This document shows positions 1 to 64,000 of a stretch of DNA of 64,000 bases, in pieces (the first letter of the stretch is position 1; each line of letters opens with the position of its first letter). Both the position numbers and the translations under genes were made by a program. The notes under the pieces are model-generated. The model had not been told where the DNA came from, did no database searches, and saw only the letters and a list, made by a program, of their open reading frames with translations. The stretch comes from an uncultured Pelagibacteraceae bacterium (GTDB lineage: Bacteria; Pseudomonadota; Alphaproteobacteria; Pelagibacterales; Pelagibacteraceae), in the NCBI GenBank assembly GCA_902599805.1, contig CACKGP010000002.1, positions 79,570 to 143,569 of the forward strand, read 5' to 3'.

Positions 1-303
1 ACAAGTTTATATATTTTAATGTCGCTAGCTATATGGATAAATTGGATTAATTTTAGAGATAAGACAACAATCAAAATCTATTTCTTTCATATTTTTTTTA
101 ATTCAATCTGGAGCATTATTTTTTTTGGTTTTCATCAAATCTTCTTTGCACTATTAAATTTGTTAATAATACTATTTTTCATAATTTGGCTGATGAAGAT
201 ATACTATAAAACAACTAAATTAAGTTTTTTACTAATGGTTCCATATTTGTTATGGTCTTCTTTTGCATTGTTACTTAATGCAAGTATTTTATACCTTAAT
301 TAA
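1..303 (+). CDS. TspO/MBR family protein, C-terminal part (5' end outside window)
   Basis: The reading frame is open from base 1, so the gene begins before the window. An ATG at 19 lies inside the domain and is not a likely start. The visible 100 residues match the last helices of the TspO/MBR (tryptophan-rich sensory protein) family: a YILM helix, a helix around FFGFHQ, and a closing VPYLLWSSFA followed by an Asn near ASILYLN. Family members are five-helix membrane proteins that bind porphyrins or similar ligands. Only about the last three helices are seen here. The next gene starts 13 bp downstream on the same strand. Confidence 0.75.
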   Translation, partial: TSLYILMSLAIWINWINFRDKTTIKIYFFHIFFNSIWSIIFFGFHQIFFALLNLLIILFFIIWLMKIYYKTTKLSFLLMVPYLLWSSFALLLNASILYLN

Positions 304-316
304 TTAAAGTTTTTTA

Positions 317-832
317 ATGAAAAAAAGTTTTTTAAATAGAATTTATCGAGCAATAAAAATTGATCCTGATTTATATGAGGAGGTTGAACATGATAAATCA
401 GCAACATTACAAGCCGCATCTGTTGTTGTACTTTCAAGTTTGGCTGCTGGGATTGGTGCTATCCATTTAGGTGCTTCAAACTTTCTTTTAGGTCCTTTAC
501 TATCTCTAGCGAGTTGGTATTTTTGGGCTTTTTTGATTTATATTGTTGGAACAAAATTATTTCCTGACAAAGAAACAAAAAGTAATCACGGTGAATTGTT
601 GAGAACAATTGGTTTTTCAAGTGCACCGGGTATAATAAGAGTGTTTGGTTTTACACCAGAGTTAATGACAGTAACATTTATTGGATCATCTCTATGGATG
701 CTTGCTTGTATGGTAGTTGGTGTGAGACAAGCACTTGATTATAAAAGCTTGTGGAAAGCCCTGGGTGTTGTAGTTGTCTGTTGGTTCTTACAAGCAATTT
801 TATTATTCTTATTAGTTGTTTTATTTAAATAA
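317..832 (+). CDS. Yip1-domain inner-membrane protein
   Basis: This 171-aa protein has a polar N-terminal 30 residues (MKKSFLNRIYRAIKIDPDLY) followed by about five hydrophobic helices. The pattern is that of short bacterial Yip1-domain (YIP1 family) proteins, which carry an RI..A...D.D.YEE start followed by AS-rich helices. The cellular role of bacterial Yip1 proteins is not established. The gene follows the TspO-like gene by 13 bp and is convergent with hisI, with 6 bp between the stop codons. No terminator is visible between them. Confidence 0.7.
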   Translation: MKKSFLNRIYRAIKIDPDLYEEVEHDKSATLQAASVVVLSSLAAGIGAIHLGASNFLLGPLLSLASWYFWAFLIYIVGTKLFPDKETKSNHGELLRTIGFSSAPGIIRVFGFTPELMTVTFIGSSLWMLACMVVGVRQALDYKSLWKALGVVVVCWFLQAILLFLLVVLFK

Positions 833-838
833 TATTAT

Positions 839-1306
839 TTAAATTTTAGTTGGATTTGGTTTATCTTTGTAAACTGTATTAGGATCAAATTTTTTCTTTT
901 TTTCTTTGAATTCCATTTTTATTTTTTCACTATCTTCAATTTTTCCAAGGGGCACTGATCTGTAAAAACAAGACTTATATCCAACGTGGCAACTAGCTCC
1001 ATCACCAATATTTACAGTCATCCATATTGAGTCTTGATCGTCATCAATTCTTAGCTCAATAACTTTTTGAACATAACCGCTAGTCTCTCCTTTGTGCCAA
1101 ACTTCTTTTCTAGATCTGCTCCAATAGTGAGCTTCTTTTGTTTCAATTGTTTTTTTTAGAGCTTCTTCATTCATAAATCCTTGCATCAACACCTCATTTG
1201 TTTTGTGATCAGTTGTTGTAACTGGTATAAGACCATTATTATCAAATTTTGGTGACAATAGATTTCCCTCCTCTATATCCGCGACATTTTCTCTTTTTTT
1301 AAACAT
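839..1306 (-). CDS. hisI: phosphoribosyl-AMP cyclohydrolase
   Basis: HisI opens the adenine ring of phosphoribosyl-AMP in the third step of histidine synthesis, in the cytoplasm. The 155-aa protein shows the family blocks LMQGFMNEEAL, YWSRSRKEVWHKGETSG and SCHVGYKSCFYR. The last carries two of the zinc-ligand cysteines. The metal-site motif that often reads DCDxD is DDDQD here, so the cysteine usually found there is absent. The protein is a stand-alone cyclohydrolase without a HisE domain. The N-terminal ~25 residues and a lysine-rich tail are longer than the family core. The gene is divergent from folE, 76 bp away. Confidence 0.93.
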   Translation of the reverse strand: MFKKRENVADIEEGNLLSPKFDNNGLIPVTTTDHKTNEVLMQGFMNEEALKKTIETKEAHYWSRSRKEVWHKGETSGYVQKVIELRIDDDQDSIWMTVNIGDGASCHVGYKSCFYRSVPLGKIEDSEKIKMEFKEKKKKFDPNTVYKDKPNPTKI

Positions 1307-1382
1307 TTAAAGGTCCAGTTTAATTAAATCAAAATTTGAAATTTGCATTAATAATAATTATTATATATTAATTTTAAAAATT

Positions 1383-2000
1383 ATGAAAATAGTTAAAAAT
1401 CTAAACACAACGATTTTAAAAGAAAAAACAGAAGTTTCTGACAAAGAAGCTCAAGAAGCTTTCAGAACTATTTTAAGATGGATTGGTGAAAATCCTGATA
1501 GAGAAGGATTACGTGAAACTCCTAGAAGGGTAACAAAGGCTTTTAAAGAATATTTTAAAGGGTACAAACAAGAAATTACTTCAGAATTGTTAAAAACTTT
1601 TGGTGACGTTAATGGTTATGATGATATGGTTTTGCAAAAAAACATATCAGTGCAAAGTCATTGTGAGCATCACATGGCTCCGATTATAGGTGTTGCCCAT
1701 GTAGCATATCTACCCAATAAAAGAGTTGTTGGTTTAAGTAAGCTTGCTAGAGTTGTAGAAGTTTTTTCAAAAAGATTACAAACACAAGAGAGATTAACAA
1801 TGCAAATCGCAGAAACTTTAATGAAAGGTTTAGACGCACACGGTGTTGCAGTCACAATAGACTCTACACATCAGTGTATGACAATGAGAGGAATTAAAAA
1901 AGAAAAAGCAACAACAATTACAAATTATTTTTTAGGTAAGTTCAAAAATGATTTAAGCTTTCAAAATAGATTTTTGAATTATATTTCACAAAAGCGCTAA
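1383..2000 (+). CDS. folE: GTP cyclohydrolase I
   Basis: FolE converts GTP to 7,8-dihydroneopterin triphosphate, the first step towards tetrahydrofolate. The 205-aa length is normal. Visible signatures are NPDREGLRETPRRV near residue 37, the zinc and active-site region HCEHHMAP near residue 93, LSKLARVVEVF, QERLT, and STHQCMTMRG with the second zinc cysteine near residue 165. The protein is cytoplasmic, and the family forms homodecamers. The stop overlaps the stop of the convergent small gene at 1997 by 4 bp. Confidence 0.96.
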   Translation: MKIVKNLNTTILKEKTEVSDKEAQEAFRTILRWIGENPDREGLRETPRRVTKAFKEYFKGYKQEITSELLKTFGDVNGYDDMVLQKNISVQSHCEHHMAPIIGVAHVAYLPNKRVVGLSKLARVVEVFSKRLQTQERLTMQIAETLMKGLDAHGVAVTIDSTHQCMTMRGIKKEKATTITNYFLGKFKNDLSFQNRFLNYISQKR

Positions 2001-2197
2001 TCTTCATCCTCATCTCTCCAATTATCTAAATAAAATTTATAACACGCAAAAGACACTGCAAAAATTCCATAACAAAATGCAAATAACAGGCCGTCCTTTT
2101 TTCCTAAAAAGTACCATCCGATCTGAAAAGCAGGTATTGGAGATATTAATATGATAATGATTATACTTAGTCGTATATAATACGGTAATTTCTTCAT
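1997..2197 (-). CDS. small two-helix membrane protein, unknown function
   Basis: A 66-aa protein with two clear hydrophobic helices (residues ~8-28 and ~38-57) separated by a short GKKDG turn, and a strongly acidic end (WRDEDED). I do not recognise a family. The length, the clean two-helix topology and the ATG start support a real gene. It is convergent with folE (4-bp overlap) and divergent from the acuI-like gene 70 bp away. No functional clue comes from the neighbours. Confidence 0.55.
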   Translation of the reverse strand: MKKLPYYIRLSIIIIILISPIPAFQIGWYFLGKKDGLLFAFCYGIFAVSFACYKFYLDNWRDEDED

Positions 2198-2267
2198 TTA
2201 AAATAATACGCTTTAAAGAAAATAATTGTCATATTAATTTGTCACATGTAAGATCAAATGATTTTCT

Positions 2268-3263
2268 ATGAAATTCAAAGCAATTGTTATTGATAATCAA
2301 AATGAGAAATTTACTCGTGAAGTAAAGGAGATAGACAAAGAGTCTCTTAAAGACGGAAATGTTTTAGTGAAGGTAGACTATTCAAGCCTTAACTACAAAG
2401 ATGCTATGATCCTAAAGGATGGGGGAAGAATAGTAAGAAAATTCCCCTTTGTTCCTGGCATAGATTTTTCCGGAATTGTCGTGGAAAGTGCTGACGATAA
2501 ATTTAAAAAAGATGACAATGTAATTTTAACTGGATTTAGAGTAGGCGAAAGTTATTTTGGAGGGTTTTCACAATACGCAAAAGTTGATTCTAATTTTTTA
2601 GTTAAAATGCCAAAAGATTTAGACAACAAAAAATCAATGATGTTAGGTACTGCAGGTTTTACAGCATTACTATGTTCTTTTGCAGTAAAAGCAAAAGAAG
2701 AATTATTACTTGGTGCAAAAGTTAAAGATGTACTAGTAACAGGAGCAACAGGTGGTGTTGGAAGTATTGCTACAATGGTACTATCTAAGATGGGTTATGA
2801 TGTACATGCTGTAACAGGAAAAAAAGATAAAACAGATTATTTAAAAGATTTAGGTGCAAAAAATATTATTGATAGAAAAGAGTTTGAGGGCGAAAGCAAA
2901 TTATTAGAGAAAGGGATTTGGGATGGTGTTGTTGACACCGTTGGAGGCCCAGCATTAACTAAAATTTTTGCTCAAACAAAACCTGGTGGAATAGTTGCAG
3001 CATGTGGGAATGCAGGCGGTAATAAAATAAATACCACCGTAATGCCATTTATTATAAGAGGAGTAAAACTTTGGGGAATTGACTCGTCAGGCTCATCTTT
3101 AAAGAGAAGAGAATTTGTGTGGGGACAAGCAGCAAAATTAATAGATTTTACAAAGGTTCAAGGATTTACAAAAGAATTATCATTTAATGAGCTTTTAGAA
3201 ACTTACCCAAAATTAATTAAAGGTGAGTTTTCAGGTCGTGCAATATTAAATACAAACAAATAA
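2268..3263 (+). CDS. acuI: MDR-family oxidoreductase, probable acryloyl-CoA reductase (AcuI/YhdH type)
   Basis: A 331-aa zinc-free medium-chain dehydrogenase/reductase. The N-terminal catalytic domain shows SSLNYKDAMIL and FVPGIDFSGIV; the NADPH-binding Rossmann fold shows VTGATGGVGSIA near residue 160; and GAKNIIDRKEF and GIWDGVVDTVGG follow. These blocks are typical of the YhdH/AcuI branch. Its known members reduce acryloyl-CoA to propionyl-CoA and detoxify acrylate from dimethylsulfoniopropionate (DMSP) breakdown. That substrate is an inference from family and likely host. A LysR regulator starts 15 bp downstream on the same strand. Confidence 0.82.
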   Translation: MKFKAIVIDNQNEKFTREVKEIDKESLKDGNVLVKVDYSSLNYKDAMILKDGGRIVRKFPFVPGIDFSGIVVESADDKFKKDDNVILTGFRVGESYFGGFSQYAKVDSNFLVKMPKDLDNKKSMMLGTAGFTALLCSFAVKAKEELLLGAKVKDVLVTGATGGVGSIATMVLSKMGYDVHAVTGKKDKTDYLKDLGAKNIIDRKEFEGESKLLEKGIWDGVVDTVGGPALTKIFAQTKPGGIVAACGNAGGNKINTTVMPFIIRGVKLWGIDSSGSSLKRREFVWGQAAKLIDFTKVQGFTKELSFNELLETYPKLIKGEFSGRAILNTNK

Positions 3264-3277
3264 TAAAAAAGTAATCT

Positions 3278-4168
3278 ATGGATTGGGATAAATTAAAAAT
3301 TTTTCATACCGTTGCTGAGGCTGGTAGTTTTACAAATGCATCAACAATATTAAATTTAAGCCAATCAGCAATAAGTAGACAAATTCAGTCTCTAGAAAAA
3401 GATTTAAAAATAAATTTGTTTGAAAGACATGCTAGAGGATTAGTTTTAACCTCAAATGGTGAATATTTATTTAAAACAGCAAATGATGTAATATCAAAAC
3501 TTAAAGAGGTTGAGTCAAATTTAAGTGAAGAAAAAAATCAAATAAAAGGAAAGTTAATAGTAACAACCGTTGTGAGTTTTGGAACTACCTGGCTTACACC
3601 ACGAATAAAAGAATTTATGGATCTTCACCCAGAGATAGAAATTGAACTAATTTTTAACGATAAAGAACTTGATTTAGCTACACGCCAAGCAGATGTTGCT
3701 ATTCGAATGCGAAGACCTAAACAATTAAATTTAATTCAAAAAAAATTTGTAAACTTTAATTATCATATTTATGGTTCAAATGAATATTTACAAAAAAATG
3801 GTTATCCTAAAAATTTAAAAGATTTAGATAAGCATAAATTTATTACTTACGGCAAAGGTGCTCCTTCACCAGTTTATAACCCTGACTGGGTTTTAAAAGT
3901 GGGAGCAAAAGATGGAAAAAAAAGGAAATCCTTAATGAAAGTTAATAGTGTTTATGGACTTCTTCTCGCTGTTCAAAGCGGAGTTGGTTTAGCTGCTTTA
4001 CCAGATTATATCACTTATAATGTTAATGGTTTAACAAAAGTCTTACCAGATGAACCTGGTAAACCAACCGAAACACACTTTGTTTATCCAGCATCTCTCA
4101 GAGATAATGCTAGATTAATTGCTTTTAGAAATTTTTTATTTAGCAAGGTAAATGAATGGAAGTTTTAA
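3278..4168 (+). CDS. LysR-family transcriptional regulator
   Basis: A 296-aa LysR protein. The N-terminal winged helix-turn-helix (residues ~1-60) carries WDKLKIFHTVAEAGSFTNAS and QSAISRQIQSLE, followed by the linker helix and a periplasmic-binding-like effector domain (residues ~90-290). The gene lies 15 bp after the acuI-like gene on the same strand. LysR genes are more often divergent from their target, so control of acuI is possible but not shown. The effector is unknown. It is convergent with the bactofilin gene, with one base between stops. Confidence 0.88.
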   Translation: MDWDKLKIFHTVAEAGSFTNASTILNLSQSAISRQIQSLEKDLKINLFERHARGLVLTSNGEYLFKTANDVISKLKEVESNLSEEKNQIKGKLIVTTVVSFGTTWLTPRIKEFMDLHPEIEIELIFNDKELDLATRQADVAIRMRRPKQLNLIQKKFVNFNYHIYGSNEYLQKNGYPKNLKDLDKHKFITYGKGAPSPVYNPDWVLKVGAKDGKKRKSLMKVNSVYGLLLAVQSGVGLAALPDYITYNVNGLTKVLPDEPGKPTETHFVYPASLRDNARLIAFRNFLFSKVNEWKF

Positions 4169-4169
4169 T

Positions 4170-4481
4170 TTAATAAGTTTCAGCTTTTATTTTTAATTTA
4201 GCACCGTCTTCAATTGATAAATTCTTTTGATTTAAGACTCCCTCAACATCGGCTGTAGACTTTATTCTTATTTTGTCAGACTTTACGTTACCCTTAAGCG
4301 CGCCACCAATACTTGTATTAGAAGAATTAATATCGCCTTTAATATTTGAACCTTCAAAAGTTTGAAGTATCTCTGCTGATACATCGCCTTCAATTTTAGC
4401 ATCAGTTATAAGTTTTTCTTTTTCAATTACATTACCTTTTATTGTAACATCTGATAAAAGTACTGAAGTTTTTTCGCTCAT
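4170..4481 (-). CDS. bactofilin (polymer-forming cytoskeletal protein)
   Basis: About 103 aa starting at MSEKTSV. A longer reading from 4517 adds a cysteine-containing, non-conserved start, so I chose 4481. The body is a run of short beta-helix repeats: TIKGNV, KIEGDVSA, NIKGDINSS, ALKGNVKSD, DVEGVLN. This pattern identifies the bactofilin fold. Bactofilins polymerise without nucleotide into filaments, often at the membrane, and affect cell shape or local wall synthesis. There is no transmembrane segment. The gene is monocistronic and divergent from the rhomboid gene. Confidence 0.82.
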   Translation of the reverse strand: MSEKTSVLLSDVTIKGNVIEKEKLITDAKIEGDVSAEILQTFEGSNIKGDINSSNTSIGGALKGNVKSDKIRIKSTADVEGVLNQKNLSIEDGAKLKIKAETY

Positions 4482-4563
4482 AACGATAATTCTACAATTA
4501 TAGGTTGCTAAAATCAATTGTTTAAAATAACCAAAAAATCAATAAAACAGGTAAATTAAAACC

Positions 4564-5295
4564 ATGATTCCACTAAAAGATGATAACCCAACAAACTCAA
4601 AACCAATAGTAAGTTACGGTATAATTGGATTTTGTGTTTTAATATTTTTGGCTCAATTAGGTCTTAGCGAAAATGAGCTGAGAGACTTCACATACTCTTA
4701 TGGATTGATACCGTCTGTTTTAATGGGAATAGACCAATTGCCAAATGATCTTGATAGGATTTCACCTATAGGAACAATATTCACCTCGATGTTTATGCAT
4801 GGTGGATGGATGCATCTAATTGGTAACATGTTATATTTATGGATTTTTGCGGATAATATCGAAGATGATTTAGGTACACTTAATTTTGTAATCTTTTATT
4901 TTGCCTGTGGAGTTGGGGCGGCGATGTCACAGGTTTTAGTAAATATAAATTCTCAAATACCCATGATTGGAGCTAGTGGGGCAATAGGAGGTGTGCTTGG
5001 TGCGTACTTAATAAATTATCCAAACGCAAGAGTTTTAGTTTTAATACCATTTGGTTTATTTAGTCAATTATTAAAAATTAGAGCTTTGTATGTACTTGGA
5101 TTTTGGTTTGTATTACAGTTTATAAATTCATTTTTGTCTACGTCTTCTGGCGGCGGCGGTGTAGCTTATGCCGCGCACATAGGAGGTTTTATTTCGGGTT
5201 TAATTTTGATATTATTTTTTAATAAAAAAAACACGATAAATAATTTAAAAAAATCAACAAAAAATATTAAGAAAAAAGGACCATGGGAACAATGA
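4564..5295 (+). CDS. rhomboid family intramembrane serine protease
   Basis: A 243-aa polytopic membrane protein with six or more helices. Catalytic features are present: HGGWMHLIGNMLYLW (the HxxxN of helix 2), the serine motif GASGAIGGVLGAY, and the helix-6 histidine in AYAAHIGGFISG. The C-terminal tail after the last helix is very lysine-rich. Rhomboids cut substrate helices inside the membrane. The physiological substrate here is unknown. The 3' end overlaps the start of rseP by 13 bp, so the two intramembrane proteases are probably translated from one mRNA. Confidence 0.92.
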   Translation: MIPLKDDNPTNSKPIVSYGIIGFCVLIFLAQLGLSENELRDFTYSYGLIPSVLMGIDQLPNDLDRISPIGTIFTSMFMHGGWMHLIGNMLYLWIFADNIEDDLGTLNFVIFYFACGVGAAMSQVLVNINSQIPMIGASGAIGGVLGAYLINYPNARVLVLIPFGLFSQLLKIRALYVLGFWFVLQFINSFLSTSSGGGGVAYAAHIGGFISGLILILFFNKKNTINNLKKSTKNIKKKGPWEQ

Positions 5296-6389
5296 ACTTT
5301 ATTATACCTTTTATAATTTTAATAACTGTCGTTGTATTTATTCATGAATATGGACATTATTATTTTGCTAGAAAATACAAAGTTGGTGTCACAGATTTTT
5401 CTATTGGTTTTGGAAAAGAAGTATTTGGTTTTAATGATAAAAATGGGACAAGATGGAAATTTTGTTTAGTACCTCTTGGTGGATACGTAAAGTTTTTTGG
5501 AGATAGAAATGTTTTTAGCCAAGCTGAACAAGCTAAAATTTTAAAAAAGTATAACAAAGAAGATCAAGAAAAATTATTTATTACAAAGCCATTATATCAA
5601 AGAGCCCTAATTGTTTTTGGAGGCCCATTAGCAAATTTTTTATTAGCTATACTTATTTTTTCTTGTATTTATATGTTTGTAGGTAAAGACTTTACTCAGC
5701 CAAAAATCGATCAAATTACCGTTGATGGTCCTGCTGAGAAAGCAGGTTTAAAGAAGAACGATATTATTGTAGCTGTAGATGATAACAAAGTTTTAAGTAT
5801 AAGAGAGGTATCAACATTTATTAATACTAATTCATCTGACTCAATTGACATAACTGTACTAAGAAATAACAGGGAAATAACATTTAAGACAGACACTAAA
5901 TTAATAGAAACAAAAGATGCATTTGGAAATTTAATTAAAAAAAAGATAATTGGTATTTCAATAAAACCTGCAACAGATGAAATTAATCAAAAAAAACTTG
6001 GACCTGTTTCTGCAATTTATTACTCAATTCAGGAGGTTTGGTTTGTATGCAAGACTACGCTGAGCTACGTGGGTTCAATGCTTAGCGGTAAAGCTGATAC
6101 ATCCCAACTTGGTGGACCTATTAAAATTGCAAAAATATCTGGTCAAGTCGCTGAATTTGGTTTTTTAGCTTTTATCACTACAATTGCATACATATCTATA
6201 AGTTTAGGTTTAATTAATTTATTTCCTATTCCTTTGCTTGACGGCGGACATCTAATGTTTTTTTTATTTGAAAAAATACTAGGGCGACCTTTATCTCAAA
6301 AGACCCAAGAGAGTTTTTTCCGAATCGGGTTATTTTTGCTCGTTTCCTTGATGCTATTCACCACTTTTAACGATATTAATACTTGGTAA
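5283..6389 (+). CDS. rseP: RseP-type site-2 intramembrane zinc metalloprotease
   Basis: A 368-aa M50 protease. The zinc motif HEYGH lies at residues 21-25 in the first membrane helix. A PDZ domain follows (residues ~135-210, GPAEKAGLKKNDIIVAVDD), and the third zinc ligand is in PIPLLDGGH near residue 320. Family members cut anti-sigma factors and leftover signal peptides within the membrane. Start choice: MGTMNF at 5283 or the internal Met at 5292; both fit. The gene overlaps the rhomboid gene. The family is commonly found in a bamA/lpx block; here it is paired with a rhomboid instead. Confidence 0.92.
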   Translation: MGTMNFIIPFIILITVVVFIHEYGHYYFARKYKVGVTDFSIGFGKEVFGFNDKNGTRWKFCLVPLGGYVKFFGDRNVFSQAEQAKILKKYNKEDQEKLFITKPLYQRALIVFGGPLANFLLAILIFSCIYMFVGKDFTQPKIDQITVDGPAEKAGLKKNDIIVAVDDNKVLSIREVSTFINTNSSDSIDITVLRNNREITFKTDTKLIETKDAFGNLIKKKIIGISIKPATDEINQKKLGPVSAIYYSIQEVWFVCKTTLSYVGSMLSGKADTSQLGGPIKIAKISGQVAEFGFLAFITTIAYISISLGLINLFPIPLLDGGHLMFFLFEKILGRPLSQKTQESFFRIGLFLLVSLMLFTTFNDINTW

Positions 6390-6548
6390 TTTCATTAATA
6401 ATTTAATAATAACCTTAAAAAAGCCAATAAAATCAACGATTTTTTATATATACAATATATAGTGTTAATATGTTTAAAAAGCACCAAATAATTGTTGATT
6501 TTACTGAGTTTTTAGACACATTCAAAATATCAATAAAAAGGGGCATAA

Positions 6549-6824
6549 ATGAACAAAAAACAATTAGTGAATAAGATTGCTACCACTTTAAGCCAAAGCA
6601 AAGCAGATGCGGAGCGGACTTTTGATACAATTACTCAGATAATACTGGATTGTCTAAAAAGTGATGAACCTGTCAAAATCGCAGGTTTTGGTACATATAA
6701 AGTGGCTAAAAGAAAAGCCAGAATTGGTAGAAACCCAAGAACTGGAGAACAAATTCAAATCAGCGCTTCCCAGAAGGTTAAATTCCTTCCAGCGAAAAGT
6801 TTGAAAGATATGTTCAATAAGTAA
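6549..6824 (+). CDS. hup: HU-family histone-like DNA-binding protein
   Basis: A 91-aa protein of standard HU/IHF length. It starts MNKKQLVNKIATTL, has an alpha-helical dimerisation half and carries the DNA-arm signature GFGTYKVAKRKARIGRNPRTG followed by KVKFLPAKSLKD. HU proteins bend and compact DNA without strong sequence preference. AAAAAGGGGCATAA upstream gives a weak ribosome site. A strong 16-bp hairpin follows the stop codon. The 159-bp gap upstream of the gene must hold its promoter. Confidence 0.93.
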   Translation: MNKKQLVNKIATTLSQSKADAERTFDTITQIILDCLKSDEPVKIAGFGTYKVAKRKARIGRNPRTGEQIQISASQKVKFLPAKSLKDMFNK

Positions 6825-6832
6825 CCTATTTA

Positions 6833-6867
6833 AACAATCCCTAAAATCCTCGATTTTGGGGATTGTT
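6833..6867 (+). terminator. strong 16-bp hairpin after hup (terminator-like, no U-tract)
   Basis: Left arm AACAATCCCTAAAATC (6833-6848), loop CTC, right arm GATTTTGGGGATTGTT (6852-6867), with one T-G wobble. It starts 9 bp after the hup stop. No run of T follows on the plus strand, so it may be a processing or mRNA-stabilising hairpin rather than an intrinsic terminator. Confidence 0.55.
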
Positions 6868-6960
6868 GAAAACGCCGCACCGCTTGCAAAAACTGCATAA
6901 CTCATCACGTCACTTAACGTAACTCTTTTTTAATCAATCATTTAAAAATTTATTATGAAC

Positions 6961-6975
6961 AAAGGAGGAAGTATG
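6961..6975 (+). promoter_or_regulatory. ribosome binding site deciding the amtB start
   Basis: AAAGGAGG at 6961-6968 sits 4 bases before the ATG at 6973. An upstream in-frame ATG at 6955 would place this Shine-Dalgarno sequence inside the coding region and add six residues before the signal-like MKKILGYFF. The 6973 start is therefore preferred. Confidence 0.75.
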
Positions 6976-8265
6976 AAAAAAATACTTGGTTACTTTTTTG
7001 CAGGTACAGCACTTTATTTCAGCTTTGCTGGTCTAGGGTACGCAAATACGACTGTATCGGCGGAAGTACAATACATATTTAATACAATATTATTTTTAAT
7101 GTCAGGTTTCCTGGTCATGTGGATGGCAGCAGGTTTCGCCATGCTTGAATCAGGGTTGGTTACATCTAAAAGTGTATCAGCAATCTGTGCAAAAAATATT
7201 GGTTTATATTCAATTGCCGGAGTAATGTTCTGGTTAGTTGGATACAATTTAGCATACGGTATACCAGAGGGTGGATATATAGGTTCATTCTCTTCTTGGA
7301 GTGACGCATCATCATTAGAAACAGGTTATTCTGATGGATCAGATTGGTTTTTCCAAATGGTATTCTGTGCAACAACAATGTCAATCGTATCAGGAACGTT
7401 GGCTGAAAGAATTAAAATTTGGCCATTCTTCTTATTTGCAGCTATTTTAACTGGATTTATTTATCCAATTGAAATGGGATGGCAGTGGGGCGGTGGTTGG
7501 TTATCAGCTGCTGGTTTTTCTGATTTTGCAGGTTCAACATTAGTACATGCTGCTGGAGGAGCTGCTGCTCTTGCCGGAGCAATAGTACTTGGTGCGAGAT
7601 CTGGAAGATTTACTTCAGGAGGTGGCGTAAAAGCTATGGCACCTTTTGCGGCTTCTTCAATTCCATTAGCAACACTTGGAGTATTTATACTTTGGTTAGG
7701 TTGGTTTGGATTTAACGGTGGTTCACAATTAGCTGCTGGAACATTAGAAGACGTAAGCTCTGTTGCAACAATATATATTAATACAAACTTAGCTGCAGGT
7801 GGTGGTGTATTAGCCGCTGCTACAGTATCAAGACTTGCCGGTGGTAAAACTGACGTAGTCATGATGCTTAACGGTGCGATAGCTGGTTTAGTTGGTATAA
7901 CAGCGGAACCTTTAGCACCAAGCCCACTTGCTGCAATCGTGATTGGAGCAATAGCTGGTGTATTAATGTACTACTCAACAAAACTGTTATATAAAATGAA
8001 AATAGACGATGTTGTTGGTGCTATTCCTGCACACTTAGTTGCCGGAGTATGGGGTACATTAGCAGTTCCATTTACAAATACAGAAGTAGGTTTTGGTTCA
8101 CAATTCTTAGGAACGATTTCAGTAGTAGTTTTCGTTTTCGTAGTGTCATACATCGTGTGGTCAATTATGAAAATGACTATTGGAATAAGAATCAGTAAAG
8201 AAGCTGAAAGGCTCGGAACTGATAAGTCTGAGGTTGGTGTAATCGCTTACGGTATAAGAGATTAA
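6973..8265 (+). CDS. amtB: ammonium transporter
   Basis: About 430 aa with an N-terminal signal-like helix (MKKILGYFFAG) and eleven further hydrophobic helices. Family landmarks are MLESGLVTSKS, the twin pore histidines in STLVHAAGGAAALAGA and AIPAHLVAGVWG, and the ILWLGWFGFNGGS helix. Amt proteins carry ammonium or ammonia through the inner membrane as trimers. A perfect Shine-Dalgarno site precedes the chosen start. The gene stands alone, with no glnK beside it, and two intrinsic terminators follow, so it looks monocistronic and strongly expressed. Confidence 0.96.
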   Translation: MKKILGYFFAGTALYFSFAGLGYANTTVSAEVQYIFNTILFLMSGFLVMWMAAGFAMLESGLVTSKSVSAICAKNIGLYSIAGVMFWLVGYNLAYGIPEGGYIGSFSSWSDASSLETGYSDGSDWFFQMVFCATTMSIVSGTLAERIKIWPFFLFAAILTGFIYPIEMGWQWGGGWLSAAGFSDFAGSTLVHAAGGAAALAGAIVLGARSGRFTSGGGVKAMAPFAASSIPLATLGVFILWLGWFGFNGGSQLAAGTLEDVSSVATIYINTNLAAGGGVLAAATVSRLAGGKTDVVMMLNGAIAGLVGITAEPLAPSPLAAIVIGAIAGVLMYYSTKLLYKMKIDDVVGAIPAHLVAGVWGTLAVPFTNTEVGFGSQFLGTISVVVFVFVVSYIVWSIMKMTIGIRISKEAERLGTDKSEVGVIAYGIRD

Positions 8266-8299
8266 ATAACTCTCCCTCCCTTCGTTTAGGAGATAATTT

Positions 8300-8331
8300 A
8301 AGGCCCGGTTTTTAGTCCGGGCCTTACTTTT
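8300..8331 (+). terminator. intrinsic terminator 1 of amtB
   Basis: Stem AAGGCCCGG (8300-8308) pairs with CCGGGCCTT (8317-8325) around an 8-base loop, followed by ACTTTTT. It is GC-rich in an otherwise AT-rich region and begins 34 bp after the amtB stop. Confidence 0.88.
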
Positions 8332-8365
8332 TAGTAGATTACCTTCCCTAAAGTTTAGGTAATAT

Positions 8366-8396
8366 AAGGGCCCGAGAAATCGGGCCTTTTTATTTT
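8366..8396 (+). terminator. intrinsic terminator 2 of amtB
   Basis: Stem around GGCCCGA (8369-8375), GAAA tetraloop, TCGGGCC (8380-8386), extended by A-T pairs and followed by TTTTTATTTT. It is the second hairpin with a GGCCCG core in 70 bp and immediately precedes the end of convergent bcp. Confidence 0.88.
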
Positions 8397-8851
8397 GATG
8401 ATTTTATAAAATTAAGAACTTCTTTTGCGTGATCTTTTACTCTTACGTTGGACCATACTTTAGTAATTTTGCCTTTATTAATAACAATTGTTGATCTAAT
8501 TGTTCCCATAAACTTTTTGCCCATAAAAGACTTAGGTCCCCAGATACCGTATTTTTTTTGTACTTGAACCTTTTCGTCAGATAATAGTTGAAAAGGAACT
8601 TTAAATTTTTTTTTAAACTTTAAATGACTTTCCATATTATCTTTAGATATACCTACAACCTCATATTTTAGTGCTTTAAATTTCTTATAAAGCACTGAAA
8701 AATCTTTAGTTTCAAGGGTACACCCCGGAGTATTATCTTTTGGATAAAAGTATATAACTAACCCATTTCTTACATCTGATAAATTAAAAACTTTACCTGA
8801 TGTAGACTGTAACTTAAAATTTATTGCTTTTTTGTTAACTTGAATTTTCAT
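8390..8851 (-). CDS. bcp: Bcp/PrxQ-type thiol peroxidase, single-cysteine form
   Basis: A 153-aa AhpC/TSA-fold peroxiredoxin that reduces hydroperoxides in the cytoplasm. The peroxidatic cysteine is in NTPGCTLETKDF, at residue 44. Many Bcp proteins have a second, resolving cysteine five residues later; here that position is Lys and the protein has no other cysteine. It should therefore work as a 1-Cys enzyme needing an outside thiol. It is the last gene of a four-gene minus-strand operon and overlaps the upstream gene by 17 bp. Confidence 0.92.
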   Translation of the reverse strand: MKIQVNKKAINFKLQSTSGKVFNLSDVRNGLVIYFYPKDNTPGCTLETKDFSVLYKKFKALKYEVVGISKDNMESHLKFKKKFKVPFQLLSDEKVQVQKKYGIWGPKSFMGKKFMGTIRSTIVINKGKITKVWSNVRVKDHAKEVLNFIKSSK

Positions 8852-9863
8852 CCCACAACCTTTTCCAATCTACATTTGGAGACAAACCATAAATCGAGTT
8901 TATGTTTGTAAAATGAATTGCAAGTGAAGGTATTGGGGATATACATAATTCTTTTTTATAAATATTATGCAATGGTTTTTCAAAAGGGTAGTGCTCAAAT
9001 TTACACATGCTAATAATTTGATCCCAATATCTATCGATGATTTTTTTACTAGTTAAAAATGTGCACAATGTCTGGTCTATTTGACGCCAGTGCTTTTTAT
9101 CACCTAAAAAAATTCTAGTACTTTCATTTTGATTATAAAGAAATGGATAATCTGTGGGGCAAATAATTAATTCTTTTTTTGTAAGCGAGGCTATCTTCTC
9201 ATAAGCAAAAAGCATTTCTGCTAGACTATTTTTCTCGTGAATATAGTCGTCTTCAACAAAATAAGTAAGATCTTTACATACCTCTTTTGAAAGAACTAAA
9301 GATTGATGAATATTCGACATATTTGATTTTTGATTATTTGTTACCTCCTTTTTTTCTTCGTTTATGTTGTTTATAAGATTTGAAAACTCCTCAAATTTTA
9401 AATTTAAAATTTCAAAATTTAAGTTTGATTGCTCTAAAATTTTTTTAATATAATTTATTTGATTTTTTGAGGAGTTGTGATCAATTATATGCACTTTAAA
9501 TTTAACATCTTTAAAAAAATCTTTAGCATAATGAATGCTATTAATTAATGAAACAAGTGTTCTCTTTGTATACTCCTCCTTATCTTTTTCAAAAATTCTT
9601 TTTTTTGATTGAGTAAGCATATTAACCGACATACAAGTTCGTAAAATAATATTTAGTGATTTTACAGGTCTTGTGATATCAATTTTACCCATCGGAAGAG
9701 TTATTGATTTTTTTCCAGGCACACTCAAAGTATCATCCATAGACTTGTTAGAGGTTGGTATTGAAAAATTGCTTTGGTCAATTAATTCTACACCAAAAAA
9801 TCTACAAATCTTTATAAAAAACTTTTTAAAAAGATTATTTTTTTTTGATTTAATTTCTCTCAT
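8835..9863 (-). CDS. hypothetical protein, possible GT-A-like glycosyltransferase
   Basis: A 342-aa soluble protein with a lysine-rich start and no signal peptide. A central stretch resembles a GT-A fold: a strand giving KVHIIDHNSS near residue 125, then YFVEDDYIHE near residue 207 with an acidic EDD cluster where a DxD metal motif would be expected, and CPTDYPFLYN. This is suggestive only; I cannot place it in a named family. It overlaps bcp by 17 bp and the isomerase gene by one base (TAATG), so it is translated with them. No sugar-pathway genes lie next to it. Confidence 0.5.
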   Translation of the reverse strand: MREIKSKKNNLFKKFFIKICRFFGVELIDQSNFSIPTSNKSMDDTLSVPGKKSITLPMGKIDITRPVKSLNIILRTCMSVNMLTQSKKRIFEKDKEEYTKRTLVSLINSIHYAKDFFKDVKFKVHIIDHNSSKNQINYIKKILEQSNLNFEILNLKFEEFSNLINNINEEKKEVTNNQKSNMSNIHQSLVLSKEVCKDLTYFVEDDYIHEKNSLAEMLFAYEKIASLTKKELIICPTDYPFLYNQNESTRIFLGDKKHWRQIDQTLCTFLTSKKIIDRYWDQIISMCKFEHYPFEKPLHNIYKKELCISPIPSLAIHFTNINSIYGLSPNVDWKRLWDENSS

Positions 9864-10450
9864 TATTTTTTAATTTCATCAATTGCATAGCTTAATCTAT
9901 CTTGACCAAAAAAGATTTTTTTATTAACGTAATAAGTGGGAGCACCAAATATTCCTTTTTTTAACGCATCATTTGTTAATTTTTTTAATTTATCCTTAAT
10001 TTTTATATCCGAAACTTTTTCAAAAAAGATACTAGGATTTAAATCTAAATTTTTTAAAACTTTATTAATTATAATATTATCGTTCATATTTAATCCATCT
10101 CTCCAAATAGAATCGAAAATCTTCTCAACATAAATTTTTTCATAATTATCATCCTTTGCAATTATTGCTCCTCTCATAAAATTTACAGTTTTTATTGGAA
10201 AATAAGAATTGAAACTAAATTTGATATTTTTTTTGTTCGCGACTAATTTTGTATCCTGAAACATATACTTAGATTTTATTTTGTTAAATGCCGCTGGTGT
10301 TATACCTGCAGAATTATGAAGTCCACCTAAAAATATTGGCATATATTTAATATGAAAAGGATATTTCTTTTCATACTTTTTAATTTCCTTAAAACCAAGA
10401 AACGCGTACGGACTACTAAAGTCGAAATAAAACTCAATAGATTTAGTCAT
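9863..10450 (-). CDS. 2-hydroxychromene-2-carboxylate isomerase-like DsbA-family protein
   Basis: A 195-aa DsbA/kappa-GST thioredoxin-fold protein. The start IEFYFDFSSPYAFLG carries the SPY active-site serine in place of a CxxC. FGAPTYYV is the cis-proline loop, and FFGQDRL near the end is typical of HCCA isomerases. Family members isomerise glutathione adducts in aromatic catabolism, but many homologues have unknown substrates. No catabolic genes surround it, so the substrate is left open. It is the second gene of the operon running from 10913 to 8390. Confidence 0.82.
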   Translation of the reverse strand: MTKSIEFYFDFSSPYAFLGFKEIKKYEKKYPFHIKYMPIFLGGLHNSAGITPAAFNKIKSKYMFQDTKLVANKKNIKFSFNSYFPIKTVNFMRGAIIAKDDNYEKIYVEKIFDSIWRDGLNMNDNIIINKVLKNLDLNPSIFFEKVSDIKIKDKLKKLTNDALKKGIFGAPTYYVNKKIFFGQDRLSYAIDEIKK

Positions 10451-10913
10451 AATAATTAATTTTTTTTGAATAAAAAATTCTTATTAACCAATACAATACA
10501 AGACCCAACGGACCTGTAAAATAAGTTGTAATTAATGAAATTATTACCAAAGGTCTCGATATTAAAAAGTTTTGCGCATCATTTGCAATCCAATTTCCTG
10601 CAAAAAGATTTATTGTTAAAAAATGAAGCCAAAATATTAATAAAAAACCTTCGTTAGAGTACAAAGAATAAAGTTCATCTAAACCAAGATAAAGATTAAA
10701 AATTTCAAAAATATTCTCTGTTATATAAATTTGATAAGCAATGAAAATATAAGCTGTGGATAATAAAAGTGGAATTATAACTGATTTAACTAAAATTTTT
10801 GTAATTATTGCTCTAGGCAAAAAAATTAATAAAAGCCAACAGGGAATTACACCAATATTTGCAATAAGATAAATATTTTCGTAATTTAAAAATTGTAGAA
10901 GATCATTAATCAT
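10443..10913 (-). CDS. ABA4-like membrane protein (DUF4281)
   Basis: A 156-aa protein with four hydrophobic helices. The second half reads FWLHFLTINLFAGNWIANDA and then a helix with GPLGLVLYWLIR, the diagnostic pattern of the ABA4-like/DUF4281 family. Plant ABA4 is needed for neoxanthin synthesis; the bacterial role is not established. It is the first gene of the minus-strand operon and overlaps the isomerase by 8 bp. It diverges from recX across only ~24 bp, so the promoters must overlap. Confidence 0.75.
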   Translation of the reverse strand: MINDLLQFLNYENIYLIANIGVIPCWLLLIFLPRAIITKILVKSVIIPLLLSTAYIFIAYQIYITENIFEIFNLYLGLDELYSLYSNEGFLLIFWLHFLTINLFAGNWIANDAQNFLISRPLVIISLITTYFTGPLGLVLYWLIRIFYSKKINYYD

Positions 10914-10937
10914 AGAATCTTGTACAATATAAAAGCT

Positions 10938-11498
10938 ATGGATCCAATATCAAACAAAAAAGATTTTGAAGATTTAACTATCAAACTAAGGGATTTAGCT
11001 TATTCGTATATCGAAAAATATAACCCATCTAGACAACAAACAAAAACTTTTCTTTTGAAGAAATATCTAACTAAATTTCAAGGATCAAAAAGTAGAAAAG
11101 AAGTTTCCGAAATAATTGATAAAATTGTTTTCAGTTTAGAAAAAAATAATTATCTAAATGATGCTTTGTACTCAGACTCTAAGGCTAGAAATCTCCACAG
11201 ACGAGGGTATTCACTAAATAAAATTACACATTCATTAAAAAGCAAAGGACTAGAAGAAAAATTCATCAAAAATAGTATAGAAAAAATAAAAAGTGAAAAG
11301 TCCGACCCCGATTTTGTTTCAGCAATTAAAATTTGCAAAAAGAAAAGAATTGGTCCAATGCGGCCTCAAGCAAATCGAGAACTTTTTTATAAAAAAGACA
11401 TGGGTATTCTAGCAAGATCAGGATTTAGTTATGATATATCAAAAAAACTACTTTCTATGGAAGAAAGTGAATTTAAAAAATTACTAAAATTTATTTAG
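10938..11498 (+). CDS. recX: RecX-family regulator of RecA
   Basis: RecX proteins bind RecA filaments and limit their activity. I start the gene at the ATG at 10938 (MDPISNKK, 186 aa); an upstream TTG at 10920 would add six residues. RecX helical repeats are visible: LRDLAYSYIEKYNPSRQQTKTF near the start, then FSLEKNNYLNDALYSDSKARN, RRGYSLNKITHSLKSKGL, and a final repeat near RSGFSYDISKKLL. recA itself is not adjacent. The 3' end overlaps the convergent 45-aa gene by 8 bp. Confidence 0.8.
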   Translation: MDPISNKKDFEDLTIKLRDLAYSYIEKYNPSRQQTKTFLLKKYLTKFQGSKSRKEVSEIIDKIVFSLEKNNYLNDALYSDSKARNLHRRGYSLNKITHSLKSKGLEEKFIKNSIEKIKSEKSDPDFVSAIKICKKKRIGPMRPQANRELFYKKDMGILARSGFSYDISKKLLSMEESEFKKLLKFI

Positions 11499-11628
11499 TT
11501 TTTTTCTTTTTTTCATTTAATTTTAAATAGTATTCGATTCTTCTCTTCATAAGGTTTTTGACAAATACAAATAAAATTAATCCAAATATTGAAACCGAAA
11601 TAACTATAATTGATATTGTTTTAAACAT
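11491..11628 (-). CDS. 45-aa single-helix membrane peptide
   Basis: The reading frame from ATG at 11628 to TAA at 11491 gives 45 residues: one hydrophobic helix (ISIIVISVSIFGLILFVFV) followed by a Lys/Arg-rich tail. Its start overlaps the end of cysQ by 8 bp (ATGTTTAA), which suggests translational coupling, and its end overlaps recX. The topology of helix then basic tail is that of a small inner-membrane protein. No family is recognised. Position in the operon is the main support. Confidence 0.5.
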   Translation of the reverse strand: MFKTISIIVISVSIFGLILFVFVKNLMKRRIEYYLKLNEKKKKTK

Positions 11629-12400
11629 TTAAATTTTTACTTCTTCTAATCAGAATTGTTGGATTTTTATAATCTTCTTTTCCATATTTAAAAGATTTAC
11701 CATCCATATCAGTTACAATAGCTCCTGCGTGCTCTGCAATTGCATGTCCAGCCGCGTCATCCCATTCATTAGCCCTTACTTTATCAACATACAAATCATA
11801 TTCACCATTTGCAATTAAGCAATACTTGTATGAGCTACTTATTTTTAAGAATGAATTTGCTCCAAATTCATTTAACTTTTTTAAAATATCCCCTGAAGGT
11901 TTTGTTCTATTTGTTAGAGCAAGGATTTTATTTTTTGCAGTTTTCTTTTCACAGTCTAATTTAATTTTATTATTTTTTTCAATCAAATATGAATTTCCTT
12001 TTCCGTATGAGTAAAATAATCTATTTTTTCTTGGAACACCAATTATTCCAAGTGATGGTAAACAATTGATTATTAATCCTGCATTAAGTGTATAAACATC
12101 TTTTCCTGATATGTATTCTTTTGTTCCATCTATTGGGTCAAGAAGCCAATAAGTTTTTAGAGTATTTCGAATTTTTAAATCTACAGACTCCTCAGATATA
12201 ATCGGTATGTCAGGGGTCAATTCTTTAATTTTTTCTTTAAGCATTTTATCAACCTCAAGGTCTCCGTTTGTAACTGGAGAGTCATCTGGTTTTTTTATAA
12301 TTTTTAGACCTGAGTTATACAGTTCAATTGTTTTTGCACCTGCCTTTTCAGTAATATCTATTAAAGACTCAACTATTATTTTTAACTGTTCATTTTTCAT
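11621..12400 (-). CDS. cysQ: 3'(2'),5'-bisphosphate nucleotidase
   Basis: CysQ removes the 3'-phosphate of PAP/PAPS, recycling the by-product of sulfate assimilation and acyl-carrier modification. The 259-aa protein is in the inositol monophosphatase superfamily. It has DDSPVTNGDLEVD near residue 37, ISEES near residue 64, the metal motif LLDPIDGTKEYI near residue 86, and the C-terminal ANEWDDAAGHAIAEHAG. The YISGKDVYTLNAGLI block supports CysQ over plain inositol phosphatase. It overlaps the DUF3553 gene upstream by 11 bp and the 45-aa gene downstream. Confidence 0.88.
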   Translation of the reverse strand: MKNEQLKIIVESLIDITEKAGAKTIELYNSGLKIIKKPDDSPVTNGDLEVDKMLKEKIKELTPDIPIISEESVDLKIRNTLKTYWLLDPIDGTKEYISGKDVYTLNAGLIINCLPSLGIIGVPRKNRLFYSYGKGNSYLIEKNNKIKLDCEKKTAKNKILALTNRTKPSGDILKKLNEFGANSFLKISSSYKYCLIANGEYDLYVDKVRANEWDDAAGHAIAEHAGAIVTDMDGKSFKYGKEDYKNPTILIRRSKNLNV

Positions 12401-12566
12401 AATTTATTTTTTTTAGGTTTATGTTATTCAAATTAATTACTTTTTTTCCTACATTTTCAAAATTAATTGTTGCCTTATTTTTAATAATAGACTGAATCTG
12501 GCCTGTTCCCCAGTCTTTTTGAGAGGGGTTTACTACAAAATTACCTGGCTCTAGTTCATATTGCAT
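12390..12566 (-). CDS. DUF3553 small protein
   Basis: A 58-aa frame from ATG at 12566 to TGA at 12390. It begins MQYELEPGNFVVNPSQKDWG and continues TGQIQSII, ATINFENVGKKVI. This matches the DUF3553 pattern of a compact beta-rich protein with LEPG, HP/NP, DWG.GQVQS and INFE.AGK. Members are small alphaproteobacterial proteins of unknown function. The stop overlaps the cysQ start by 11 bp. It diverges from mnmA, 38 bp away. Confidence 0.8.
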   Translation of the reverse strand: MQYELEPGNFVVNPSQKDWGTGQIQSIIKNKATINFENVGKKVINLNNINLKKINYEK

Positions 12567-12604
12567 AATGGAAAATTATAAATTTTTATACTATATAACA
12601 TTTT

Positions 12605-13738
12605 ATGATTAACTCTCTAGGGATAAAAAAGTCACCCAAAGATACAAAAGTTGTTGTAGCAATGTCTGGCGGTGTTGACTCTTCAGTAGTAGCAGGATTA
12701 ATGAAAGAACAAGGTTATAATGTTACTGGAATTACACTTAAATTATACGATGACTCAAAAACATCTATTTCTGGAAGACAATGTTGTGCAGGTAGAGATA
12801 TAATTGATGCTAAAAGAGTATCTGAAACATTAAATATAGATCATAAAATTTTATATTATCAAAAAAAATTTAAAACAGAAGTGATTGACTCCTTTATAAA
12901 TAGTTATGTTGCCGGAGAAACACCTATTCCATGTGTTCAATGTAATCAAACAGTAAAATTTAGAGATTTATTTAAATTTTCTAAAGAGCTTAAAGCGGAC
13001 GCACTAATAACTGGACATTACGTATTAAGACATGAGAATAACGGGTCAGGTGTAATGTATAGAGCTGAGGATAAAGAAAGAGATCAAAGTTATTTTCTTT
13101 TTAGCACTACTCAAAGTCAATTAGACTATTTAAGATTTCCGCTAGGTTTAATTAATAAGTCCGAAACAAGAAATATTGCTAATAAATTAAATCTTAATGT
13201 TGCAACAAAGCCTGATAGCCAAGATATCTGCTTTGTTCCTAACGGTAATTATGCTTCTGTAATAGAAAAATACAGACCACAATCATTTAAAAAAGGTAAC
13301 ATATTTAATGTTAGAGGTGAAAAACTAGGAACACATGATGGAATTATCAACTATACAATTGGCCAAAGGAAAGGAATAAAAATCTCAAATCCTGATCCAC
13401 TTTATGTTGTAGATATAAGAGCTCAGGACAACTCAATAGTTGTTGGAACACAGGATTTTTTAAATATTAAAAAACTATTTTTAAGAGATATAAATCTTTT
13501 AGCTGATACTAATAATTTCAAAAATAATGTTTTAATTAAAGTTAGATCTACAGGAAAACTACTTAGTGCCAAAGTACAGATTAAAAACAATTCTGCAGAG
13601 GTAGATATACTACAAGACGAAAAAGGAATCTCGCCTGGCCAAGCTTGTGTTATATATTCAAAAGATAATATTGGTGAAAGAGTTTTAGGTGGTGGTTGGA
13701 TTGAAAAAACTAAAAATAAAAATTATCCACATAACTAA
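12605..13738 (+). CDS. mnmA: tRNA-specific 2-thiouridylase MnmA
   Basis: MnmA thiolates U34 of the wobble position in tRNA-Lys, -Glu and -Gln. The 377-aa protein has the PP-loop [13 protein letters not shown] near residue 19, the first catalytic cysteine in [14 protein letters not shown] near residue 110, and the second in [12 protein letters not shown] near residue 205. A FTIGQRKG-like block (YTIGQRKGI) follows, and the C-terminal barrel ends with SPGQACVIY. An inserted [15 protein letters not shown] segment is common in alphaproteobacteria. A structured RNA lies 60 bp downstream on the same strand. Confidence 0.95.
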
Positions 13739-13799
13739 CAGACAGTAAATTAAAACAACTATAAAGTGATACATATTATTTTAAAATGTAATATTCTTA

Positions 13800-13983
13800 T
13801 TTTGAATTGAGGGGCAACTCTCAACTGGCCAGTTAAGGAAAAACCGAGAGGTTCAAGCTTAAAGGGCAGAAAGTTCCGCTGAGTAGCGCTAAAATAGTGG
13901 AACGGGAGGCTTGGCGGTAGCGCATTAACGACGAGCCAAAACTAAAGTCTGCGCACCGAAAGGTGTGTAGACGGCAGTTTTTT
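13800..13983 (+). ncRNA. structured non-coding RNA of unknown family
   Basis: The gap between mnmA and the next gene encodes consecutive hairpins: TTGAGGG-GCAA-CTCTCAA (13807-13824); AACC-GAGA-GGTT (13842-13853) inside a TTAAG/CTTAA stem (13833-13862); GTTCCGC/GTGGAAC (13873-13903); GGCTTG/CGAGCC (13908-13937); and an 11-bp stem with a GAAA loop (13947-13972) followed by a T-run. Three loops are GNRA tetraloops. Local GC is clearly above the neighbours. There is no open reading frame. I could not match it to tmRNA, SRP RNA, RNase P, 6S or a known riboswitch. The 5' end is estimated. Confidence 0.72.
13938..13983 (+). terminator. intrinsic terminator ending the structured RNA
   Basis: Stem GTCTGCGCACC (13947-13957), GAAA loop, GGTGTGTAGAC (13962-13972), with AAAACT (13938-13943) able to pair with AGTTTT (13976-13981). 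The run of T ends at 13983, just before the convergent gene. Confidence 0.8.
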
Positions 13984-13989
13984 AAAAAT

Positions 13990-14688
13990 TTACATCTTTT
14001 TCCAAAATAGGTAAGTTAAAAAATAGAATAATATTACCCCTACAAAATAATTCCATTCTAAAGCATGTTTAAAATGTACGTTCCCACTAGTCACAACTAT
14101 TGGTAAACTTAAAATTGCAACAACCACTAAAATTGATACTAAGATTATTTTTAAGACCAATGCATAATTATTAAAATAATCCTTTATTGAAGATTTCAAT
14201 TTAAAAAGTCTAAAAACAAGGAGTGACTGAGCTACAATTTCAAAAATTATAAACGCTAATAAAACAAATCTTCTAAAAAATTTATATAAATCGTAATCAA
14301 ACTTGATACCTAAAAAAATTGAATGGATAATCAAAAAGATAGCAGAGAGTATTCCAAAAGTTTTAAAAAGATTTTTACTTTCAGATTGTTGTAAATTATT
14401 AATTAATTTATTTGTTTTAACCCAATATAAAATTAATAAAAAAGATGCAAATATCATCGAAGGTTTAAATATCAAATATGTCGGATATGTTCTTGCAGTT
14501 CTACTTATAGAGACACCTCCATCAAAATATGGAAAAGTCGGGTTTGATCTACCGATTTGATCGACAACTAAAAAAGTATTTTCGAACACATGGTGATTAG
14601 TAGAAATAAATAAACAAAGATTTATTGCTACAAAAGGAATAATAAATATCCATAAACTCAATTTTCTGATTTGAGTTATAAATTCCAT
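13990..14688 (-). CDS. multi-pass membrane protein, unknown function
   Basis: A 232-aa protein with about six hydrophobic helices. After the first helix comes a polar loop (residues ~28-68) containing GRSNPTFPYFDGGVSISRTARTYP. The last helix pair follows HFKHALEWNYFVG. The loop and the EWNYF-type end recall Frag1/DRAM/Sfk1-like membrane proteins, but I cannot confirm this. The gene follows the 27-aa basic peptide by 11 bp and is convergent with the structured RNA. Confidence 0.55.
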   Translation of the reverse strand: MEFITQIRKLSLWIFIIPFVAINLCLFISTNHHVFENTFLVVDQIGRSNPTFPYFDGGVSISRTARTYPTYLIFKPSMIFASFLLILYWVKTNKLINNLQQSESKNLFKTFGILSAIFLIIHSIFLGIKFDYDLYKFFRRFVLLAFIIFEIVAQSLLVFRLFKLKSSIKDYFNNYALVLKIILVSILVVVAILSLPIVVTSGNVHFKHALEWNYFVGVILFYFLTYLFWKKM

Positions 14689-14699
14689 TCTAAGAAGAT

Positions 14700-14783
14700 T
14701 TATCTTTTCTTGTTTCTTCTTCGAGCTCTTCTTTTTTTTGAGCCAATTTTACGTCTTCCTCTATGTTTTTTTGGATATCCCAT
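14700..14783 (-). CDS. 27-aa very basic peptide (possible tiny ribosome-associated protein)
   Basis: The frame from ATG at 14783 to TAA at 14700 encodes MGYPKKHRGRR followed by KIGSKKRRARRRNKKR. Eighteen of 27 residues are Lys, Arg or His, and none is acidic. Third codon positions are A/T-rich as in neighbouring genes. The composition is like tiny ribosomal proteins (bTHX or COX24/mS38-like), but I cannot align it to one. It lies between accC and the membrane protein gene on the same strand. A shadow frame across the same bases is acidic and lacks an ATG. Confidence 0.45.
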   Translation of the reverse strand: MGYPKKHRGRRKIGSKKRRARRRNKKR

Positions 14784-14833
14784 ATTAACAATTAATTATC
14801 ATTTAAAATATTATTTTTCAATTTAATAATGAA

Positions 14834-16171
14834 TTAATAAAACTTCTCTTTTGCCAACCAATTCGTATCAAAATCAGAAGAAACAAATTTTTCATGAGAT
14901 AAAATTCTTTTATGCAAATCAATGGTAGTTGTAACACCTTCTAAAACAAATTCGTTTAAAGATCTCATTGTTCTTTGGATAGCTTCTGTTCTATTTCTCC
15001 CTTTGCATATTAATTTACATATTAAACTGTCATAGTAGGGTGTAATTTTACAACCCTGAAAAATAGAACCATCTACTCTGGTCCTAAATCCTGATGGTTG
15101 GTGGCACACTGAAATTATACCTGGGCTAGGCTGGAAGTTTTTAGACGGGTCTTCCGCATTAATTCTACATTCTATCGTATGTCCTCTCGCACTTATATCA
15201 TCTTGTTTCAATGCAGTCTGACCTGAGTGTGCTATCCAAATTTGTTCTTTAACTATATCAATACCAGTTTGTACTTCTGTAACGGGGTGTTCAACTTGAA
15301 TTCTAGTATTCATTTCTAAAAAATAAAATTTTCCATTTTCATAAATATATTCTACAGTCCCAGCGCCCTCATAACCTATCGCTTCCACCATTTTTACTGT
15401 TTTATCTAACAGATCAGATCTTACTTTATCATCTAAAACCGGGCTTGGTGTTTCCTCAATCAATTTTTGATGTTTTCTTTGGACACTACAATCTCTCTCA
15501 TTAAGGTGAACAGTTCTATTTTTTCCTGATAATACTTGAACTTCAATATGTCTAGGATTTTTAAAATATTTCTCAATGTAAACCTCATCATTTCCAAAAT
15601 ATTTTTTTGCTTCCAAACGGGCCAAAGAATACATTTCATTTAATTTGCTTTCCTCTTCAACTATTTTCATTCCTTTTCCACCACCACCACCAGATGCCTT
15701 TATTAGAATTGGATATCCAATTTTTTTACAAATTTCTTTAGCCTGTCTTAAATCTTTAACACCTCCATCAGAACCTTCAATAACTGGTAATCCTTTTTCT
15801 TTAGCAATTATTTTTGCTTGGATTTTATCACCCATTTTTTTTATTATTTCAGCTTTAGGTCCAATAAACTTAATTTTATGTTTTTCAACTATTTCTGCAA
15901 ATTTATAATTTTCCGATAAAAATCCATATCCTGGATGAATTGCTTCTGCACCAGTTACATCAACCGCTGACATGATAGCGGCAATATTTAAATAACTATT
16001 CTGAGGTTGATGAGAACCAATACAAACGCTCTCATCAGCTAGTCTTACATGCATTGAGTCAGCATCTACATCTGAATGAACAGCAACAGTTCCAATCCCC
16101 CATTCTTTACAAGCTCTAATTACTCTGACAGCAATCTCACCTCTATTTGCTATTAAAACTTTTTTGAACAT
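14834..16171 (-). CDS. accC: acetyl-CoA carboxylase, biotin carboxylase subunit
   Basis: AccC carboxylates the biotin on AccB with ATP and bicarbonate, the first step of fatty acid synthesis. At 445 aa it has normal length. It begins FKKVLIANRGEIAVRVIRA. The ATP-grasp domain carries the glycine loop KASGGGGGKGMKIV near residue 160, YIEKYFKNPRHIEVQV, and the catalytic FLEMNTRIQVEHPVTE near residue 290. The C-terminal GHTIECRINAEDP is also present. It follows accB by 3 bp in an aroQ-accB-accC operon. Confidence 0.97.
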   Translation of the reverse strand: MFKKVLIANRGEIAVRVIRACKEWGIGTVAVHSDVDADSMHVRLADESVCIGSHQPQNSYLNIAAIMSAVDVTGAEAIHPGYGFLSENYKFAEIVEKHKIKFIGPKAEIIKKMGDKIQAKIIAKEKGLPVIEGSDGGVKDLRQAKEICKKIGYPILIKASGGGGGKGMKIVEEESKLNEMYSLARLEAKKYFGNDEVYIEKYFKNPRHIEVQVLSGKNRTVHLNERDCSVQRKHQKLIEETPSPVLDDKVRSDLLDKTVKMVEAIGYEGAGTVEYIYENGKFYFLEMNTRIQVEHPVTEVQTGIDIVKEQIWIAHSGQTALKQDDISARGHTIECRINAEDPSKNFQPSPGIISVCHQPSGFRTRVDGSIFQGCKITPYYDSLICKLICKGRNRTEAIQRTMRSLNEFVLEGVTTTIDLHKRILSHEKFVSSDFDTNWLAKEKFY

Positions 16172-16174
16172 TTG

Positions 16175-16582
16175 TTATTTTAAAAGGACTAAAGTTTGAC
16201 CAAATTCAACCGCTTCACCATCTTGTACTAATACTTTCTTAACTATCCCATCCGATGTAGACGGAACATGATTCATCGTTTTCATTGCTTCAACAATCAT
16301 TACAGTTTGACCTTTTTTTATCTGATTTCCGACTTCAACAAATTTTTTACCTCCTGGCTCAGGTGCTAAATAGGCAGTTCCAATAATAGGAGAAGTTATT
16401 TTTGTACCTGACTCTTCTTTTTTTGGAGCAATATTTGGTTTATGTGCGGTAATATTTGTAATTCCAGAGATGTTTTTTGCTACCTTGACTTTTTTTGTAC
16501 CATCTTGATATTCGATTTCTGATAAATTAAATTCATCTAAATAATCTTTAAGTTCTTTTATTAACTTTTTATCAATTTTCAT
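16175..16582 (-). CDS. accB: acetyl-CoA carboxylase biotin carboxyl carrier protein
   Basis: A 135-aa BCCP. The N-terminal ~45 residues are charged, then comes a linker (NIAPKKEESGTK), and the biotinyl domain fills the last 75 residues. The biotin-accepting lysine is in VEAMKTMNHV, about 35 residues from the end as expected. The thumb region (AYLAPEPGGKKFVEVG) is present. It carries carboxybiotin from AccC to AccAD. The 5' end overlaps aroQ by 11 bp. Confidence 0.96.
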   Translation of the reverse strand: MKIDKKLIKELKDYLDEFNLSEIEYQDGTKKVKVAKNISGITNITAHKPNIAPKKEESGTKITSPIIGTAYLAPEPGGKKFVEVGNQIKKGQTVMIVEAMKTMNHVPSTSDGIVKKVLVQDGEAVEFGQTLVLLK

Positions 16583-17018
16583 TATTTAAAATTTTTTTAA
16601 TTCCATCAATTGCCATTAAGTATCCACTAACTCCTAATCCACAAATAATTCCATCAGCGGCTTTACTTATCAATGATTTATGCCTGAATTCTTCTCTTTT
16701 GTAAATATTAGTTATGTGTAATTCTATTGTTGGTATTTTAACAGCCAGCAGAGCATCAAGAATTGCAACCGATGTATGAGTATATCCGCCAGCATTTATA
16801 ACAATTCCATCATACTTTTTTTTAGCATCTTGTATAATATTTACTATTTCACCTTCAACGTTAGACTGTTCAAATTTGATTATTATTCCTGTCTTTTTGG
16901 CATGAGACTCACATTTTTTTCTAATGTCTTCAAGCGTAGATTGACCGTACTTTTCTTTTTCTCTTGTTCCAAGTAAGTTAAGATTAGGACCATTAATAAC
17001 AAGAATTTTATGACTCAT
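16572..17018 (-). CDS. aroQ: type II 3-dehydroquinate dehydratase
   Basis: AroQ dehydrates 3-dehydroquinate to 3-dehydroshikimate in the shikimate pathway. The 148-aa length is typical of the type II enzyme. Motifs are INGPNLNLLGTREKEKYG with the active-site tyrosine, FEQSNVEGEIV, NAGGYTHTSVA with the catalytic histidine region, and IELHITN. Family members form dodecamers. It is the first gene of the aroQ-accB-accC operon, an arrangement common in alphaproteobacteria. It is divergent from thiS, 33 bp away. Confidence 0.96.
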   Translation of the reverse strand: MSHKILVINGPNLNLLGTREKEKYGQSTLEDIRKKCESHAKKTGIIIKFEQSNVEGEIVNIIQDAKKKYDGIVINAGGYTHTSVAILDALLAVKIPTIELHITNIYKREEFRHKSLISKAADGIICGLGVSGYLMAIDGIKKILNNEN

Positions 17019-17051
17019 TTTGATATAATAAGAAACTAAAATATCTCAATT

Positions 17052-17252
17052 ATGGCAAAAATACAATTAAATGGAAAACAATTAAAAATTAATGAGAATA
17101 TAAGCGTCAAAGATCTTTTGAAAAAGTATAAATTAAAAGAAAAACAGATCGCAATCGAGTTAAATGGCACGATTTTACCTAAGCAAAATTATAAAAAGAA
17201 AATAAAGAATAGAGATAAAATTGAAATTGTTCATTTTATCGGAGGAGGTTAG
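17052..17252 (+). CDS. thiS: thiamine biosynthesis sulfur carrier ThiS
   Basis: A 66-aa ubiquitin-fold protein ending in the required Gly-Gly (HFIGGG). The C-terminal glycine is converted to a thiocarboxylate and gives sulfur to the thiazole ring. The start ATG at 17052 begins [11 protein letters not shown]. The final GGAGG codons also serve as the ribosome site for thiG, whose GTG start shares one base with the thiS stop. Confidence 0.92.
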
Positions 17253-18025
17253 TGAATAAAGACTATTTAAAAATAGGAAAATATAAACTTAATTCTCGCT
17301 TAATTGTGGGTACTGGAAAATATAAAAATTTTAAAGAAACCGCAGATGCCATTAAAGCCTCAGGAGCTGAAATGGTAACCGTTGCTGTGAGAAGAGTAAA
17401 CATTTTAGACAAAAAAAAACCAGTCTTAATGGATTTTTTAGATCCAAAAAAAATTATATATTTACCTAACACAGCGGGATGTTTTACATCTGAGGATGCG
17501 CTAAGGACTTTAAGATTAGCTAGAGAAATGGGTGGATGGAAACTTGTAAAACTTGAGGTTCTTGGTGACAAAAAAACTCTTTACCCAGATATGATCGAAA
17601 CTGTGAAATCAACTGACGTACTTGTCAAAGAAGGCTTTGAAGTTATGGTTTATTGTTCAGACGATCCTATAATGGCAAAAAAATTAGAAGATGTTGGAGC
17701 GACAGCAATCATGCCTCTAGCCTCACCTATAGGATCTGGAAGAGGTATTAGAAATAAATTAAATCTTTCGATAATAAAAAATAACTCTAAGGTTCCAGTT
17801 ATAGTTGATGCAGGAATAGGAATTGCGTCCGACGCATCAATTGCGATGGAGTTAGGATGTGATGGAGTATTAATTAATACAGCAATTGCTAAAGCTAAAA
17901 ATCCAATTTTAATGGCTGAGTCAATGAAGCATGCAGTTCTTGCTGGAAGACAATCTTATTTGGCTGGTAGAATAGCATTACAGAAATATGGATCTGCTAG
18001 CAGTCCAAAAAAAGGATTAATTTGA
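17252..18025 (+). CDS. thiG: thiazole synthase
   Basis: ThiG builds the thiazole phosphate of thiamine from deoxyxylulose phosphate, the ThiS thiocarboxylate and an imine. The 257-aa TIM barrel shows [54 protein letters not shown] and [13 protein letters not shown]. The start is GTG at 17252, preceded by GGAGGAGG inside thiS. Only thiS and thiG are here; no other thi gene is in the window. The 3' end overlaps the convergent rne end by 9 bp. Confidence 0.95.
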
Positions 18026-19819
18026 TTTCCTTCTTTTTTTCCTAACCCACAAAATTCTTCCAACAACTTCTTTTTTTTTCTTTTCATTTGCTGATGGTAA
18101 GGCTTTAATTTTGTTATCTTTTTTTCCATTTAAATCTTTTAAATTTTTGACACTTTCGATTTTTTCAATTATTTTTTTATTTTTGTTTAAAAGGTGTATC
18201 CTGTATTCTGGAATAATTAAGTTATTATCGGCCATTATATTAATTTTAAATTTATATTTTTTTTCAAAGAAGGATAATTCTTTTTTTAATTCCGAATTTA
18301 GATATATTGCTACTTTATCTGGTACATAAGCCATAGCAATTTTTGTCTTCTTAGAAAAGGCCAACATTTCAATTTTTTTAATAATTTTAAGACCAAAAGA
18401 CTCTAAAGAAAGATTTGTTTCCCACTTAATAAAACTTTCTCTTAATCTTTGACGAGTCATTTCCATCAAGCCAAAATTACTAATTCGTCCAGTTTGGATT
18501 CTTGCTCTATCGGTCTTTAATTTCTCTCTTATTTTTCTCTCTACAATTCTTCTATTATGATAATTTAGCATATCAATAAAATCTATAACGATTAGACCTG
18601 ATAAATCTCTAATTTTAATTTGTCTCGCTACTTCTTCTGCTGCTTCTATGTTCGTATTTAATGCAGTTTTTTCAATATTTAATTCCTTTGTTGATTGACC
18701 TGAGTTTACGTCAATAGCAACTAAAGCCTCGGTCGGATTTATGACAAGATATCCTCCTGATTTTAATCTTACAACGGGTTCGAATATTTTATTTAAGTCC
18801 TTTTCAATATTCTCACTATGGAAAAGAGGAATTTTTCCTTTATATTTTTTAACCATTTTTGAATTTCTAGGCATGAGTTGTTTCATAAATAGCTTTGCTT
18901 TTTGGTAGCCCTCGTTTCCTTCTACATGAACAAATTTTGTGTCGTTATCATAAATATCCCTGAGTGCTCTTTTAATAACGTCCCCCTCCTCATGAATTAA
19001 AATAGGCGCTGTAGACTCAATAGCTTTTTCCTTAATCGACTCCCATATTCCTATTGTATTTTGTAAGTCGTTTTGAATTTCTTTTTTGCTTTTTCTCGAT
19101 CCAGCGGTTCTTACAATTAAACCCATGCTTTTTGGAATTTCAATTTCCTTAAGCATTTTTCTTATTTGATTTCTATCATCATGATTTATAATTTTTCTTG
19201 AAATTCCACCACCTTTTGCAGTATTTGGCATTAAAACAATATATTTCCCTGCTAAAGAAATAAATGTAGTTAACGCAGCACCTTTTTGACCTCTCTCTTC
19301 TTTATTTACTTGGATCAAAATTACTTGCCCAGGCTTTATTACTTCTTGTATTCTATACTTTCTTACTCCATACCTATTTTTAAGTTTTTCTCTTGTTTTT
19401 TCAATATTCTCAGTACTTGTTATTTTATTCTCTTGATTGATATTACTTGAAGAATTTAAATTTATTTCCTCTTCTGATGTATTTTTAATTTTTGCCTCTG
19501 TATCTTGACTCTCTTCTTTAAGATCTTCTCTAATTTTTTCTTCAGCTTTTTTTAAAACTTCTTTATCTTCAGTTGGTATTTGATAGTAATCTGACTGAAT
19601 ATCATTAAAGGCTAAAAAACCATGTCTTTCTCTACCATAGTTTACAAATGCAGCTTGAAGTGAAGGCTCCACCCTACTAATTTTTCCCAAATAGATATTA
19701 CTCTTTTGATTTAAACTATTTTTGTTTTCATACTCATATTCTTCGATATGAGATTTTGATTTAAGCACAACTCTAGTTTCTTCTGGATGCGAAGCATCAA
19801 TATATAAATTCTTTTCCAT
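18017..19819 (-). CDS. rne: ribonuclease E/G, short form without Zn-link cysteines
   Basis: A 600-aa endoribonuclease acting in mRNA decay and rRNA/tRNA maturation. Domains: S1 (residues ~35-190) interrupted by an acidic, low-complexity insert (~85-150); 5'-sensor and RNase H-like parts; and the DNase I-like catalytic part with [12 protein letters not shown] and LIVIDFIDM, which hold the two metal aspartates. MTRQRLRES follows near residue 457. The CPxCxG Zn-link normally found just after this is absent, and the whole protein has no cysteine. The long C-terminal degradosome scaffold of many proteobacterial RNase E proteins is also absent; only a lysine-rich tail remains. Confidence 0.92.
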
Positions 19820-19984
19820 AGTAAATTAAATCCGTTCATAAAATTGTTTGAAATTTTTTTGTTCATTTTTTTGTTATACAATTATTATTAATATACATTT
19901 TTTTTAGGGAAAAATACAGTTTTTCTATAATTAAATATGCCTTAAGATAGCCTAAATTAAGGAGATATTATAAATCTTTAAATT

Positions 19985-22333
19985 ATGAAAAAAACCTTTA
20001 ACCATTTAGCAAAAATTATTACAGCGTTTTTTCTATTTACTATTTTCATGATTTTTTCAGCATTTTGGTATTTTTCATCAGGATTACCAGACTACAAAAA
20101 ATTAGCAAATTACGAACCTCCTGTTTCAAGCCGGGTTTATGGAGACTCAGGTGAGCTAATAGCAGAATATGCAATCCAAAAAAGGCTTTTTATACCAATA
20201 GAATCTATTCCTGATGTGGTAATAAATTCATTTTTATCTGCAGAGGATAAAAATTTTTTCGCACATCCAGGTGTAGATGCTAAAGGTATAACACGAGCGT
20301 TAATTAAAAATATTGAAAATATTATACAAGGTAAAAGACTAGAGGGGGCTTCAACTATTACTCAGCAAGTTGCTAAGAATTTTCTATTAACTAGTGAAGT
20401 TTCATTAAGAAGGAAAATAAAAGAAGCAATCTTGGCCTTCAGAATTGAGAAGTCATATTCAAAAAAAAGAATACTGGAACTTTACTTAAATGAAATTTAT
20501 TTAGGACAGGGCACTTACGGAGTAGCATCTGCAAGTCTTGAATATTTTGACAAATCGGTAAAAGAATTAAATTATAAAGAAGCCGCACTTTTAGCAGCAC
20601 TTCCTAAGGCTCCAAGCAAGTACAACCCTTATAAAAATAAAAAATTAGCAAAAATAAGAAGAGATTTAGTTTTAAAAAATCTTGAAGAAAATGGTTACAT
20701 ATCAAATAAGGAATTAAAAGTTTTTAAAAATAGTGATATTAATCTTAAAAAGAAGAAAGTTATTCTGGTAAAAGAAGCGCAATCGTATACAGAGGAGATA
20801 AGAAGAATAATAAGCACAGAATATGGTTTCGAAAAAGTATACTCTGAAGGCTTATCAATTAGTACACCCTTAAACGGAAAATATCAGGTAGCTGCTCTAG
20901 AAGCATTAAGATCTGGAATTGAGTCCTATGATAGGCGAAGAGGATGGAGAGGTCCCATCACAAATAAAAATACTAATAAAAATTGGCAAAAGAAAATTAA
21001 AAGTGTAAAGATCGATAAGACCTTAAATTGGAAAATTGCTGAAGTGATAAAAGTAGAAAATGAATTTTCTGAGATAAGAATTTTAGATAATAACTTAACA
21101 GGTAAAATTCTTTTTAATAATTTGAAGTGGACAGGAAAAAAAAATTTCAATGAATTATTGGAACAAGGAGATTTAATTTTTGTTCAATTAAAATCTAATA
21201 ATATCTGGTCATTAAAGCAACTTCCAAAAGTAAATGGGGCAATAGTTGTGATGGATCCTTTTAATGGAAAAGTAAAAGCTCTAGTTGGAGGCTATAGTTA
21301 TATATCAAGCGAGTTTAATAGAGCAACACAGGCCAAAAGACAACCAGGATCTGCTTTCAAACCAATTGTATATGCTGCGGCTTTAGAAAATGGTTTTTTA
21401 CCTAATTCATTAATATTAGATGCACCTTTTGTAAGTAAACAGGGCGAAGGTTTAAAAAAATGGAAACCACAAAACTATGGAAAAAAATTTTATGGGCCAT
21501 CTACACTCAGAATGGGTGTAGAAAAATCAAGAAATTTAATGACAGTGAGGATTGCTCAAAAATTAGGTTTTGAGAAAATTTCAAAAATTTCTAGAGATTT
21601 AGGTGTTTATGATAACGTACCAGAACTTTTGTCTGTATCTCTAGGTTCTAATGAGACTACACTTTTAAAAATAACAAATGCTTATTGTACTTTTGTGAAT
21701 GGGGGAAAAAAAATAAGTCCTCATTTAATTACACGTATTCAAGATAGAAGAGGTAAAACTATTTTTAATTTTGATAAAAGAAAGTGCGTTGGTTGCGAAA
21801 TATTAAAATTTGATGAAGAATTTGTGCCAAATATTTTAGAGGATAATAAACAAGTTATCTCTAAAGAAACAGCTTACCAAATGACTTCAATTCTTGAAGG
21901 TGTAGTTAAAAGAGGAACAGGAAAAAAATTAAAACCCTTAAATGTTCCGATTGCTGGTAAAACCGGAACTACAAATAATAACTTTGATGCATGGTTCATT
22001 GGTTTTACATCAGACTTAGCGATAGGAGTATATATTGGATACGATGAACCAAAAAGTTTAGGAAAATTTGAAACTGGATCAAAAGCAGCTTTACCGATTT
22101 TTAAAGACTTCATTGAGAGGGCAGTTTATAAAGAAGACATGAAACCTTTTAAAACTCCTCAAGATATTTATTTTTTCCCAGTCAATTATAAAAATGGTAA
22201 AAATACCAATTTTGGTGATAAAAAAGCAATCATCGAAGCTTTCAAAGAAAAAACTATAGAAGAAATTAATTCAAAAAATTTAAGTATTGGGCAAAACTAT
22301 GATAAATTTACTAAATTTAGGAGATTCTATTAA
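19985..22333 (+). CDS. mrcA: penicillin-binding protein 1A (bifunctional)
   Basis: A 782-aa peptidoglycan glycosyltransferase/transpeptidase anchored by one N-terminal helix (residues ~12-33). The GT51 domain shows EDKNFFAHPGVDAKGI, GASTITQQVAKN and RILELYLNEIYLG. An OB-like insert follows. The transpeptidase domain shows the SxxK serine in PGSAFKPIVYAAA, KSRNLMTVRIA, and KTGTTNNNFDAWF. It makes wall from lipid II in the periplasm. AAGGAGAT about 18 bp upstream could be a ribosome site. The stop overlaps the prfB start (TAATG). Confidence 0.95.
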   Translation: MKKTFNHLAKIITAFFLFTIFMIFSAFWYFSSGLPDYKKLANYEPPVSSRVYGDSGELIAEYAIQKRLFIPIESIPDVVINSFLSAEDKNFFAHPGVDAKGITRALIKNIENIIQGKRLEGASTITQQVAKNFLLTSEVSLRRKIKEAILAFRIEKSYSKKRILELYLNEIYLGQGTYGVASASLEYFDKSVKELNYKEAALLAALPKAPSKYNPYKNKKLAKIRRDLVLKNLEENGYISNKELKVFKNSDINLKKKKVILVKEAQSYTEEIRRIISTEYGFEKVYSEGLSISTPLNGKYQVAALEALRSGIESYDRRRGWRGPITNKNTNKNWQKKIKSVKIDKTLNWKIAEVIKVENEFSEIRILDNNLTGKILFNNLKWTGKKNFNELLEQGDLIFVQLKSNNIWSLKQLPKVNGAIVVMDPFNGKVKALVGGYSYISSEFNRATQAKRQPGSAFKPIVYAAALENGFLPNSLILDAPFVSKQGEGLKKWKPQNYGKKFYGPSTLRMGVEKSRNLMTVRIAQKLGFEKISKISRDLGVYDNVPELLSVSLGSNETTLLKITNAYCTFVNGGKKISPHLITRIQDRRGKTIFNFDKRKCVGCEILKFDEEFVPNILEDNKQVISKETAYQMTSILEGVVKRGTGKKLKPLNVPIAGKTGTTNNNFDAWFIGFTSDLAIGVYIGYDEPKSLGKFETGSKAALPIFKDFIERAVYKEDMKPFKTPQDIYFFPVNYKNGKNTNFGDKKAIIEAFKEKTIEEINSKNLSIGQNYDKFTKFRRFY

Positions 22334-23425
22334 TGAGTAATTTTTATAAAAAAATCAATTTGTCTGAAAAGTCCTTGAAAAATATTAGGGGGTATCTTTG
22401 ATAAAGAAAACGTTGAGGACAGGATTGGCATTCTAGATCAAGAGATAGTAAAAAAAGATTTTTGGAAAGACGCAAATAAATCAAAAAAAATAACAAAAGA
22501 AAAAAATTTTCTCGAAGGAATTTTAAATTTTTATAAAAATACAGTAAACGATTTGAACAATCTAAAGGATTTGAATAAGCTTGCATTAGAGGAAGAAAAT
22601 TTAGAAATACTAAACGATTGCGAAAAAAAAATTTCAAATACTTTTAAAGAAATTAAAACGTATGAGACAAAATGTTTCCTATCTGGAGAAAATGATAATT
22701 TAGATATTTACATTGAGATTCATGCTGGTGCCGGTGGAACAGAAAGCCAAGATTGGGCCGATATGTTAAGAAGAATGTACCTAAAATGGTTTGATAAAAA
22801 GGGTTTTGGCTATCAAATGATCAGTGAGCACAAGGGAGAAGAGGCTGGCATCAAATCTTCTACGCTTAAAGTTAACGGAGAAAATTTATACGGCATGATG
22901 AAAAAAGAGTCAGGCGTACATCGTTTAGTAAGAATATCTCCATTTGACTCAGGTGCTAGAAGACATACAAGTTTTGCAAGTATATGGGTTTACCCATCAG
23001 TCGATGATTCAATCGATATTGTTATTGACGAAAAAGATTTAAGAGTTGATACATATCGATCAAGTGGAGCGGGCGGACAACATGTAAATACAACAGACAG
23101 CGCTGTAAGAATTACTCACTTACCAACTAAAATTGTTGTTCAATGTCAAAACGAAAGATCCCAACACAAAAATAAGGAAACATGTTTCAAAATGCTAAAA
23201 GCAAGACTTTACGAACACGAATTGCAAAAAAGAGAAGAAAAAAGTCAAAGTCAAATAGATTCAAAAACAGAAATTGGCTGGGGACATCAAATTAGATCAT
23301 ATGTTTTACAACCTTACAGGTTGGTAAAAGACCTCAGATACAAAATAGAGGATACAAATCCAGATGGAGTATTAAATGGAGATATTGATAAATTTATTGA
23401 AGCAGGAATTTTTGGACAAAAATAA
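22333..23425 (+). CDS. prfB: peptide chain release factor 2, expressed by programmed +1 frameshift
   Basis: RF2 reads UGA and UAA stop codons. The zero frame from ATG at 22333 encodes 22 residues (ending IRGYL) and stops at an in-frame TGA at 22399. The canonical slip sequence AGGGGGTATCTTTGA is intact: AGGGGG (22387-22392), CTT at 22396, TGA. A +1 shift resumes at GAT (22400) and continues to 23425, giving about 363 aa. The anticodon-like SPF is in RISPFDSG and the catalytic GGQ in GAGGQHVN. Low RF2 levels favour the shift, so the gene autoregulates. The start overlaps mrcA. Confidence 0.95.
22387..22402 (+). promoter_or_regulatory. prfB programmed frameshift signal
   Basis: Internal Shine-Dalgarno AGGGGG, a three-base spacer TAT, slippery CTT and a TGA stop, with the base after TGA being T. 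Spacing is identical to the classical prfB site. Confidence 0.93.
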
Positions 23426-23427
23426 AT

Positions 23428-25248
23428 ATGAAAAAATTTTTAATATCCTTAACTTTATTAATTTTATTGATAATTTCAATTTTGATTCTTTACTTATCTT
23501 TTTATGGATATCAAACCGATAGATTTAATAAGATTATAAAATCAGAGATTGAAAAAAATCAAAAAATAATTAATCTAGATTTTAAAAAAACATCTTTTCT
23601 TTTGGACATCAAAAAAATTAATTTACTAGTAAAATTTATTGATCCTAAAATTGAATATAAATCAATTGAAATTCCTATAAAATCATTAAAAGCAAATCTA
23701 GATTTAGTTCTTTTGATAAAAAATGAAGTTGGAATAAGAGATGTAGAGTTAGAAACAAATTATCTTGATATTGATTTATTAAAACCTCAAATATCGGATT
23801 CATTAACAAGTAAATTAATTAAAAGTAATTTAAAAAAGATAGAAAAGGCAAAAGTAAAATTTAAATCTTCATTTAATTTTGATGAGAAATACAAAATTAA
23901 AGATTTAATTATTTCTGGAAATATAAAAAACACAATTTTTAAAATAAACTTAGAAAATAAAATATCCTCTTTAAATTCGAATTTTTTATTTAAAGATAAT
24001 GAAATAGAAATTAATGGTTTAGATTTTGATTATAAAAATATTCGTTTGCAAAACGGAGTATTTAATATTTCAAACAAAAAAAATTCAAAATTTTTAAAGG
24101 GGAAATCAAAGATTTTAATTAAAAACGATCATGAAAAAATACCAATTATTAAAAAAAAATTCATAAAAGGAGATGTTTTTTTTCTCAATACTAATTTAGA
24201 AATCAATAAAAACGTTAATATTAAAATAAAAAATTTAACTTTAAAAGACTCTGAAAATTTTTTTCAAATAGACAATGTTTCTTTGAACAAAAAATTCGAA
24301 CTAAACGATTTTAAGAAAATTAAAGTCAAAACTAAAGATAATAATAAGGTAAATAACGATTTTATAATTGAAAATAAAAAGAATATTAAAATTAAAGGAA
24401 GTGTCTTTGATGCGTCTATTTTATTAGAAGAAATAGATAATAATAAGAACGAAAATAATTTTTTAAAAAAAATCACAAAAAATATAGAAATAGATTTTAA
24501 TGAGGTAATGACTAGTACCGACATACCTCTAAATAATTTTAGACTTGTTGGTTTAATTAAAAAAGGTAGTCTGGAGAAAATTAGTGCTAAAAGTGAATTT
24601 AGTAATGATAGATTTTTGGACATATCTCTTAAAAAAGAGAAAAAAACAAATAGTAGTGTATTAGAGATTTATTCTGATGAGGCAAAACCTTTAATTAATG
24701 GTTATGAATTTTTTGAAGGTTTAGAAGGAGGAAATTTATTTTTTACATCTAAAACTAATAAAAATAAAAACTCATCGAACCTAGAAATTGAAAATTTCAA
24801 ACTCAACCAAGCACCTGGTTTTGCAAAATTGTTAAGTCTTGCAGATTTAAAGGGTTTAACAGATGCATTAAAGGGAGAGGGAATATCTTTTGATAAGTTA
24901 TCCATAGTTTATCAAATAGAAAATGAATGGATGGATATAAAAGAGATCTTTTTAATTGGCCCTTCAATTTCAATTTTAGTCGAAGGTTATTTCGATAAGA
25001 AAAAGAATATTTTGAGTTTGCGTGGGACACTGATACCTGCAAAAACTTTAAATTCTTTAGTATCAAAAATTCCTATTCTTGGAGATATTCTAATTGGAAA
25101 AAAAACTGGTGATGGTCTTTTTGGCATCAGTTTTAAAATAAAAGGTCCAACAAATAATTTAAAAACTACTGTAAATCCTGTAAAAACTTTAACTCCAAGA
25201 TTTATAACTCGTACGCTTGAAGAATATAAAAAAAAGGAGGCTAGATAA
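23428..25248 (+). CDS. AsmA/YhdP-like envelope protein
   Basis: A 606-aa protein with one N-terminal membrane helix (residues ~4-27) and a long, Lys/Asn-rich, beta-strand-dominated periplasmic body. The C-terminal 170 residues hold the conserved part: GFAKLLSLADLKGL, LEGISFD-like DALKGEGISF, GPSISILVEGYFD, LRGTLIPAKTLNSL, IPILGDILIGKKTGDGLF and an end near NPVKTLTPRF. This is the AsmA-like/DUF3971 C-terminal pattern. Such proteins are thought to form phospholipid-carrying bridges between membranes. It follows prfB by 2 bp. The middle of the protein is poorly conserved in appearance. Confidence 0.75.
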   Translation: MKKFLISLTLLILLIISILILYLSFYGYQTDRFNKIIKSEIEKNQKIINLDFKKTSFLLDIKKINLLVKFIDPKIEYKSIEIPIKSLKANLDLVLLIKNEVGIRDVELETNYLDIDLLKPQISDSLTSKLIKSNLKKIEKAKVKFKSSFNFDEKYKIKDLIISGNIKNTIFKINLENKISSLNSNFLFKDNEIEINGLDFDYKNIRLQNGVFNISNKKNSKFLKGKSKILIKNDHEKIPIIKKKFIKGDVFFLNTNLEINKNVNIKIKNLTLKDSENFFQIDNVSLNKKFELNDFKKIKVKTKDNNKVNNDFIIENKKNIKIKGSVFDASILLEEIDNNKNENNFLKKITKNIEIDFNEVMTSTDIPLNNFRLVGLIKKGSLEKISAKSEFSNDRFLDISLKKEKKTNSSVLEIYSDEAKPLINGYEFFEGLEGGNLFFTSKTNKNKNSSNLEIENFKLNQAPGFAKLLSLADLKGLTDALKGEGISFDKLSIVYQIENEWMDIKEIFLIGPSISILVEGYFDKKKNILSLRGTLIPAKTLNSLVSKIPILGDILIGKKTGDGLFGISFKIKGPTNNLKTTVNPVKTLTPRFITRTLEEYKKKEAR

Positions 25249-26482
25249 TTTTAACTTTCAAATGATTTTTCTTACCTATTGATAGTTTAATAGAGTTATC
25301 CTTTGATACATTTTCCATATTTATTATTTTTTTTTCATCAGCTATTACGTTATCATTTACTCTAATTCCATTGTTTTTTAATATTCTTCTCACCTCGCTT
25401 TTTGAATTGACCAAACCATTTTGAAAAATTAATTCTATAATATTAATTCCCTGTGATAATTTCTTCTTACTAATTGTTTTCACAGGAATATTTTTACCCA
25501 AACCTCCCTTAACAAAAGTTTCCTTTGCTGTGGCAGCACAATCTTTAGCAGCCTTTGTACCGTGTACAATAGTTGTTGCTTCATTTGCTAAAAGTATTTT
25601 AAGATTATTAATATCTTTTTCATTTTCAATTTTTTCAGATAATTCATTAACCTCAATTTCAGTAAAATAATTCAGAAACTTTTTTACGTCATTATCTGAA
25701 GTATTTCGCCAAAACTGCCAATAGTCATATGGCGCGAACATTTTCTGATCCAACCATACTGCACCTTTTTCAGTCTTCCCCATTTTAGCACCTGATGATA
25801 AAGTAATGAGTGGAGTTGTTAATCCATAAGAGTTTTTTTGCAAAATTCTTCTTATTAACTCAACACCACTTACTATATTTCCCCACTGGTCCGAGCCCCC
25901 CATTTGTAAAATACAATCATGTTTCTTATACAATTGATAAAAGTCATAAGACTGTAAAATCATATAATTGAATTCCATATAACTAAGTGATTGTTCTCGG
26001 TCTAACCTAAGTTTAACACTATCAAAAGAAAGCATTTTATTAATTGTAAAGTGCTTACCTATTTCTCTTAAGAAATCAATATATTTTAGTTTAGAAAGCC
26101 ACTGATAATTATCAACGAAAATGGGTTTTATTTTATTATTTTTTACTGGTAATAATTTTTCAAAAAGTTTTTTGATACTTGAGATATTTTTTTTAATATC
26201 CTTTTGTTTTAAAATTTTTCTTGTAGAATCTTTACCAGATGGGTCGCCGATTAGTGTGGTTCCTCCACCTAAAAGCACAATAGGTTGATGACCGTGTCTC
26301 TGCAAAAGACGTAAAAGCATAATTTGCAATAAGCTTCCAACATGCAAACTAGGTGCTGTGCAATCAAAGCCAATATAAGCTTTGATTGACTTATCTTTTG
26401 AAATTTTCTCAAGATTTTCTAAATCAGTACATTGATTTAGATAACCACGAGATTTCATTTCAGATAAAAAGCTATTTTTCAT
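25241..26482 (-). CDS. tyrS: tyrosyl-tRNA synthetase
   Basis: A 413-aa class I synthetase that charges tRNA-Tyr. Motifs are GFDCTAPSLHVGSLL (HIGH region) near residue 38, GGGTTLIGDPSGK, QMGGSDQWGNIVSG near residue 195, and KMGKTEKGAVWLD (KMSKS region) near residue 235. An S4 RNA-binding domain closes the protein (VRRILKNNGIRVND). It is divergent from anmK and its end overlaps the AsmA-like gene by 8 bp. Confidence 0.97.
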   Translation of the reverse strand: MKNSFLSEMKSRGYLNQCTDLENLEKISKDKSIKAYIGFDCTAPSLHVGSLLQIMLLRLLQRHGHQPIVLLGGGTTLIGDPSGKDSTRKILKQKDIKKNISSIKKLFEKLLPVKNNKIKPIFVDNYQWLSKLKYIDFLREIGKHFTINKMLSFDSVKLRLDREQSLSYMEFNYMILQSYDFYQLYKKHDCILQMGGSDQWGNIVSGVELIRRILQKNSYGLTTPLITLSSGAKMGKTEKGAVWLDQKMFAPYDYWQFWRNTSDNDVKKFLNYFTEIEVNELSEKIENEKDINNLKILLANEATTIVHGTKAAKDCAATAKETFVKGGLGKNIPVKTISKKKLSQGINIIELIFQNGLVNSKSEVRRILKNNGIRVNDNVIADEKKIINMENVSKDNSIKLSIGKKNHLKVKII

Positions 26483-26539
26483 AGAATTTTATATGCTAAA
26501 CCTACTATTATACTAAAATAACTATAAATAAATATAAAT

Positions 26540-27661
26540 ATGAGCAAAGAATATACATCTTTGGGTTTAATGAGTGGTACATCTGGTGATGGGATTGATG
26601 CATCAATAATCAGATCAGATGGGATATCAAAATATGAAGTATTATTTAATAAGTACTACAAGTATCAAGACAATATTTATGAAACCATTCACTCTATTAA
26701 AGAAAAAATTAATAACACAAAAGACTTAAAAAATTTTACAAAAGATCTTAAAAATTTAGAGAGAAAAATAACAATGTATCATGTTGAGGTTGTAAGTGAA
26801 ATTTCAAAAAAAAACAAATTAGATATTGTAGGATTTCATGGTCAAACTATTTATCATAATGCAAGTGAAAAAATTTCTGTCCAGCTTGGTGACGGAAATT
26901 TATTATCAAAACTCACAAAAAAAAATATTGTTTATAATTTTAGAGAAAATGATATAAAAAACGGAGGTGAAGGAGCTCCCCTAACACCAATTTTTCATCA
27001 ATTGATTTTAAAACAAAATCGAATTCAAGTCCCATCATGTGTACTAAATATTGGAGGCATTTCTAATATAACAATTGTAGGTAATTATCTACCTTATGAT
27101 TTTACTAGTAGAGATATAGGACCTGGTAACTGCTTAATCGATGCGTGGGTAAGAAAAAATTCTAATAAAAAATTTGATAGGGATGGACATCTGGCTTCTG
27201 TTGGAAAGACTAATGAAATTATTCTTGAACAAGCTCAGGAGCTTTATTCAAACAGATCAAATAAAAAAACTTTATCACTAGATGTAAATGATTTTGATGT
27301 TTCTTTTGCTAGAGGCTTATCTCTTGAGGATGGGGTTGCGACATTAACTGACTTCACTGGAAGAATTATTGGAGCTGGTTTATCCTCACTATTATCTAAT
27401 GTTAAGGAAAAGCTTTTTAGAGTTTTAATTTGTGGAGGAGGCAGAAAAAATATATCACTGTTAAATAAAATTAAGCAAAAGTCTCTTAAAGAAATTATAC
27501 TTCAGCCTATTGATGATTATGGTGTAGACGGTGATTTTGTGGAGTCACAAGCGTTTGCCTTCCTAGCAATAAGAAATATTATTAATGAACCAATTTCTTT
27601 TCCTGATACAACAGGATGTTCTTCACCAACAAGTGGCGGAACCTTAATTGAATTTAAATAA
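26540..27661 (+). CDS. anmK: anhydro-N-acetylmuramic acid kinase
   Basis: AnmK opens and phosphorylates 1,6-anhydro-MurNAc to MurNAc-6-phosphate in peptidoglycan recycling. The 373-aa ASKHA-fold kinase shows the phosphate-binding start GLMSGTSGDGIDASI, the sugar region GFHGQTIYHN, NIGGISNITIV, and RDIGPGNCLIDAW. LFRVLICGGGRKN and DGDFVESQAFAFLAIR close it. It is placed divergent from tyrS, a common proteobacterial pairing. The end overlaps the convergent hydrolase by 8 bp. Confidence 0.95.
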   Translation: MSKEYTSLGLMSGTSGDGIDASIIRSDGISKYEVLFNKYYKYQDNIYETIHSIKEKINNTKDLKNFTKDLKNLERKITMYHVEVVSEISKKNKLDIVGFHGQTIYHNASEKISVQLGDGNLLSKLTKKNIVYNFRENDIKNGGEGAPLTPIFHQLILKQNRIQVPSCVLNIGGISNITIVGNYLPYDFTSRDIGPGNCLIDAWVRKNSNKKFDRDGHLASVGKTNEIILEQAQELYSNRSNKKTLSLDVNDFDVSFARGLSLEDGVATLTDFTGRIIGAGLSSLLSNVKEKLFRVLICGGGRKNISLLNKIKQKSLKEIILQPIDDYGVDGDFVESQAFAFLAIRNIINEPISFPDTTGCSSPTSGGTLIEFK

Positions 27662-28310
27662 GTTTTGTTTTATCTTTAATATACTTATCTATAGTTTTTT
27701 TTAATTCTTCTTCTTTTTCTTTGAAAAAATGATTTGCTCCTTTTATTTCTGAAAAATTAACTTCAATACCTTTTTGAGATTTCAGTCTATTGTTCAATTC
27801 GTTAATACTTTCTCTTGAAACTAATTCATCCTTTTCACCATAAACAACTTGTCCAGAAGCCGGGCAGGGAGCTAGAAATGTGAAGTCATATACATTAGGC
27901 TGAGGCGCTATCGCTATAAATTTGTTTACCTCAGGTCTTCTCATTATTAACTGCATACATATTAAAGAACCAAAAGAAAAACCTGACACCCAACACTGAC
28001 TATAATCTTGGTTTTCTCTTTCGATCCAATCTAGTGCGGCAGCGGCATCAGAAAGTTCACCTTGGCCATTATCAAATGTACCTTCACTTTTACCAACACC
28101 TCTAAAATTAATTCTCAAAACAGAAAAATTATTTTTTACAAAAACGTTATATGTTTCCTGAACGATTCTATTATTCATTGTTCCTCCATATTGTGGATGA
28201 GGTTGTAAAATTATAGCCACGGGAGAATTATTTTTTGAATTTTTAAAATATTTTCCTTCTAATCTACCGCTAGGTCCTGGAATAAAAATTTCTACACTTT
28301 TCTGTTTCAT
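27654..28310 (-). CDS. alpha/beta hydrolase (dienelactone hydrolase-like)
   Basis: About 218 aa from MKQKSVEIFIPG at 28310. A longer reading from 28334 adds only an Ile/Lys stretch, so the inner Met is preferred. The hydrolase fold is clear: LQPHPQYGGTMNNR near residue 40, INFRGVGKSEG, the nucleophile elbow SGFSFGS near residue 115, an acid in VVYGEKDELV, and the final histidine in IKGANHFF. The protein is probably cytoplasmic with an unknown ester substrate. It is divergent from the iscR/suf operon across 131 bp. Confidence 0.82.
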   Translation of the reverse strand: MKQKSVEIFIPGPSGRLEGKYFKNSKNNSPVAIILQPHPQYGGTMNNRIVQETYNVFVKNNFSVLRINFRGVGKSEGTFDNGQGELSDAAAALDWIERENQDYSQCWVSGFSFGSLICMQLIMRRPEVNKFIAIAPQPNVYDFTFLAPCPASGQVVYGEKDELVSRESINELNNRLKSQKGIEVNFSEIKGANHFFKEKEEELKKTIDKYIKDKTKLI

Positions 28311-28387
28311 TTTAATAATGATAATTATTTTCAAAAAAAAAATAGATTTATAGCACGTTTTTAATGTGGCAAATTTATTTATTATTG

Positions 28388-28420
28388 AAGTTGACTAATT
28401 TACTAGGGATTATTAAATAA
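28388..28420 (+). promoter_or_regulatory. probable iscR/suf promoter with IscR-like box
   Basis: TTGACT (28391-28396) and TAAATA (28414-28419) are spaced by 17 bases, giving a reasonable sigma-70 promoter. The same bases, TTGACTAATTTACTAGG, resemble the GACTAAWTTAGTC-type sites bound by IscR in alphaproteobacteria, with an imperfect right half. Binding here would cover the -35 region and repress the operon. The regulator is encoded 34 bp downstream. Confidence 0.5.
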
Positions 28421-28441
28421 GCTATATAAATAAAGGATTAT

Positions 28442-28867
28442 ATGAAATTAACAACCAAAGGAAGATACGCAGTAATGGCTATGGCTGATCTGGCTTCTTT
28501 CCAAAGCGACAAGCCTGTAAGTTTAAATGATATATCTTTAAGACAAAACATCTCTCTTTCTTACTTAGAACAGTTATTCGCAAAACTTAAAAACGGTAAA
28601 CTTGTTAAGAGTGTTAGAGGTCCAGCAGGCGGTTATATACTTGATAAAAACCCAAAAGAGATAAAACTATCAAATATAATTTTTGCGGTTGATGAAAAAG
28701 TAAAAACTTTAAATTGTAAAAAAGACTCTAAAAAAGGATGCAATGGAAAGAACACAAAATGTATTACCCATAATCTTTGGGATGATTTAGAGCAGCATAT
28801 AAATACTTTTTTTGAAAACAAAAGTTTAAGTGATTTATTAAAACAAAATAACCGAAGTGTGAATTAA
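28442..28867 (+). CDS. iscR: Rrf2-family Fe-S regulator, IscR-like
   Basis: A 141-aa Rrf2 winged-helix protein that heads the suf operon. It begins [18 protein letters not shown] and has the recognition region [29 protein letters not shown]. Three cysteines near residues 91-107, in LNCKK, KKGCNG and TKCITHNLW, plus the following histidine match the IscR [2Fe-2S] ligands. Spacing between cysteines is 7 and 6 residues rather than the 5 and 5 of E. coli IscR. It probably senses cluster supply and represses the operon. The stop shares one base with the sufB start. Confidence 0.9.
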
Positions 28868-30303
28868 TGAAAAATCAAAATATTAACACTAACCAAGATT
28901 ATAAATATGGTTTCACAACTGATATAGAGAGCATAAAAGCTCCAAAAGGTTTAAGCGAAAAATCTATAAAATTTATTTCCAAAATGAAAAAAGAACCAGA
29001 ATGGATGCTAAAATGGAGATTAAAAGCCTTTGAAAGATTAAAAAATTTGAAAGAACCAGATTGGCAAAAACCAAAATATCCGAAAATAGATTATCAAGAT
29101 CTGTATTATTACTCAGCACCTAAGTCTGCTTCGGAAAAGCCCAAAAGTTTAGATGAAGTAGATCCAAAATTATTAGAAACTTATAAAAAATTAGGTATTC
29201 CATTACAAGAGCAAAAAAGATTAAGCGGGGTTGCTGTTGATGCAGTTTTCGACTCAGTTTCAGTTGCGACTACTTATAAAGAAGAATTAACAAAAAAAGG
29301 CATTATATTTTGTTCAATTTCTGAAGCGATTCAAAAACATCCAGATTTAGTAAAAAAATATTTAGGATCTGTAATACCAATTACCGATCATTATTTTGCA
29401 ACTCTCAACTCAGCAGTCTTCACCGATGGTTCATTTGTTTACATACCCCCGAATGTTAAATGTCCAATGGAGTTATCTACGTATTTTAGAATAAACGCAT
29501 CTGACACAGGTCAGTTTGAGAGAACACTAATTATAGCAGACAAAGGAAGTTATGTGAGTTATTTGGAAGGATGTACTGCACCAATGAGAGACGAAAATCA
29601 GTTGCACGCTGCTAATGTAGAGCTAGTAGCTTTAGATGACGCTGAAATTAAATATTCGACAGTTCAAAATTGGTATCCCGGTGATAAAGATGGAAAAGGT
29701 GGCATATATAATTTTGTAACTAAAAGAGGTGCGTGTAGAGGAAAAAATTCAAAAATTTCTTGGACACAAGTTGAAACAGGTTCAGCTATAACCTGGAAAT
29801 ATCCTAGCTGTATACTTCAAGGAGATAATTCAGTTGGTGAGTTTTACTCAATTGCAATTACTAATAATCATCAGAAAGCTGACACAGGGACAAAGATGAT
29901 ACACTTAGGTAAAAATACTAGGAGCAAAATAATTTCAAAAGGAATATCAGCAGGTCAAGCGGATAACACCTATAGAGGATTAGTAGATATTTCCAGAAAA
30001 GCGTCCAACTCTAGAAATTACACTCAATGTGACTCACTACTAATGGGAAATAAGTGTGGAGCACATACTGTTCCATACATTAAAAACAAAAATTTCTCGT
30101 CAACAGTTGAACACGAAGCTACAACCTCAAAAATAAATGAAGAGCAACTTTATTATTGTAATCAAAGAGGGCTCAATCAAGAAGAAGCAGTAAGTTTAAT
30201 AGTAAATGGTTTCTGCAAAGAAGTATTACAGCAATTGCCAATGGAGTTTGCTGTTGAGGCTCAAAAGCTGGTTGGTATTAGTCTTGAAGGGAGTGTTGGT
30301 TAA
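28867..30303 (+). CDS. sufB: Fe-S cluster assembly scaffold SufB
   Basis: A 478-aa SufB, the main scaffold of the SufBCD complex on which [Fe-S] clusters are built. It has [11 protein letters not shown] near residue 48, the beta-helix core with [17 protein letters not shown], the ligand-region cysteine in SYLEGCTAP, and [13 protein letters not shown]-like [30 protein letters not shown] and a closing [13 protein letters not shown] are family hallmarks. Cotranscribed with iscR (1-bp overlap) and the VOC gene (1-bp overlap). Confidence 0.97.
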
Positions 30304-30734
30304 TGGAAAATAGATTTCATTTAGCTATACCAGCAGGCGATTTGGATAAAGCAATAAAATTTTATTGTGAAGTTTTAGGATGCGAGAGAGGAAACGCTGA
30401 ATTTAAATACCCTGATGCTTGGGCGGATATAAACTTTTGGGGAAACGAATTAACGTTACATGCAACTGATCCAAATCATAAAATTATTAGTGAAAGACAC
30501 AATGTAGATATGGGAAACGTTACAGTTCCACATTTTGGAGTACATTTAGATGCAATAACTTTTAAAAATTTAAAACAACGTCTAATTGATAAAAATATAA
30601 AATTTATTGACCCTCCTTACATTAGATTTAAGGGTGAGGATATAGAACAGGAAACAATGTTTTTAGCGGATCCAAACGGCAACTGCATGGAAATAAAAAC
30701 CATGAAGAATCCAAACACTTTATTCAAAAAATAA
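30303..30734 (+). CDS. VOC-family (glyoxalase/dioxygenase fold) protein inside the suf operon
   Basis: A 143-aa single-domain vicinal-oxygen-chelate protein. It starts FHLAIPAGDLDKAIKFYCEVLGC, has the paired beta-alpha-beta modules, a second putative metal histidine in PHFGVHLDAI, and the closing FLADPNGNCMEIKTM with the typical E. The ligand set H-H-E is compatible with a bound divalent metal. Substrate and role are unknown. It lies exactly between sufB and sufE with TAATG-type coupling, which suggests a job linked to Fe-S assembly or a stress response. That link is inference. Confidence 0.85.
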   Translation: MENRFHLAIPAGDLDKAIKFYCEVLGCERGNAEFKYPDAWADINFWGNELTLHATDPNHKIISERHNVDMGNVTVPHFGVHLDAITFKNLKQRLIDKNIKFIDPPYIRFKGEDIEQETMFLADPNGNCMEIKTMKNPNTLFKK

Positions 30735-30735
30735 T

Positions 30736-31149
30736 ATGAACATTGATACTAAATTAACAGAGTACAAGAATAATATAGATACGCTTAGAGCAGTTGAAAG
30801 TTTAGAAGTTTATAGATGGCTTATTTCGCTGGGTGAAAAATTAAATAACGACCCTTTAAGTAAAGAAAAAAGATCTGAAAAAAATAAAGTAAAAAGCTGT
30901 CAATTTGATTTATTCGTTGATTACGAAAACGGACGTTTTAAGGGTTGGAGCAAAGCTATGGTTTCCGCAGGCTATGCTTATATTTTAATTGATATATTTA
31001 ATTCGCTGGATTTACCCGAAGCAAAAAAAGTAACAGTTGATCATTTTAAAAAAATTAAAATGGATGAACTTTTGACCATGTCAAGAAAAACAGGTTTTTA
31101 CGAAATGATTGAAATTATGATTGGAAAATTGAAAAATGTTAGTAATTAA
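30736..31149 (+). CDS. sufE: cysteine desulfuration protein SufE
   Basis: A 137-aa SufE, which accepts persulfide sulfur from SufS and hands it to SufBCD. The acceptor cysteine is in KVKSCQFDLF near residue 56. The family blocks YRWLISLGEKLN, GWSKAMVSAGYAYIL and MSRKTGFYEMIEIM are present. It follows the VOC gene by 1 bp and overlaps sufC by 14 bp. The operon also encodes a SufU-type protein, which fills the same sulfur-acceptor role in Gram-positive bacteria. Confidence 0.93.
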   Translation: MNIDTKLTEYKNNIDTLRAVESLEVYRWLISLGEKLNNDPLSKEKRSEKNKVKSCQFDLFVDYENGRFKGWSKAMVSAGYAYILIDIFNSLDLPEAKKVTVDHFKKIKMDELLTMSRKTGFYEMIEIMIGKLKNVSN

Positions 31150-31870
31150 AAATTTAAAAGCATCAATTAACAATAGAGAAATTTTAAAAGGACTTAATCT
31201 TAAAATTAATCCTGGAGAAGTTCATGCAATAATGGGGCCAAATGGATCGGGTAAAAGCACTTTAGCAAATGTACTATCAGGAAAAAACGGATACAAAATT
31301 TCAGGCGAAGTAAAATATTTAGGCGAGAGTCTTAACGATATACCAGTAGAAGAAAGAGCCCAAAAAGGAATATTTTTAGCTTTTCAATATCCATTAGAAA
31401 TACCTGGAGTGAATACAAATAATTTTTTGAAGACTTCTTTGAATACAATTAAGAAAGCTAGAGGAGAAAAAGAAATTGACACAATTGCTTTTTTAAAATT
31501 GGTTAAAGATAAAGCCAAAGAACTTGGTATTGATGAAAAAATTCTTTCAAGACAATTAAATGTGGGTTTTTCTGGTGGTGAAAAAAAGAAAAATGAAATT
31601 TTACAAATGAAAATTTTAGACCCTAACCTAATTATCTTAGACGAAACAGACTCCGGACTAGATATCGATGCACTAAAAATTATTTCTGATGGAGTGAATT
31701 CCTCTAGGAGTGAAAAAAAGTCTTTTTTAGTAATTACACATTATCAAAGACTTTTAGAATACATTAAACCTGATCACGTGCATGTTCTTTCAGATGGTAA
31801 AATAATAAAATCAGGGTCTAGCGATCTTGCTTTAGAATTAGAAAAGAAGGGCTATAAAAAACTTAATTAA
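31136..31870 (+). CDS. sufC: Fe-S assembly ATPase SufC
   Basis: A 244-aa ABC-type ATPase that drives the SufBCD scaffold. It starts MLVIKNLKASI and has Walker A MGPNGSGKST near residue 36, the Q-loop FQYPLEIPGV, the ABC signature LNVGFSGGEKKKNEI, Walker B LIILDETDSGLD, and the H-loop VITHYQRLL. Soluble, no membrane segments. The start lies 14 bp inside the end of sufE. sufD follows directly. Confidence 0.97.
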   Translation: MLVIKNLKASINNREILKGLNLKINPGEVHAIMGPNGSGKSTLANVLSGKNGYKISGEVKYLGESLNDIPVEERAQKGIFLAFQYPLEIPGVNTNNFLKTSLNTIKKARGEKEIDTIAFLKLVKDKAKELGIDEKILSRQLNVGFSGGEKKKNEILQMKILDPNLIILDETDSGLDIDALKIISDGVNSSRSEKKSFLVITHYQRLLEYIKPDHVHVLSDGKIIKSGSSDLALELEKKGYKKLN

Positions 31871-33124
31871 ATGAATGAAAACTTTAAAATCAGTCCAAGT
31901 GAGATCAATAAAATCAAGATATTAAATCAAAAAGATAAAAATTTTCGTCTAGAAAATTTAAAATTATTTAATCAACAAGGTTTCCCAAGTAGAAGTCAAG
32001 AGGATTGGAAGTTTTCTGATATTAATCAAATCTTTTCAAAAAATTTCAAAAATTTAGAATCATTTAAAAACGAAATTAAACCTAAATCTATAAATTTTAT
32101 AAAAGAATTTGATCATAATCATATTTTAATGGTGAATGGAAAGCTTGAGAATAGCGAATTTAAGTTTGAAGATAAAAACAAAATTAAAATAAAAAGTTAT
32201 AACGAAAGTAATTTTTCTATAAATAAAGAGGAAAATTCACTTATTAATCTAAATAATGCACTTTCAAACAACGGATTATTTCTTGAAGTTGTAGACAATT
32301 ACAGGTTTGAAAAAGCTATAATAATTTATAATATTTTTACCGATGATCTTAAAGACAATCTGTTAAACAATAAGAATAAAATAATACTTGGTAAAAATTC
32401 TGAGCTTCACATTGTTGAGTACAATATAAATCAGTCAAAAAATAAATTTATTTATAATACAACCGAAAATGTAATATTAAATGAGAATGCATCTTTAAAA
32501 ACTATTAATCTACAGGCTAACCAAAATGAGGGTTTTTTTTATAAATTTTCTAAAGGAAAAATGAAATCTAATTCTAATTACGCAAGTTTTATTTTTTCAT
32601 CTGGTCCAAAGTTTAATAAAATTGATGCAGAGTTTGATCTTGAGGGAGAAAATTGCGATTGCAATATAAAATCAGCATTATTTATTAACAAAGATAAGCA
32701 CCAGGAAATTAAAACTAAAATAAACCACCTTGTACCAAATTGTAAAAGTTATCAAAAAATAAAAAGTGTTGTTGATGCTGAAGGTAAAGGTGTTTATCAG
32801 GGGAAAATATATGTTAAAGATATAGCTCAAAAAACTAACGCATATCAGTTGAGTAAAGCTTTACTGTTGAGTGAAAATTCTGAGTTTAATTCAAAACCGG
32901 AACTAGAAATATATGCGGATGATGTAAAATGTTCTCATGGTTCAACATCAGGAAGTGTTGATGAAAATTCTATTCATTATTTGATGACAAGAGGATTAAG
33001 TAAAAAACAAGCTATTCGATTATTAGTTAACGGTTTTTTAAATGAGATAATTGGAGATATAAAAAGTAATTCAATCAGAAAATTTATTGAAAATAAAATA
33101 GAAATACAAATTCATGGATATTAA
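31871..33124 (+). CDS. sufD: Fe-S assembly protein SufD
   Basis: A 417-aa SufB paralogue that forms the SufBCD heterocomplex. The N-terminal half is weakly conserved and rich in Asn/Lys. The C-terminal half is clear: a beta-helix, VVDAEGKGVYQGKIYV, QKTNAYQLSKALLLSENSEF, PELEIYADDVKCSHGSTSG with the conserved cysteine and histidine, and YLMTRGLSKKQAIRLLVNGF. Contiguous with sufC, and it overlaps sufS by 11 bp. Confidence 0.95.
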   Translation: MNENFKISPSEINKIKILNQKDKNFRLENLKLFNQQGFPSRSQEDWKFSDINQIFSKNFKNLESFKNEIKPKSINFIKEFDHNHILMVNGKLENSEFKFEDKNKIKIKSYNESNFSINKEENSLINLNNALSNNGLFLEVVDNYRFEKAIIIYNIFTDDLKDNLLNNKNKIILGKNSELHIVEYNINQSKNKFIYNTTENVILNENASLKTINLQANQNEGFFYKFSKGKMKSNSNYASFIFSSGPKFNKIDAEFDLEGENCDCNIKSALFINKDKHQEIKTKINHLVPNCKSYQKIKSVVDAEGKGVYQGKIYVKDIAQKTNAYQLSKALLLSENSEFNSKPELEIYADDVKCSHGSTSGSVDENSIHYLMTRGLSKKQAIRLLVNGFLNEIIGDIKSNSIRKFIENKIEIQIHGY

Positions 33125-34331
33125 AGAAATAAAATCAAAATTTCCTATTTTTACAAATAAGGTAAAAGGTAAAAAATTAGTTTATTTAGATAGTGCAAAT
33201 TCTTCACAAAAACCCAAAGCAGTTATAGATAGAATTTCTAATTTCTACTCAAAAGAATTTTCGAATGTAGGTAGAAGCATGCATTCTCTTGCAGTTACAG
33301 CAACTAATAGGTTTGAGGAAACTAGAGACCTCATAAAAAATTTTATTAACGCTAAATCTAGAGAAGAGATTGTATTTACCAAGAATGCGACAGAGGGAAT
33401 TAATTTGATAGCAACAACTTATGGAGAAAAATTTATACAAGATAAGGACGAAATTATAATTACAGAATTAGAACATCATGCAAATTATGTACCCTGGCAT
33501 TTTTTAAGAAAAAGAAAAGGAGCAGTAATTAAATTTGCAGAATGCGATAAACAAGGAGAGGTAAGTGTTGATTCAATAAAGAAACTAATAACTAATAAGA
33601 CTAAATTGATAGCAGTAACACATGTTTCAAATGTTACTGGAACTATATTGCCATTAAATAAAATTATTGATTTAGCAAAAACTAAAAAAATTCCAGTTTT
33701 AATAGACGGATGTCAAGGGGCACCACATCTAAAATTAGATGTGCAAAAATTGGATTGTGATTTTTACGTTATGTCTTGTCACAAAATGTATGGACCAACG
33801 GGCGTTGGTGTTCTTTATGCTAAGAAAAAATGGTTAGATGAACTTCCTCCGTATCAAGGTGGAGGCGGAATGATAGACGAAGTTAAAAAAGATGACATTT
33901 CCTTTCCTGAAAGTCCCACTAAATTCGAAGCAGGTACTTTACAAACAGCCGAAATCGTAGGTTTTGCAGAGTCCATAAGGTTTATAGAAAATATTGGTAT
34001 TAAAAATATCACTCAACATGAAAAAGAAATTACAGAGTATGGTTTAGAAAAACTTAAAAAAAATAATTCTGTTTCAATTATTGGTGATCCAAAGGAAAGA
34101 GGTGCAATATTATCTTTTACAATTAAAGGTATTCACCCACATGATATAGCTACAATTCTAGATGATGATGGCGTTGCTATAAGAGCAGGACATCATTGTT
34201 GTCAAATATTGCATGAAAAAATGGGAATACCAGCGACAGCAAGAGCTTCATTAGGAATTTATAATTCAAAAGAAGATATAGATATTTTAAATGAATCTAT
34301 AAACAAATGTAATAAAATTTTTAATAATTAA
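33114..34331 (+). CDS. sufS: cysteine desulfurase SufS
   Basis: A 405-aa PLP-dependent group II cysteine desulfurase that takes sulfur from cysteine. It has YLDSANSSQKPKAVID near the start, TKNATEGINLIA, THVSNVTGT, the PLP lysine in MSCHKMYGPTGVG near residue 225, and the active-site cysteine in RAGHHCCQILHEKMG near residue 363. The double cysteine there replaces the usual HHCAQ. Partners encoded beside it are SufE and SufU. Overlaps sufD by 11 bp and abuts sufU. Confidence 0.97.
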   Translation: MDIKEIKSKFPIFTNKVKGKKLVYLDSANSSQKPKAVIDRISNFYSKEFSNVGRSMHSLAVTATNRFEETRDLIKNFINAKSREEIVFTKNATEGINLIATTYGEKFIQDKDEIIITELEHHANYVPWHFLRKRKGAVIKFAECDKQGEVSVDSIKKLITNKTKLIAVTHVSNVTGTILPLNKIIDLAKTKKIPVLIDGCQGAPHLKLDVQKLDCDFYVMSCHKMYGPTGVGVLYAKKKWLDELPPYQGGGGMIDEVKKDDISFPESPTKFEAGTLQTAEIVGFAESIRFIENIGIKNITQHEKEITEYGLEKLKKNNSVSIIGDPKERGAILSFTIKGIHPHDIATILDDDGVAIRAGHHCCQILHEKMGIPATARASLGIYNSKEDIDILNESINKCNKIFNN

Positions 34332-34796
34332 ATGGATTTGAAAGAATTATATAAGGAAATAATATTGGATCACGGTAAGAATCCAAGAAATAAAAAAAAA
34401 TGTGATGGTTTTAATAAAGATGCAAAAGGAAACAATCCTCTTTGTGGAGATAAAGTTCATGTTTTCTTAAAACTTAATGATGAAAAACAAGTAGAAGATA
34501 TCTCATTTGAAGGTGAGGGTTGTGCAATATCAATTGCTTCGGCTTCAATTATGACTGAAATTATAAAAGGAAAAGATTTTAACGTGGCTAAAAAAATTTT
34601 AGAAAACTTTATTTATATGCTTAAGGTAGGTTCAAAACCAAGTATTAACAGTTTAACCGATAACGAAAACACAACAATTATGTCTCTTTCTGGTGTTAAG
34701 CAATTTCCAATGAGAGTAAAATGTGCTACTTTGGCTTGGCATACTTTTTTGCATGCTGCTGAAGATAATAAAAAAGTAGTAAATACAGAGAAATAA
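34332..34796 (+). CDS. sufU: SufU-type Fe-S scaffold/sulfur acceptor
   Basis: A 154-aa IscU-fold protein. It starts LKELYKEIILDHGKNPRNK, and three conserved cysteines are in NPLCGDKVHVF (~residue 39), GEGCAISIASAS (~residue 65) and RVKCATLAWHTF (~residue 130), with the aspartate after the first. The longer spacing between cysteines two and three marks SufU rather than IscU. SufU is a zinc-dependent sulfur acceptor for SufS in Gram-positive bacteria. Here it coexists with SufE in one operon. Confidence 0.92.
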   Translation: MDLKELYKEIILDHGKNPRNKKKCDGFNKDAKGNNPLCGDKVHVFLKLNDEKQVEDISFEGEGCAISIASASIMTEIIKGKDFNVAKKILENFIYMLKVGSKPSINSLTDNENTTIMSLSGVKQFPMRVKCATLAWHTFLHAAEDNKKVVNTEK

Positions 34797-34800
34797 TTTT

Positions 34801-35103
34801 ATGAGTGATTTAAAAGAAAAAATTATTAAAGAGATTAAGAAAGTTTATGATCCAGAAATACCCGTTAATATTTATGAACTTGGCTTAATTTACAAAATTG
34901 ATATTGATGAAAAGAATAATGTAAATGTTGATATGACACTTACATCACCAAACTGTCCCGTAGCAGAAAGTTTGCCAAAACAAGTAGAAGAATGTATATT
35001 AAAAGTTAAAGGCGTTTCTAAAGTTAAACTTGATTTAGTATGGGATCCACCTTGGGACAAGTCTAAGATGTCAGAAGCTGCCAAACTAGAATTAAATTTA
35101 TGA
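34801..35103 (+). CDS. sufT: SufT/DUF59 Fe-S maturation protein
   Basis: A 100-aa DUF59 (MIP18-like) protein. It shows VYDPEIPVNIYELGLIY with the conserved DPE, MTLTSPNCPVAESLP with the conserved cysteine, and the end LVWDPPWDKSKMSEAAKLEL. SufT proteins help mature Fe-S targets and are often encoded in suf operons. It follows sufU by 4 bp and overlaps sufA by 4 bp (ATGA). Confidence 0.93.
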   Translation: MSDLKEKIIKEIKKVYDPEIPVNIYELGLIYKIDIDEKNNVNVDMTLTSPNCPVAESLPKQVEECILKVKGVSKVKLDLVWDPPWDKSKMSEAAKLELNL

Positions 35104-35435
35104 GCGAACAAGTAATTAAATTAAGTGATAACGCTGCAAATAGAATTAAAGAAATAATGTCCAAGGCAGAAAACACTGCTATCGGTGTGAGGGTGGGCGT
35201 TAAATCGGGAGGTTGCGCAGGCATGTCTTATGTAATGGAATACGCCAAAGAAGCAAAAAAAAACGAGGAAGTAATTGAAGACAAAGGCGTTAAGGTTTTT
35301 ATCGATTCTAATGCAATTATGTATCTTTTAGGAACCGAAATGGACTATAAAACTGATAAATTTTCCTCACAATTTGTGTTTAAAAACCCTAACGAGACCG
35401 AACGTTGTGGTTGCGGAGAGTCATTTAAGGTATAA
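35100..35435 (+). CDS. sufA: A-type Fe-S carrier SufA
   Basis: A 111-aa A-type carrier that moves clusters from the scaffold to targets. The three conserved cysteines are in SGGCAGMSYVMEY and ERCGCGESF at the C-terminus. It also has FIDSNAIMYLLGTEMDY. The start overlaps sufT in ATGA. The same family includes ErpA and IscA; operon position favours the name sufA. Confidence 0.93.
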   Translation: MSEQVIKLSDNAANRIKEIMSKAENTAIGVRVGVKSGGCAGMSYVMEYAKEAKKNEEVIEDKGVKVFIDSNAIMYLLGTEMDYKTDKFSSQFVFKNPNETERCGCGESFKV

Positions 35436-35441
35436 TGAATC

Positions 35442-35630
35442 ATGAGAGATACTAAGCATTTAGAGAGCTTTGCAAGGGAACGAGTTGTAAAAGAGAAAGA
35501 AAAATCTCTTTTTAAAAATAAGATAAAAGCTGTCAATAAAGGTGCGAATGGTACTTTTGAGTACACAATTAAAGAAGGTGTGAACAAAGGTAAATTAGCT
35601 GACAGCAGAATCTTAAAAAATAAAAGCTAA
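35442..35630 (+). CDS. 62-aa basic protein, unknown function, end of suf operon
   Basis: A lysine-rich 62-aa protein: a charged helix (residues ~5-30, SFARERVVKEKEKSLFK), then a region with GANGTFEYTIKEGVNKGK. I recognise no domain. It starts 6 bp after sufA on the same strand and ends 1 bp before the stop of the convergent exported protein. That position makes it the last gene of the suf transcript. Function is unknown. Confidence 0.55.
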   Translation: MRDTKHLESFARERVVKEKEKSLFKNKIKAVNKGANGTFEYTIKEGVNKGKLADSRILKNKS

Positions 35631-35631
35631 G

Positions 35632-36018
35632 TTAACCCTGGTAAATAGTTCTAGATAATTTTTCTATTTGTTGTTCCGATCCCGGGATAAGTTTGTAGAT
35701 AAACTTATTACATTCACTGTTTTTCTCTTTATTAAAAGGTTTACCGTAAACTTTATCTACGTAAACGTTCATTCCTTTATTTATTTCATCATTTTTAATA
35801 CCTTCTTTGTTAAGGTATTCTCGAATTACTTTAGATGCGGCTAGAGCTATCTCAATATCTTTAACTTCAACAGTATCTGCTGGTAATACAGCTGTAGCAG
35901 TATAATGACCAAGACACTCGATTGTATTTTCTTTTTGCGCTTCAGTTATATGACCAGTTGCGAAAGATGAGATTGTTATAAAGCTCACTAAGAGCATTGA
36001 TAGAAAAATTTTGTTCAT
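35632..36018 (-). CDS. small exported protein downstream of glnA, unknown function
   Basis: A 128-aa protein with a signal peptide (MNKIFLSMLLVSFITISSFA, likely cut near residue 20). The mature part is helical and has two cysteines (in ENTIECLGHY and NSECNKFIY) that could form a periplasmic disulfide. No family is recognised. It starts 2 bp after glnA on the same strand, so it is probably on the glnA transcript. A link to nitrogen status is suggested only by that position. Confidence 0.65.
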   Translation of the reverse strand: MNKIFLSMLLVSFITISSFATGHITEAQKENTIECLGHYTATAVLPADTVEVKDIEIALAASKVIREYLNKEGIKNDEINKGMNVYVDKVYGKPFNKEKNSECNKFIYKLIPGSEQQIEKLSRTIYQG

Positions 36019-36020
36019 TT

Positions 36021-37427
36021 CTAACAGCTATAATACATTTGAAACTCCATTGGATGTGGAGTGTGCTCAAAATTATAAATCTCTTCATACTTAAGAGCTA
36101 TATATGCATCTATTTGATCATCAGTGAAAACATTACCTTGAGTTAAAAATTTTCTATCTTTGTCTAAACTTTCCATAGCTTCTCTTAAAGAACCGCAAAC
36201 TGTTGGAATTTTCTTAACTTCAGACTCACTCAGCGCGTACAAATCTTTATCTAAAGATTTACCCGGATCGATTTTATTTTTAATTCCATCAAGACCAGCC
36301 ATCAATAATGCAGAAAATGTTAAGTAAGGATTTCCAGCTGCATCAGGGAAACGAACTTCACATCTTGCAGCTTTTTTACTTTGTGTAATTGGAATTCTAC
36401 ACGACGCAGATCTGTTTCTTGCTGAGTATGCCAATAATACTGGCGCTTCAAAACCTGGTATTAATCTTTTATAACTATTTGTTGTTGCGTTAGCGAAAGC
36501 ATTAATTGCTCTAGCGTGTTTTAATATTCCTCCGATGTAGTGTAATGCTGTATCAGATAAACCAGCATATTTATCTCCAGAAAATACTGCGGTACTTCCC
36601 TTCCAAATTGACTGGTGACAGTGCATTCCAGAACCATTATCACCTTTAACTGGTTTAGGCATAAAAGTTGCTGTCTTACCGAAAGAGTGTGTAACCATGT
36701 GTACAGCATACTTATAAAGCTGAAGATTATCTGCTTGATCAACTAATGTTCCAAAATACATTCCAAGCTCATGTTGGCTTGGAGCAACTTCATGGTGATG
36801 TTTTTCAACTTTAATTCCCATATCCTTCATTGCTTTTAAATATTCACTTCTCATATCCTGGGCACTATCAACAGGTGGAACTGGGAAATAACCGCCTTTT
36901 ATACCTGGTCTGTGACCCATATTTCCATTTTCATATTTTTTTCCAGTGTTATATGGACCTTCAGAGCTATCAATTTGAAATCCCGTATGATTCATATCAT
37001 TTGAATATCTAACATCATCAAAAACAAAAAATTCTGGCTCTGGACCGAAGTAAGCTTTATCTCCCACACCGGTTTTCTTCAAATATTCTTCTGCTTTTTT
37101 TGCTGTTCCTCTTGGATCCCTTTCGTAAGGATCTTTTTTAATCGCATCAAGAATGTCACAAAATATATTAAGCGTATTATGCGATGTAAATGGATCTACT
37201 ACTGTTCTTGATAAATCTGGTTTTAAAATCATGTCTGACTCATTAATCGCTTTCCATCCAGCAATAGACGAACCATCAAAGAAAACTCCCTCGTTTAACA
37301 TGTCTTCATCAACTACTGTTGCATCCATAGTTACATGTTGAAGTTTTCCTCTTGGGTCTGTGAACCTTAAGTCTACGTATTCGATCTCTTTGTCTTTTAT
37401 AATCTTTTTAACTGAACTAGCACTCAT
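36021..37427 (-). CDS. glnA: glutamine synthetase type I
   Basis: A 468-aa GS-I enzyme making glutamine from glutamate, ammonia and ATP. It shows [25 protein letters not shown], the metal loop [43 protein letters not shown], and the adenylylation tyrosine in [15 protein letters not shown] near residue 398. The length is normal for the dodecameric enzyme. AAAGGGAA gives a ribosome site upstream. With amtB in the same window it covers ammonium uptake and assimilation. No glnB is adjacent. Confidence 0.97.
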
Positions 37428-37544
37428 AAATTCCCTTTAAATTATTTGAAAAAACGTTTTACATTACCAAACTTTTACATTTCAAGTATGCTAAAAATAT
37501 ATATGGCTGCTATGCATTTTTTACATTATACAATTCCTAATTGA

Positions 37545-38387
37545 ATGAATTTGATTAAAAATACACCACAAATTTGGATTAAAAAATTTCCGTGGAAAAA
37601 AAAATCTAGTAACAAATATTCGAGGGGGAGAGTACTTATTCTTGGCGGTCAAAAGCACATGATCGGCGCTACTATTCTTGCTGCAGAGGCCTGTTTAAGA
37701 GTTGGTGCTGGATCAGTTAAAATTATTTGCACGAAAGAAACTATTAAAATTCTATCTTTGAAGTTTCCATCTGTTCTTAAAGTAGAAATTAATAATATAT
37801 CTTATTTAAAGAGTTTTCTTAAAAAAGAGAGAAAAACAACATCGGTTGCATTAGTTGGTCCAGGCGCAGGAAGTAACTCTAAAACAATGAAATTTACTGA
37901 AGAAATTTTAAAACAAATAAAATATGTAATTTTAGATGCAGATGCTTTAAATTCATTTCAACATAAAACAAAAAAACTTTTAAAGTATCTTGATAAATTT
38001 AAGCTTATTACTCCTCACAAAAAAGAATTTCATAGACTTTTCCCATCAATAAAAAAGAGTTTAGAAGATAAGGAAAAGGTTTTAAAATTTATAAAATTAT
38101 GCAAATCAAATATATTATTAAAAGGAAATACAACTTTTATAGGATCAAACAAAAAGATTATTAAAAATACTCACTCCTCTAGTGAACTAGCTGTAATTGG
38201 TTCTGGAGATGTCTTAGCTGGAATTATAGCAAGTTTAGTTGGAGACAACAAAATGTCAATAATTGAGGCAGCCGCAGCCGCAGCTTGGTTACATGGAGAC
38301 ATTGCTAGAAAATATGGTAAAGGTTTAATCTCAGAGGATTTAATTAGAGGAATTCAATCAGGTTTAGAGAGGCTAGCAAAAAAATGA
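37545..38387 (+). CDS. nnrD: ADP/ATP-dependent NAD(P)H-hydrate dehydratase
   Basis: A 280-aa protein with only the YjeF C-terminal (NnrD) domain; the N-terminal epimerase domain of the E. coli fusion is missing. It repairs hydrated NAD(P)H. Ribokinase-like features are GRVLILGGQKHMIGA near residue 28, ALVGPGAGSN, LDADALNSF, LITPHKKEF, and ELAVIGSGDVLAGIIASLVG near residue 220 with the catalytic aspartate. Overlaps the EamA gene by 4 bp (ATGA). Divergent from glnA across 117 bp. Confidence 0.92.
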   Translation: MNLIKNTPQIWIKKFPWKKKSSNKYSRGRVLILGGQKHMIGATILAAEACLRVGAGSVKIICTKETIKILSLKFPSVLKVEINNISYLKSFLKKERKTTSVALVGPGAGSNSKTMKFTEEILKQIKYVILDADALNSFQHKTKKLLKYLDKFKLITPHKKEFHRLFPSIKKSLEDKEKVLKFIKLCKSNILLKGNTTFIGSNKKIIKNTHSSSELAVIGSGDVLAGIIASLVGDNKMSIIEAAAAAAWLHGDIARKYGKGLISEDLIRGIQSGLERLAKK

Positions 38388-39277
38388 GAGAACCAAAAAC
38401 TATTGATGTTTTATTGTTGATTTTGCTAGGTGCAATTTGGGGCTCGGCTTTTTTTAACATCAAAATTGCTACATACACTTACGATCCAATTACTTTAGTT
38501 TTTGTTAGAGTATTTTTTGCTCTTCTTGCTTTGGTAATTTATTGTAATTACAAAAAAATTAAAATTCTGGCTTTTTCAAAAGATTGGAAAATGTATGCAT
38601 TAGTTGGACTTACTAATATAACAATACCTTTTATATTAATCGCATATGGCACAAACGTTGTTGATAGCTATTTGTCAGCAATACTAATGAGCACCACCCC
38701 TCTAAGCGGGACTTTATTAGCTCACTTTTTTACAAGAAATGAAAAATTAAATGTTTTAAAATCTGTCGGTGTTTCAATTGGTTTTTTAGGTATAGTTTTT
38801 TTATTTTTTGATAAATTAGTTATATCAGAGAGCAATATTTTTTATGTCATGGTAATTCTTTGTGGTTCAACATTTTATGTGGTAGGTGGAATTTTAACAT
38901 TAAAATATTTGAAGAATAATGGAAACGAGAATGTATCAACATCAACAATTTTGTGGTCATTAATCTTTTTAGCACCCTTCTGTATATATCAAGAACCATG
39001 GAAAAATTTAAGTCCATCTATAGAATCTACGATTGCATTAATTTATCTTGGTGTCTTTGCTACTGGGGTTGCATGGCTTTTAAGATTTCACATTTTAACT
39101 AAAGCAGGAATGGTTTTTCAAACTCAAGTTGCTTATCTAATACCTATTTTTGGAATAATATTTGGGTATCTAGTTATGGATGAACAAATCACTTGGAAAG
39201 TATTGGTATCTCTAATAATTATAATTTCAGGAATTTTTATGGTAAAAAAAGCCAATAAAGGAATTCAAAATAAATAA
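38384..39277 (+). CDS. EamA-family (DMT) transporter
   Basis: A 297-aa inner-membrane protein with ten hydrophobic helices in two EamA repeats. The first starts LLGAIWGSAFFNIKIA and the second follows IFYVMVILCGSTFYVVGG. The final helix ends with basic KKANKGIQNK. Drug/metabolite exporters of this family move amino acids, nucleosides or other small molecules; the substrate cannot be read from the sequence. Coupled to nnrD by ATGA and to the next gene by TAATG. Confidence 0.88.
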   Translation: MREPKTIDVLLLILLGAIWGSAFFNIKIATYTYDPITLVFVRVFFALLALVIYCNYKKIKILAFSKDWKMYALVGLTNITIPFILIAYGTNVVDSYLSAILMSTTPLSGTLLAHFFTRNEKLNVLKSVGVSIGFLGIVFLFFDKLVISESNIFYVMVILCGSTFYVVGGILTLKYLKNNGNENVSTSTILWSLIFLAPFCIYQEPWKNLSPSIESTIALIYLGVFATGVAWLLRFHILTKAGMVFQTQVAYLIPIFGIIFGYLVMDEQITWKVLVSLIIIISGIFMVKKANKGIQNK

Positions 39278-40341
39278 TGCCAGCAGAAAATATATCTCTT
39301 AGTCTTTTATCTATTATCTCTCTAATTAGTTTTTTTGTGTTTCTTTTAATAAGTAAATACTCAAATAAAATTGGGAACGGGATATTAATCGATCAAGATT
39401 TCAATAAGCCTCAAGCCTTTCATTCACTATCAACTCCTAGAAGCGGTGGTCTAGCAGCATCATTATCTTTTCTAATATTTTTTATTTTTTACTATTTATT
39501 ATTTAATAAGGTTAATTTTGAATATGTGATCTTAACTTTTGCAATGTTTTCTATGGGTTTTATTGAGGATATAAAATTAAATTTTAAACCTATTTATAGA
39601 CTCATTTTGATGATTATAATTTTATTAATTTTTACAATTTATTTTTCAATTAATATCACTTCTATTGATTTAAATTTTTTAAACTCATGGCTCAAAAACG
39701 AGATTTTTTCTATTATTTTTGTATTACTATGTTTTCTTTTTATTGTTAACGGATCAAATCTCATTGATGGTTTTAATGGTCTATTGGCAATACACATAAT
39801 TATAATTAATATAATACTTTTGTTCGTAAATTTAGAGAATAATCATGAAAATTTGGCAATCATGATAGCTAGCCAAATAGTAATTTTGATATCATTTTTA
39901 CTTTTTAATTTTCCAAAAGCGAAAATTTTTTTGGGAGACTCAGGCTCATATTTATTTGGTTCATTAGTTGCTTTGAATATCGTTGAAACAAATAATTTAA
40001 ACCCTGAGATTTCCTCTTTTTTCTTTTCCATACTTCTTTTTTATTTATTTTTTGAAGTTTTTTTCTCTTTTTTTAGAAAGTTATTATTAAGAAAATCTCC
40101 AATTAAACCTGATAGACATCATCTTCACATGTTATCTTATTTGTATTTGGAGCATTCACAAAAATTTAAAGACTGTAATTCTTTAAACTCTATATTAATT
40201 AATTTGGTATACTTAAGTTTGATTGTTCCAGCGCTTTTTTTTAAGGATAATGGGGCAATTTGCAGGTATTGGTTCTTTTCTCTAATTTCAATTTATATAG
40301 TATTTTACTACCTACTTTATAGTTTCGAAAAAAAGCAATAG
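39277..40341 (+). CDS. WecA/MraY-family glycosyl-1-phosphate transferase
   Basis: A 354-aa polytopic enzyme that transfers a sugar-1-phosphate to undecaprenyl phosphate, starting an envelope glycan. Signatures are HSLSTPRSGGLAASL, FSMGFIEDIKLNFKP (acidic loop), NGSNLIDGFNGLLA, FLGDSGSYLFGS, and the substrate-recognition end KPDRHHLHML near residue 282. The PDRHHLH sequence fits the WecA/WbpL group rather than MraY. The sugar is unknown. It lies 28 bp before tRNA-Leu on the same strand. Confidence 0.87.
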   Translation: MPAENISLSLLSIISLISFFVFLLISKYSNKIGNGILIDQDFNKPQAFHSLSTPRSGGLAASLSFLIFFIFYYLLFNKVNFEYVILTFAMFSMGFIEDIKLNFKPIYRLILMIIILLIFTIYFSINITSIDLNFLNSWLKNEIFSIIFVLLCFLFIVNGSNLIDGFNGLLAIHIIIINIILLFVNLENNHENLAIMIASQIVILISFLLFNFPKAKIFLGDSGSYLFGSLVALNIVETNNLNPEISSFFFSILLFYLFFEVFFSFFRKLLLRKSPIKPDRHHLHMLSYLYLEHSQKFKDCNSLNSILINLVYLSLIVPALFFKDNGAICRYWFFSLISIYIVFYYLLYSFEKKQ

Positions 40342-40369
40342 TTGTTATAAGTTCCTTTAAAATAATTAA

Positions 40370-40454
40370 GGGCAAGTGGCGGAATTGGTATACGCGCTAG
40401 TCTTAGGAACTAGTGCCGCAAGGCTTAAGAGTTCGAGTCTCTTCTTGCCCACCA
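40370..40454 (+). tRNA. tRNA-Leu (anticodon TAG)
   Basis: 85 nt including an encoded CCA. Acceptor arm GGGCAAG (40370-40376) pairs with CTTGCCC (40444-40450). The anticodon stem CTAGT/ACTAG encloses the loop CTTAGGA with anticodon TAG. A long variable arm (TGCCGCAAGGCTT) and the T-loop GTTCGAGTC confirm a type II leucine tRNA. The trigger factor start codon is only 5 bp after the CCA. Confidence 0.97.
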
Positions 40455-40459
40455 AAATT

Positions 40460-41825
40460 ATGAAAGTAAAAATAAACTCTAAAAAAAATTTAAAAGTAAA
40501 CTTGTCTATTTTAGTTGATAAAAAAACTATTCAAAAAAAAATGGATGATAAACTTATTGAACTTAAAGACAAAGTTCAGCTTAAAGGTTTCAGGCCAGGC
40601 AAAGTACCACCTCAAGTTATTAAAAATCAATTTGGGAAAGCAATCTATGGAGAAGTTATCGATGGGTTGTTAAAAGAAACCTCAACAAAAGCTTTAGAAG
40701 AAAATAAATTAAAGGTTGCGGGTCAACCAAAAATAGATTTGAAAACTTTTGGTGAAGGTAAAGATTTAGATTACACAATGGAAGTTGATATCTTGCCTGA
40801 TATTAAATTAAAATCACTAGATAAAATAAAAGCAACCTCTTATGAGATCGAAGTAGAGAAGGAGCTTGTAGAAAAAAGGTTAAAGGAAATTGCAAAAAAC
40901 CAACAAAATTTTTCTGATAAAAACACCAATGAAGCTTCAGAAAAAAATGATCTAATCATATTTGATTATGTAGCAAAGGTTGACGGAAAAGATTTCGAAG
41001 GTAACACAGGTAAAAATATTCAATTAGTCTTAGGAAAGGATTTATTTATAAAAGGATTTGATCAACAACTTATTGGCACAAAAATAAACCAAAGCAAATT
41101 AGTTTCAGTCAAATTACCAGAAAACTATCCAAAAAAAAGATTTAATTAATAAAAAGGCTAATTTTAATTGTAAAATTTTAAATATAAAAAAACCTGCAGA
41201 AACAAAAATTGATGATGAGTTTGGAAAAAAACTTGGAGCTAAAGATTTAAACGATTTAAAAGAATTAATAAGGAAACAAATTAAGAGTCAATACCAGAAT
41301 ACTTTAGAGACCATAACCAAAAGAAAAATACTTGAACAACTAGATAAGGATCACGATATCGACTTGCCACAAAACTTAGTTGAACAAGAAGTTAAGTTAC
41401 TTACTCAAAATATTAAAAAGGATGATTTAGAAAAAAATAAAAAAGAAAATCTAAAACTCGCAAAATCAAGAATTAAAACTGGATTAATTTTAAACGAGAT
41501 TGGTATAAAAAATAATTTAAAAGTTAATGAAAGTGAAATTCAAGGTGAAATTCAAAAACAACTAAGAAGTATGCCTGGGCAAGAAAAAATGGTTCTCGAT
41601 TATTACAAGAATAACCAAAGTGCTGTTGCCTCTCTTAGAGGTGCATTGTATGAGGAAAAAGTTGTTGAATTAATTAAAAATAAAATAAAACTAGAAAAAA
41701 AAAATATTAATACGAAAGAAGCTGAAGGTATCTTAAAAAATATCAGTGAAAATACAAAATCACTTAAGTCCAGTGAGATAAAAAAAGATCTAAAAAAACA
41801 AAAAACACCTAAGAAAAAAAAATAA
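40460..41825 (+). CDS. tig: trigger factor, split by a frameshift at an A8 run as written
   Basis: Trigger factor is the ribosome-bound peptidyl-prolyl isomerase and chaperone. From ATG at 40460 (MKVKINSKKNLKVNL), the ribosome-binding signature is in GFRPGKVPPQVIKNQFG, and the FKBP domain follows to LPENYPKK. The frame then stops at 41147. Reading on one base later from 41139 gives DLINKKANFNCKILN and the whole C-terminal SurA-like arm to 41825, about 455 aa in total. The shift is at 41131-41138, eight A where seven keep frame. It could be a sequencing error, a real mutation or slippage. The start cannot extend into the tRNA. Confidence 0.85.
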
Positions 41826-41890
41826 AATAGCAAAAACTTTATCAAAACGGTATAACATTGATTGCAATGATTCGAAAAATTGAAGATGAA

Positions 41891-42478
41891 ATGAACACAC
41901 TTATACCCATGGTTGTCGAACAGACAAACAAAGGGGAAAGAGCATTTGATATTTATTCCAGACTTTTAAAAGAGAGAATTGTTTTTTTAGTTGGACCTGT
42001 AAATGATAGTGTTGCTTCACTTGTAACTGCTCAGCTTTTATTTTTAGAGTCAGAAAATCCAAAAAAAGAAATAAATTTTTATATTAATAGTCCTGGCGGT
42101 TTAGTAACTTCGGGTCTGGGTATTTATGACACCATGCAATATATTAAATCACCAGTATCTACGCTATGCATTGGACAGGCATCTTCTATGGGTTCTTTTT
42201 TATTAGCTGCCGGGGAAAAAGGGAAAAGATTTTCGCTTCCTCACTCAAGGATTATGGTTCACCAACCATCTGCTGGGTTTCAAGGCCAAGCAACTGATAT
42301 ACAAATACACGCAAAAGAAATTTTGTCTCTCAAAGAAAGGTTAAATAAAATTTACTCAAAACATACAGGTAAGTCCGTCAAAGATATTTCAGCAGCCTTG
42401 GAAAGAGACAAGTTTATGACAGCAGAGGAGGCAAAAGACTTTGGTCTTATTGACTCTGTTGTTGAAAAAAGAAAATAA
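41891..42478 (+). CDS. clpP: ATP-dependent Clp protease proteolytic subunit
   Basis: A 195-aa serine protease that forms a tetradecameric chamber with ClpX. I start at 41891 ([12 protein letters not shown]), because ClpP conservation begins at IPMVVEQT; in-frame starts at 41867 and a TTG at 41858 would add a short charged leader. It has [19 protein letters not shown], the active serine in [14 protein letters not shown] near residue 98, and the histidine in [16 protein letters not shown] near residue 123. It lies 65 bp after tig and 78 bp before clpX. Confidence 0.96.
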
Positions 42479-42556
42479 TACACAATATCTTGAGTTTCGC
42501 ACAACTTACGCTTGCTAAAGATTCATCTTAGTTTAAAATTAACGTATTGATTCGTT

Positions 42557-43810
42557 ATGTCAGAAAAAAATAATAAAAACATTCTTTACTGTTCCTTTTG
42601 TGGAAAAAGTCAGCACGAAGTAAAAAAACTAATTGCCGGCCCAACAGTTTTTATCTGCGATGAGTGTGTTGAACTTTGTATGGACATTATTAAAGAAGAG
42701 ACAAAAAGCTCTTTGTTCAAAGGTGACGAAGGCGTTCCTACTCCAAGAGAAATTTGTAAAGTGTTAGATGATTACGTAATTGGGCAAAATCATGCAAAAG
42801 AGGTTTTGTCAGTTGCGGTGCATAATCATTATAAAAGATTAAATCATGAGTCAAAAAATAATAAAGATTTAGAATTATCAAAATCAAACGTTTTATTAGT
42901 TGGACCAACAGGTTGTGGTAAAACTTTACTTGCTCAAACACTAGCCAGAATTTTAGATGTTCCATTTACAATGGCTGATGCAACTACACTTACAGAGGCT
43001 GGTTATGTAGGAGAAGATGTTGAAAATATAATTTTAAAGTTACTTCAGGCGGCAGACTATAATGTAGAAAAAGCACAAAGAGGTATAGTTTACATAGACG
43101 AAGTAGATAAGATAAGTAGAAAGTCTGAAAATCCCTCAATAACACGTGATGTTTCTGGTGAAGGTGTTCAGCAAGCTCTACTTAAAATTATGGAGGGAAC
43201 TGTTGCAAGTGTTCCGCCACAAGGTGGAAGAAAACACCCGCAGCAAGAGTTTTTACAGGTTGACACCACAAACATATTATTTATTTGTGGTGGTGCATTT
43301 GCTGGACTAGATAAAGTAATTGAAGCAAGAGGCAAGGAAACTTCTATAGGTTTTGGAGCAAAAGTGGTGAGTAGAGATGATAATAAAATTTCTGATTTGA
43401 TTAAAAAACTTGAGCCTGAAGATTTGATTAAATACGGTTTGATACCTGAATTTGTTGGTAGAATGCCCATAGTAACCACACTTGATGATTTAGATGAAAA
43501 ATCATTAATAAAAATTTTAAAAGAACCAAAAAATTCACTTACTAAGCAATACAAAAGACTATTTGAATTTGAAAATGTTCAATTGGAATTTAGAGAAGAA
43601 GCTTTAAGCGAAATAGCAAAAAAAGCTATTAGCAAAAAAACAGGAGCAAGAGGTTTAAGATCTATATTAGAGTCAATATTGTTAAAAACAATGTTCTCTC
43701 TTCCCGACATGGAAAATGTTGGATCAGTGACTATTGATAAGTCTGTAGTCAAGGGCAAAAGCGAACCTATTTTAAGTTACTCCAAAAACAAATCTACATC
43801 CGCGGCATAA
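42557..43810 (+). CDS. clpX: Clp protease ATPase subunit ClpX
   Basis: A 417-aa AAA+ unfoldase that feeds ClpP. The N-terminal C4 zinc finger is in [12 protein letters not shown] and ICDECVELC. The AAA domain has Walker [16 protein letters not shown] near residue 115, the pore loop GYVGEDVEN, Walker [11 protein letters not shown] near residue 180, and IPEFVGRMP with the sensor arginine region. The end has [11 protein letters not shown]. It follows clpP on the same strand and precedes lon by 41 bp. Confidence 0.97.
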
Positions 43811-43817
43811 TTTTTCC

Positions 43818-43845
43818 TTGCAATAACTATTTTAGTTGCCATATT
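43818..43845 (+). promoter_or_regulatory. possible sigma-70 promoter of lon
   Basis: TTGCAA (43818-43823) and CATATT (43840-43845) are spaced by 16 bases in the clpX-lon gap, 6 bp before the ATG. If used, the mRNA would be nearly leaderless. Weak evidence from sequence alone. Confidence 0.25.
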
Positions 43846-43851
43846 AAGAGT

Positions 43852-46230
43852 ATGACATCAGAGTCTAAAAAACCATTATTACCTCTTAGAGATATTGTTA
43901 TATTTCCATCTATAGTCGTACCGTTATTTGTTGGAAGAAAGAAATCTATAAAAGCTTTAGAGGAGGTCATGAAATCAGATAAATCGGTAGTTTTGGTTAC
44001 TCAAAAAAATTCAGAAGTAGATGACCCAGGTGAAAAAGATATTTATTCATACGGTTGTTTAAGCAAAGTTTTACAATTGCTCAAATTACCAGATGGTACA
44101 GTAAAAGTTTTAGTTGAAGGTCTAGCAAGAGTAAAAATTTTAGAGATACAGGATGATGTCAAAAAATATCTTAGCTGTAAAACCCAAATTATAGAGGCAG
44201 ATAAAGAGAACGAGGAACATAAAGCTTTTGCCTCAAACTTAATTAAAAAGTTCGAAAAACTATCTAGCTTAAATAAAAAAGATGTTTCTGATTTCACGAA
44301 AGGACTTAAATCTTTAAAAAACGCTAATCAGCTTGCAGACAATATTTGTTCAAATTTAAACATTCAAATCTTTGAAAAACAGGCTCTTCTTGAAATGAAT
44401 GATCTTAAAAAGAGACTTGAGAAAATATATGAATTAATTGAAAAAGAGACAAGTGTGATCAGTATGGAAAAAAGAATTAGAGGAAGAGTTAAAAACCAAA
44501 TGGAGAAAACTCAGAGAGAATACTATTTAAATGAACAACTAAAAGCTATTCAAAAAGAACTTGGTGAAATTGAAGACGGTAAAGATGAAATATCAAATTT
44601 AACTAAGGCAATAGCTAAAGCTAAAATGCCTAAAGAAGCACAAAACAAATGTATGGCCGAACTTAAAAAATTAAAAGGAATGAGTCCGATGTCAGCTGAG
44701 GCAACCGTTGTAAGAAACTATCTTGACTGGATGATTGATTTGCCATGGGGCAACAAGAGTAAAATTATTTCTGATTTAAATTCAGCTCAAAAGGTTTTAG
44801 ATCAGGATCACTATGGATTGGCTAAAGTTAAGGAGAGAATTATTGAGTATTTAGCTGTCCAAAAAAGAATAGAAAAACTCAAAGGACCAATACTGTGTTT
44901 AGTTGGGCCTCCAGGTGTAGGAAAAACTTCACTTGGTAAATCAATTGCTAAAGCTACAGGAAGAAAATTTGTAAGAATTTCTTTAGGTGGTATTAGAGAT
45001 GAGGCTGAAATAAGAGGTCATAGAAGAACTTATATAGGGTCATTACCAGGAAAAATTATTCAAATGATGAAAAAAGCTGGAACTAGTAATCCACTTTTTT
45101 TACTAGATGAAATTGATAAAGTTGGTAGTGATTACAGAGGCGACCCATCTTCAGCGCTACTAGAAGCATTGGATCCTGAACAAAATAAAACTTTTAATGA
45201 TCACTATTTAGAAGTTGATTATGATTTATCGGACGTGCTTTTTGTCACCACTGCAAATACATTAAATATTTTGCCTCCACTTCTTGATAGAATGGAAATT
45301 ATAAGACTTCCTGGTTACACAGAGGATGAAAAAATTAATATTTCTCAGAAATTTTTAATACCTAAACAGAGTGAAGACAACGGGCTTAAGAAAGATGAGT
45401 GGGAAATAAGTGAGGACGTTAATAAAAAAATTATAAGAGACTATACTAGAGAGTCTGGTGTAAGAAATTTGGAGAGAGAGATCTCTAAGATAGCAAGAAA
45501 AATGGTAAAAAAAATTGACTCTAAAGAAAAAGTTAATAAGAAAATATCTGAAACAGATCTAAGTTCTTTCTTAGGTATTCAAAAGTTTAATTTTGGTGAA
45601 ATTGAAAAAGAGAATAAAATTGGTGTAGCAACTGGTCTTGCATGGACTGAAGTAGGAGGAGAGATTTTAAAAATTGAAGCGGTAAATATGCCAGGAAAAG
45701 GAAAGATGCAGATAACAGGCAAACTTGGTGAAGTAATGCAAGAGTCTGTAAAAGCAGCAAAATCATATGTTAGATCCAAATCTTTGGAGTACGGTATTAT
45801 CCCGCCATTTTTTGAGAAAAAAGACTTTCATATTCATGTTCCAGAGGGAGCTACACCAAAAGATGGACCTTCAGCTGGTATTGCCATTACCACAGCAATT
45901 ATATCCTCTATAACAGGAGTGCCCGTAAGCAAAGATGTAGCGATGACAGGTGAAGTTACGCTAAGAGGAAATGTTTTACAAATTGGAGGATTAAAAGAAA
46001 AATTATTAGCTGCACACAGAGCAGGAATTAAAACTGTCTTGATACCAAATGAAAACAAAAAAGATCTAACTGAAATACCAGAGATTATTAAAAAAAGTAT
46101 AAATATAATACCAGTGAGCACTGTAGATGAAGTATTGAAACATGCTCTAACAAAAACTCTAAAGCCTGTTAAATGGGCAGAAATTGATCAAGCTTCTGCA
46201 AAAAAAGACGAAGTCACAAGTAGACACTAA
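43852..46230 (+). CDS. lon: ATP-dependent protease Lon
   Basis: A 792-aa LonA protease degrading damaged and regulatory proteins. The N-terminal LAN domain begins LLPLRDIVIFPSIVVPLFVGR. A coiled-coil holds QREYYLNEQLKAIQKELG. The AAA module has Walker A VGPPGVGKTSLGKS near residue 350 and LFLLDEIDKVG. The protease domain has the catalytic serine in DGPSAGIAITTA near residue 675 and lysine in LKEKLLAAHRAG near residue 717. Third of the clpP-clpX-lon proteolysis block. Confidence 0.97.
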   Translation: MTSESKKPLLPLRDIVIFPSIVVPLFVGRKKSIKALEEVMKSDKSVVLVTQKNSEVDDPGEKDIYSYGCLSKVLQLLKLPDGTVKVLVEGLARVKILEIQDDVKKYLSCKTQIIEADKENEEHKAFASNLIKKFEKLSSLNKKDVSDFTKGLKSLKNANQLADNICSNLNIQIFEKQALLEMNDLKKRLEKIYELIEKETSVISMEKRIRGRVKNQMEKTQREYYLNEQLKAIQKELGEIEDGKDEISNLTKAIAKAKMPKEAQNKCMAELKKLKGMSPMSAEATVVRNYLDWMIDLPWGNKSKIISDLNSAQKVLDQDHYGLAKVKERIIEYLAVQKRIEKLKGPILCLVGPPGVGKTSLGKSIAKATGRKFVRISLGGIRDEAEIRGHRRTYIGSLPGKIIQMMKKAGTSNPLFLLDEIDKVGSDYRGDPSSALLEALDPEQNKTFNDHYLEVDYDLSDVLFVTTANTLNILPPLLDRMEIIRLPGYTEDEKINISQKFLIPKQSEDNGLKKDEWEISEDVNKKIIRDYTRESGVRNLEREISKIARKMVKKIDSKEKVNKKISETDLSSFLGIQKFNFGEIEKENKIGVATGLAWTEVGGEILKIEAVNMPGKGKMQITGKLGEVMQESVKAAKSYVRSKSLEYGIIPPFFEKKDFHIHVPEGATPKDGPSAGIAITTAIISSITGVPVSKDVAMTGEVTLRGNVLQIGGLKEKLLAAHRAGIKTVLIPNENKKDLTEIPEIIKKSINIIPVSTVDEVLKHALTKTLKPVKWAEIDQASAKKDEVTSRH

Positions 46231-46280
46231 CCTTTAAATATCAATCAATTTAATATAATTATTATCTTATTATTTATCTT

Positions 46281-48827
46281 ATGAAAAAGAAGATAGTTAT
46301 AATAGGAGCACTAGGTTACATAGGAACAGAGCTTTGTAAAATCTACTCTGGTGAGAGTTGGCATAATTCCGTAATAGCAATAGACAGTCGTTTTATATCT
46401 GAAAGGGTTTCACAACTTAGAAAATGGAATATGGAATTTAATCAAGGTGGTTTGCTTGATAAAAATTTTATAAAGGAAAATCTTAAAGACGCAGACATTG
46501 TTTATCATTTAGCAGGAATTACAGACGTTGCTTATGTAAAAAAAGACTCAAATAAAGAACAAGATGAAAAAATTAAAACAATAGCCATTGAGGGAACAAG
46601 AAATGTAATAAATTCAATTAATAGTAAATGTAAACTTATTTTTCCCTCAACACATGTCATTTATGAAGGATTAAAAAATACTAAAGAGAATATCCATGAG
46701 AATGAAAAACCATGCCCAATTCTTGCTTATTCTTCGAGCAAAGTTCAAAATGAAAACGAAATAAAATCTTCAAATAAAAACTATGTAATACTAAGACTCG
46801 GTTCTGTTTATGGATACTCAACCGACACAATGAGAATAAATATAATGCCAAATTTATTTTCTAAAATTGCTTCTCAAAATGGTACTATAAACTTATTTTC
46901 TGGAGGCAAACAAATTAAGAGCCTTGTTCCCTTAATTGATGTGGCTAGGTGTATGAAGTTTATGGCAGAAAATCCTAGGCTGAATAGGGAAACTTTTAAT
47001 TTAACAAAGGAATCTATAACCGTGAGGGAAGTTGCTGAGATTTGTAAAAAAATTAATCCAAAATTATCAATCAAAGTCACTAACGATGAAACACCAAATT
47101 TAGGATACACGCTCTCAAATAAAAAATTAATGCAAACCGGTTTTAAGTTTCTTTATAATTTAGAAGATTCAATTAAAGAAATGATTACAAAATGGTCGAA
47201 ACAACATTTAAATGAAAATCTTGAATTTATTAAGAGAGGTGAGAAAGAATTTATAGACAAAAGAGGCAAAATAAGTAATTTTGAACTTCCTGAACCTGTA
47301 AATTTAATTGGCTATATTGAGTCTAAAAAAGGAACAGTAAGAGCAAATCATTTTCACCCCATACAAGAACAAAAAGTGTTACTAGTTAAAGGTCAATTTA
47401 TAAGCGTATATCAAGATTTATTAAAAAAAGATTCTATTAAAGTTACCCATGTTGTTAATGCAGGTGACCTAATCGTTACTAAACCTAACGTTGCACACAC
47501 TATGGTATTTACCGAAGATTCTGTTTTTCTCAATTTGGTTAGGGGAGAGAGAGAGCACAAAAATTATGGAATTACCCATACAATTAAACATACCTTAGTT
47601 GAGGAAGATCATAGAAAAATGCTTTTAGAGAATTATAAGTTAGAGTGTCGTTGTTGTAGAAGTAAAAAATTAAAAAGAGTTGTTTCTTTAGGCTATCAAC
47701 CTTTGGCAAATAATCTTTTAAATAAAAGGGACTCTAATTGTGAGCTATTTCCTCTAGAGGTAAATGTTTGTGAAAATTGTTTTAACTGTCAACTTTCAAT
47801 TGTTGTTAATCCAAAAAAGATGTTTACTAATTACCTGTATTTATCCTCAACATCAAAATCATTTGTAAAACATTTTGAAACTGCTGCTGAGAAATATATT
47901 AAAGAACTTAAGCTTTCTAACAAAAATTCATATATTATTGATGTAGGAAGCAATGATGGAGTTGCCTTAAAACCATTTAAAGATAGAAAATACAAAAATA
48001 TTTTGGGTATAGAACCAGCTAAAAATTTAGCAAAACTAGCTAATAAAAATAAAATAAAGACTTTTAATGGTTTTTTAGAAACAAAAAATTTAAGTAAAAT
48101 TAAGAAAAATGCAGATTTAATTCTGGCTTCAAACGTATTTGCTCATTCCGATAAACTTAAAGAAATGGCAAGTTGTATGTTTAAACTTCTTGGCAAAAAG
48201 GGAGTAATAATAATAGAGGTCCAATATTTGCTAAACACTATTAAAGACTTAACTTTTGATAATATATACCATGAACATTATAATTATTGGTCTTTAACAT
48301 CACTGAAAAATTTCTTCGAAAATTTTGATGCAACAATTTATAAAGCAGAAAAAATAGATACACATGGAGGTTCAATTAGAATTTTCATTAAAAAAGGGAA
48401 AAATCATAAACCAGATAAAAGCATAATTAATTTATTAAAAGAAGAAGAAAATGCTGGACTTAAAAAATATAAAACATATGAAGATTTTGGAAAAAAGGTT
48501 GAAGTTATAAGAGAGAATGTAAAAAAGAATATAAGCAACCTTAAATCGAATGGTAAAAAATTAATAGGTTACGGATCACCTGCAAAAGCTACTACTGCTT
48601 TAAATTACTTTGGAATATCTAAAGAAATAGATTTTATTGTTGAAGACAACAAACTTAAACAAGGTAAATTTGTACCTGGAGTTAAAATACCAATTAATAG
48701 TAAGAAGAAAGTTATTGGTAAAGACAATAATATGTTGGTTTTGGCATGGAATTTCTTTAAAGATATAAAAAAAAATAATAAAGATCTCTCAAATAATTTT
48801 ATTAATATAAAAGACTTAGAAAATTAA
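46281..48827 (+). CDS. three-domain sugar enzyme: SDR epimerase/dehydratase, cupin, and C-methyltransferase fused
   Basis: An 848-aa soluble protein. Residues 1-~310 are an extended SDR sugar epimerase/dehydratase: IIGALGYIGTE near residue 7, HLAGITD, and the catalytic Y150xxxK154 in AYSSSKV. Residues ~335-440 form a cupin with metal histidines in NHFHPIQEQKV (357, 359) and VAHTMVF (406), resembling WxcM/FdtA-type sugar isomerases. Residues ~455-848 are a sugar C-methyltransferase: zinc cysteines in CRCC (456-459) and CENCFNC (497-503), SAM motif DVGSNDG (554-560), YHEHYNYWSL, and GYGSPAKATTALNY. It probably makes a branched or methylated nucleotide sugar for surface glycan. No other sugar genes are adjacent. 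Confidence 0.85.
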   Translation: MKKKIVIIGALGYIGTELCKIYSGESWHNSVIAIDSRFISERVSQLRKWNMEFNQGGLLDKNFIKENLKDADIVYHLAGITDVAYVKKDSNKEQDEKIKTIAIEGTRNVINSINSKCKLIFPSTHVIYEGLKNTKENIHENEKPCPILAYSSSKVQNENEIKSSNKNYVILRLGSVYGYSTDTMRINIMPNLFSKIASQNGTINLFSGGKQIKSLVPLIDVARCMKFMAENPRLNRETFNLTKESITVREVAEICKKINPKLSIKVTNDETPNLGYTLSNKKLMQTGFKFLYNLEDSIKEMITKWSKQHLNENLEFIKRGEKEFIDKRGKISNFELPEPVNLIGYIESKKGTVRANHFHPIQEQKVLLVKGQFISVYQDLLKKDSIKVTHVVNAGDLIVTKPNVAHTMVFTEDSVFLNLVRGEREHKNYGITHTIKHTLVEEDHRKMLLENYKLECRCCRSKKLKRVVSLGYQPLANNLLNKRDSNCELFPLEVNVCENCFNCQLSIVVNPKKMFTNYLYLSSTSKSFVKHFETAAEKYIKELKLSNKNSYIIDVGSNDGVALKPFKDRKYKNILGIEPAKNLAKLANKNKIKTFNGFLETKNLSKIKKNADLILASNVFAHSDKLKEMASCMFKLLGKKGVIIIEVQYLLNTIKDLTFDNIYHEHYNYWSLTSLKNFFENFDATIYKAEKIDTHGGSIRIFIKKGKNHKPDKSIINLLKEEENAGLKKYKTYEDFGKKVEVIRENVKKNISNLKSNGKKLIGYGSPAKATTALNYFGISKEIDFIVEDNKLKQGKFVPGVKIPINSKKKVIGKDNNMLVLAWNFFKDIKKNNKDLSNNFINIKDLEN

Positions 48828-48828
48828 T

Positions 48829-49029
48829 TTATTTTTTTAAGTATTCTTCAGCTTGTGCTATAATATTTTCAGTTGTTTTTGGAATTTCATCCAATTTCAC
48901 ACTATTATCTTTAATTTCATCAACCAGTCTTAATACAGTTTCTTTTTTTTTCTCTATCATTTTATCTTTTTGGTTTAAAATAATATTTACTGCATCTAAA
49001 ATTTCATTTATTTTGTATCTATTTTTCAT
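48829..49029 (-). CDS. 66-aa coiled-coil protein, unknown function
   Basis: A 66-aa all-helical, charged protein (KINEILDAVNIILNQKDKMI, then EIPKTTENIIAQAEEYLKK) with no signal or membrane segment. No family is recognised. Its start overlaps the end of the acetoacetyl-CoA synthetase gene by 11 bp, so it is translated from the same mRNA. It is convergent with the three-domain sugar enzyme, with one base between stops. Confidence 0.6.
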   Translation of the reverse strand: MKNRYKINEILDAVNIILNQKDKMIEKKKETVLRLVDEIKDNSVKLDEIPKTTENIIAQAEEYLKK

Positions 49030-50986
49030 TTAATTTTTTATTTTCATAAAGTTTTTTAAAGAAAAGTAAACTATTTGGATTGGCCAAAGCTTGTAAATTA
49101 TCAATCTTTTCACCATGAATAGCTTTTTTTACCGATAGTTCAACAATTTTTCCACTTTTTGTTCTTGGAATATCAGGGACTTGTATAATTTTATAAGGTA
49201 CATGCTTTGGTGAGCAATTTCTTTTGATTTTATCTTTTATTAATAAAATATTTTTTTCGTCTAATTTTTTATTATTTTTCAATAATACAAAAAGTATTAT
49301 TTTTACATCATCTTTGGAATTTTCACCTACTACTAAACTTTCACGAATAAAATCAATATTTTCTACTTGTCTATATATTTCTGCTGTCCCAATCCTTACA
49401 CCACCAGGATTTAAAGTTGCATCCGATCTTCCCAATATTATAAAACCATTATTTTTTGTTCGTTGTATAAAGTCTCCATGGTGCCAAATATTATTATATT
49501 TAGAAAAATAAGCTTTTTTAAATTTTTTATCATTTTTATCATTCCAAAACATAATTGGCATTGTGGGAAAAGGTTTTTTAATGACTAATTCACCTTTTTT
49601 GTTTCCAGATACCTTTTTTCCATTTTCATTATAAATATCAACATCTATACCAAGACTCTCTCCCTGAATCTCTCCAGCGTAAACTTTTGAAAATAAATTA
49701 CCTAAAACCAAACAACCAACAACATCAGTTCCACCACTTATAGATGCAAGATGAACATTTTTTTTAATGTTTTTGTAAACAAACTCAAAACTTTCTTTAA
49801 CTAGAGGTGATCCTGTAGAAGCGATAGTATTTAAATTAGGTAATTTCTGGTTTTTAAAATTAAGTTTTTCTTTTTTAAGAAAATCGATATACTTTGCACT
49901 AACTCCAAATAAATTTATCTTCTCTTTCGCACAAAATTTAATCAAAATATCTTTTGTTGGATAGGTTGGGGACCCATCATATAAATATATACTCGCTCCT
50001 ATTGATAAAGCGCCGACTAACCAATTCCACATCATCCACCCAGTAGTTGTGTAATAAAATACTCTGTCATTACTTTTAACATTACAGTGCAAAGAAAATT
50101 CTTTGTTATGTTCAATTAAAACATTTCCTGCTCCGTGTGTTATACATTTTGGAACACCAGTGGTGCCGCTCGAGTAAAGTATATAAAGTGGGTGGTTGAA
50201 TGGGAATTTCTTAAAACTTTTATCAATTTTTGATTTACCAAGAATTAAGTTAAAGTCTTTAAATCCCGAACCCAATTTACCATCAAATTTATTTCCATAT
50301 GGAAAAACAATAACTTCTTTGATTGACTTAATTTTTTTTAAAATCTCAGGTATTTTTTTTAAAATATTAATTTTTTTTCCATTATAAAAATAATAATCAC
50401 ATGTAATTAATACTTTTGGTTTTATTTGTGAAAATCGGTCTATTACACCATCTGAACCAAAATCTGGCGAACACGAAGACCATACATGTCCGTTCTTAGA
50501 AGATGCTAAAAAAGCAATTATACTCTCTATTGAGTTGGGAACATAAGCAGCGATTCTATCATTTTCTTGTATATTAATATTTTTTAAATAATAGGAGAAC
50601 TTACAAACTTTCACATAAAGTTCGCGCCATGAAATCTTTTTTTTTAAAGAACTTTCTGATAAAAAATTTATGGCAATCTCATTATTTCTTTTTTTTAATA
50701 AATTTTCTGCATAATTTAATTGAGATTTTGGAAAAAAAATATTTTTATAAAAAACTTTACTTTTTTTTAAAATTGACCCTTTTTTATCACCTTTTATTCT
50801 AGTGAAATCCCATACTTCCGACCAAAATTTTTCATTGTTTTTAATTGACCATTTCCAAAGATTTTTAAAGTTTGATTTATTTTTAATAAAACCTTTGCTT
50901 TCTAATTGATTGCAAAATTTATTTAATTGTGAATTCTTTTTTAAATCAACATTTGCTGACCATAATGCAGATTGTGATTTTTTCAT
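49019..50986 (-). CDS. acetoacetyl-CoA synthetase
   Basis: A 655-aa acyl-adenylate enzyme (ANL family) that activates acetoacetate to acetoacetyl-CoA. The N-terminal block LWSANVDLKKNSQLNKF and WKWSIKNNEKFW and the total length match acetoacetate-CoA ligase rather than acetyl-CoA synthetase. Motifs are LYSSGTTGVPKCITHG near residue 270, ATGSPLVKES-like STGSPLVKESF, ISGGTDVVGC, LGRSDATLNPGGVRIGTAEIY, and the acylation-lysine region PRTKSGKIVELSVKK near residue 615. It would let the cell use acetoacetate or related C4 compounds. Confidence 0.88.
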   Translation of the reverse strand: MKKSQSALWSANVDLKKNSQLNKFCNQLESKGFIKNKSNFKNLWKWSIKNNEKFWSEVWDFTRIKGDKKGSILKKSKVFYKNIFFPKSQLNYAENLLKKRNNEIAINFLSESSLKKKISWRELYVKVCKFSYYLKNINIQENDRIAAYVPNSIESIIAFLASSKNGHVWSSCSPDFGSDGVIDRFSQIKPKVLITCDYYFYNGKKINILKKIPEILKKIKSIKEVIVFPYGNKFDGKLGSGFKDFNLILGKSKIDKSFKKFPFNHPLYILYSSGTTGVPKCITHGAGNVLIEHNKEFSLHCNVKSNDRVFYYTTTGWMMWNWLVGALSIGASIYLYDGSPTYPTKDILIKFCAKEKINLFGVSAKYIDFLKKEKLNFKNQKLPNLNTIASTGSPLVKESFEFVYKNIKKNVHLASISGGTDVVGCLVLGNLFSKVYAGEIQGESLGIDVDIYNENGKKVSGNKKGELVIKKPFPTMPIMFWNDKNDKKFKKAYFSKYNNIWHHGDFIQRTKNNGFIILGRSDATLNPGGVRIGTAEIYRQVENIDFIRESLVVGENSKDDVKIILFVLLKNNKKLDEKNILLIKDKIKRNCSPKHVPYKIIQVPDIPRTKSGKIVELSVKKAIHGEKIDNLQALANPNSLLFFKKLYENKKLNEK

Positions 50987-50992
50987 TAATTT

Positions 50993-51541
50993 TTATCTGA
51001 TTAAGTCTAAAATAAAAATTTTTAAGTTATCGATGGTTTCAAAAAAGGTGTCGATATATGGTTCTAATGCTGGAAATTTTCTTGACAGTCTTGTTTTTTC
51101 AAAATTTAAAATACCTACTAGAAAAGTGAAACCAATTGAGTATGTAATGATATAGTTAAAAAAACCAAAACTTGGTTTTTCTCTTTTTTCATTCAATCTT
51201 GGGGATTTAGTTTTTTGTATTTTTTTAGTTCCAGTTTTTTTCTTGGAAATTCCTTTTTGTTCTGCATAATTTTTTACTGTAGATCCCCATTTCTGTTCCA
51301 TATACTCTTTTGAATAAGGAGCGGGTCCAGAAGCCTTTTTTTGAATTTTTCTTATTTTGTTAACTGGAGGCGATGATTTAATAGGAGCTGGATTTTTTAG
51401 CTTAACTACCTTCTGTTCTTTGACAGGGTATTGCATCCACTCATGTGAACATGAACTACACTGTACAGTTCTACCAGCTTTTGGAATGGCATTATCTGGC
51501 ACTTGAAACTTTTTGCTACAATTTGGACAACTAATTATCAT
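50993..51541 (-). CDS. zinc-ribbon (MJ0042-type) single-pass membrane protein
   Basis: A 182-aa protein. The N-terminal zinc ribbon has two CxxC pairs (ISCPNCSKKF and VQCSSCSHEW), then a basic, Pro/Lys-rich linker (residues ~40-120), and one membrane helix near residues 127-148 (FNYIITYSIGFTFLVGIL). This is the MJ0042-type zinc-finger layout common in alphaproteobacteria, where function is unknown. It lies 6 bp upstream of the acetoacetyl-CoA synthetase on the same strand. Confidence 0.8.
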   Translation of the reverse strand: MIISCPNCSKKFQVPDNAIPKAGRTVQCSSCSHEWMQYPVKEQKVVKLKNPAPIKSSPPVNKIRKIQKKASGPAPYSKEYMEQKWGSTVKNYAEQKGISKKKTGTKKIQKTKSPRLNEKREKPSFGFFNYIITYSIGFTFLVGILNFEKTRLSRKFPALEPYIDTFFETIDNLKIFILDLIR

Positions 51542-51634
51542 TTTAATTATCTTTCAATCGATACTATAGATTAACAAAAGTTTTAGGTTTTTACATTCCT
51601 AATTTTTTGTTGTATACCACGTGTTGTTTGACCA

Positions 51635-51710
51635 GGGCGGTTAGCTCAGTTGGTAGAGCATCTCGTTTACACCGAGAGGGTCATAGGTTCGAGTCCTTTA
51701 CCGCCCACCA
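51635..51710 (+). tRNA. tRNA-Val (anticodon TAC)
   Basis: 76 nt with encoded CCA. Acceptor GGGCGGT pairs with ACCGCCC. The D-arm is AGCTCAGTTGGTAGAGC. The anticodon stem TCTCG/CGAGA encloses TTTACAC, anticodon TAC. The T-loop is GTTCGAGTC. Confidence 0.97.
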
Positions 51711-51712
51711 GT

Positions 51713-51790
51713 GGGGGTGTAGCTCAGTTTGGTTAGAGCGCCTGCCTGTCACGCAGGAGGTCGCGGGTTCGAGTCCCGTCACTCCCGCCA
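51713..51790 (+). tRNA. tRNA-Asp (anticodon GTC)
   Basis: 78 nt with encoded CCA. Acceptor GGGGGTG pairs with CACTCCC (one G-T). Anticodon stem CCTGC/GCAGG with loop CTGTCAC, anticodon GTC. It begins 2 bp after tRNA-Val, so the two are one transcript. Confidence 0.97.
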
Positions 51791-51931
51791 CTTTAGGGTT
51801 GAGAATCGTTTTCAGTTTTAAAATAGTGTGAATATCTGTCCTCTATACAGTTTGAAAAAATACTATATATTAGGAATCACTTAGTATGAAAATCCTCAAG
51901 CTATTTGCATTGAGGTACATATTGGTGAAAC

Positions 51932-52300
51932 ATGATTACGAACTTTTTATCAGAATACCTATCTATAATAATATTTTTATTTATCTCATTACTGTTGAGC
52001 ATAGGTTTTATTGTAATAAATTATATCGCTTCTCCAAGAAATCCTGACCCAGAAAAACTATCTGCTTATGAGTGTGGTTTTGAAGCTTTCGATAATGCCA
52101 GAATAGAATTTGATGTGAGGTTTTATTTAGTTGCAATACTTTTCATAATATTTGATTTAGAAATTGCCTTTCTATTTCCTTGGGCAATATCACTTGGAAA
52201 TATCGGTTTATTAGGCTTTTACTCAATGATGGCATTTTTGTTTATTTTAACTATTGGTTTTATTTATGAGTGGAAAAAAGGAGCATTAGAATGGGAATAG
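51932..52300 (+). CDS. nuoA: NADH-quinone oxidoreductase subunit A
   Basis: A 122-aa membrane subunit of complex I with three helices. Marks are the loop [30 protein letters not shown] with the conserved cysteine and acidic residues in the quinone-site region, and a final WKKGALEWE. First gene of the nuo operon; the 141-bp gap after tRNA-Asp must hold the promoter. Its stop lies inside the start of nuoB. Confidence 0.96.
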
Positions 52301-52824
52301 GGTTTTTTAATAAAGAAAAGGAAAAGCAAATCCCACAGGAGTTTAAACAAATCGCAAAGGATTTTAGCGAAAAAGGATTTGTAACAACTTCTTCAGAGAA
52401 TTTAATAAATTGGGCGAGAACAGGATCTCTTCACTGGATGACTTTTGGTTTAGCCTGTTGCGCAGTGGAAATGATGCAAACATCTATGCCTAGATATGAT
52501 CTTGAAAGATTTGGTGCGGCACCAAGAGCTTCACCAAGACAGTCTGACGTTATGATTGTTGCAGGAACATTAACAAACAAAATGGCAGCGCCACTTAGAA
52601 AAGTTTATGACCAAATGCCAGAACCAAGATACGTAATATCAATGGGCAGCTGTGCAAATGGCGGAGGGTATTATCATTATTCTTATTCTGTTGTAAGAGG
52701 TTGCGATAGAATTGTACCAGTCGATATTTATGTACCTGGATGTCCTCCATCGGCAGAGGCATTATTGTATGGAGTGCTTCAGCTTCAGAAAAAAATAAGA
52801 AGAGAAGGAACTCAAAATAGATAA
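52291..52824 (+). CDS. nuoB: NADH-quinone oxidoreductase subunit B
   Basis: A 177-aa peripheral subunit that carries the N2 [4Fe-4S] cluster. Ligands are in [25 protein letters not shown] and [14 protein letters not shown] use the ATG at 52291 ([10 protein letters not shown]), which overlaps the nuoA stop by 10 bp; an earlier ATG at 52270 would lie further inside nuoA and adds seven non-conserved residues. Confidence 0.97.
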
Positions 52825-52829
52825 TTCAA

Positions 52830-53432
52830 ATGAATCTTACTGACCTTAATAAACTGATAAATTCAGAGTTAACAACTAAAATAAAAAATACTAACATTGA
52901 AAATAATGAACTATCAATTGATGTTAAGGTTGAGAATTTATACCAAGTGATTTTATTTTTAAAAACAGATGAAAAATGTAAGTTTAAACAACTTATAGAT
53001 ATTGTAGCAGCGGATTACCCAGATGAAGAATATAGATTTGAAATTTGTTATTTGTTTTTAAGTCACGAAAATAATTTAAGAATAAAAATTATTATAAATT
53101 TTAACCTAGATGAAAAAATTCCATCAATAACCAAACTTTATCCTTCTGCAAATTGGATGGAAAGAGAAGTTTTTGACATGTATGGAATAAAATTTAAAAA
53201 TCATCCAGATTTAAGAAGAATACTAACAGACTATGGATTTGATGGTCATCCACTCAGAAAAGATTTTCCACTAACAGGTTTTAACGAGGTTAGGTACAGC
53301 GAGAAAGATAAAAAAGTAATATATGAGAAAGTTAAATTAGAACAAGATTATAGAAAATTTGATTTTGATAGCCCTTGGGAAGGTACAAAATACATCGATG
53401 AAATTAAAAACAAAGGAAAACAAGATGGCTAA
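52830..53432 (+). CDS. nuoC: NADH-quinone oxidoreductase subunit C
   Basis: A 200-aa 30-kDa subunit of the peripheral arm. It has the signature [19 protein letters not shown] near residue 105 and then [26 protein letters not shown]. It is separate from NuoD, as in alphaproteobacteria, not fused as in E. coli. It starts 5 bp after nuoB and overlaps nuoD by 8 bp. Confidence 0.96.
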
Positions 53433-54600
53433 AGAAAAAAAAACAATGAACTTAAATTTTGGACCTCAACATCCAGCAGCGCATGGAGTTTTGAGATTGA
53501 TTCTAGAGTTGGATGGCGAACTTGTTGAAAAAGTTGATCCGCATATAGGATTATTACATAGAGGTACTGAAAAACTAATAGAACATAAAACTTATGCTCA
53601 GGCATTACCTTATTTCGATAGACTCGATTATGTTGCACCAATGAATCAAGAGCATGCTTTTGCACTTGCTACTGAAAAATTATTAGATATTCAGATACCA
53701 ATTAGAGCTCAGTACCTAAGAGTTATTTTTTGTGAGATTGGAAGAATTCTGAGTCATTTGCTTAATATTACAACTCAAGCACTTGACGTGGGAGCTTTAA
53801 CTCCTTCACTTTGGGGATTTGAAGAAAGAGAAACTCTAATGACATTTTATGAGAGAGCATCTGGATCAAGATTACATGCAAATTATTTTAGAACTGGAGG
53901 TGTTCACCAAGATGTTCCTAATAATCTTTTAGTTGATATAGGAAAGTTTTGTGAAACATTTCCAAAAATAATTGATGATCTAGAAAATTTATTGACCGAT
54001 AATAGAATCTTTAAACAGAGAAATGTTCAAATTGGAATTGTAACAAAAGAAGAAGCTCTCGCTCACAGCTTTTCTGGTGTGATGTTAAGAGGCTCAGGTG
54101 TGGCTTGGGATTTGAGAAAATCACAACCATATGAGTGTTACAAAGATTTAGATTTTAAAGTGCCTGTAGGTAAAAACGGCGATTGTTACGATAGATATCT
54201 TTGTAGAGTTGAAGAAATGAGAGAGAGTGTAAAAATAATTAAGCAATGTTTAAAAAAAATACCAACGGGTCCAATAAAAACCGTTGATGGAAAAATATCC
54301 CCACCAACTCGAGATCAATTAAAGGAGTCAATGGAAGCCCTAATTCATCATTTTAAACTTTTTACAGAGGGATACAGAGTGCCAGAAGGAAAAGTTTATA
54401 CCGCAGTGGAGGCTCCTAAAGGTGAATTTGGAGTATATCTAATATCAGATGGAAGCAGCAAACCCTATAGATGTAAAATAAGAGCTCCGGGCTTTTCTCA
54501 TCTTCAAGCAATGGATTATTTACTAAAAGGACATATGTTAGCTGATGTGCCCGCGGTTTTGGGTTCTCTTGATATTGTCTTCGGAGAGGTTGACAGATGA
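53425..54600 (+). CDS. nuoD: NADH-quinone oxidoreductase subunit D
   Basis: A 391-aa 49-kDa subunit that forms the quinone site with NuoB. It starts [21 protein letters not shown] at 53425, preceded by AAAGGAAAA; an ATG at 53359 inside nuoC is rejected because conservation begins here. Other marks are [43 protein letters not shown], and the end [13 protein letters not shown]. Overlaps nuoE by 4 bp. Confidence 0.97.
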
Positions 54601-55205
54601 GCATAAAAAAAATTCATGATAATCAACCCGATAAATTTGAGTTCACAAAAGCTAATTTAGAGCTTGCTGACAAGATTTTAAAAAAATATCCATCAGATCA
54701 AAAAAAGAGTGCTGTCATGCCATTACTTTATTTAGCTCAAAATCAAAATGAAAATTGGATACCTTTAGCTGCAATGAAATACATAGGCAAGTTCCTTTCT
54801 ATGCCTTACATAAATGTTTATGAAATAGCAACTTTCTATAGCATGTATAATTTAGCTCCAGTTGGAAAATACTTTATCCAAGTTTGCACAACAAGCCCAT
54901 GCGCGTTAAGAGGTGCAAATAAGCTGGTAGATATTTGTAAAGAAAAAATATCTAAAAATCAAAATGAATTATCACAAAATAAACTTTGCTCATGGACCGA
55001 AGTTGAATGTTTGGGTGCTTGTATTAATGCACCAATGATGCAGGTCAATGAAGATTATTATGAGGATTTAGATGAAACAAATACAAAAAAAATATTAAAT
55101 TCTTTTTTAGAAGATAAGCCATTAAAACCAGGATCTTACAGAAATAGAAAAAATTCTGCACCTGAAAAAAATCAAATATTAACAAACGGACATAAGAATG
55201 CTTAA
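54597..55205 (+). CDS. nuoE: NADH-quinone oxidoreductase subunit E
   Basis: A 202-aa 24-kDa subunit of the NADH module with the N1a [2Fe-2S] cluster. Cysteine ligands are in [12 protein letters not shown] and [15 protein letters not shown]. The N-terminal helix region [14 protein letters not shown] is conserved. The C-terminal ~30 residues ([11 protein letters not shown]...) are a short extension typical of alphaproteobacteria. Overlaps nuoF by 8 bp. Confidence 0.96.
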
Positions 55206-56529
55206 AGAGGAAAACAAAATATTCAAAAATTTATATAACGAACAAGGTTGGGAGTTAGAAAATGCTCTTAAGAGAGATGATTGGTTAGATACTAAAAAAA
55301 TTATAGAGAAGGGAAGAGATTGGATCATAAATGAAATTAAAGCCTCAGAACTTAGAGGTAGAGGAGGAGCTGGTTTTTCAACTGGATTAAAATGGTCATT
55401 CGCACCGAAAAAAGTTGGTTCAAGACCACATTACTTAGTCATAAATGCTGACGAATCTGAACCTGGAACTTGTAAAGATAGAGATATACTTAGATTTGAG
55501 CCTCAAAAATTAATTGAAGGATGTTTAATTGCTTCTTACGCTGTAAATGCAAAAGTTTGTTATGTTTATATAAGAGGAGAATATATCAAAGAAGGCAAAA
55601 GACTTCAGGAGGCTATAGACGAGGCATATTCAAAAAATTTAATTGGTAAAAACGCATGTAATTCTGGATGGGATTTAGATATTTATATTCACTATGGCGC
55701 AGGAGCATATATCTGTGGTGAGGAAACCGCACTTCTGGAAAGTTTAGAGGGTAATAAAGGTCAACCAAGATTAAAACCACCCTTTCCAGCTTTAGTAGGG
55801 CTTTATGGCTGTCCAACAATTGTTAATAATGTTGAGACAATTGCTGTAGTTCCAACGATATTAAGACGTGGAGCTAAATGGTTTGCATCTATGGGAAGAC
55901 CCAAAAATACTGGTACTAAAATATTTTGTATTTCTGGAAACGTAAATGCACCTTGCAATGTAGAGGAAGAGATGGGTATCCCATTAAAAGAACTTATAGA
56001 AAAACATGCTGGTGGAGTTATTGGTGGTTGGAAAAATCTTCAGGCTGTAATACCAGGTGGATCATCAATGCCTATGGTTCCAAAGGATATTTGTGAAACA
56101 TTAAGAATGGATTTTGACTCTTTGGTAGAGGTTAAAAGCGGATTAGGCACTGCTGGAGTTGTAGTAATTAATAAAGACGAAGACATTGTTAAATGCATGG
56201 CTAGAATTGCAAGATTTTACAAACATGAAAGTTGTGGTCAGTGCACACCTTGTAGAGAGGGTGCAGGATGGATGTGGCGTATCCTAGAAAGAACAGCAAA
56301 AGGAGAAGCTACACATAAAGATATCGATTTATTATCTGATGTTACAAAACAAATTGAAGGTCACACTATCTGTGCATTTGGAGAAGGTTCAGCATGGCCT
56401 GTTCAGGGACTTTTAAGACATTTTAGAAAAGAAATTGATAAAAGATGTTTTTCTGAGCCGACTATTAAAAAGAAAAGAAAAATACCATATTTAATTGATC
56501 AACATAAATTAGAAAGTAAAGATGCCTAA
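55198..56529 (+). CDS. nuoF: NADH-quinone oxidoreductase subunit F
   Basis: A 443-aa 51-kDa subunit that binds NADH and FMN. It has the glycine-rich [17 protein letters not shown] near residue 55, [45 protein letters not shown] (shown in part), and the [4Fe-4S] ligands in [12 protein letters not shown] near residue 345. The start is the ATG at 55198 inside the end of nuoE. Overlaps nuoG by 8 bp. Confidence 0.97.
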
Positions 56530-58573
56530 AATTTTTATAAATAATAATGAAATAGAATTTAAAGAAGGCATGACGGTTCTACAAGCCTGTGAACTAGCAG
56601 GCGTTGAGATTCCAAGATTTTGTTACCATGAAAGGCTATCGATAGCTGGAAATTGTAGAATGTGTTTAGTTGAAATGGAAAAATCAGCTAAACCTATTGC
56701 TTCATGCGCAATGCCAGCAGCTGAGGGAATGAAAATTAAAACAAATACCAAAATGGTTGAGAAAGCTCGAAAAGGAGTTATGGAATTTTTACTCGTTAAT
56801 CATCCTTTAGATTGTCCTGTTTGTGATCAGGGAGGCGAGTGTGATTTACAAGATCAATCCCTGTACTACGGTTTTGATGGGTCAAGATTTAAAGAAAACA
56901 AAAGATTAGTGAAAGATAAATATATGGGGCCTTTAATTAAAACTCAAATGACCAGATGTATTCATTGTACAAGATGCATAAGATTTGCAACGGAGGTTGC
57001 TGGTGTTTCAGAACTTGGTGCGATAGGAAGAGGAGAAGATATGGAAATAACAACATATCTTGAAAAATCAATGACTTCAGAATTATCAGGTAACGTAATT
57101 GATTTATGTCCCGTAGGTGCCTTAACATCAAAACCTTATGCTTTTGAAGCAAGACCTTGGGAATTAAAAAAAACTGAAAGCATAGATGTAATGGATGCCG
57201 TTGGATCTAATATAAGAGTAGATAGTTATGGTTGGGAGGTCAAAAGAATTTTGCCAAGACTTAACAACCAAATAAATGAAGAATGGATATCAGATAAAAC
57301 AAGATATGCTTGCGATGGCTTATTAAAACAAAGATTGGATAAAGTTTATATTCGAAAAAACAATCAACTGGTAGAATCAAGTTGGGATGATGCGATTAAT
57401 TTAATTTCCTTAAAAATAAAATCAACAAGCTCTGAAAAAATTGCAGGTCATGTTGGAGGTTTAAGTAGTTTCGAAACTATAAATTCATTTAAAAAATTTT
57501 TAGAGGAAATCAACGTCAAAAATTATGAATTTAGAGAAAAAGACTTTTATGTAAATTCCGATCAAAAAATGAATTACATTTTCAATTCGTCAATACAGGG
57601 AATCGAAAAGGCAGATTTTATACTTTTAGTGGGCGCTAACCCAAGACATGAAGCAACAATTTTAAATGCAAGAATTAGAAAAACTTATTTAAAAAATAAA
57701 TTACCAATATTTTCTATTGGTGACCCAGGTGATTTAACCTATCCGTACAAAATAGTTGGAAACAAAACAGAGGATATTAAGAAAATTTTAGAAGGCAAAA
57801 GTGAGATTAATGATTTATTAAAAAAATCCAAAAACCCTTTAATAATTATTGGAGAGTCAGCACTGGAGTTAAAATCTGGAAAATACATTTTTGAAGGTTT
57901 AAAGGAGTTTTTGTATAAAAATAAATTTATAAACGAAGATTGGAATTCTTTTAATATATTATCTCAAAACGCTGCTACAGTCGGCGCATTAGACTTAAAC
58001 TTTTTTAATAAACCTAACGGGAGCGGAAGTTTTTTTGATAAAATAAATAATCATAATTTTGATCTGCTATATTTGGTTGGTTCCGATGAATTAAATTTCC
58101 AAAAAAATAATGAGTTTATTATTTATCAAGGTAGTCACGGAGATAGGATGGCTCAAATCGCAGATGTAATATTACCAAGTCCAGCTTATACAGAACAAAA
58201 TGGTTTTTTTATAAATTTAGAAGGAAGATTGCAAAAAGCATTTAAAGCAACAAACCCAATAGGTAATGCCAAAGAGGATTGGAAAATATTTAATCTTATT
58301 GTCGATAAAATTAAAAATAAAAATTTATTCACAAATTATAAAACTTTAATTGAGGATAGTTTGTCAAAAATTAGAGAAAATAAAAATATAGATACATTAC
58401 CTGAACCCCAAATAAAAAAAATACATTTAACTTCAGGCAATTTTTATAGCGAACAAGTTTTAATAAGACCAATCGATTATTATTTCAGCAATCCAGTTGC
58501 CAGAGCATCAAAAACTATGAGTGACTGTAGAATTGAGAAAATTCGTAATTCAGAAAATAGAAAGACAGGCTAA
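56522..58573 (+). CDS. nuoG: NADH-quinone oxidoreductase subunit G
   Basis: A 683-aa 75-kDa subunit. Ligands for N1b are in [18 protein letters not shown], for N5/N4 in [20 protein letters not shown] and [15 protein letters not shown], and a further block is in [20 protein letters not shown]. The C-terminal molybdopterin-like domain (residues ~220-683) is catalytically inactive in the family. Length is typical for alphaproteobacteria. It follows nuoF with an 8-bp overlap and abuts nuoH. Confidence 0.96.
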
Positions 58574-59578
58574 ATGGAATCTTTAGTTGTTCTATATAAT
58601 GAGGTTTATAAAATTTTATTTTTATTAATTCCAATTTTAGTCTCTGTAGCTATGATAGTATGGTTTGACAGAAGAGTTTGGGGATTTGTTCAAAAACGTA
58701 AAGGCCCAAATGTTGTAGGTCCATTTGGATTATTTCAAACTTTAGCTGATGCATTAAAATATATATTTAAAGAAATAATTATTCCCGCAAGTTCTAACAA
58801 AGTTATTTTTATTTTAGCACCAATAGTCACAATGACTCTTGCTTTATCTGCTTGGGCCGTAATACCTTTAAGTGAGAAGATGGTAATCGCTGACATAAAT
58901 GTTGGAATACTTTATATTTTCGCAATTTCCTCTTTAGGTGTTTATGGAATTTTAATGGGCGGTTGGGCATCAAATTCTAAGTATCCTTTTCTTGGTGCAG
59001 TAAGATCTGCTGCACAGATGGTTTCTTATGAAGTATCAATTGGAATAATCATTATTAATGTTCTTTTGTGTACAGGTTCTTTAAATTTAAAAGAAATTGT
59101 TTTGGCACAACAAAATTTATGGTTTGTAATTCCTCTTTTCCCAATGTTTGTTATTTTTTTTATTTCTGCACTTGCAGAAACTAATCGACCCCCATTTGAT
59201 TTACCAGAGGCCGAAGCTGAATTGGTTGCCGGGTATCAAACAGAATACTCTGGGATGATGTATGCAATGTTTTGGCTTGGAGAATATGCAAATATTCTAT
59301 TGATGTGTGCACTTGGTTCAATTTTATTTCTTGGCGGCTGGTTATCACCTATTGATATTTATCCATTTAATTTAATCCCAGGTGCCGTGTGGATGATTAT
59401 AAAAATATTAATTTTATTTTTCATGTTTGCAATCATAAAAGCAATAGTTCCAAGATACAGATATGACCAACTTATGAGATTAGGCTGGAAAGTATTTTTA
59501 CCTTTCTCTTTAATATATGTTGTATTTACAGCAAGTTTTTTAATTTATTTTGACCTACTTCCAAACACAGGAAATTAA
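58574..59578 (+). CDS. nuoH: NADH-quinone oxidoreductase subunit H
   Basis: A 334-aa membrane subunit with eight helices that links the quinone chamber to the proton pumps. Marks are [21 protein letters not shown] near residue 32, the acidic quinone-funnel region [23 protein letters not shown] (in part), and [17 protein letters not shown] near the end. Directly follows nuoG and abuts nuoI. Confidence 0.97.
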
Positions 59579-60064
59579 ATGAAACTAAATCGTATTTTAA
59601 AGATTATTTTTTTATCAGAATTTATCAAGTCTTTAGCAATTGCTTTTAAAGAAATTTTTAAAAAGAAGAAAACAATTAACTATCCATTTGAAAAAGGAGC
59701 AATAAGTCCAAGATTTAGGGGTGAACATGCTTTAAGAAGATATCCAAACGGCGAGGAAAGATGTATCGCTTGCAAATTATGTGAAGCCGTATGTCCTGCT
59801 CAAGCTATAACTATTGAGTCTGAAGAGCGTGCAGACGGTAGTAGAAAAACAACTCGTTATGATATCGATATGCTTAAGTGTATTTATTGTGGTTTGTGTG
59901 AAGAATCGTGTCCAGTAGATGCCATTGTACAAGGTCCTAATTTTGAATTTGCAACGGAAACTAGAGAGGAGCTTTATTACAACAAGGAGAAGCTGCTTAA
60001 GAATGGAGACCAATGGGAGTCAGTTTTGGATAAAAATTTAAAACTGGATAAACCCTACAGATAA
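59579..60064 (+). CDS. nuoI: NADH-quinone oxidoreductase subunit I
   Basis: A 161-aa ferredoxin-like subunit carrying clusters N6a and N6b. Two classical [4Fe-4S] motifs are present: [16 protein letters not shown] near residue 61 and [16 protein letters not shown] near residue 100. [17 protein letters not shown] precedes the first. It follows nuoH without a gap and is 5 bp before nuoJ. Confidence 0.97.
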
Positions 60065-60069
60065 TTTTA

Positions 60070-60702
60070 ATGATAGCACACGCATTATTTTTTTATTTTT
60101 TTTCTATAATAGCGATACTTTCAGCAATTATGGTTATTGTGTCTAGGAATACTGTTCATGCTGTATTCTTTTTAATATTAGACTTTATATCCATCGCATC
60201 ACTTTTTATTCTAATTGGTGCGGAGTTTTTAGGAATGATGATGATAATAGTTTACGTAGGAGCTGTTGCAGTTTTATTTCTGTTCGTGGTGATGTTGTTA
60301 AACGTTAGTGAACAAAAACTTTCCTGGTTTCGGGGAGCTAGAAAAACAAAACATATACCAATAGGTTTGGCCGTTGGCGCAGTAATTTTGCTTGAACTTA
60401 TAGTTGTTGTAGGTGGTTGGAAATATAGAGATACTTTTTCTGAAACTAAGTTCCTAAATTTTGAAAAAGATTTTACTAATACCCATGCAATTGGTAATGT
60501 GATGTATACCGAATATATACATCTCTTTCAGATATCAGGCCTAATATTACTTTTATCAATGATTGGAGCAATAGTTTTAACCTATAGGAAAAGAGAGGGT
60601 GTGAAAAGACAGGATTATTTTACTCAAGTCGGAAGAGAAAGAGAGGACTCTATTAAACTTGTTGAAGTTGAGTCTGGCAAAGGAATAAATTTAGATGATT
60701 GA
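60070..60702 (+). CDS. nuoJ: NADH-quinone oxidoreductase subunit J
   Basis: A 210-aa membrane subunit with five helices. The conserved third-helix region [23 protein letters not shown] near residues 56-78 (quoted in part: [16 protein letters not shown]) contains the pi-bulge. [19 protein letters not shown] follows the last helix. Overlaps nuoK by 8 bp. Confidence 0.96.
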
Positions 60703-61006
60703 AATTGGTTTAGGTCATTATTTAACTTTTGGAGCAATAATATTTTCAATAGGTACTCTTGGTATTTTTTTAAATAGGAAAAATGTTATTGTTATTTTAA
60801 TGTCCGTAGAACTAATTTTGCTTGCGGTTAATATCAATTTAGTTTCTTTTTCCATATATCTTGAAGATATTACTGGTCAAATATTTACAATGCTTATTTT
60901 AACGGTCGCAGCAGCTGAAGCAGCAATTGGATTAGCAATTATTGTTTCTTATTATAGAAATCGTGGGTCAGTCAGAGTAGAAGAAATTAATGAGATGAAA
61001 GGTTAA
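60695..61006 (+). CDS. nuoK: NADH-quinone oxidoreductase subunit K
   Basis: A 103-aa three-helix membrane subunit. Conserved glutamates needed for proton transfer are in [15 protein letters not shown] and [13 protein letters not shown]. Length is standard. It overlaps nuoJ by 8 bp and abuts nuoL. Confidence 0.97.
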
Positions 61007-62914
61007 ATGGAGTACGCGGTTATTTTTTTACCGTTGTTAGGAACAATAATTGGATATTTATCTAAATACTTTGGTGATATCGCATCACAACTCTTAACCA
61101 CTCTTTCAGTTTGCATAGCAGCTATATTATCATTAGCAATTTTTTATAATGGCTTAGTACATGATAATTATGGAAATTATATAATTTTCGAGTGGATTAA
61201 GTCAGGAGATTTTCAGATTAATTGGTCAATAAATATTGATCCCTTAAGTTCAATAATGTTAGTAGTAGTTACACTTGTTTCGGCTTTGGTTCATATTTAT
61301 TCAATTGGCTACATGAGTCATGATCCGTTTAAACCACGATTTATGTCTTATCTGTCATTATTTACTTTTGCCATGTTGGTTTTGGTTGTATCAGATAATT
61401 TTATACAACTATTTTTTGGATGGGAAGGGGTCGGTCTCGCATCTTATCTTTTAATTGGTTTCTGGTATAAAAGAGAATCTGCTAATAAAGCTGCAATTAA
61501 AGCTTTCTTAGTTAATAGAATTGGTGATTTTGGCCTCGCCATTGGCGTATTTTTAATATTTTTGTATTTTGGAACATTAAACTATGAAGAAGTTTTCCAA
61601 CAAGTTTCAAACTTTTCTAGTAAAGAGATCAATTTCCTAGGTTTAAAGGCAAATTTAATAACTTTAATAAGTTTGTTTCTTTTTATTGGTGCCATGGGTA
61701 AATCAGCTCAATTTTTTTTACATACCTGGTTGCCAGATGCAATGGAGGGTCCCACTCCTGTTTCTGCACTTATACATGCCGCAACAATGGTTACAGCTGG
61801 AGTTTTTTTAGTTGTAAGATGCTCTCCGATTTTTGAGTATTCTCAATTTGCATTAAATATTGTGACAATCATTGGAATGACCACAGCATTTTTTGCTGCA
61901 ACGGTTGCGATTGTACAAAATGATATAAAAAAAATAATAGCTTACTCAACATGTAGCCAACTTGGCTATATGTTTTTTGCAGCTGGAGTTGGAGCTTACA
62001 ATGTTGCTATGTTTCATTTATTCACACATGCGTTTTTCAAAGCACTTTTGTTTTTAGGATCAGGTTCTGTAATTCATTCCTTAAATGATGAGCAGGATAT
62101 AAGAAATATGGGTGATATATGGAAAAAAATGCCTTTTACTTGGTTGGCAATGATTGTTGGTACACTTGCATTAACTGGATTTCCACTTTTATCCGGATTT
62201 TATTCTAAAGATGCAATAATTGAGTACGCATATTTAAGTCAAAGTAACATTGGCTATATTGCAACTGCAGTAGGAATAATAACAGCGCTTTTAACAGCTA
62301 TTTATTCTTGGAGATTAATATTTAAAACTTTTCATGGAAAATTTAACAACAAAGATATTTCGAAATCAAAAATTAAGGAGTCGGGTCTATCTATTACCGT
62401 TCCTTTAGGGATTTTAATTTTAGGATCAATCTTTTCTGGATTTCTTTTCAAAGACTTACTAATTGGAAAAACTAATCAAGAATTTTGGGGATCATCTATA
62501 TTAATTTTAAATGATTTTGACCACAGCTTGATACCATTGTGGATCCTTTATATCACACCATTTCTAGTAATTTCTGCTATACCTTTGTCATATTATCTAT
62601 TTTTAAAAAACCCAAAATATTTAGACCAAATAATTTTAAAAAACCAAAAAATTTATAAATTTTTATTAAACAAGTGGTATTTCGATGAGTTTTATGATGT
62701 TTTTTTTGTTAGACCAGTCAAAAAATTAGGATCTTTTTTTTGGAAATCTGGAGATCAAAAAACTATAGATAGATATGGCCCTGACGGTATTTCACAATTA
62801 ATTAAAAATATTTCTTACAAAGCATCAAAGTTTCAAACTGGTTATTTATTTGATTATGCTTTTGTTATGTTGATTGGATTTTCTCTACTATTAACTTTTT
62901 TAATTATTAATTAA
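61007..62914 (+). CDS. nuoL: NADH-quinone oxidoreductase subunit L
   Basis: A 635-aa antiporter-like proton-pumping subunit. Key charged residues are in [43 protein letters not shown] (in part) and [13 protein letters not shown], and [18 protein letters not shown] lies further on. The long lateral amphipathic helix and final membrane helix are near residues 545-635. Its stop shares a base with the nuoM start (TAATG). Confidence 0.97.
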
Positions 62915-64000
62915 TGAACTTTCCTATTTTATCATCAATAACGTTTTTACCTTTAATAGGTGCTTTTTTTGTATTTTTATCAAAAAGTGAATCAAACCAA
63001 GTAAACAAAGGAGCTATTTATGTTTCCTTATTTACAAGTTTTGCAAATTTTTTTCTCGTTTTATTCTTGTGGTATTCTTTTGACAATACTTCATCAAATT
63101 TTCAATTTGTTGAGGAGTCGGTTTGGATAAGTGGTTTTATTAAATTTAAGTTTGGCATCGATGGTATATCTATTTTATTTATTCTACTTACTGCTTTTAT
63201 AATACCTATATGCGTTATCTCCTGTATTAATAGTATAAAAAATAGATTAAAAGAATTTTTAATTGCCATTCTAGTTTTAGAGACTTTTATGATAGGTGTC
63301 TTTTGTTCTCTAGACTTAGTAATTTTTTATCTTTTCTTTGAGGCAGGTTTAATTCCAATGTTTTTAATTATTGGAATTTGGGGTGGGCCAAGAAGAGTTT
63401 ACTCTGCATTTAAATTTTTTCTATTTACGCTTCTAGGCTCTGTTTTAATGTTAATTGCAATAATCTCTATTTATTGGATAACAGGCACCACAGATGTAAC
63501 TGAAATATACAAAATTAAAATACCATCTGAATTTCAAAACTTACTTTGGTTGGCTTTTTTTAGTTCATTTGCAGTCAAAATGCCAATGTGGCCAGTACAC
63601 ACATGGTTACCTGATGCCCATGTTGAAGCTCCTACAGCTGGATCAGTAATTCTTGCAGCTATTCTTCTTAAAATGGCTGGATATGGTTTTTTAAGATTTT
63701 CAGTTGGTATGTTTCCATTAGCTTCAGAATATTTTACACCACTAGTTTTTACATTAAGCGTAATAGCAATAATTTATACTTCACTTGTGGCTCTTATGCA
63801 GGATGATATGAAAAAATTGATAGCTTACTCGTCTGTAGCGCACATGGGATATGTCACACTTGGAATCTTTACCTTTAATAAACAAGGAATTGAAGGTGGT
63901 ATTATTCAAATGTTTAGCCACGGTTTAATTTCTGCGGCATTATTTTTATGCGTAGGTGTTCTTTATGATCGAGCACACTCAAGACTAATAAATAATTATG
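62914..64000 (+). CDS. nuoM: NADH-quinone oxidoreductase subunit M (cut by window end)
   Basis: The frame from ATG at 62914 runs open to the window edge (about 362 residues seen of a usual ~500). It begins [20 protein letters not shown]. Antiporter-like subunit marks are [19 protein letters not shown] with the key glutamate, [35 protein letters not shown] and [13 protein letters not shown]. It continues the operon, with nuoN expected next. Confidence 0.96.

What the first reader, a model, noticed from the sequence alone, without database searches (positions are those of the whole stretch)
13800..13983. Dense multi-hairpin RNA with three GNRA loops and its own terminator, after mnmA
The sequence shows five consecutive stems in about 180 bp, three closed by GNRA tetraloops (GCAA, GAGA, GAAA), with several G-T pairs that keep the stems intact, GC well above the flanks, no ORF, and a perfect intrinsic terminator on the plus strand. 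In a genome this compact a 250-bp gap is rare and is likely retained for function. It does not read as tmRNA, SRP RNA, RNase P RNA, 6S RNA or a riboswitch I know. It could be an independent sRNA or a 3' RNA processed from mnmA.
Basis: partly seen in the sequence, partly recalled or inferred. Interest (0 to 1): 0.75.

Follow-up and report, generated by a model that had tools for sequence, protein, structure and literature searches.

The report
IMES-2 RNA gene of SAR11 bacteria
The folded RNA after mnmA is IMES-2, an already catalogued marine RNA of unknown job; in SAR11 bacteria it is a free-standing gene with its own conserved start and stop signals, and its second half has been swapped between genera.

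Summary
In detail: window 13800-13983 (+) holds a dense set of hairpins ending in an intrinsic terminator. The claim that it is unknown is not. It is a full-length match to Rfam RF02035, IMES-2 (153.8 bits, gathering 54.7, E 2.9e-40), an orphan marine RNA family.

- IMES-2 is confined to the SAR11 family: one copy in 204 of 297 family genomes, and only this family rings among 289 genomes spread over the class. Many near-complete genomes lack it, including HTCC1062.
- It sits in at least four gene neighbourhoods but always carries its own upstream boxes and terminator. It is an autonomous gene, not an mnmA 3' UTR and not a riboswitch.
- The loops of P3 and P4 pair with each other, supported by compensatory changes.
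- The P3-P4 module exists as two deep types. Type B occurs in five genera whose flanking genes and P1-P2 domain follow their own genus, so the module has been exchanged (AU p<=1.3e-4).

Biochemical function remains unknown. Best guess: a trans-acting, protein-binding regulatory RNA with a constant 5' half and an exchangeable 3' half.

The parts
12605..13738 (+). mnmA, upstream neighbour in this and several related genera; not part of the RNA unit
   Evidence: ORF and Pfam PF03054; linkage absent in other genera
13723..13741 (+). Upstream box 1, TTATCCACA-TAACTAACAG: pair of DnaA-box-like 9-mers; the first overlaps the end of mnmA
   Evidence: Best match to TTATCCACA within 0-2 mismatches in 81 of 81 loci, against 15% in shuffles; sequences; position. 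DnaA binding is not tested.
13756..13771 (+). Upstream box 2, CAACTATAAAGTGATA: probable activator or -35-region element
   Evidence: Consensus CAACNAWAAAGTGATA in all 81 loci, starting 43-46 bases before model position 1; the pattern is found in none of 8 genomes that lack IMES-2
13789..13794 (+). Candidate -10 element TAATAT preceded by TG; transcription would start near 13800
   Evidence: Family consensus TGnTAnnnT; in this window TG abuts the hexamer, so the fit is looser. Start site inferred.
13800..13939 (+). IMES-2 RNA, model positions 1-141
   Evidence: Rfam RF02035, 153.8 bits, E 2.9e-40
13807..13824 (+). P1 hairpin with GCAA tetraloop
   Evidence: 100% of cells paired, 4 of 7 pairs with changes on both sides
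13825..13869 (+). P2 stem with inner P2b hairpin (GAGA tetraloop)
   Evidence: P2 98.2% and P2b 94.8% of cells paired, 11 of 14 pairs with changes on both sides
13873..13903 (+). P3 hairpin; loop bases 13886-13890 (GCGCU) pair with the P4 loop
   Evidence: P3 and kissing pairs counted
13908..13937 (+). P4 hairpin; loop bases 13919-13923 (AGCGC) pair with the P3 loop. P3-P4 is the exchangeable module (this window: type A)
   Evidence: 98.3% of P4 cells paired; kissing pairs 97.7% paired, 27 double-change cells, 0 of 500 shuffles reach the covariation score; module exchange
13938..13983 (+). Intrinsic terminator hairpin (GAAA loop) and T run, outside the Rfam model
   Evidence: Terminator scan; equivalent hairpin in 68 of 68 distinct homologues with enough sequence

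Best explanation
The element is the IMES-2 non-coding RNA gene. Shown here by comparison: it is an autonomous unit (two conserved upstream boxes, a -10-like element, the RNA, an intrinsic terminator) present once per genome in most but not all SAR11 lineages. The RNA folds into P1, P2/P2b, P3 and P4, and the P3 and P4 loops pair with each other. The P3-P4 module is exchangeable between genera while the upstream region and P1-P2 are inherited with the genome. Inferred, not shown: it acts in trans as a regulatory RNA, probably in a complex with protein and not through an open antisense seed, with P1-P2 as the constant scaffold and the kissing-loop module as the variable recognition surface.
For: Rfam identity. 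One copy per genome, SAR11 only. Four or more gene contexts with the same upstream boxes and terminator. Empty site in G003 against a unit of about 290 bp in relatives. Covariation of all helices and of the loop-loop contact. Kissing loops change in step (GCGC/GCGC, GUGC/GCAC, GUAC/GUAC, GAAC/GUUC, GUUC/GAAC), which fits an internal contact better than a fixed external target. Module exchange.
Against: No transcript, protein-binding or phenotype data were available. No binding protein or target is known. The gene is dispensable in many species. A minority of g3 members have a weakened loop-loop contact (L046 group, L077, L080). Module exchange could be neutral recombination and need not mean a recognition role.
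Confidence: 0.55

Rival explanations
1. A base-pairing sRNA in which the GUAGCGC loop motifs are seeds that pair with mRNAs.
For: Free-standing gene with promoter-like block and terminator, typical of sRNAs; two exposed loops with the same motif.
Against: The two loops covary with each other and change between lineages as matched pairs, which uses them up internally; no other long conserved unpaired stretch is seen in the alignment. No target search over whole genomes could be run.
Confidence: 0.2
2. A cis-regulatory element (riboswitch or attenuator) of the gene downstream.
For: In genus g3 an ogt-like gene starts shortly (about 13-60 nt) after the RNA on the same strand.
Against: In the window and in all mnmA-linked genera the downstream gene is on the other strand; in g9 it is SRAP, convergent. 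No downstream gene is shared.
Confidence: 0.05
3. A 3' RNA processed from the mnmA transcript.
For: 61 nt after mnmA on the same strand in the window; mnmA has no other terminator before it.
Against: Unlinked to mnmA in g3, g7 and g9; own conserved upstream boxes everywhere.
Confidence: 0.05
4. A 6S-like RNA-polymerase regulator that replaces 6S RNA in SAR11.
For: No RF00013 match in 23 SAR11 genomes, while the same search rings in Caulobacter.
Against: 6S is missing with or without IMES-2, so there is no complementary pattern; the fold is not one long helix with a central bubble.
Confidence: 0.05
5. A DNA element of a replication origin, with the RNA as a by-product.
For: Box 1 resembles paired DnaA boxes and travels with the gene.
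Against: No GC-skew switch at IMES-2 in G043 or G009, nor in the window.
Confidence: 0.02

Closest known systems
IMES-2 RNA motif (Rfam RF02035)
   Same: Sequence and secondary structure over the whole 141-position model
   Different: The terminator, upstream boxes, loop-loop contact and module types described here are not part of the Rfam match as reported; whether the original authors drew the loop-loop contact could not be checked
6S RNA (RF00013)
   Same: Stand-alone structured RNA, one copy per genome
   Different: No RF00013 match; different fold
alpha-proteobacterial tmRNA (RF01849)
   Same: Structured stand-alone RNA, present in SAR11 (found in G026)
   Different: No match at this locus

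Membership tests
IMES-2 (RF02035) | Score above the curated gathering score | tested here: met
   153.8 bits against 54.7
IMES-2 (RF02035) | Full-length match to the consensus | tested here: met
   Model 1-141 of 141, not truncated
IMES-2 (RF02035) | Consensus helices formed and supported by covariation | tested here: met
   96.4% of cells paired over 44 homologues, 32 of 41 pairs with changes on both sides
IMES-2 (RF02035) | Transcribed in marine bacteria | not testable with these tools
   No reads available; expression in marine metatranscriptomes is recalled from memory only
6S RNA | Match to RF00013 and long helix with central bubble | tested here: not met
   No match at this locus nor in 23 SAR11 genomes
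tmRNA, SRP RNA, RNase P RNA | Match to the corresponding Rfam model at this place | tested here: not met
   Only IMES-2 and three tRNAs reach threshold in the window
Riboswitch | Consistent position upstream of, and co-directional with, functionally related genes | tested here: not met
   Downstream gene convergent in most genera; no shared downstream gene
mnmA 3'-UTR-derived sRNA | Conserved linkage to mnmA | tested here: not met
   Unlinked in g3, g7 and g9

The most novel reading that the evidence does not exclude
IMES-2 is a two-part RNA in which a constant promoter and P1-P2 half is combined with alternative P3-P4 kissing-loop modules that are swapped between genera and kept by diversifying selection, so that the module sets the specificity of a trans-acting complex (for instance towards phage or a varying protein partner).
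Probability: 0.3. Interest if true: 0.65.

Novelty: already known. Interest (0 to 1): 0.42.

Why it matters
SAR11 are among the most abundant cells in the sea and have few regulators, and IMES-2 is an orphan RNA there. Fixing its host range, gene limits, promoter block, loop-loop contact and two module types turns an anonymous motif into a testable gene, with natural presence/absence pairs. Exchange of a domain within a small RNA gene would be unusual if it proves functional.

Tried and rejected
Origin of replication: no skew switch. 6S replacement: no reciprocal pattern. Diverged copies in negative genomes: a broader model built here, R1, found none at a convincing score (best stray 18.9 bits). 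Phage or viral carriage: no match in phage records, nor in viral contigs with the corrected pattern; the first pattern was off by one base, so its null results are void. A regulon of box 1 or box 2: no shared second site beyond background. An integrase gene stands near many g3 copies, but the same arrangement exists without IMES-2 in G003, so it is not shown to carry the RNA. A first alignment with wrong strands and a failed orientation attempt were discarded.

Full report
Check of the observation. The plus strand folds 5.5 standard deviations better than dinucleotide shuffles. The three GNRA loops, the G-T pairs and the terminator are present.

Identity. A scan of the whole window against Rfam 15 gives one non-tRNA family: RF02035, IMES-2, window 13800-13939, model 1-141 of 141, 153.8 bits against a gathering score of 54.7, E 2.9e-40 (alignment). 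The original family papers are not in the library. The one held paper that names IMES-2 is the giant squid genome, PMC6962438, which treats it as likely environmental contamination.

Distribution. In 297 SAR11-family genomes, 204 carry a match, one copy each. In an order-level draw every listed match is in the same family. In 289 genomes drawn from the class, only two rings occur, both in the same family. Lower-scoring members (62-94 bits) occur in genera g7 and g9. Many near-complete genomes lack it, and the broader model R1 finds no convincing copy in them. One of these, G026, has contig length 1,308,759 and a tmRNA at 10219-10520. That fits the tmRNA region reported for P. ubique HTCC1062 (10302-10518; PMC2704228); the genome length of HTCC1062 is recalled, not looked up. 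So the type strain very probably lacks IMES-2, and that paper's list of RNA-rich gaps has no such element.

Autonomous gene. The neighbours differ: mnmA and a convergent membrane protein in the window's genus and several others; DUF2938, a tyrosine integrase or a small ORF on one side and an ogt-like gene on the other in g3; SNase and SRAP in g9; a SelO-like and an RmuC-like gene in g7 (the last two names are my own reading of the sequences). Three upstream features go with the RNA everywhere: a DnaA-box-like pair, the 16-bp box CAACNAWAAAGTGATA in 81 of 81 loci at a nearly fixed distance, and TGnTAnnnT near the start. A strong hairpin follows in 68 of 68 distinct homologues with enough sequence. 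In G003 the small ORF and ogt are 6 nt apart, while relatives hold a unit of about 290 bp between them. These facts exclude a fixed mnmA 3' UTR origin and a general cis-regulatory role. No transcript data were available, so the promoter is inferred.

Structure. On 44 distinct homologues, 41 pairs (36 nested, 5 between loops) form in 96.4% of cells, against 79.8% in shuffles and 32-43% when the partners are slid, with 32 pairs showing changes on both sides. The loops of P3 and P4 both carry GUAG plus a short variable stretch, and these stretches stay complementary: GCGC/GCGC, GUGC/GCAC, GCAC/GUGC, GUAC/GUAC, GAAC/GUUC and GUUC/GAAC. Tested alone, four kissing pairs are 97.7% paired with 27 double-change cells, and no shuffle of 500 reaches the covariation score. 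A few g3 members have a weaker contact. Whether the published consensus already has this pseudoknot could not be checked.

Module exchange. In the RNA tree, members from g1, g2, g4 and g10 (with g6, g11 and g14 nearby) group together against their own genera. The MnmA proteins next to the g1, g2, g4 and g6 members are most similar to their own genus, and so are the downstream proteins where they could be compared. Their P1-P2 half is 86-98% identical to their own genus but P3-P4 only 52-65%, against 66-90% with the same type in other genera. A signature of this type B occurs in 9 of 297 genomes from five genera. One member, L309, joins type B P3-P4 to a terminator that resembles those of the type A members L035 and L040, so the exchanged block can be P3-P4 alone. 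The P3-P4 tree needs one A/B change, the MnmA tree six, and the upstream plus P1-P2 tree eight. AU tests reject the genus clades for P3-P4 (p 1.3e-4 for g4, 2.8e-5 for g1) and reject type B as a clade for MnmA and for the 5' part. The groups were named after the tree was seen, which weakens the p-values but not the size of the contrast. MAG contamination is unlikely because the flanking genes agree with the genus. An old polymorphism kept across genera would look the same as recent exchange.

How it most likely works. Shown by comparison: a conserved transcription unit and a compact fold with a loop-loop contact and an exchangeable 3' half. Inferred: a trans-acting regulatory RNA that works in a complex with protein, since the conserved unpaired bases are mostly A-rich junction and loop positions and not an open seed, and the paired loops change freely as long as they match each other. 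Confidence in the identity is very high; the stated 0.55 covers the mechanism as a whole.

Verdict. A correct observation of an already catalogued RNA family, with structural and evolutionary detail found here that may be new. Interest is moderate: the host is abundant and the module exchange is unexpected, but the function is not resolved.

Noticed in passing
window 13723-13741, and the same place upstream of IMES-2 in all lineages: A pair of abutting DnaA-box-like 9-mers (TTATCCACA / YTATTCACA) stands at the left edge of the IMES-2 unit and often overlaps the stop codon of the gene before it.
   Followed up: partly
L004, L012, L063, L065 and other g3 loci, about 350 bp upstream of IMES-2: A divergent tyrosine integrase gene (PF00589) stands near many g3 copies; the integrase-small ORF-ogt arrangement also exists without IMES-2 in G003 and G018.
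   Followed up: partly
L309 (G100): Type B P3-P4 joined to a terminator that resembles those of L035 and L040, suggesting that the terminator is a separately exchanged piece.
   Followed up: partly
L053 (g14) and L055 (g11): A possible third P3-P4 type with GUUC/GAAC kissing loops, near type B in the RNA tree.
   Followed up: no
23 SAR11 genomes searched: No 6S RNA is recognised by the Rfam model in any of them, although the same search rings in Caulobacter.
   Followed up: no
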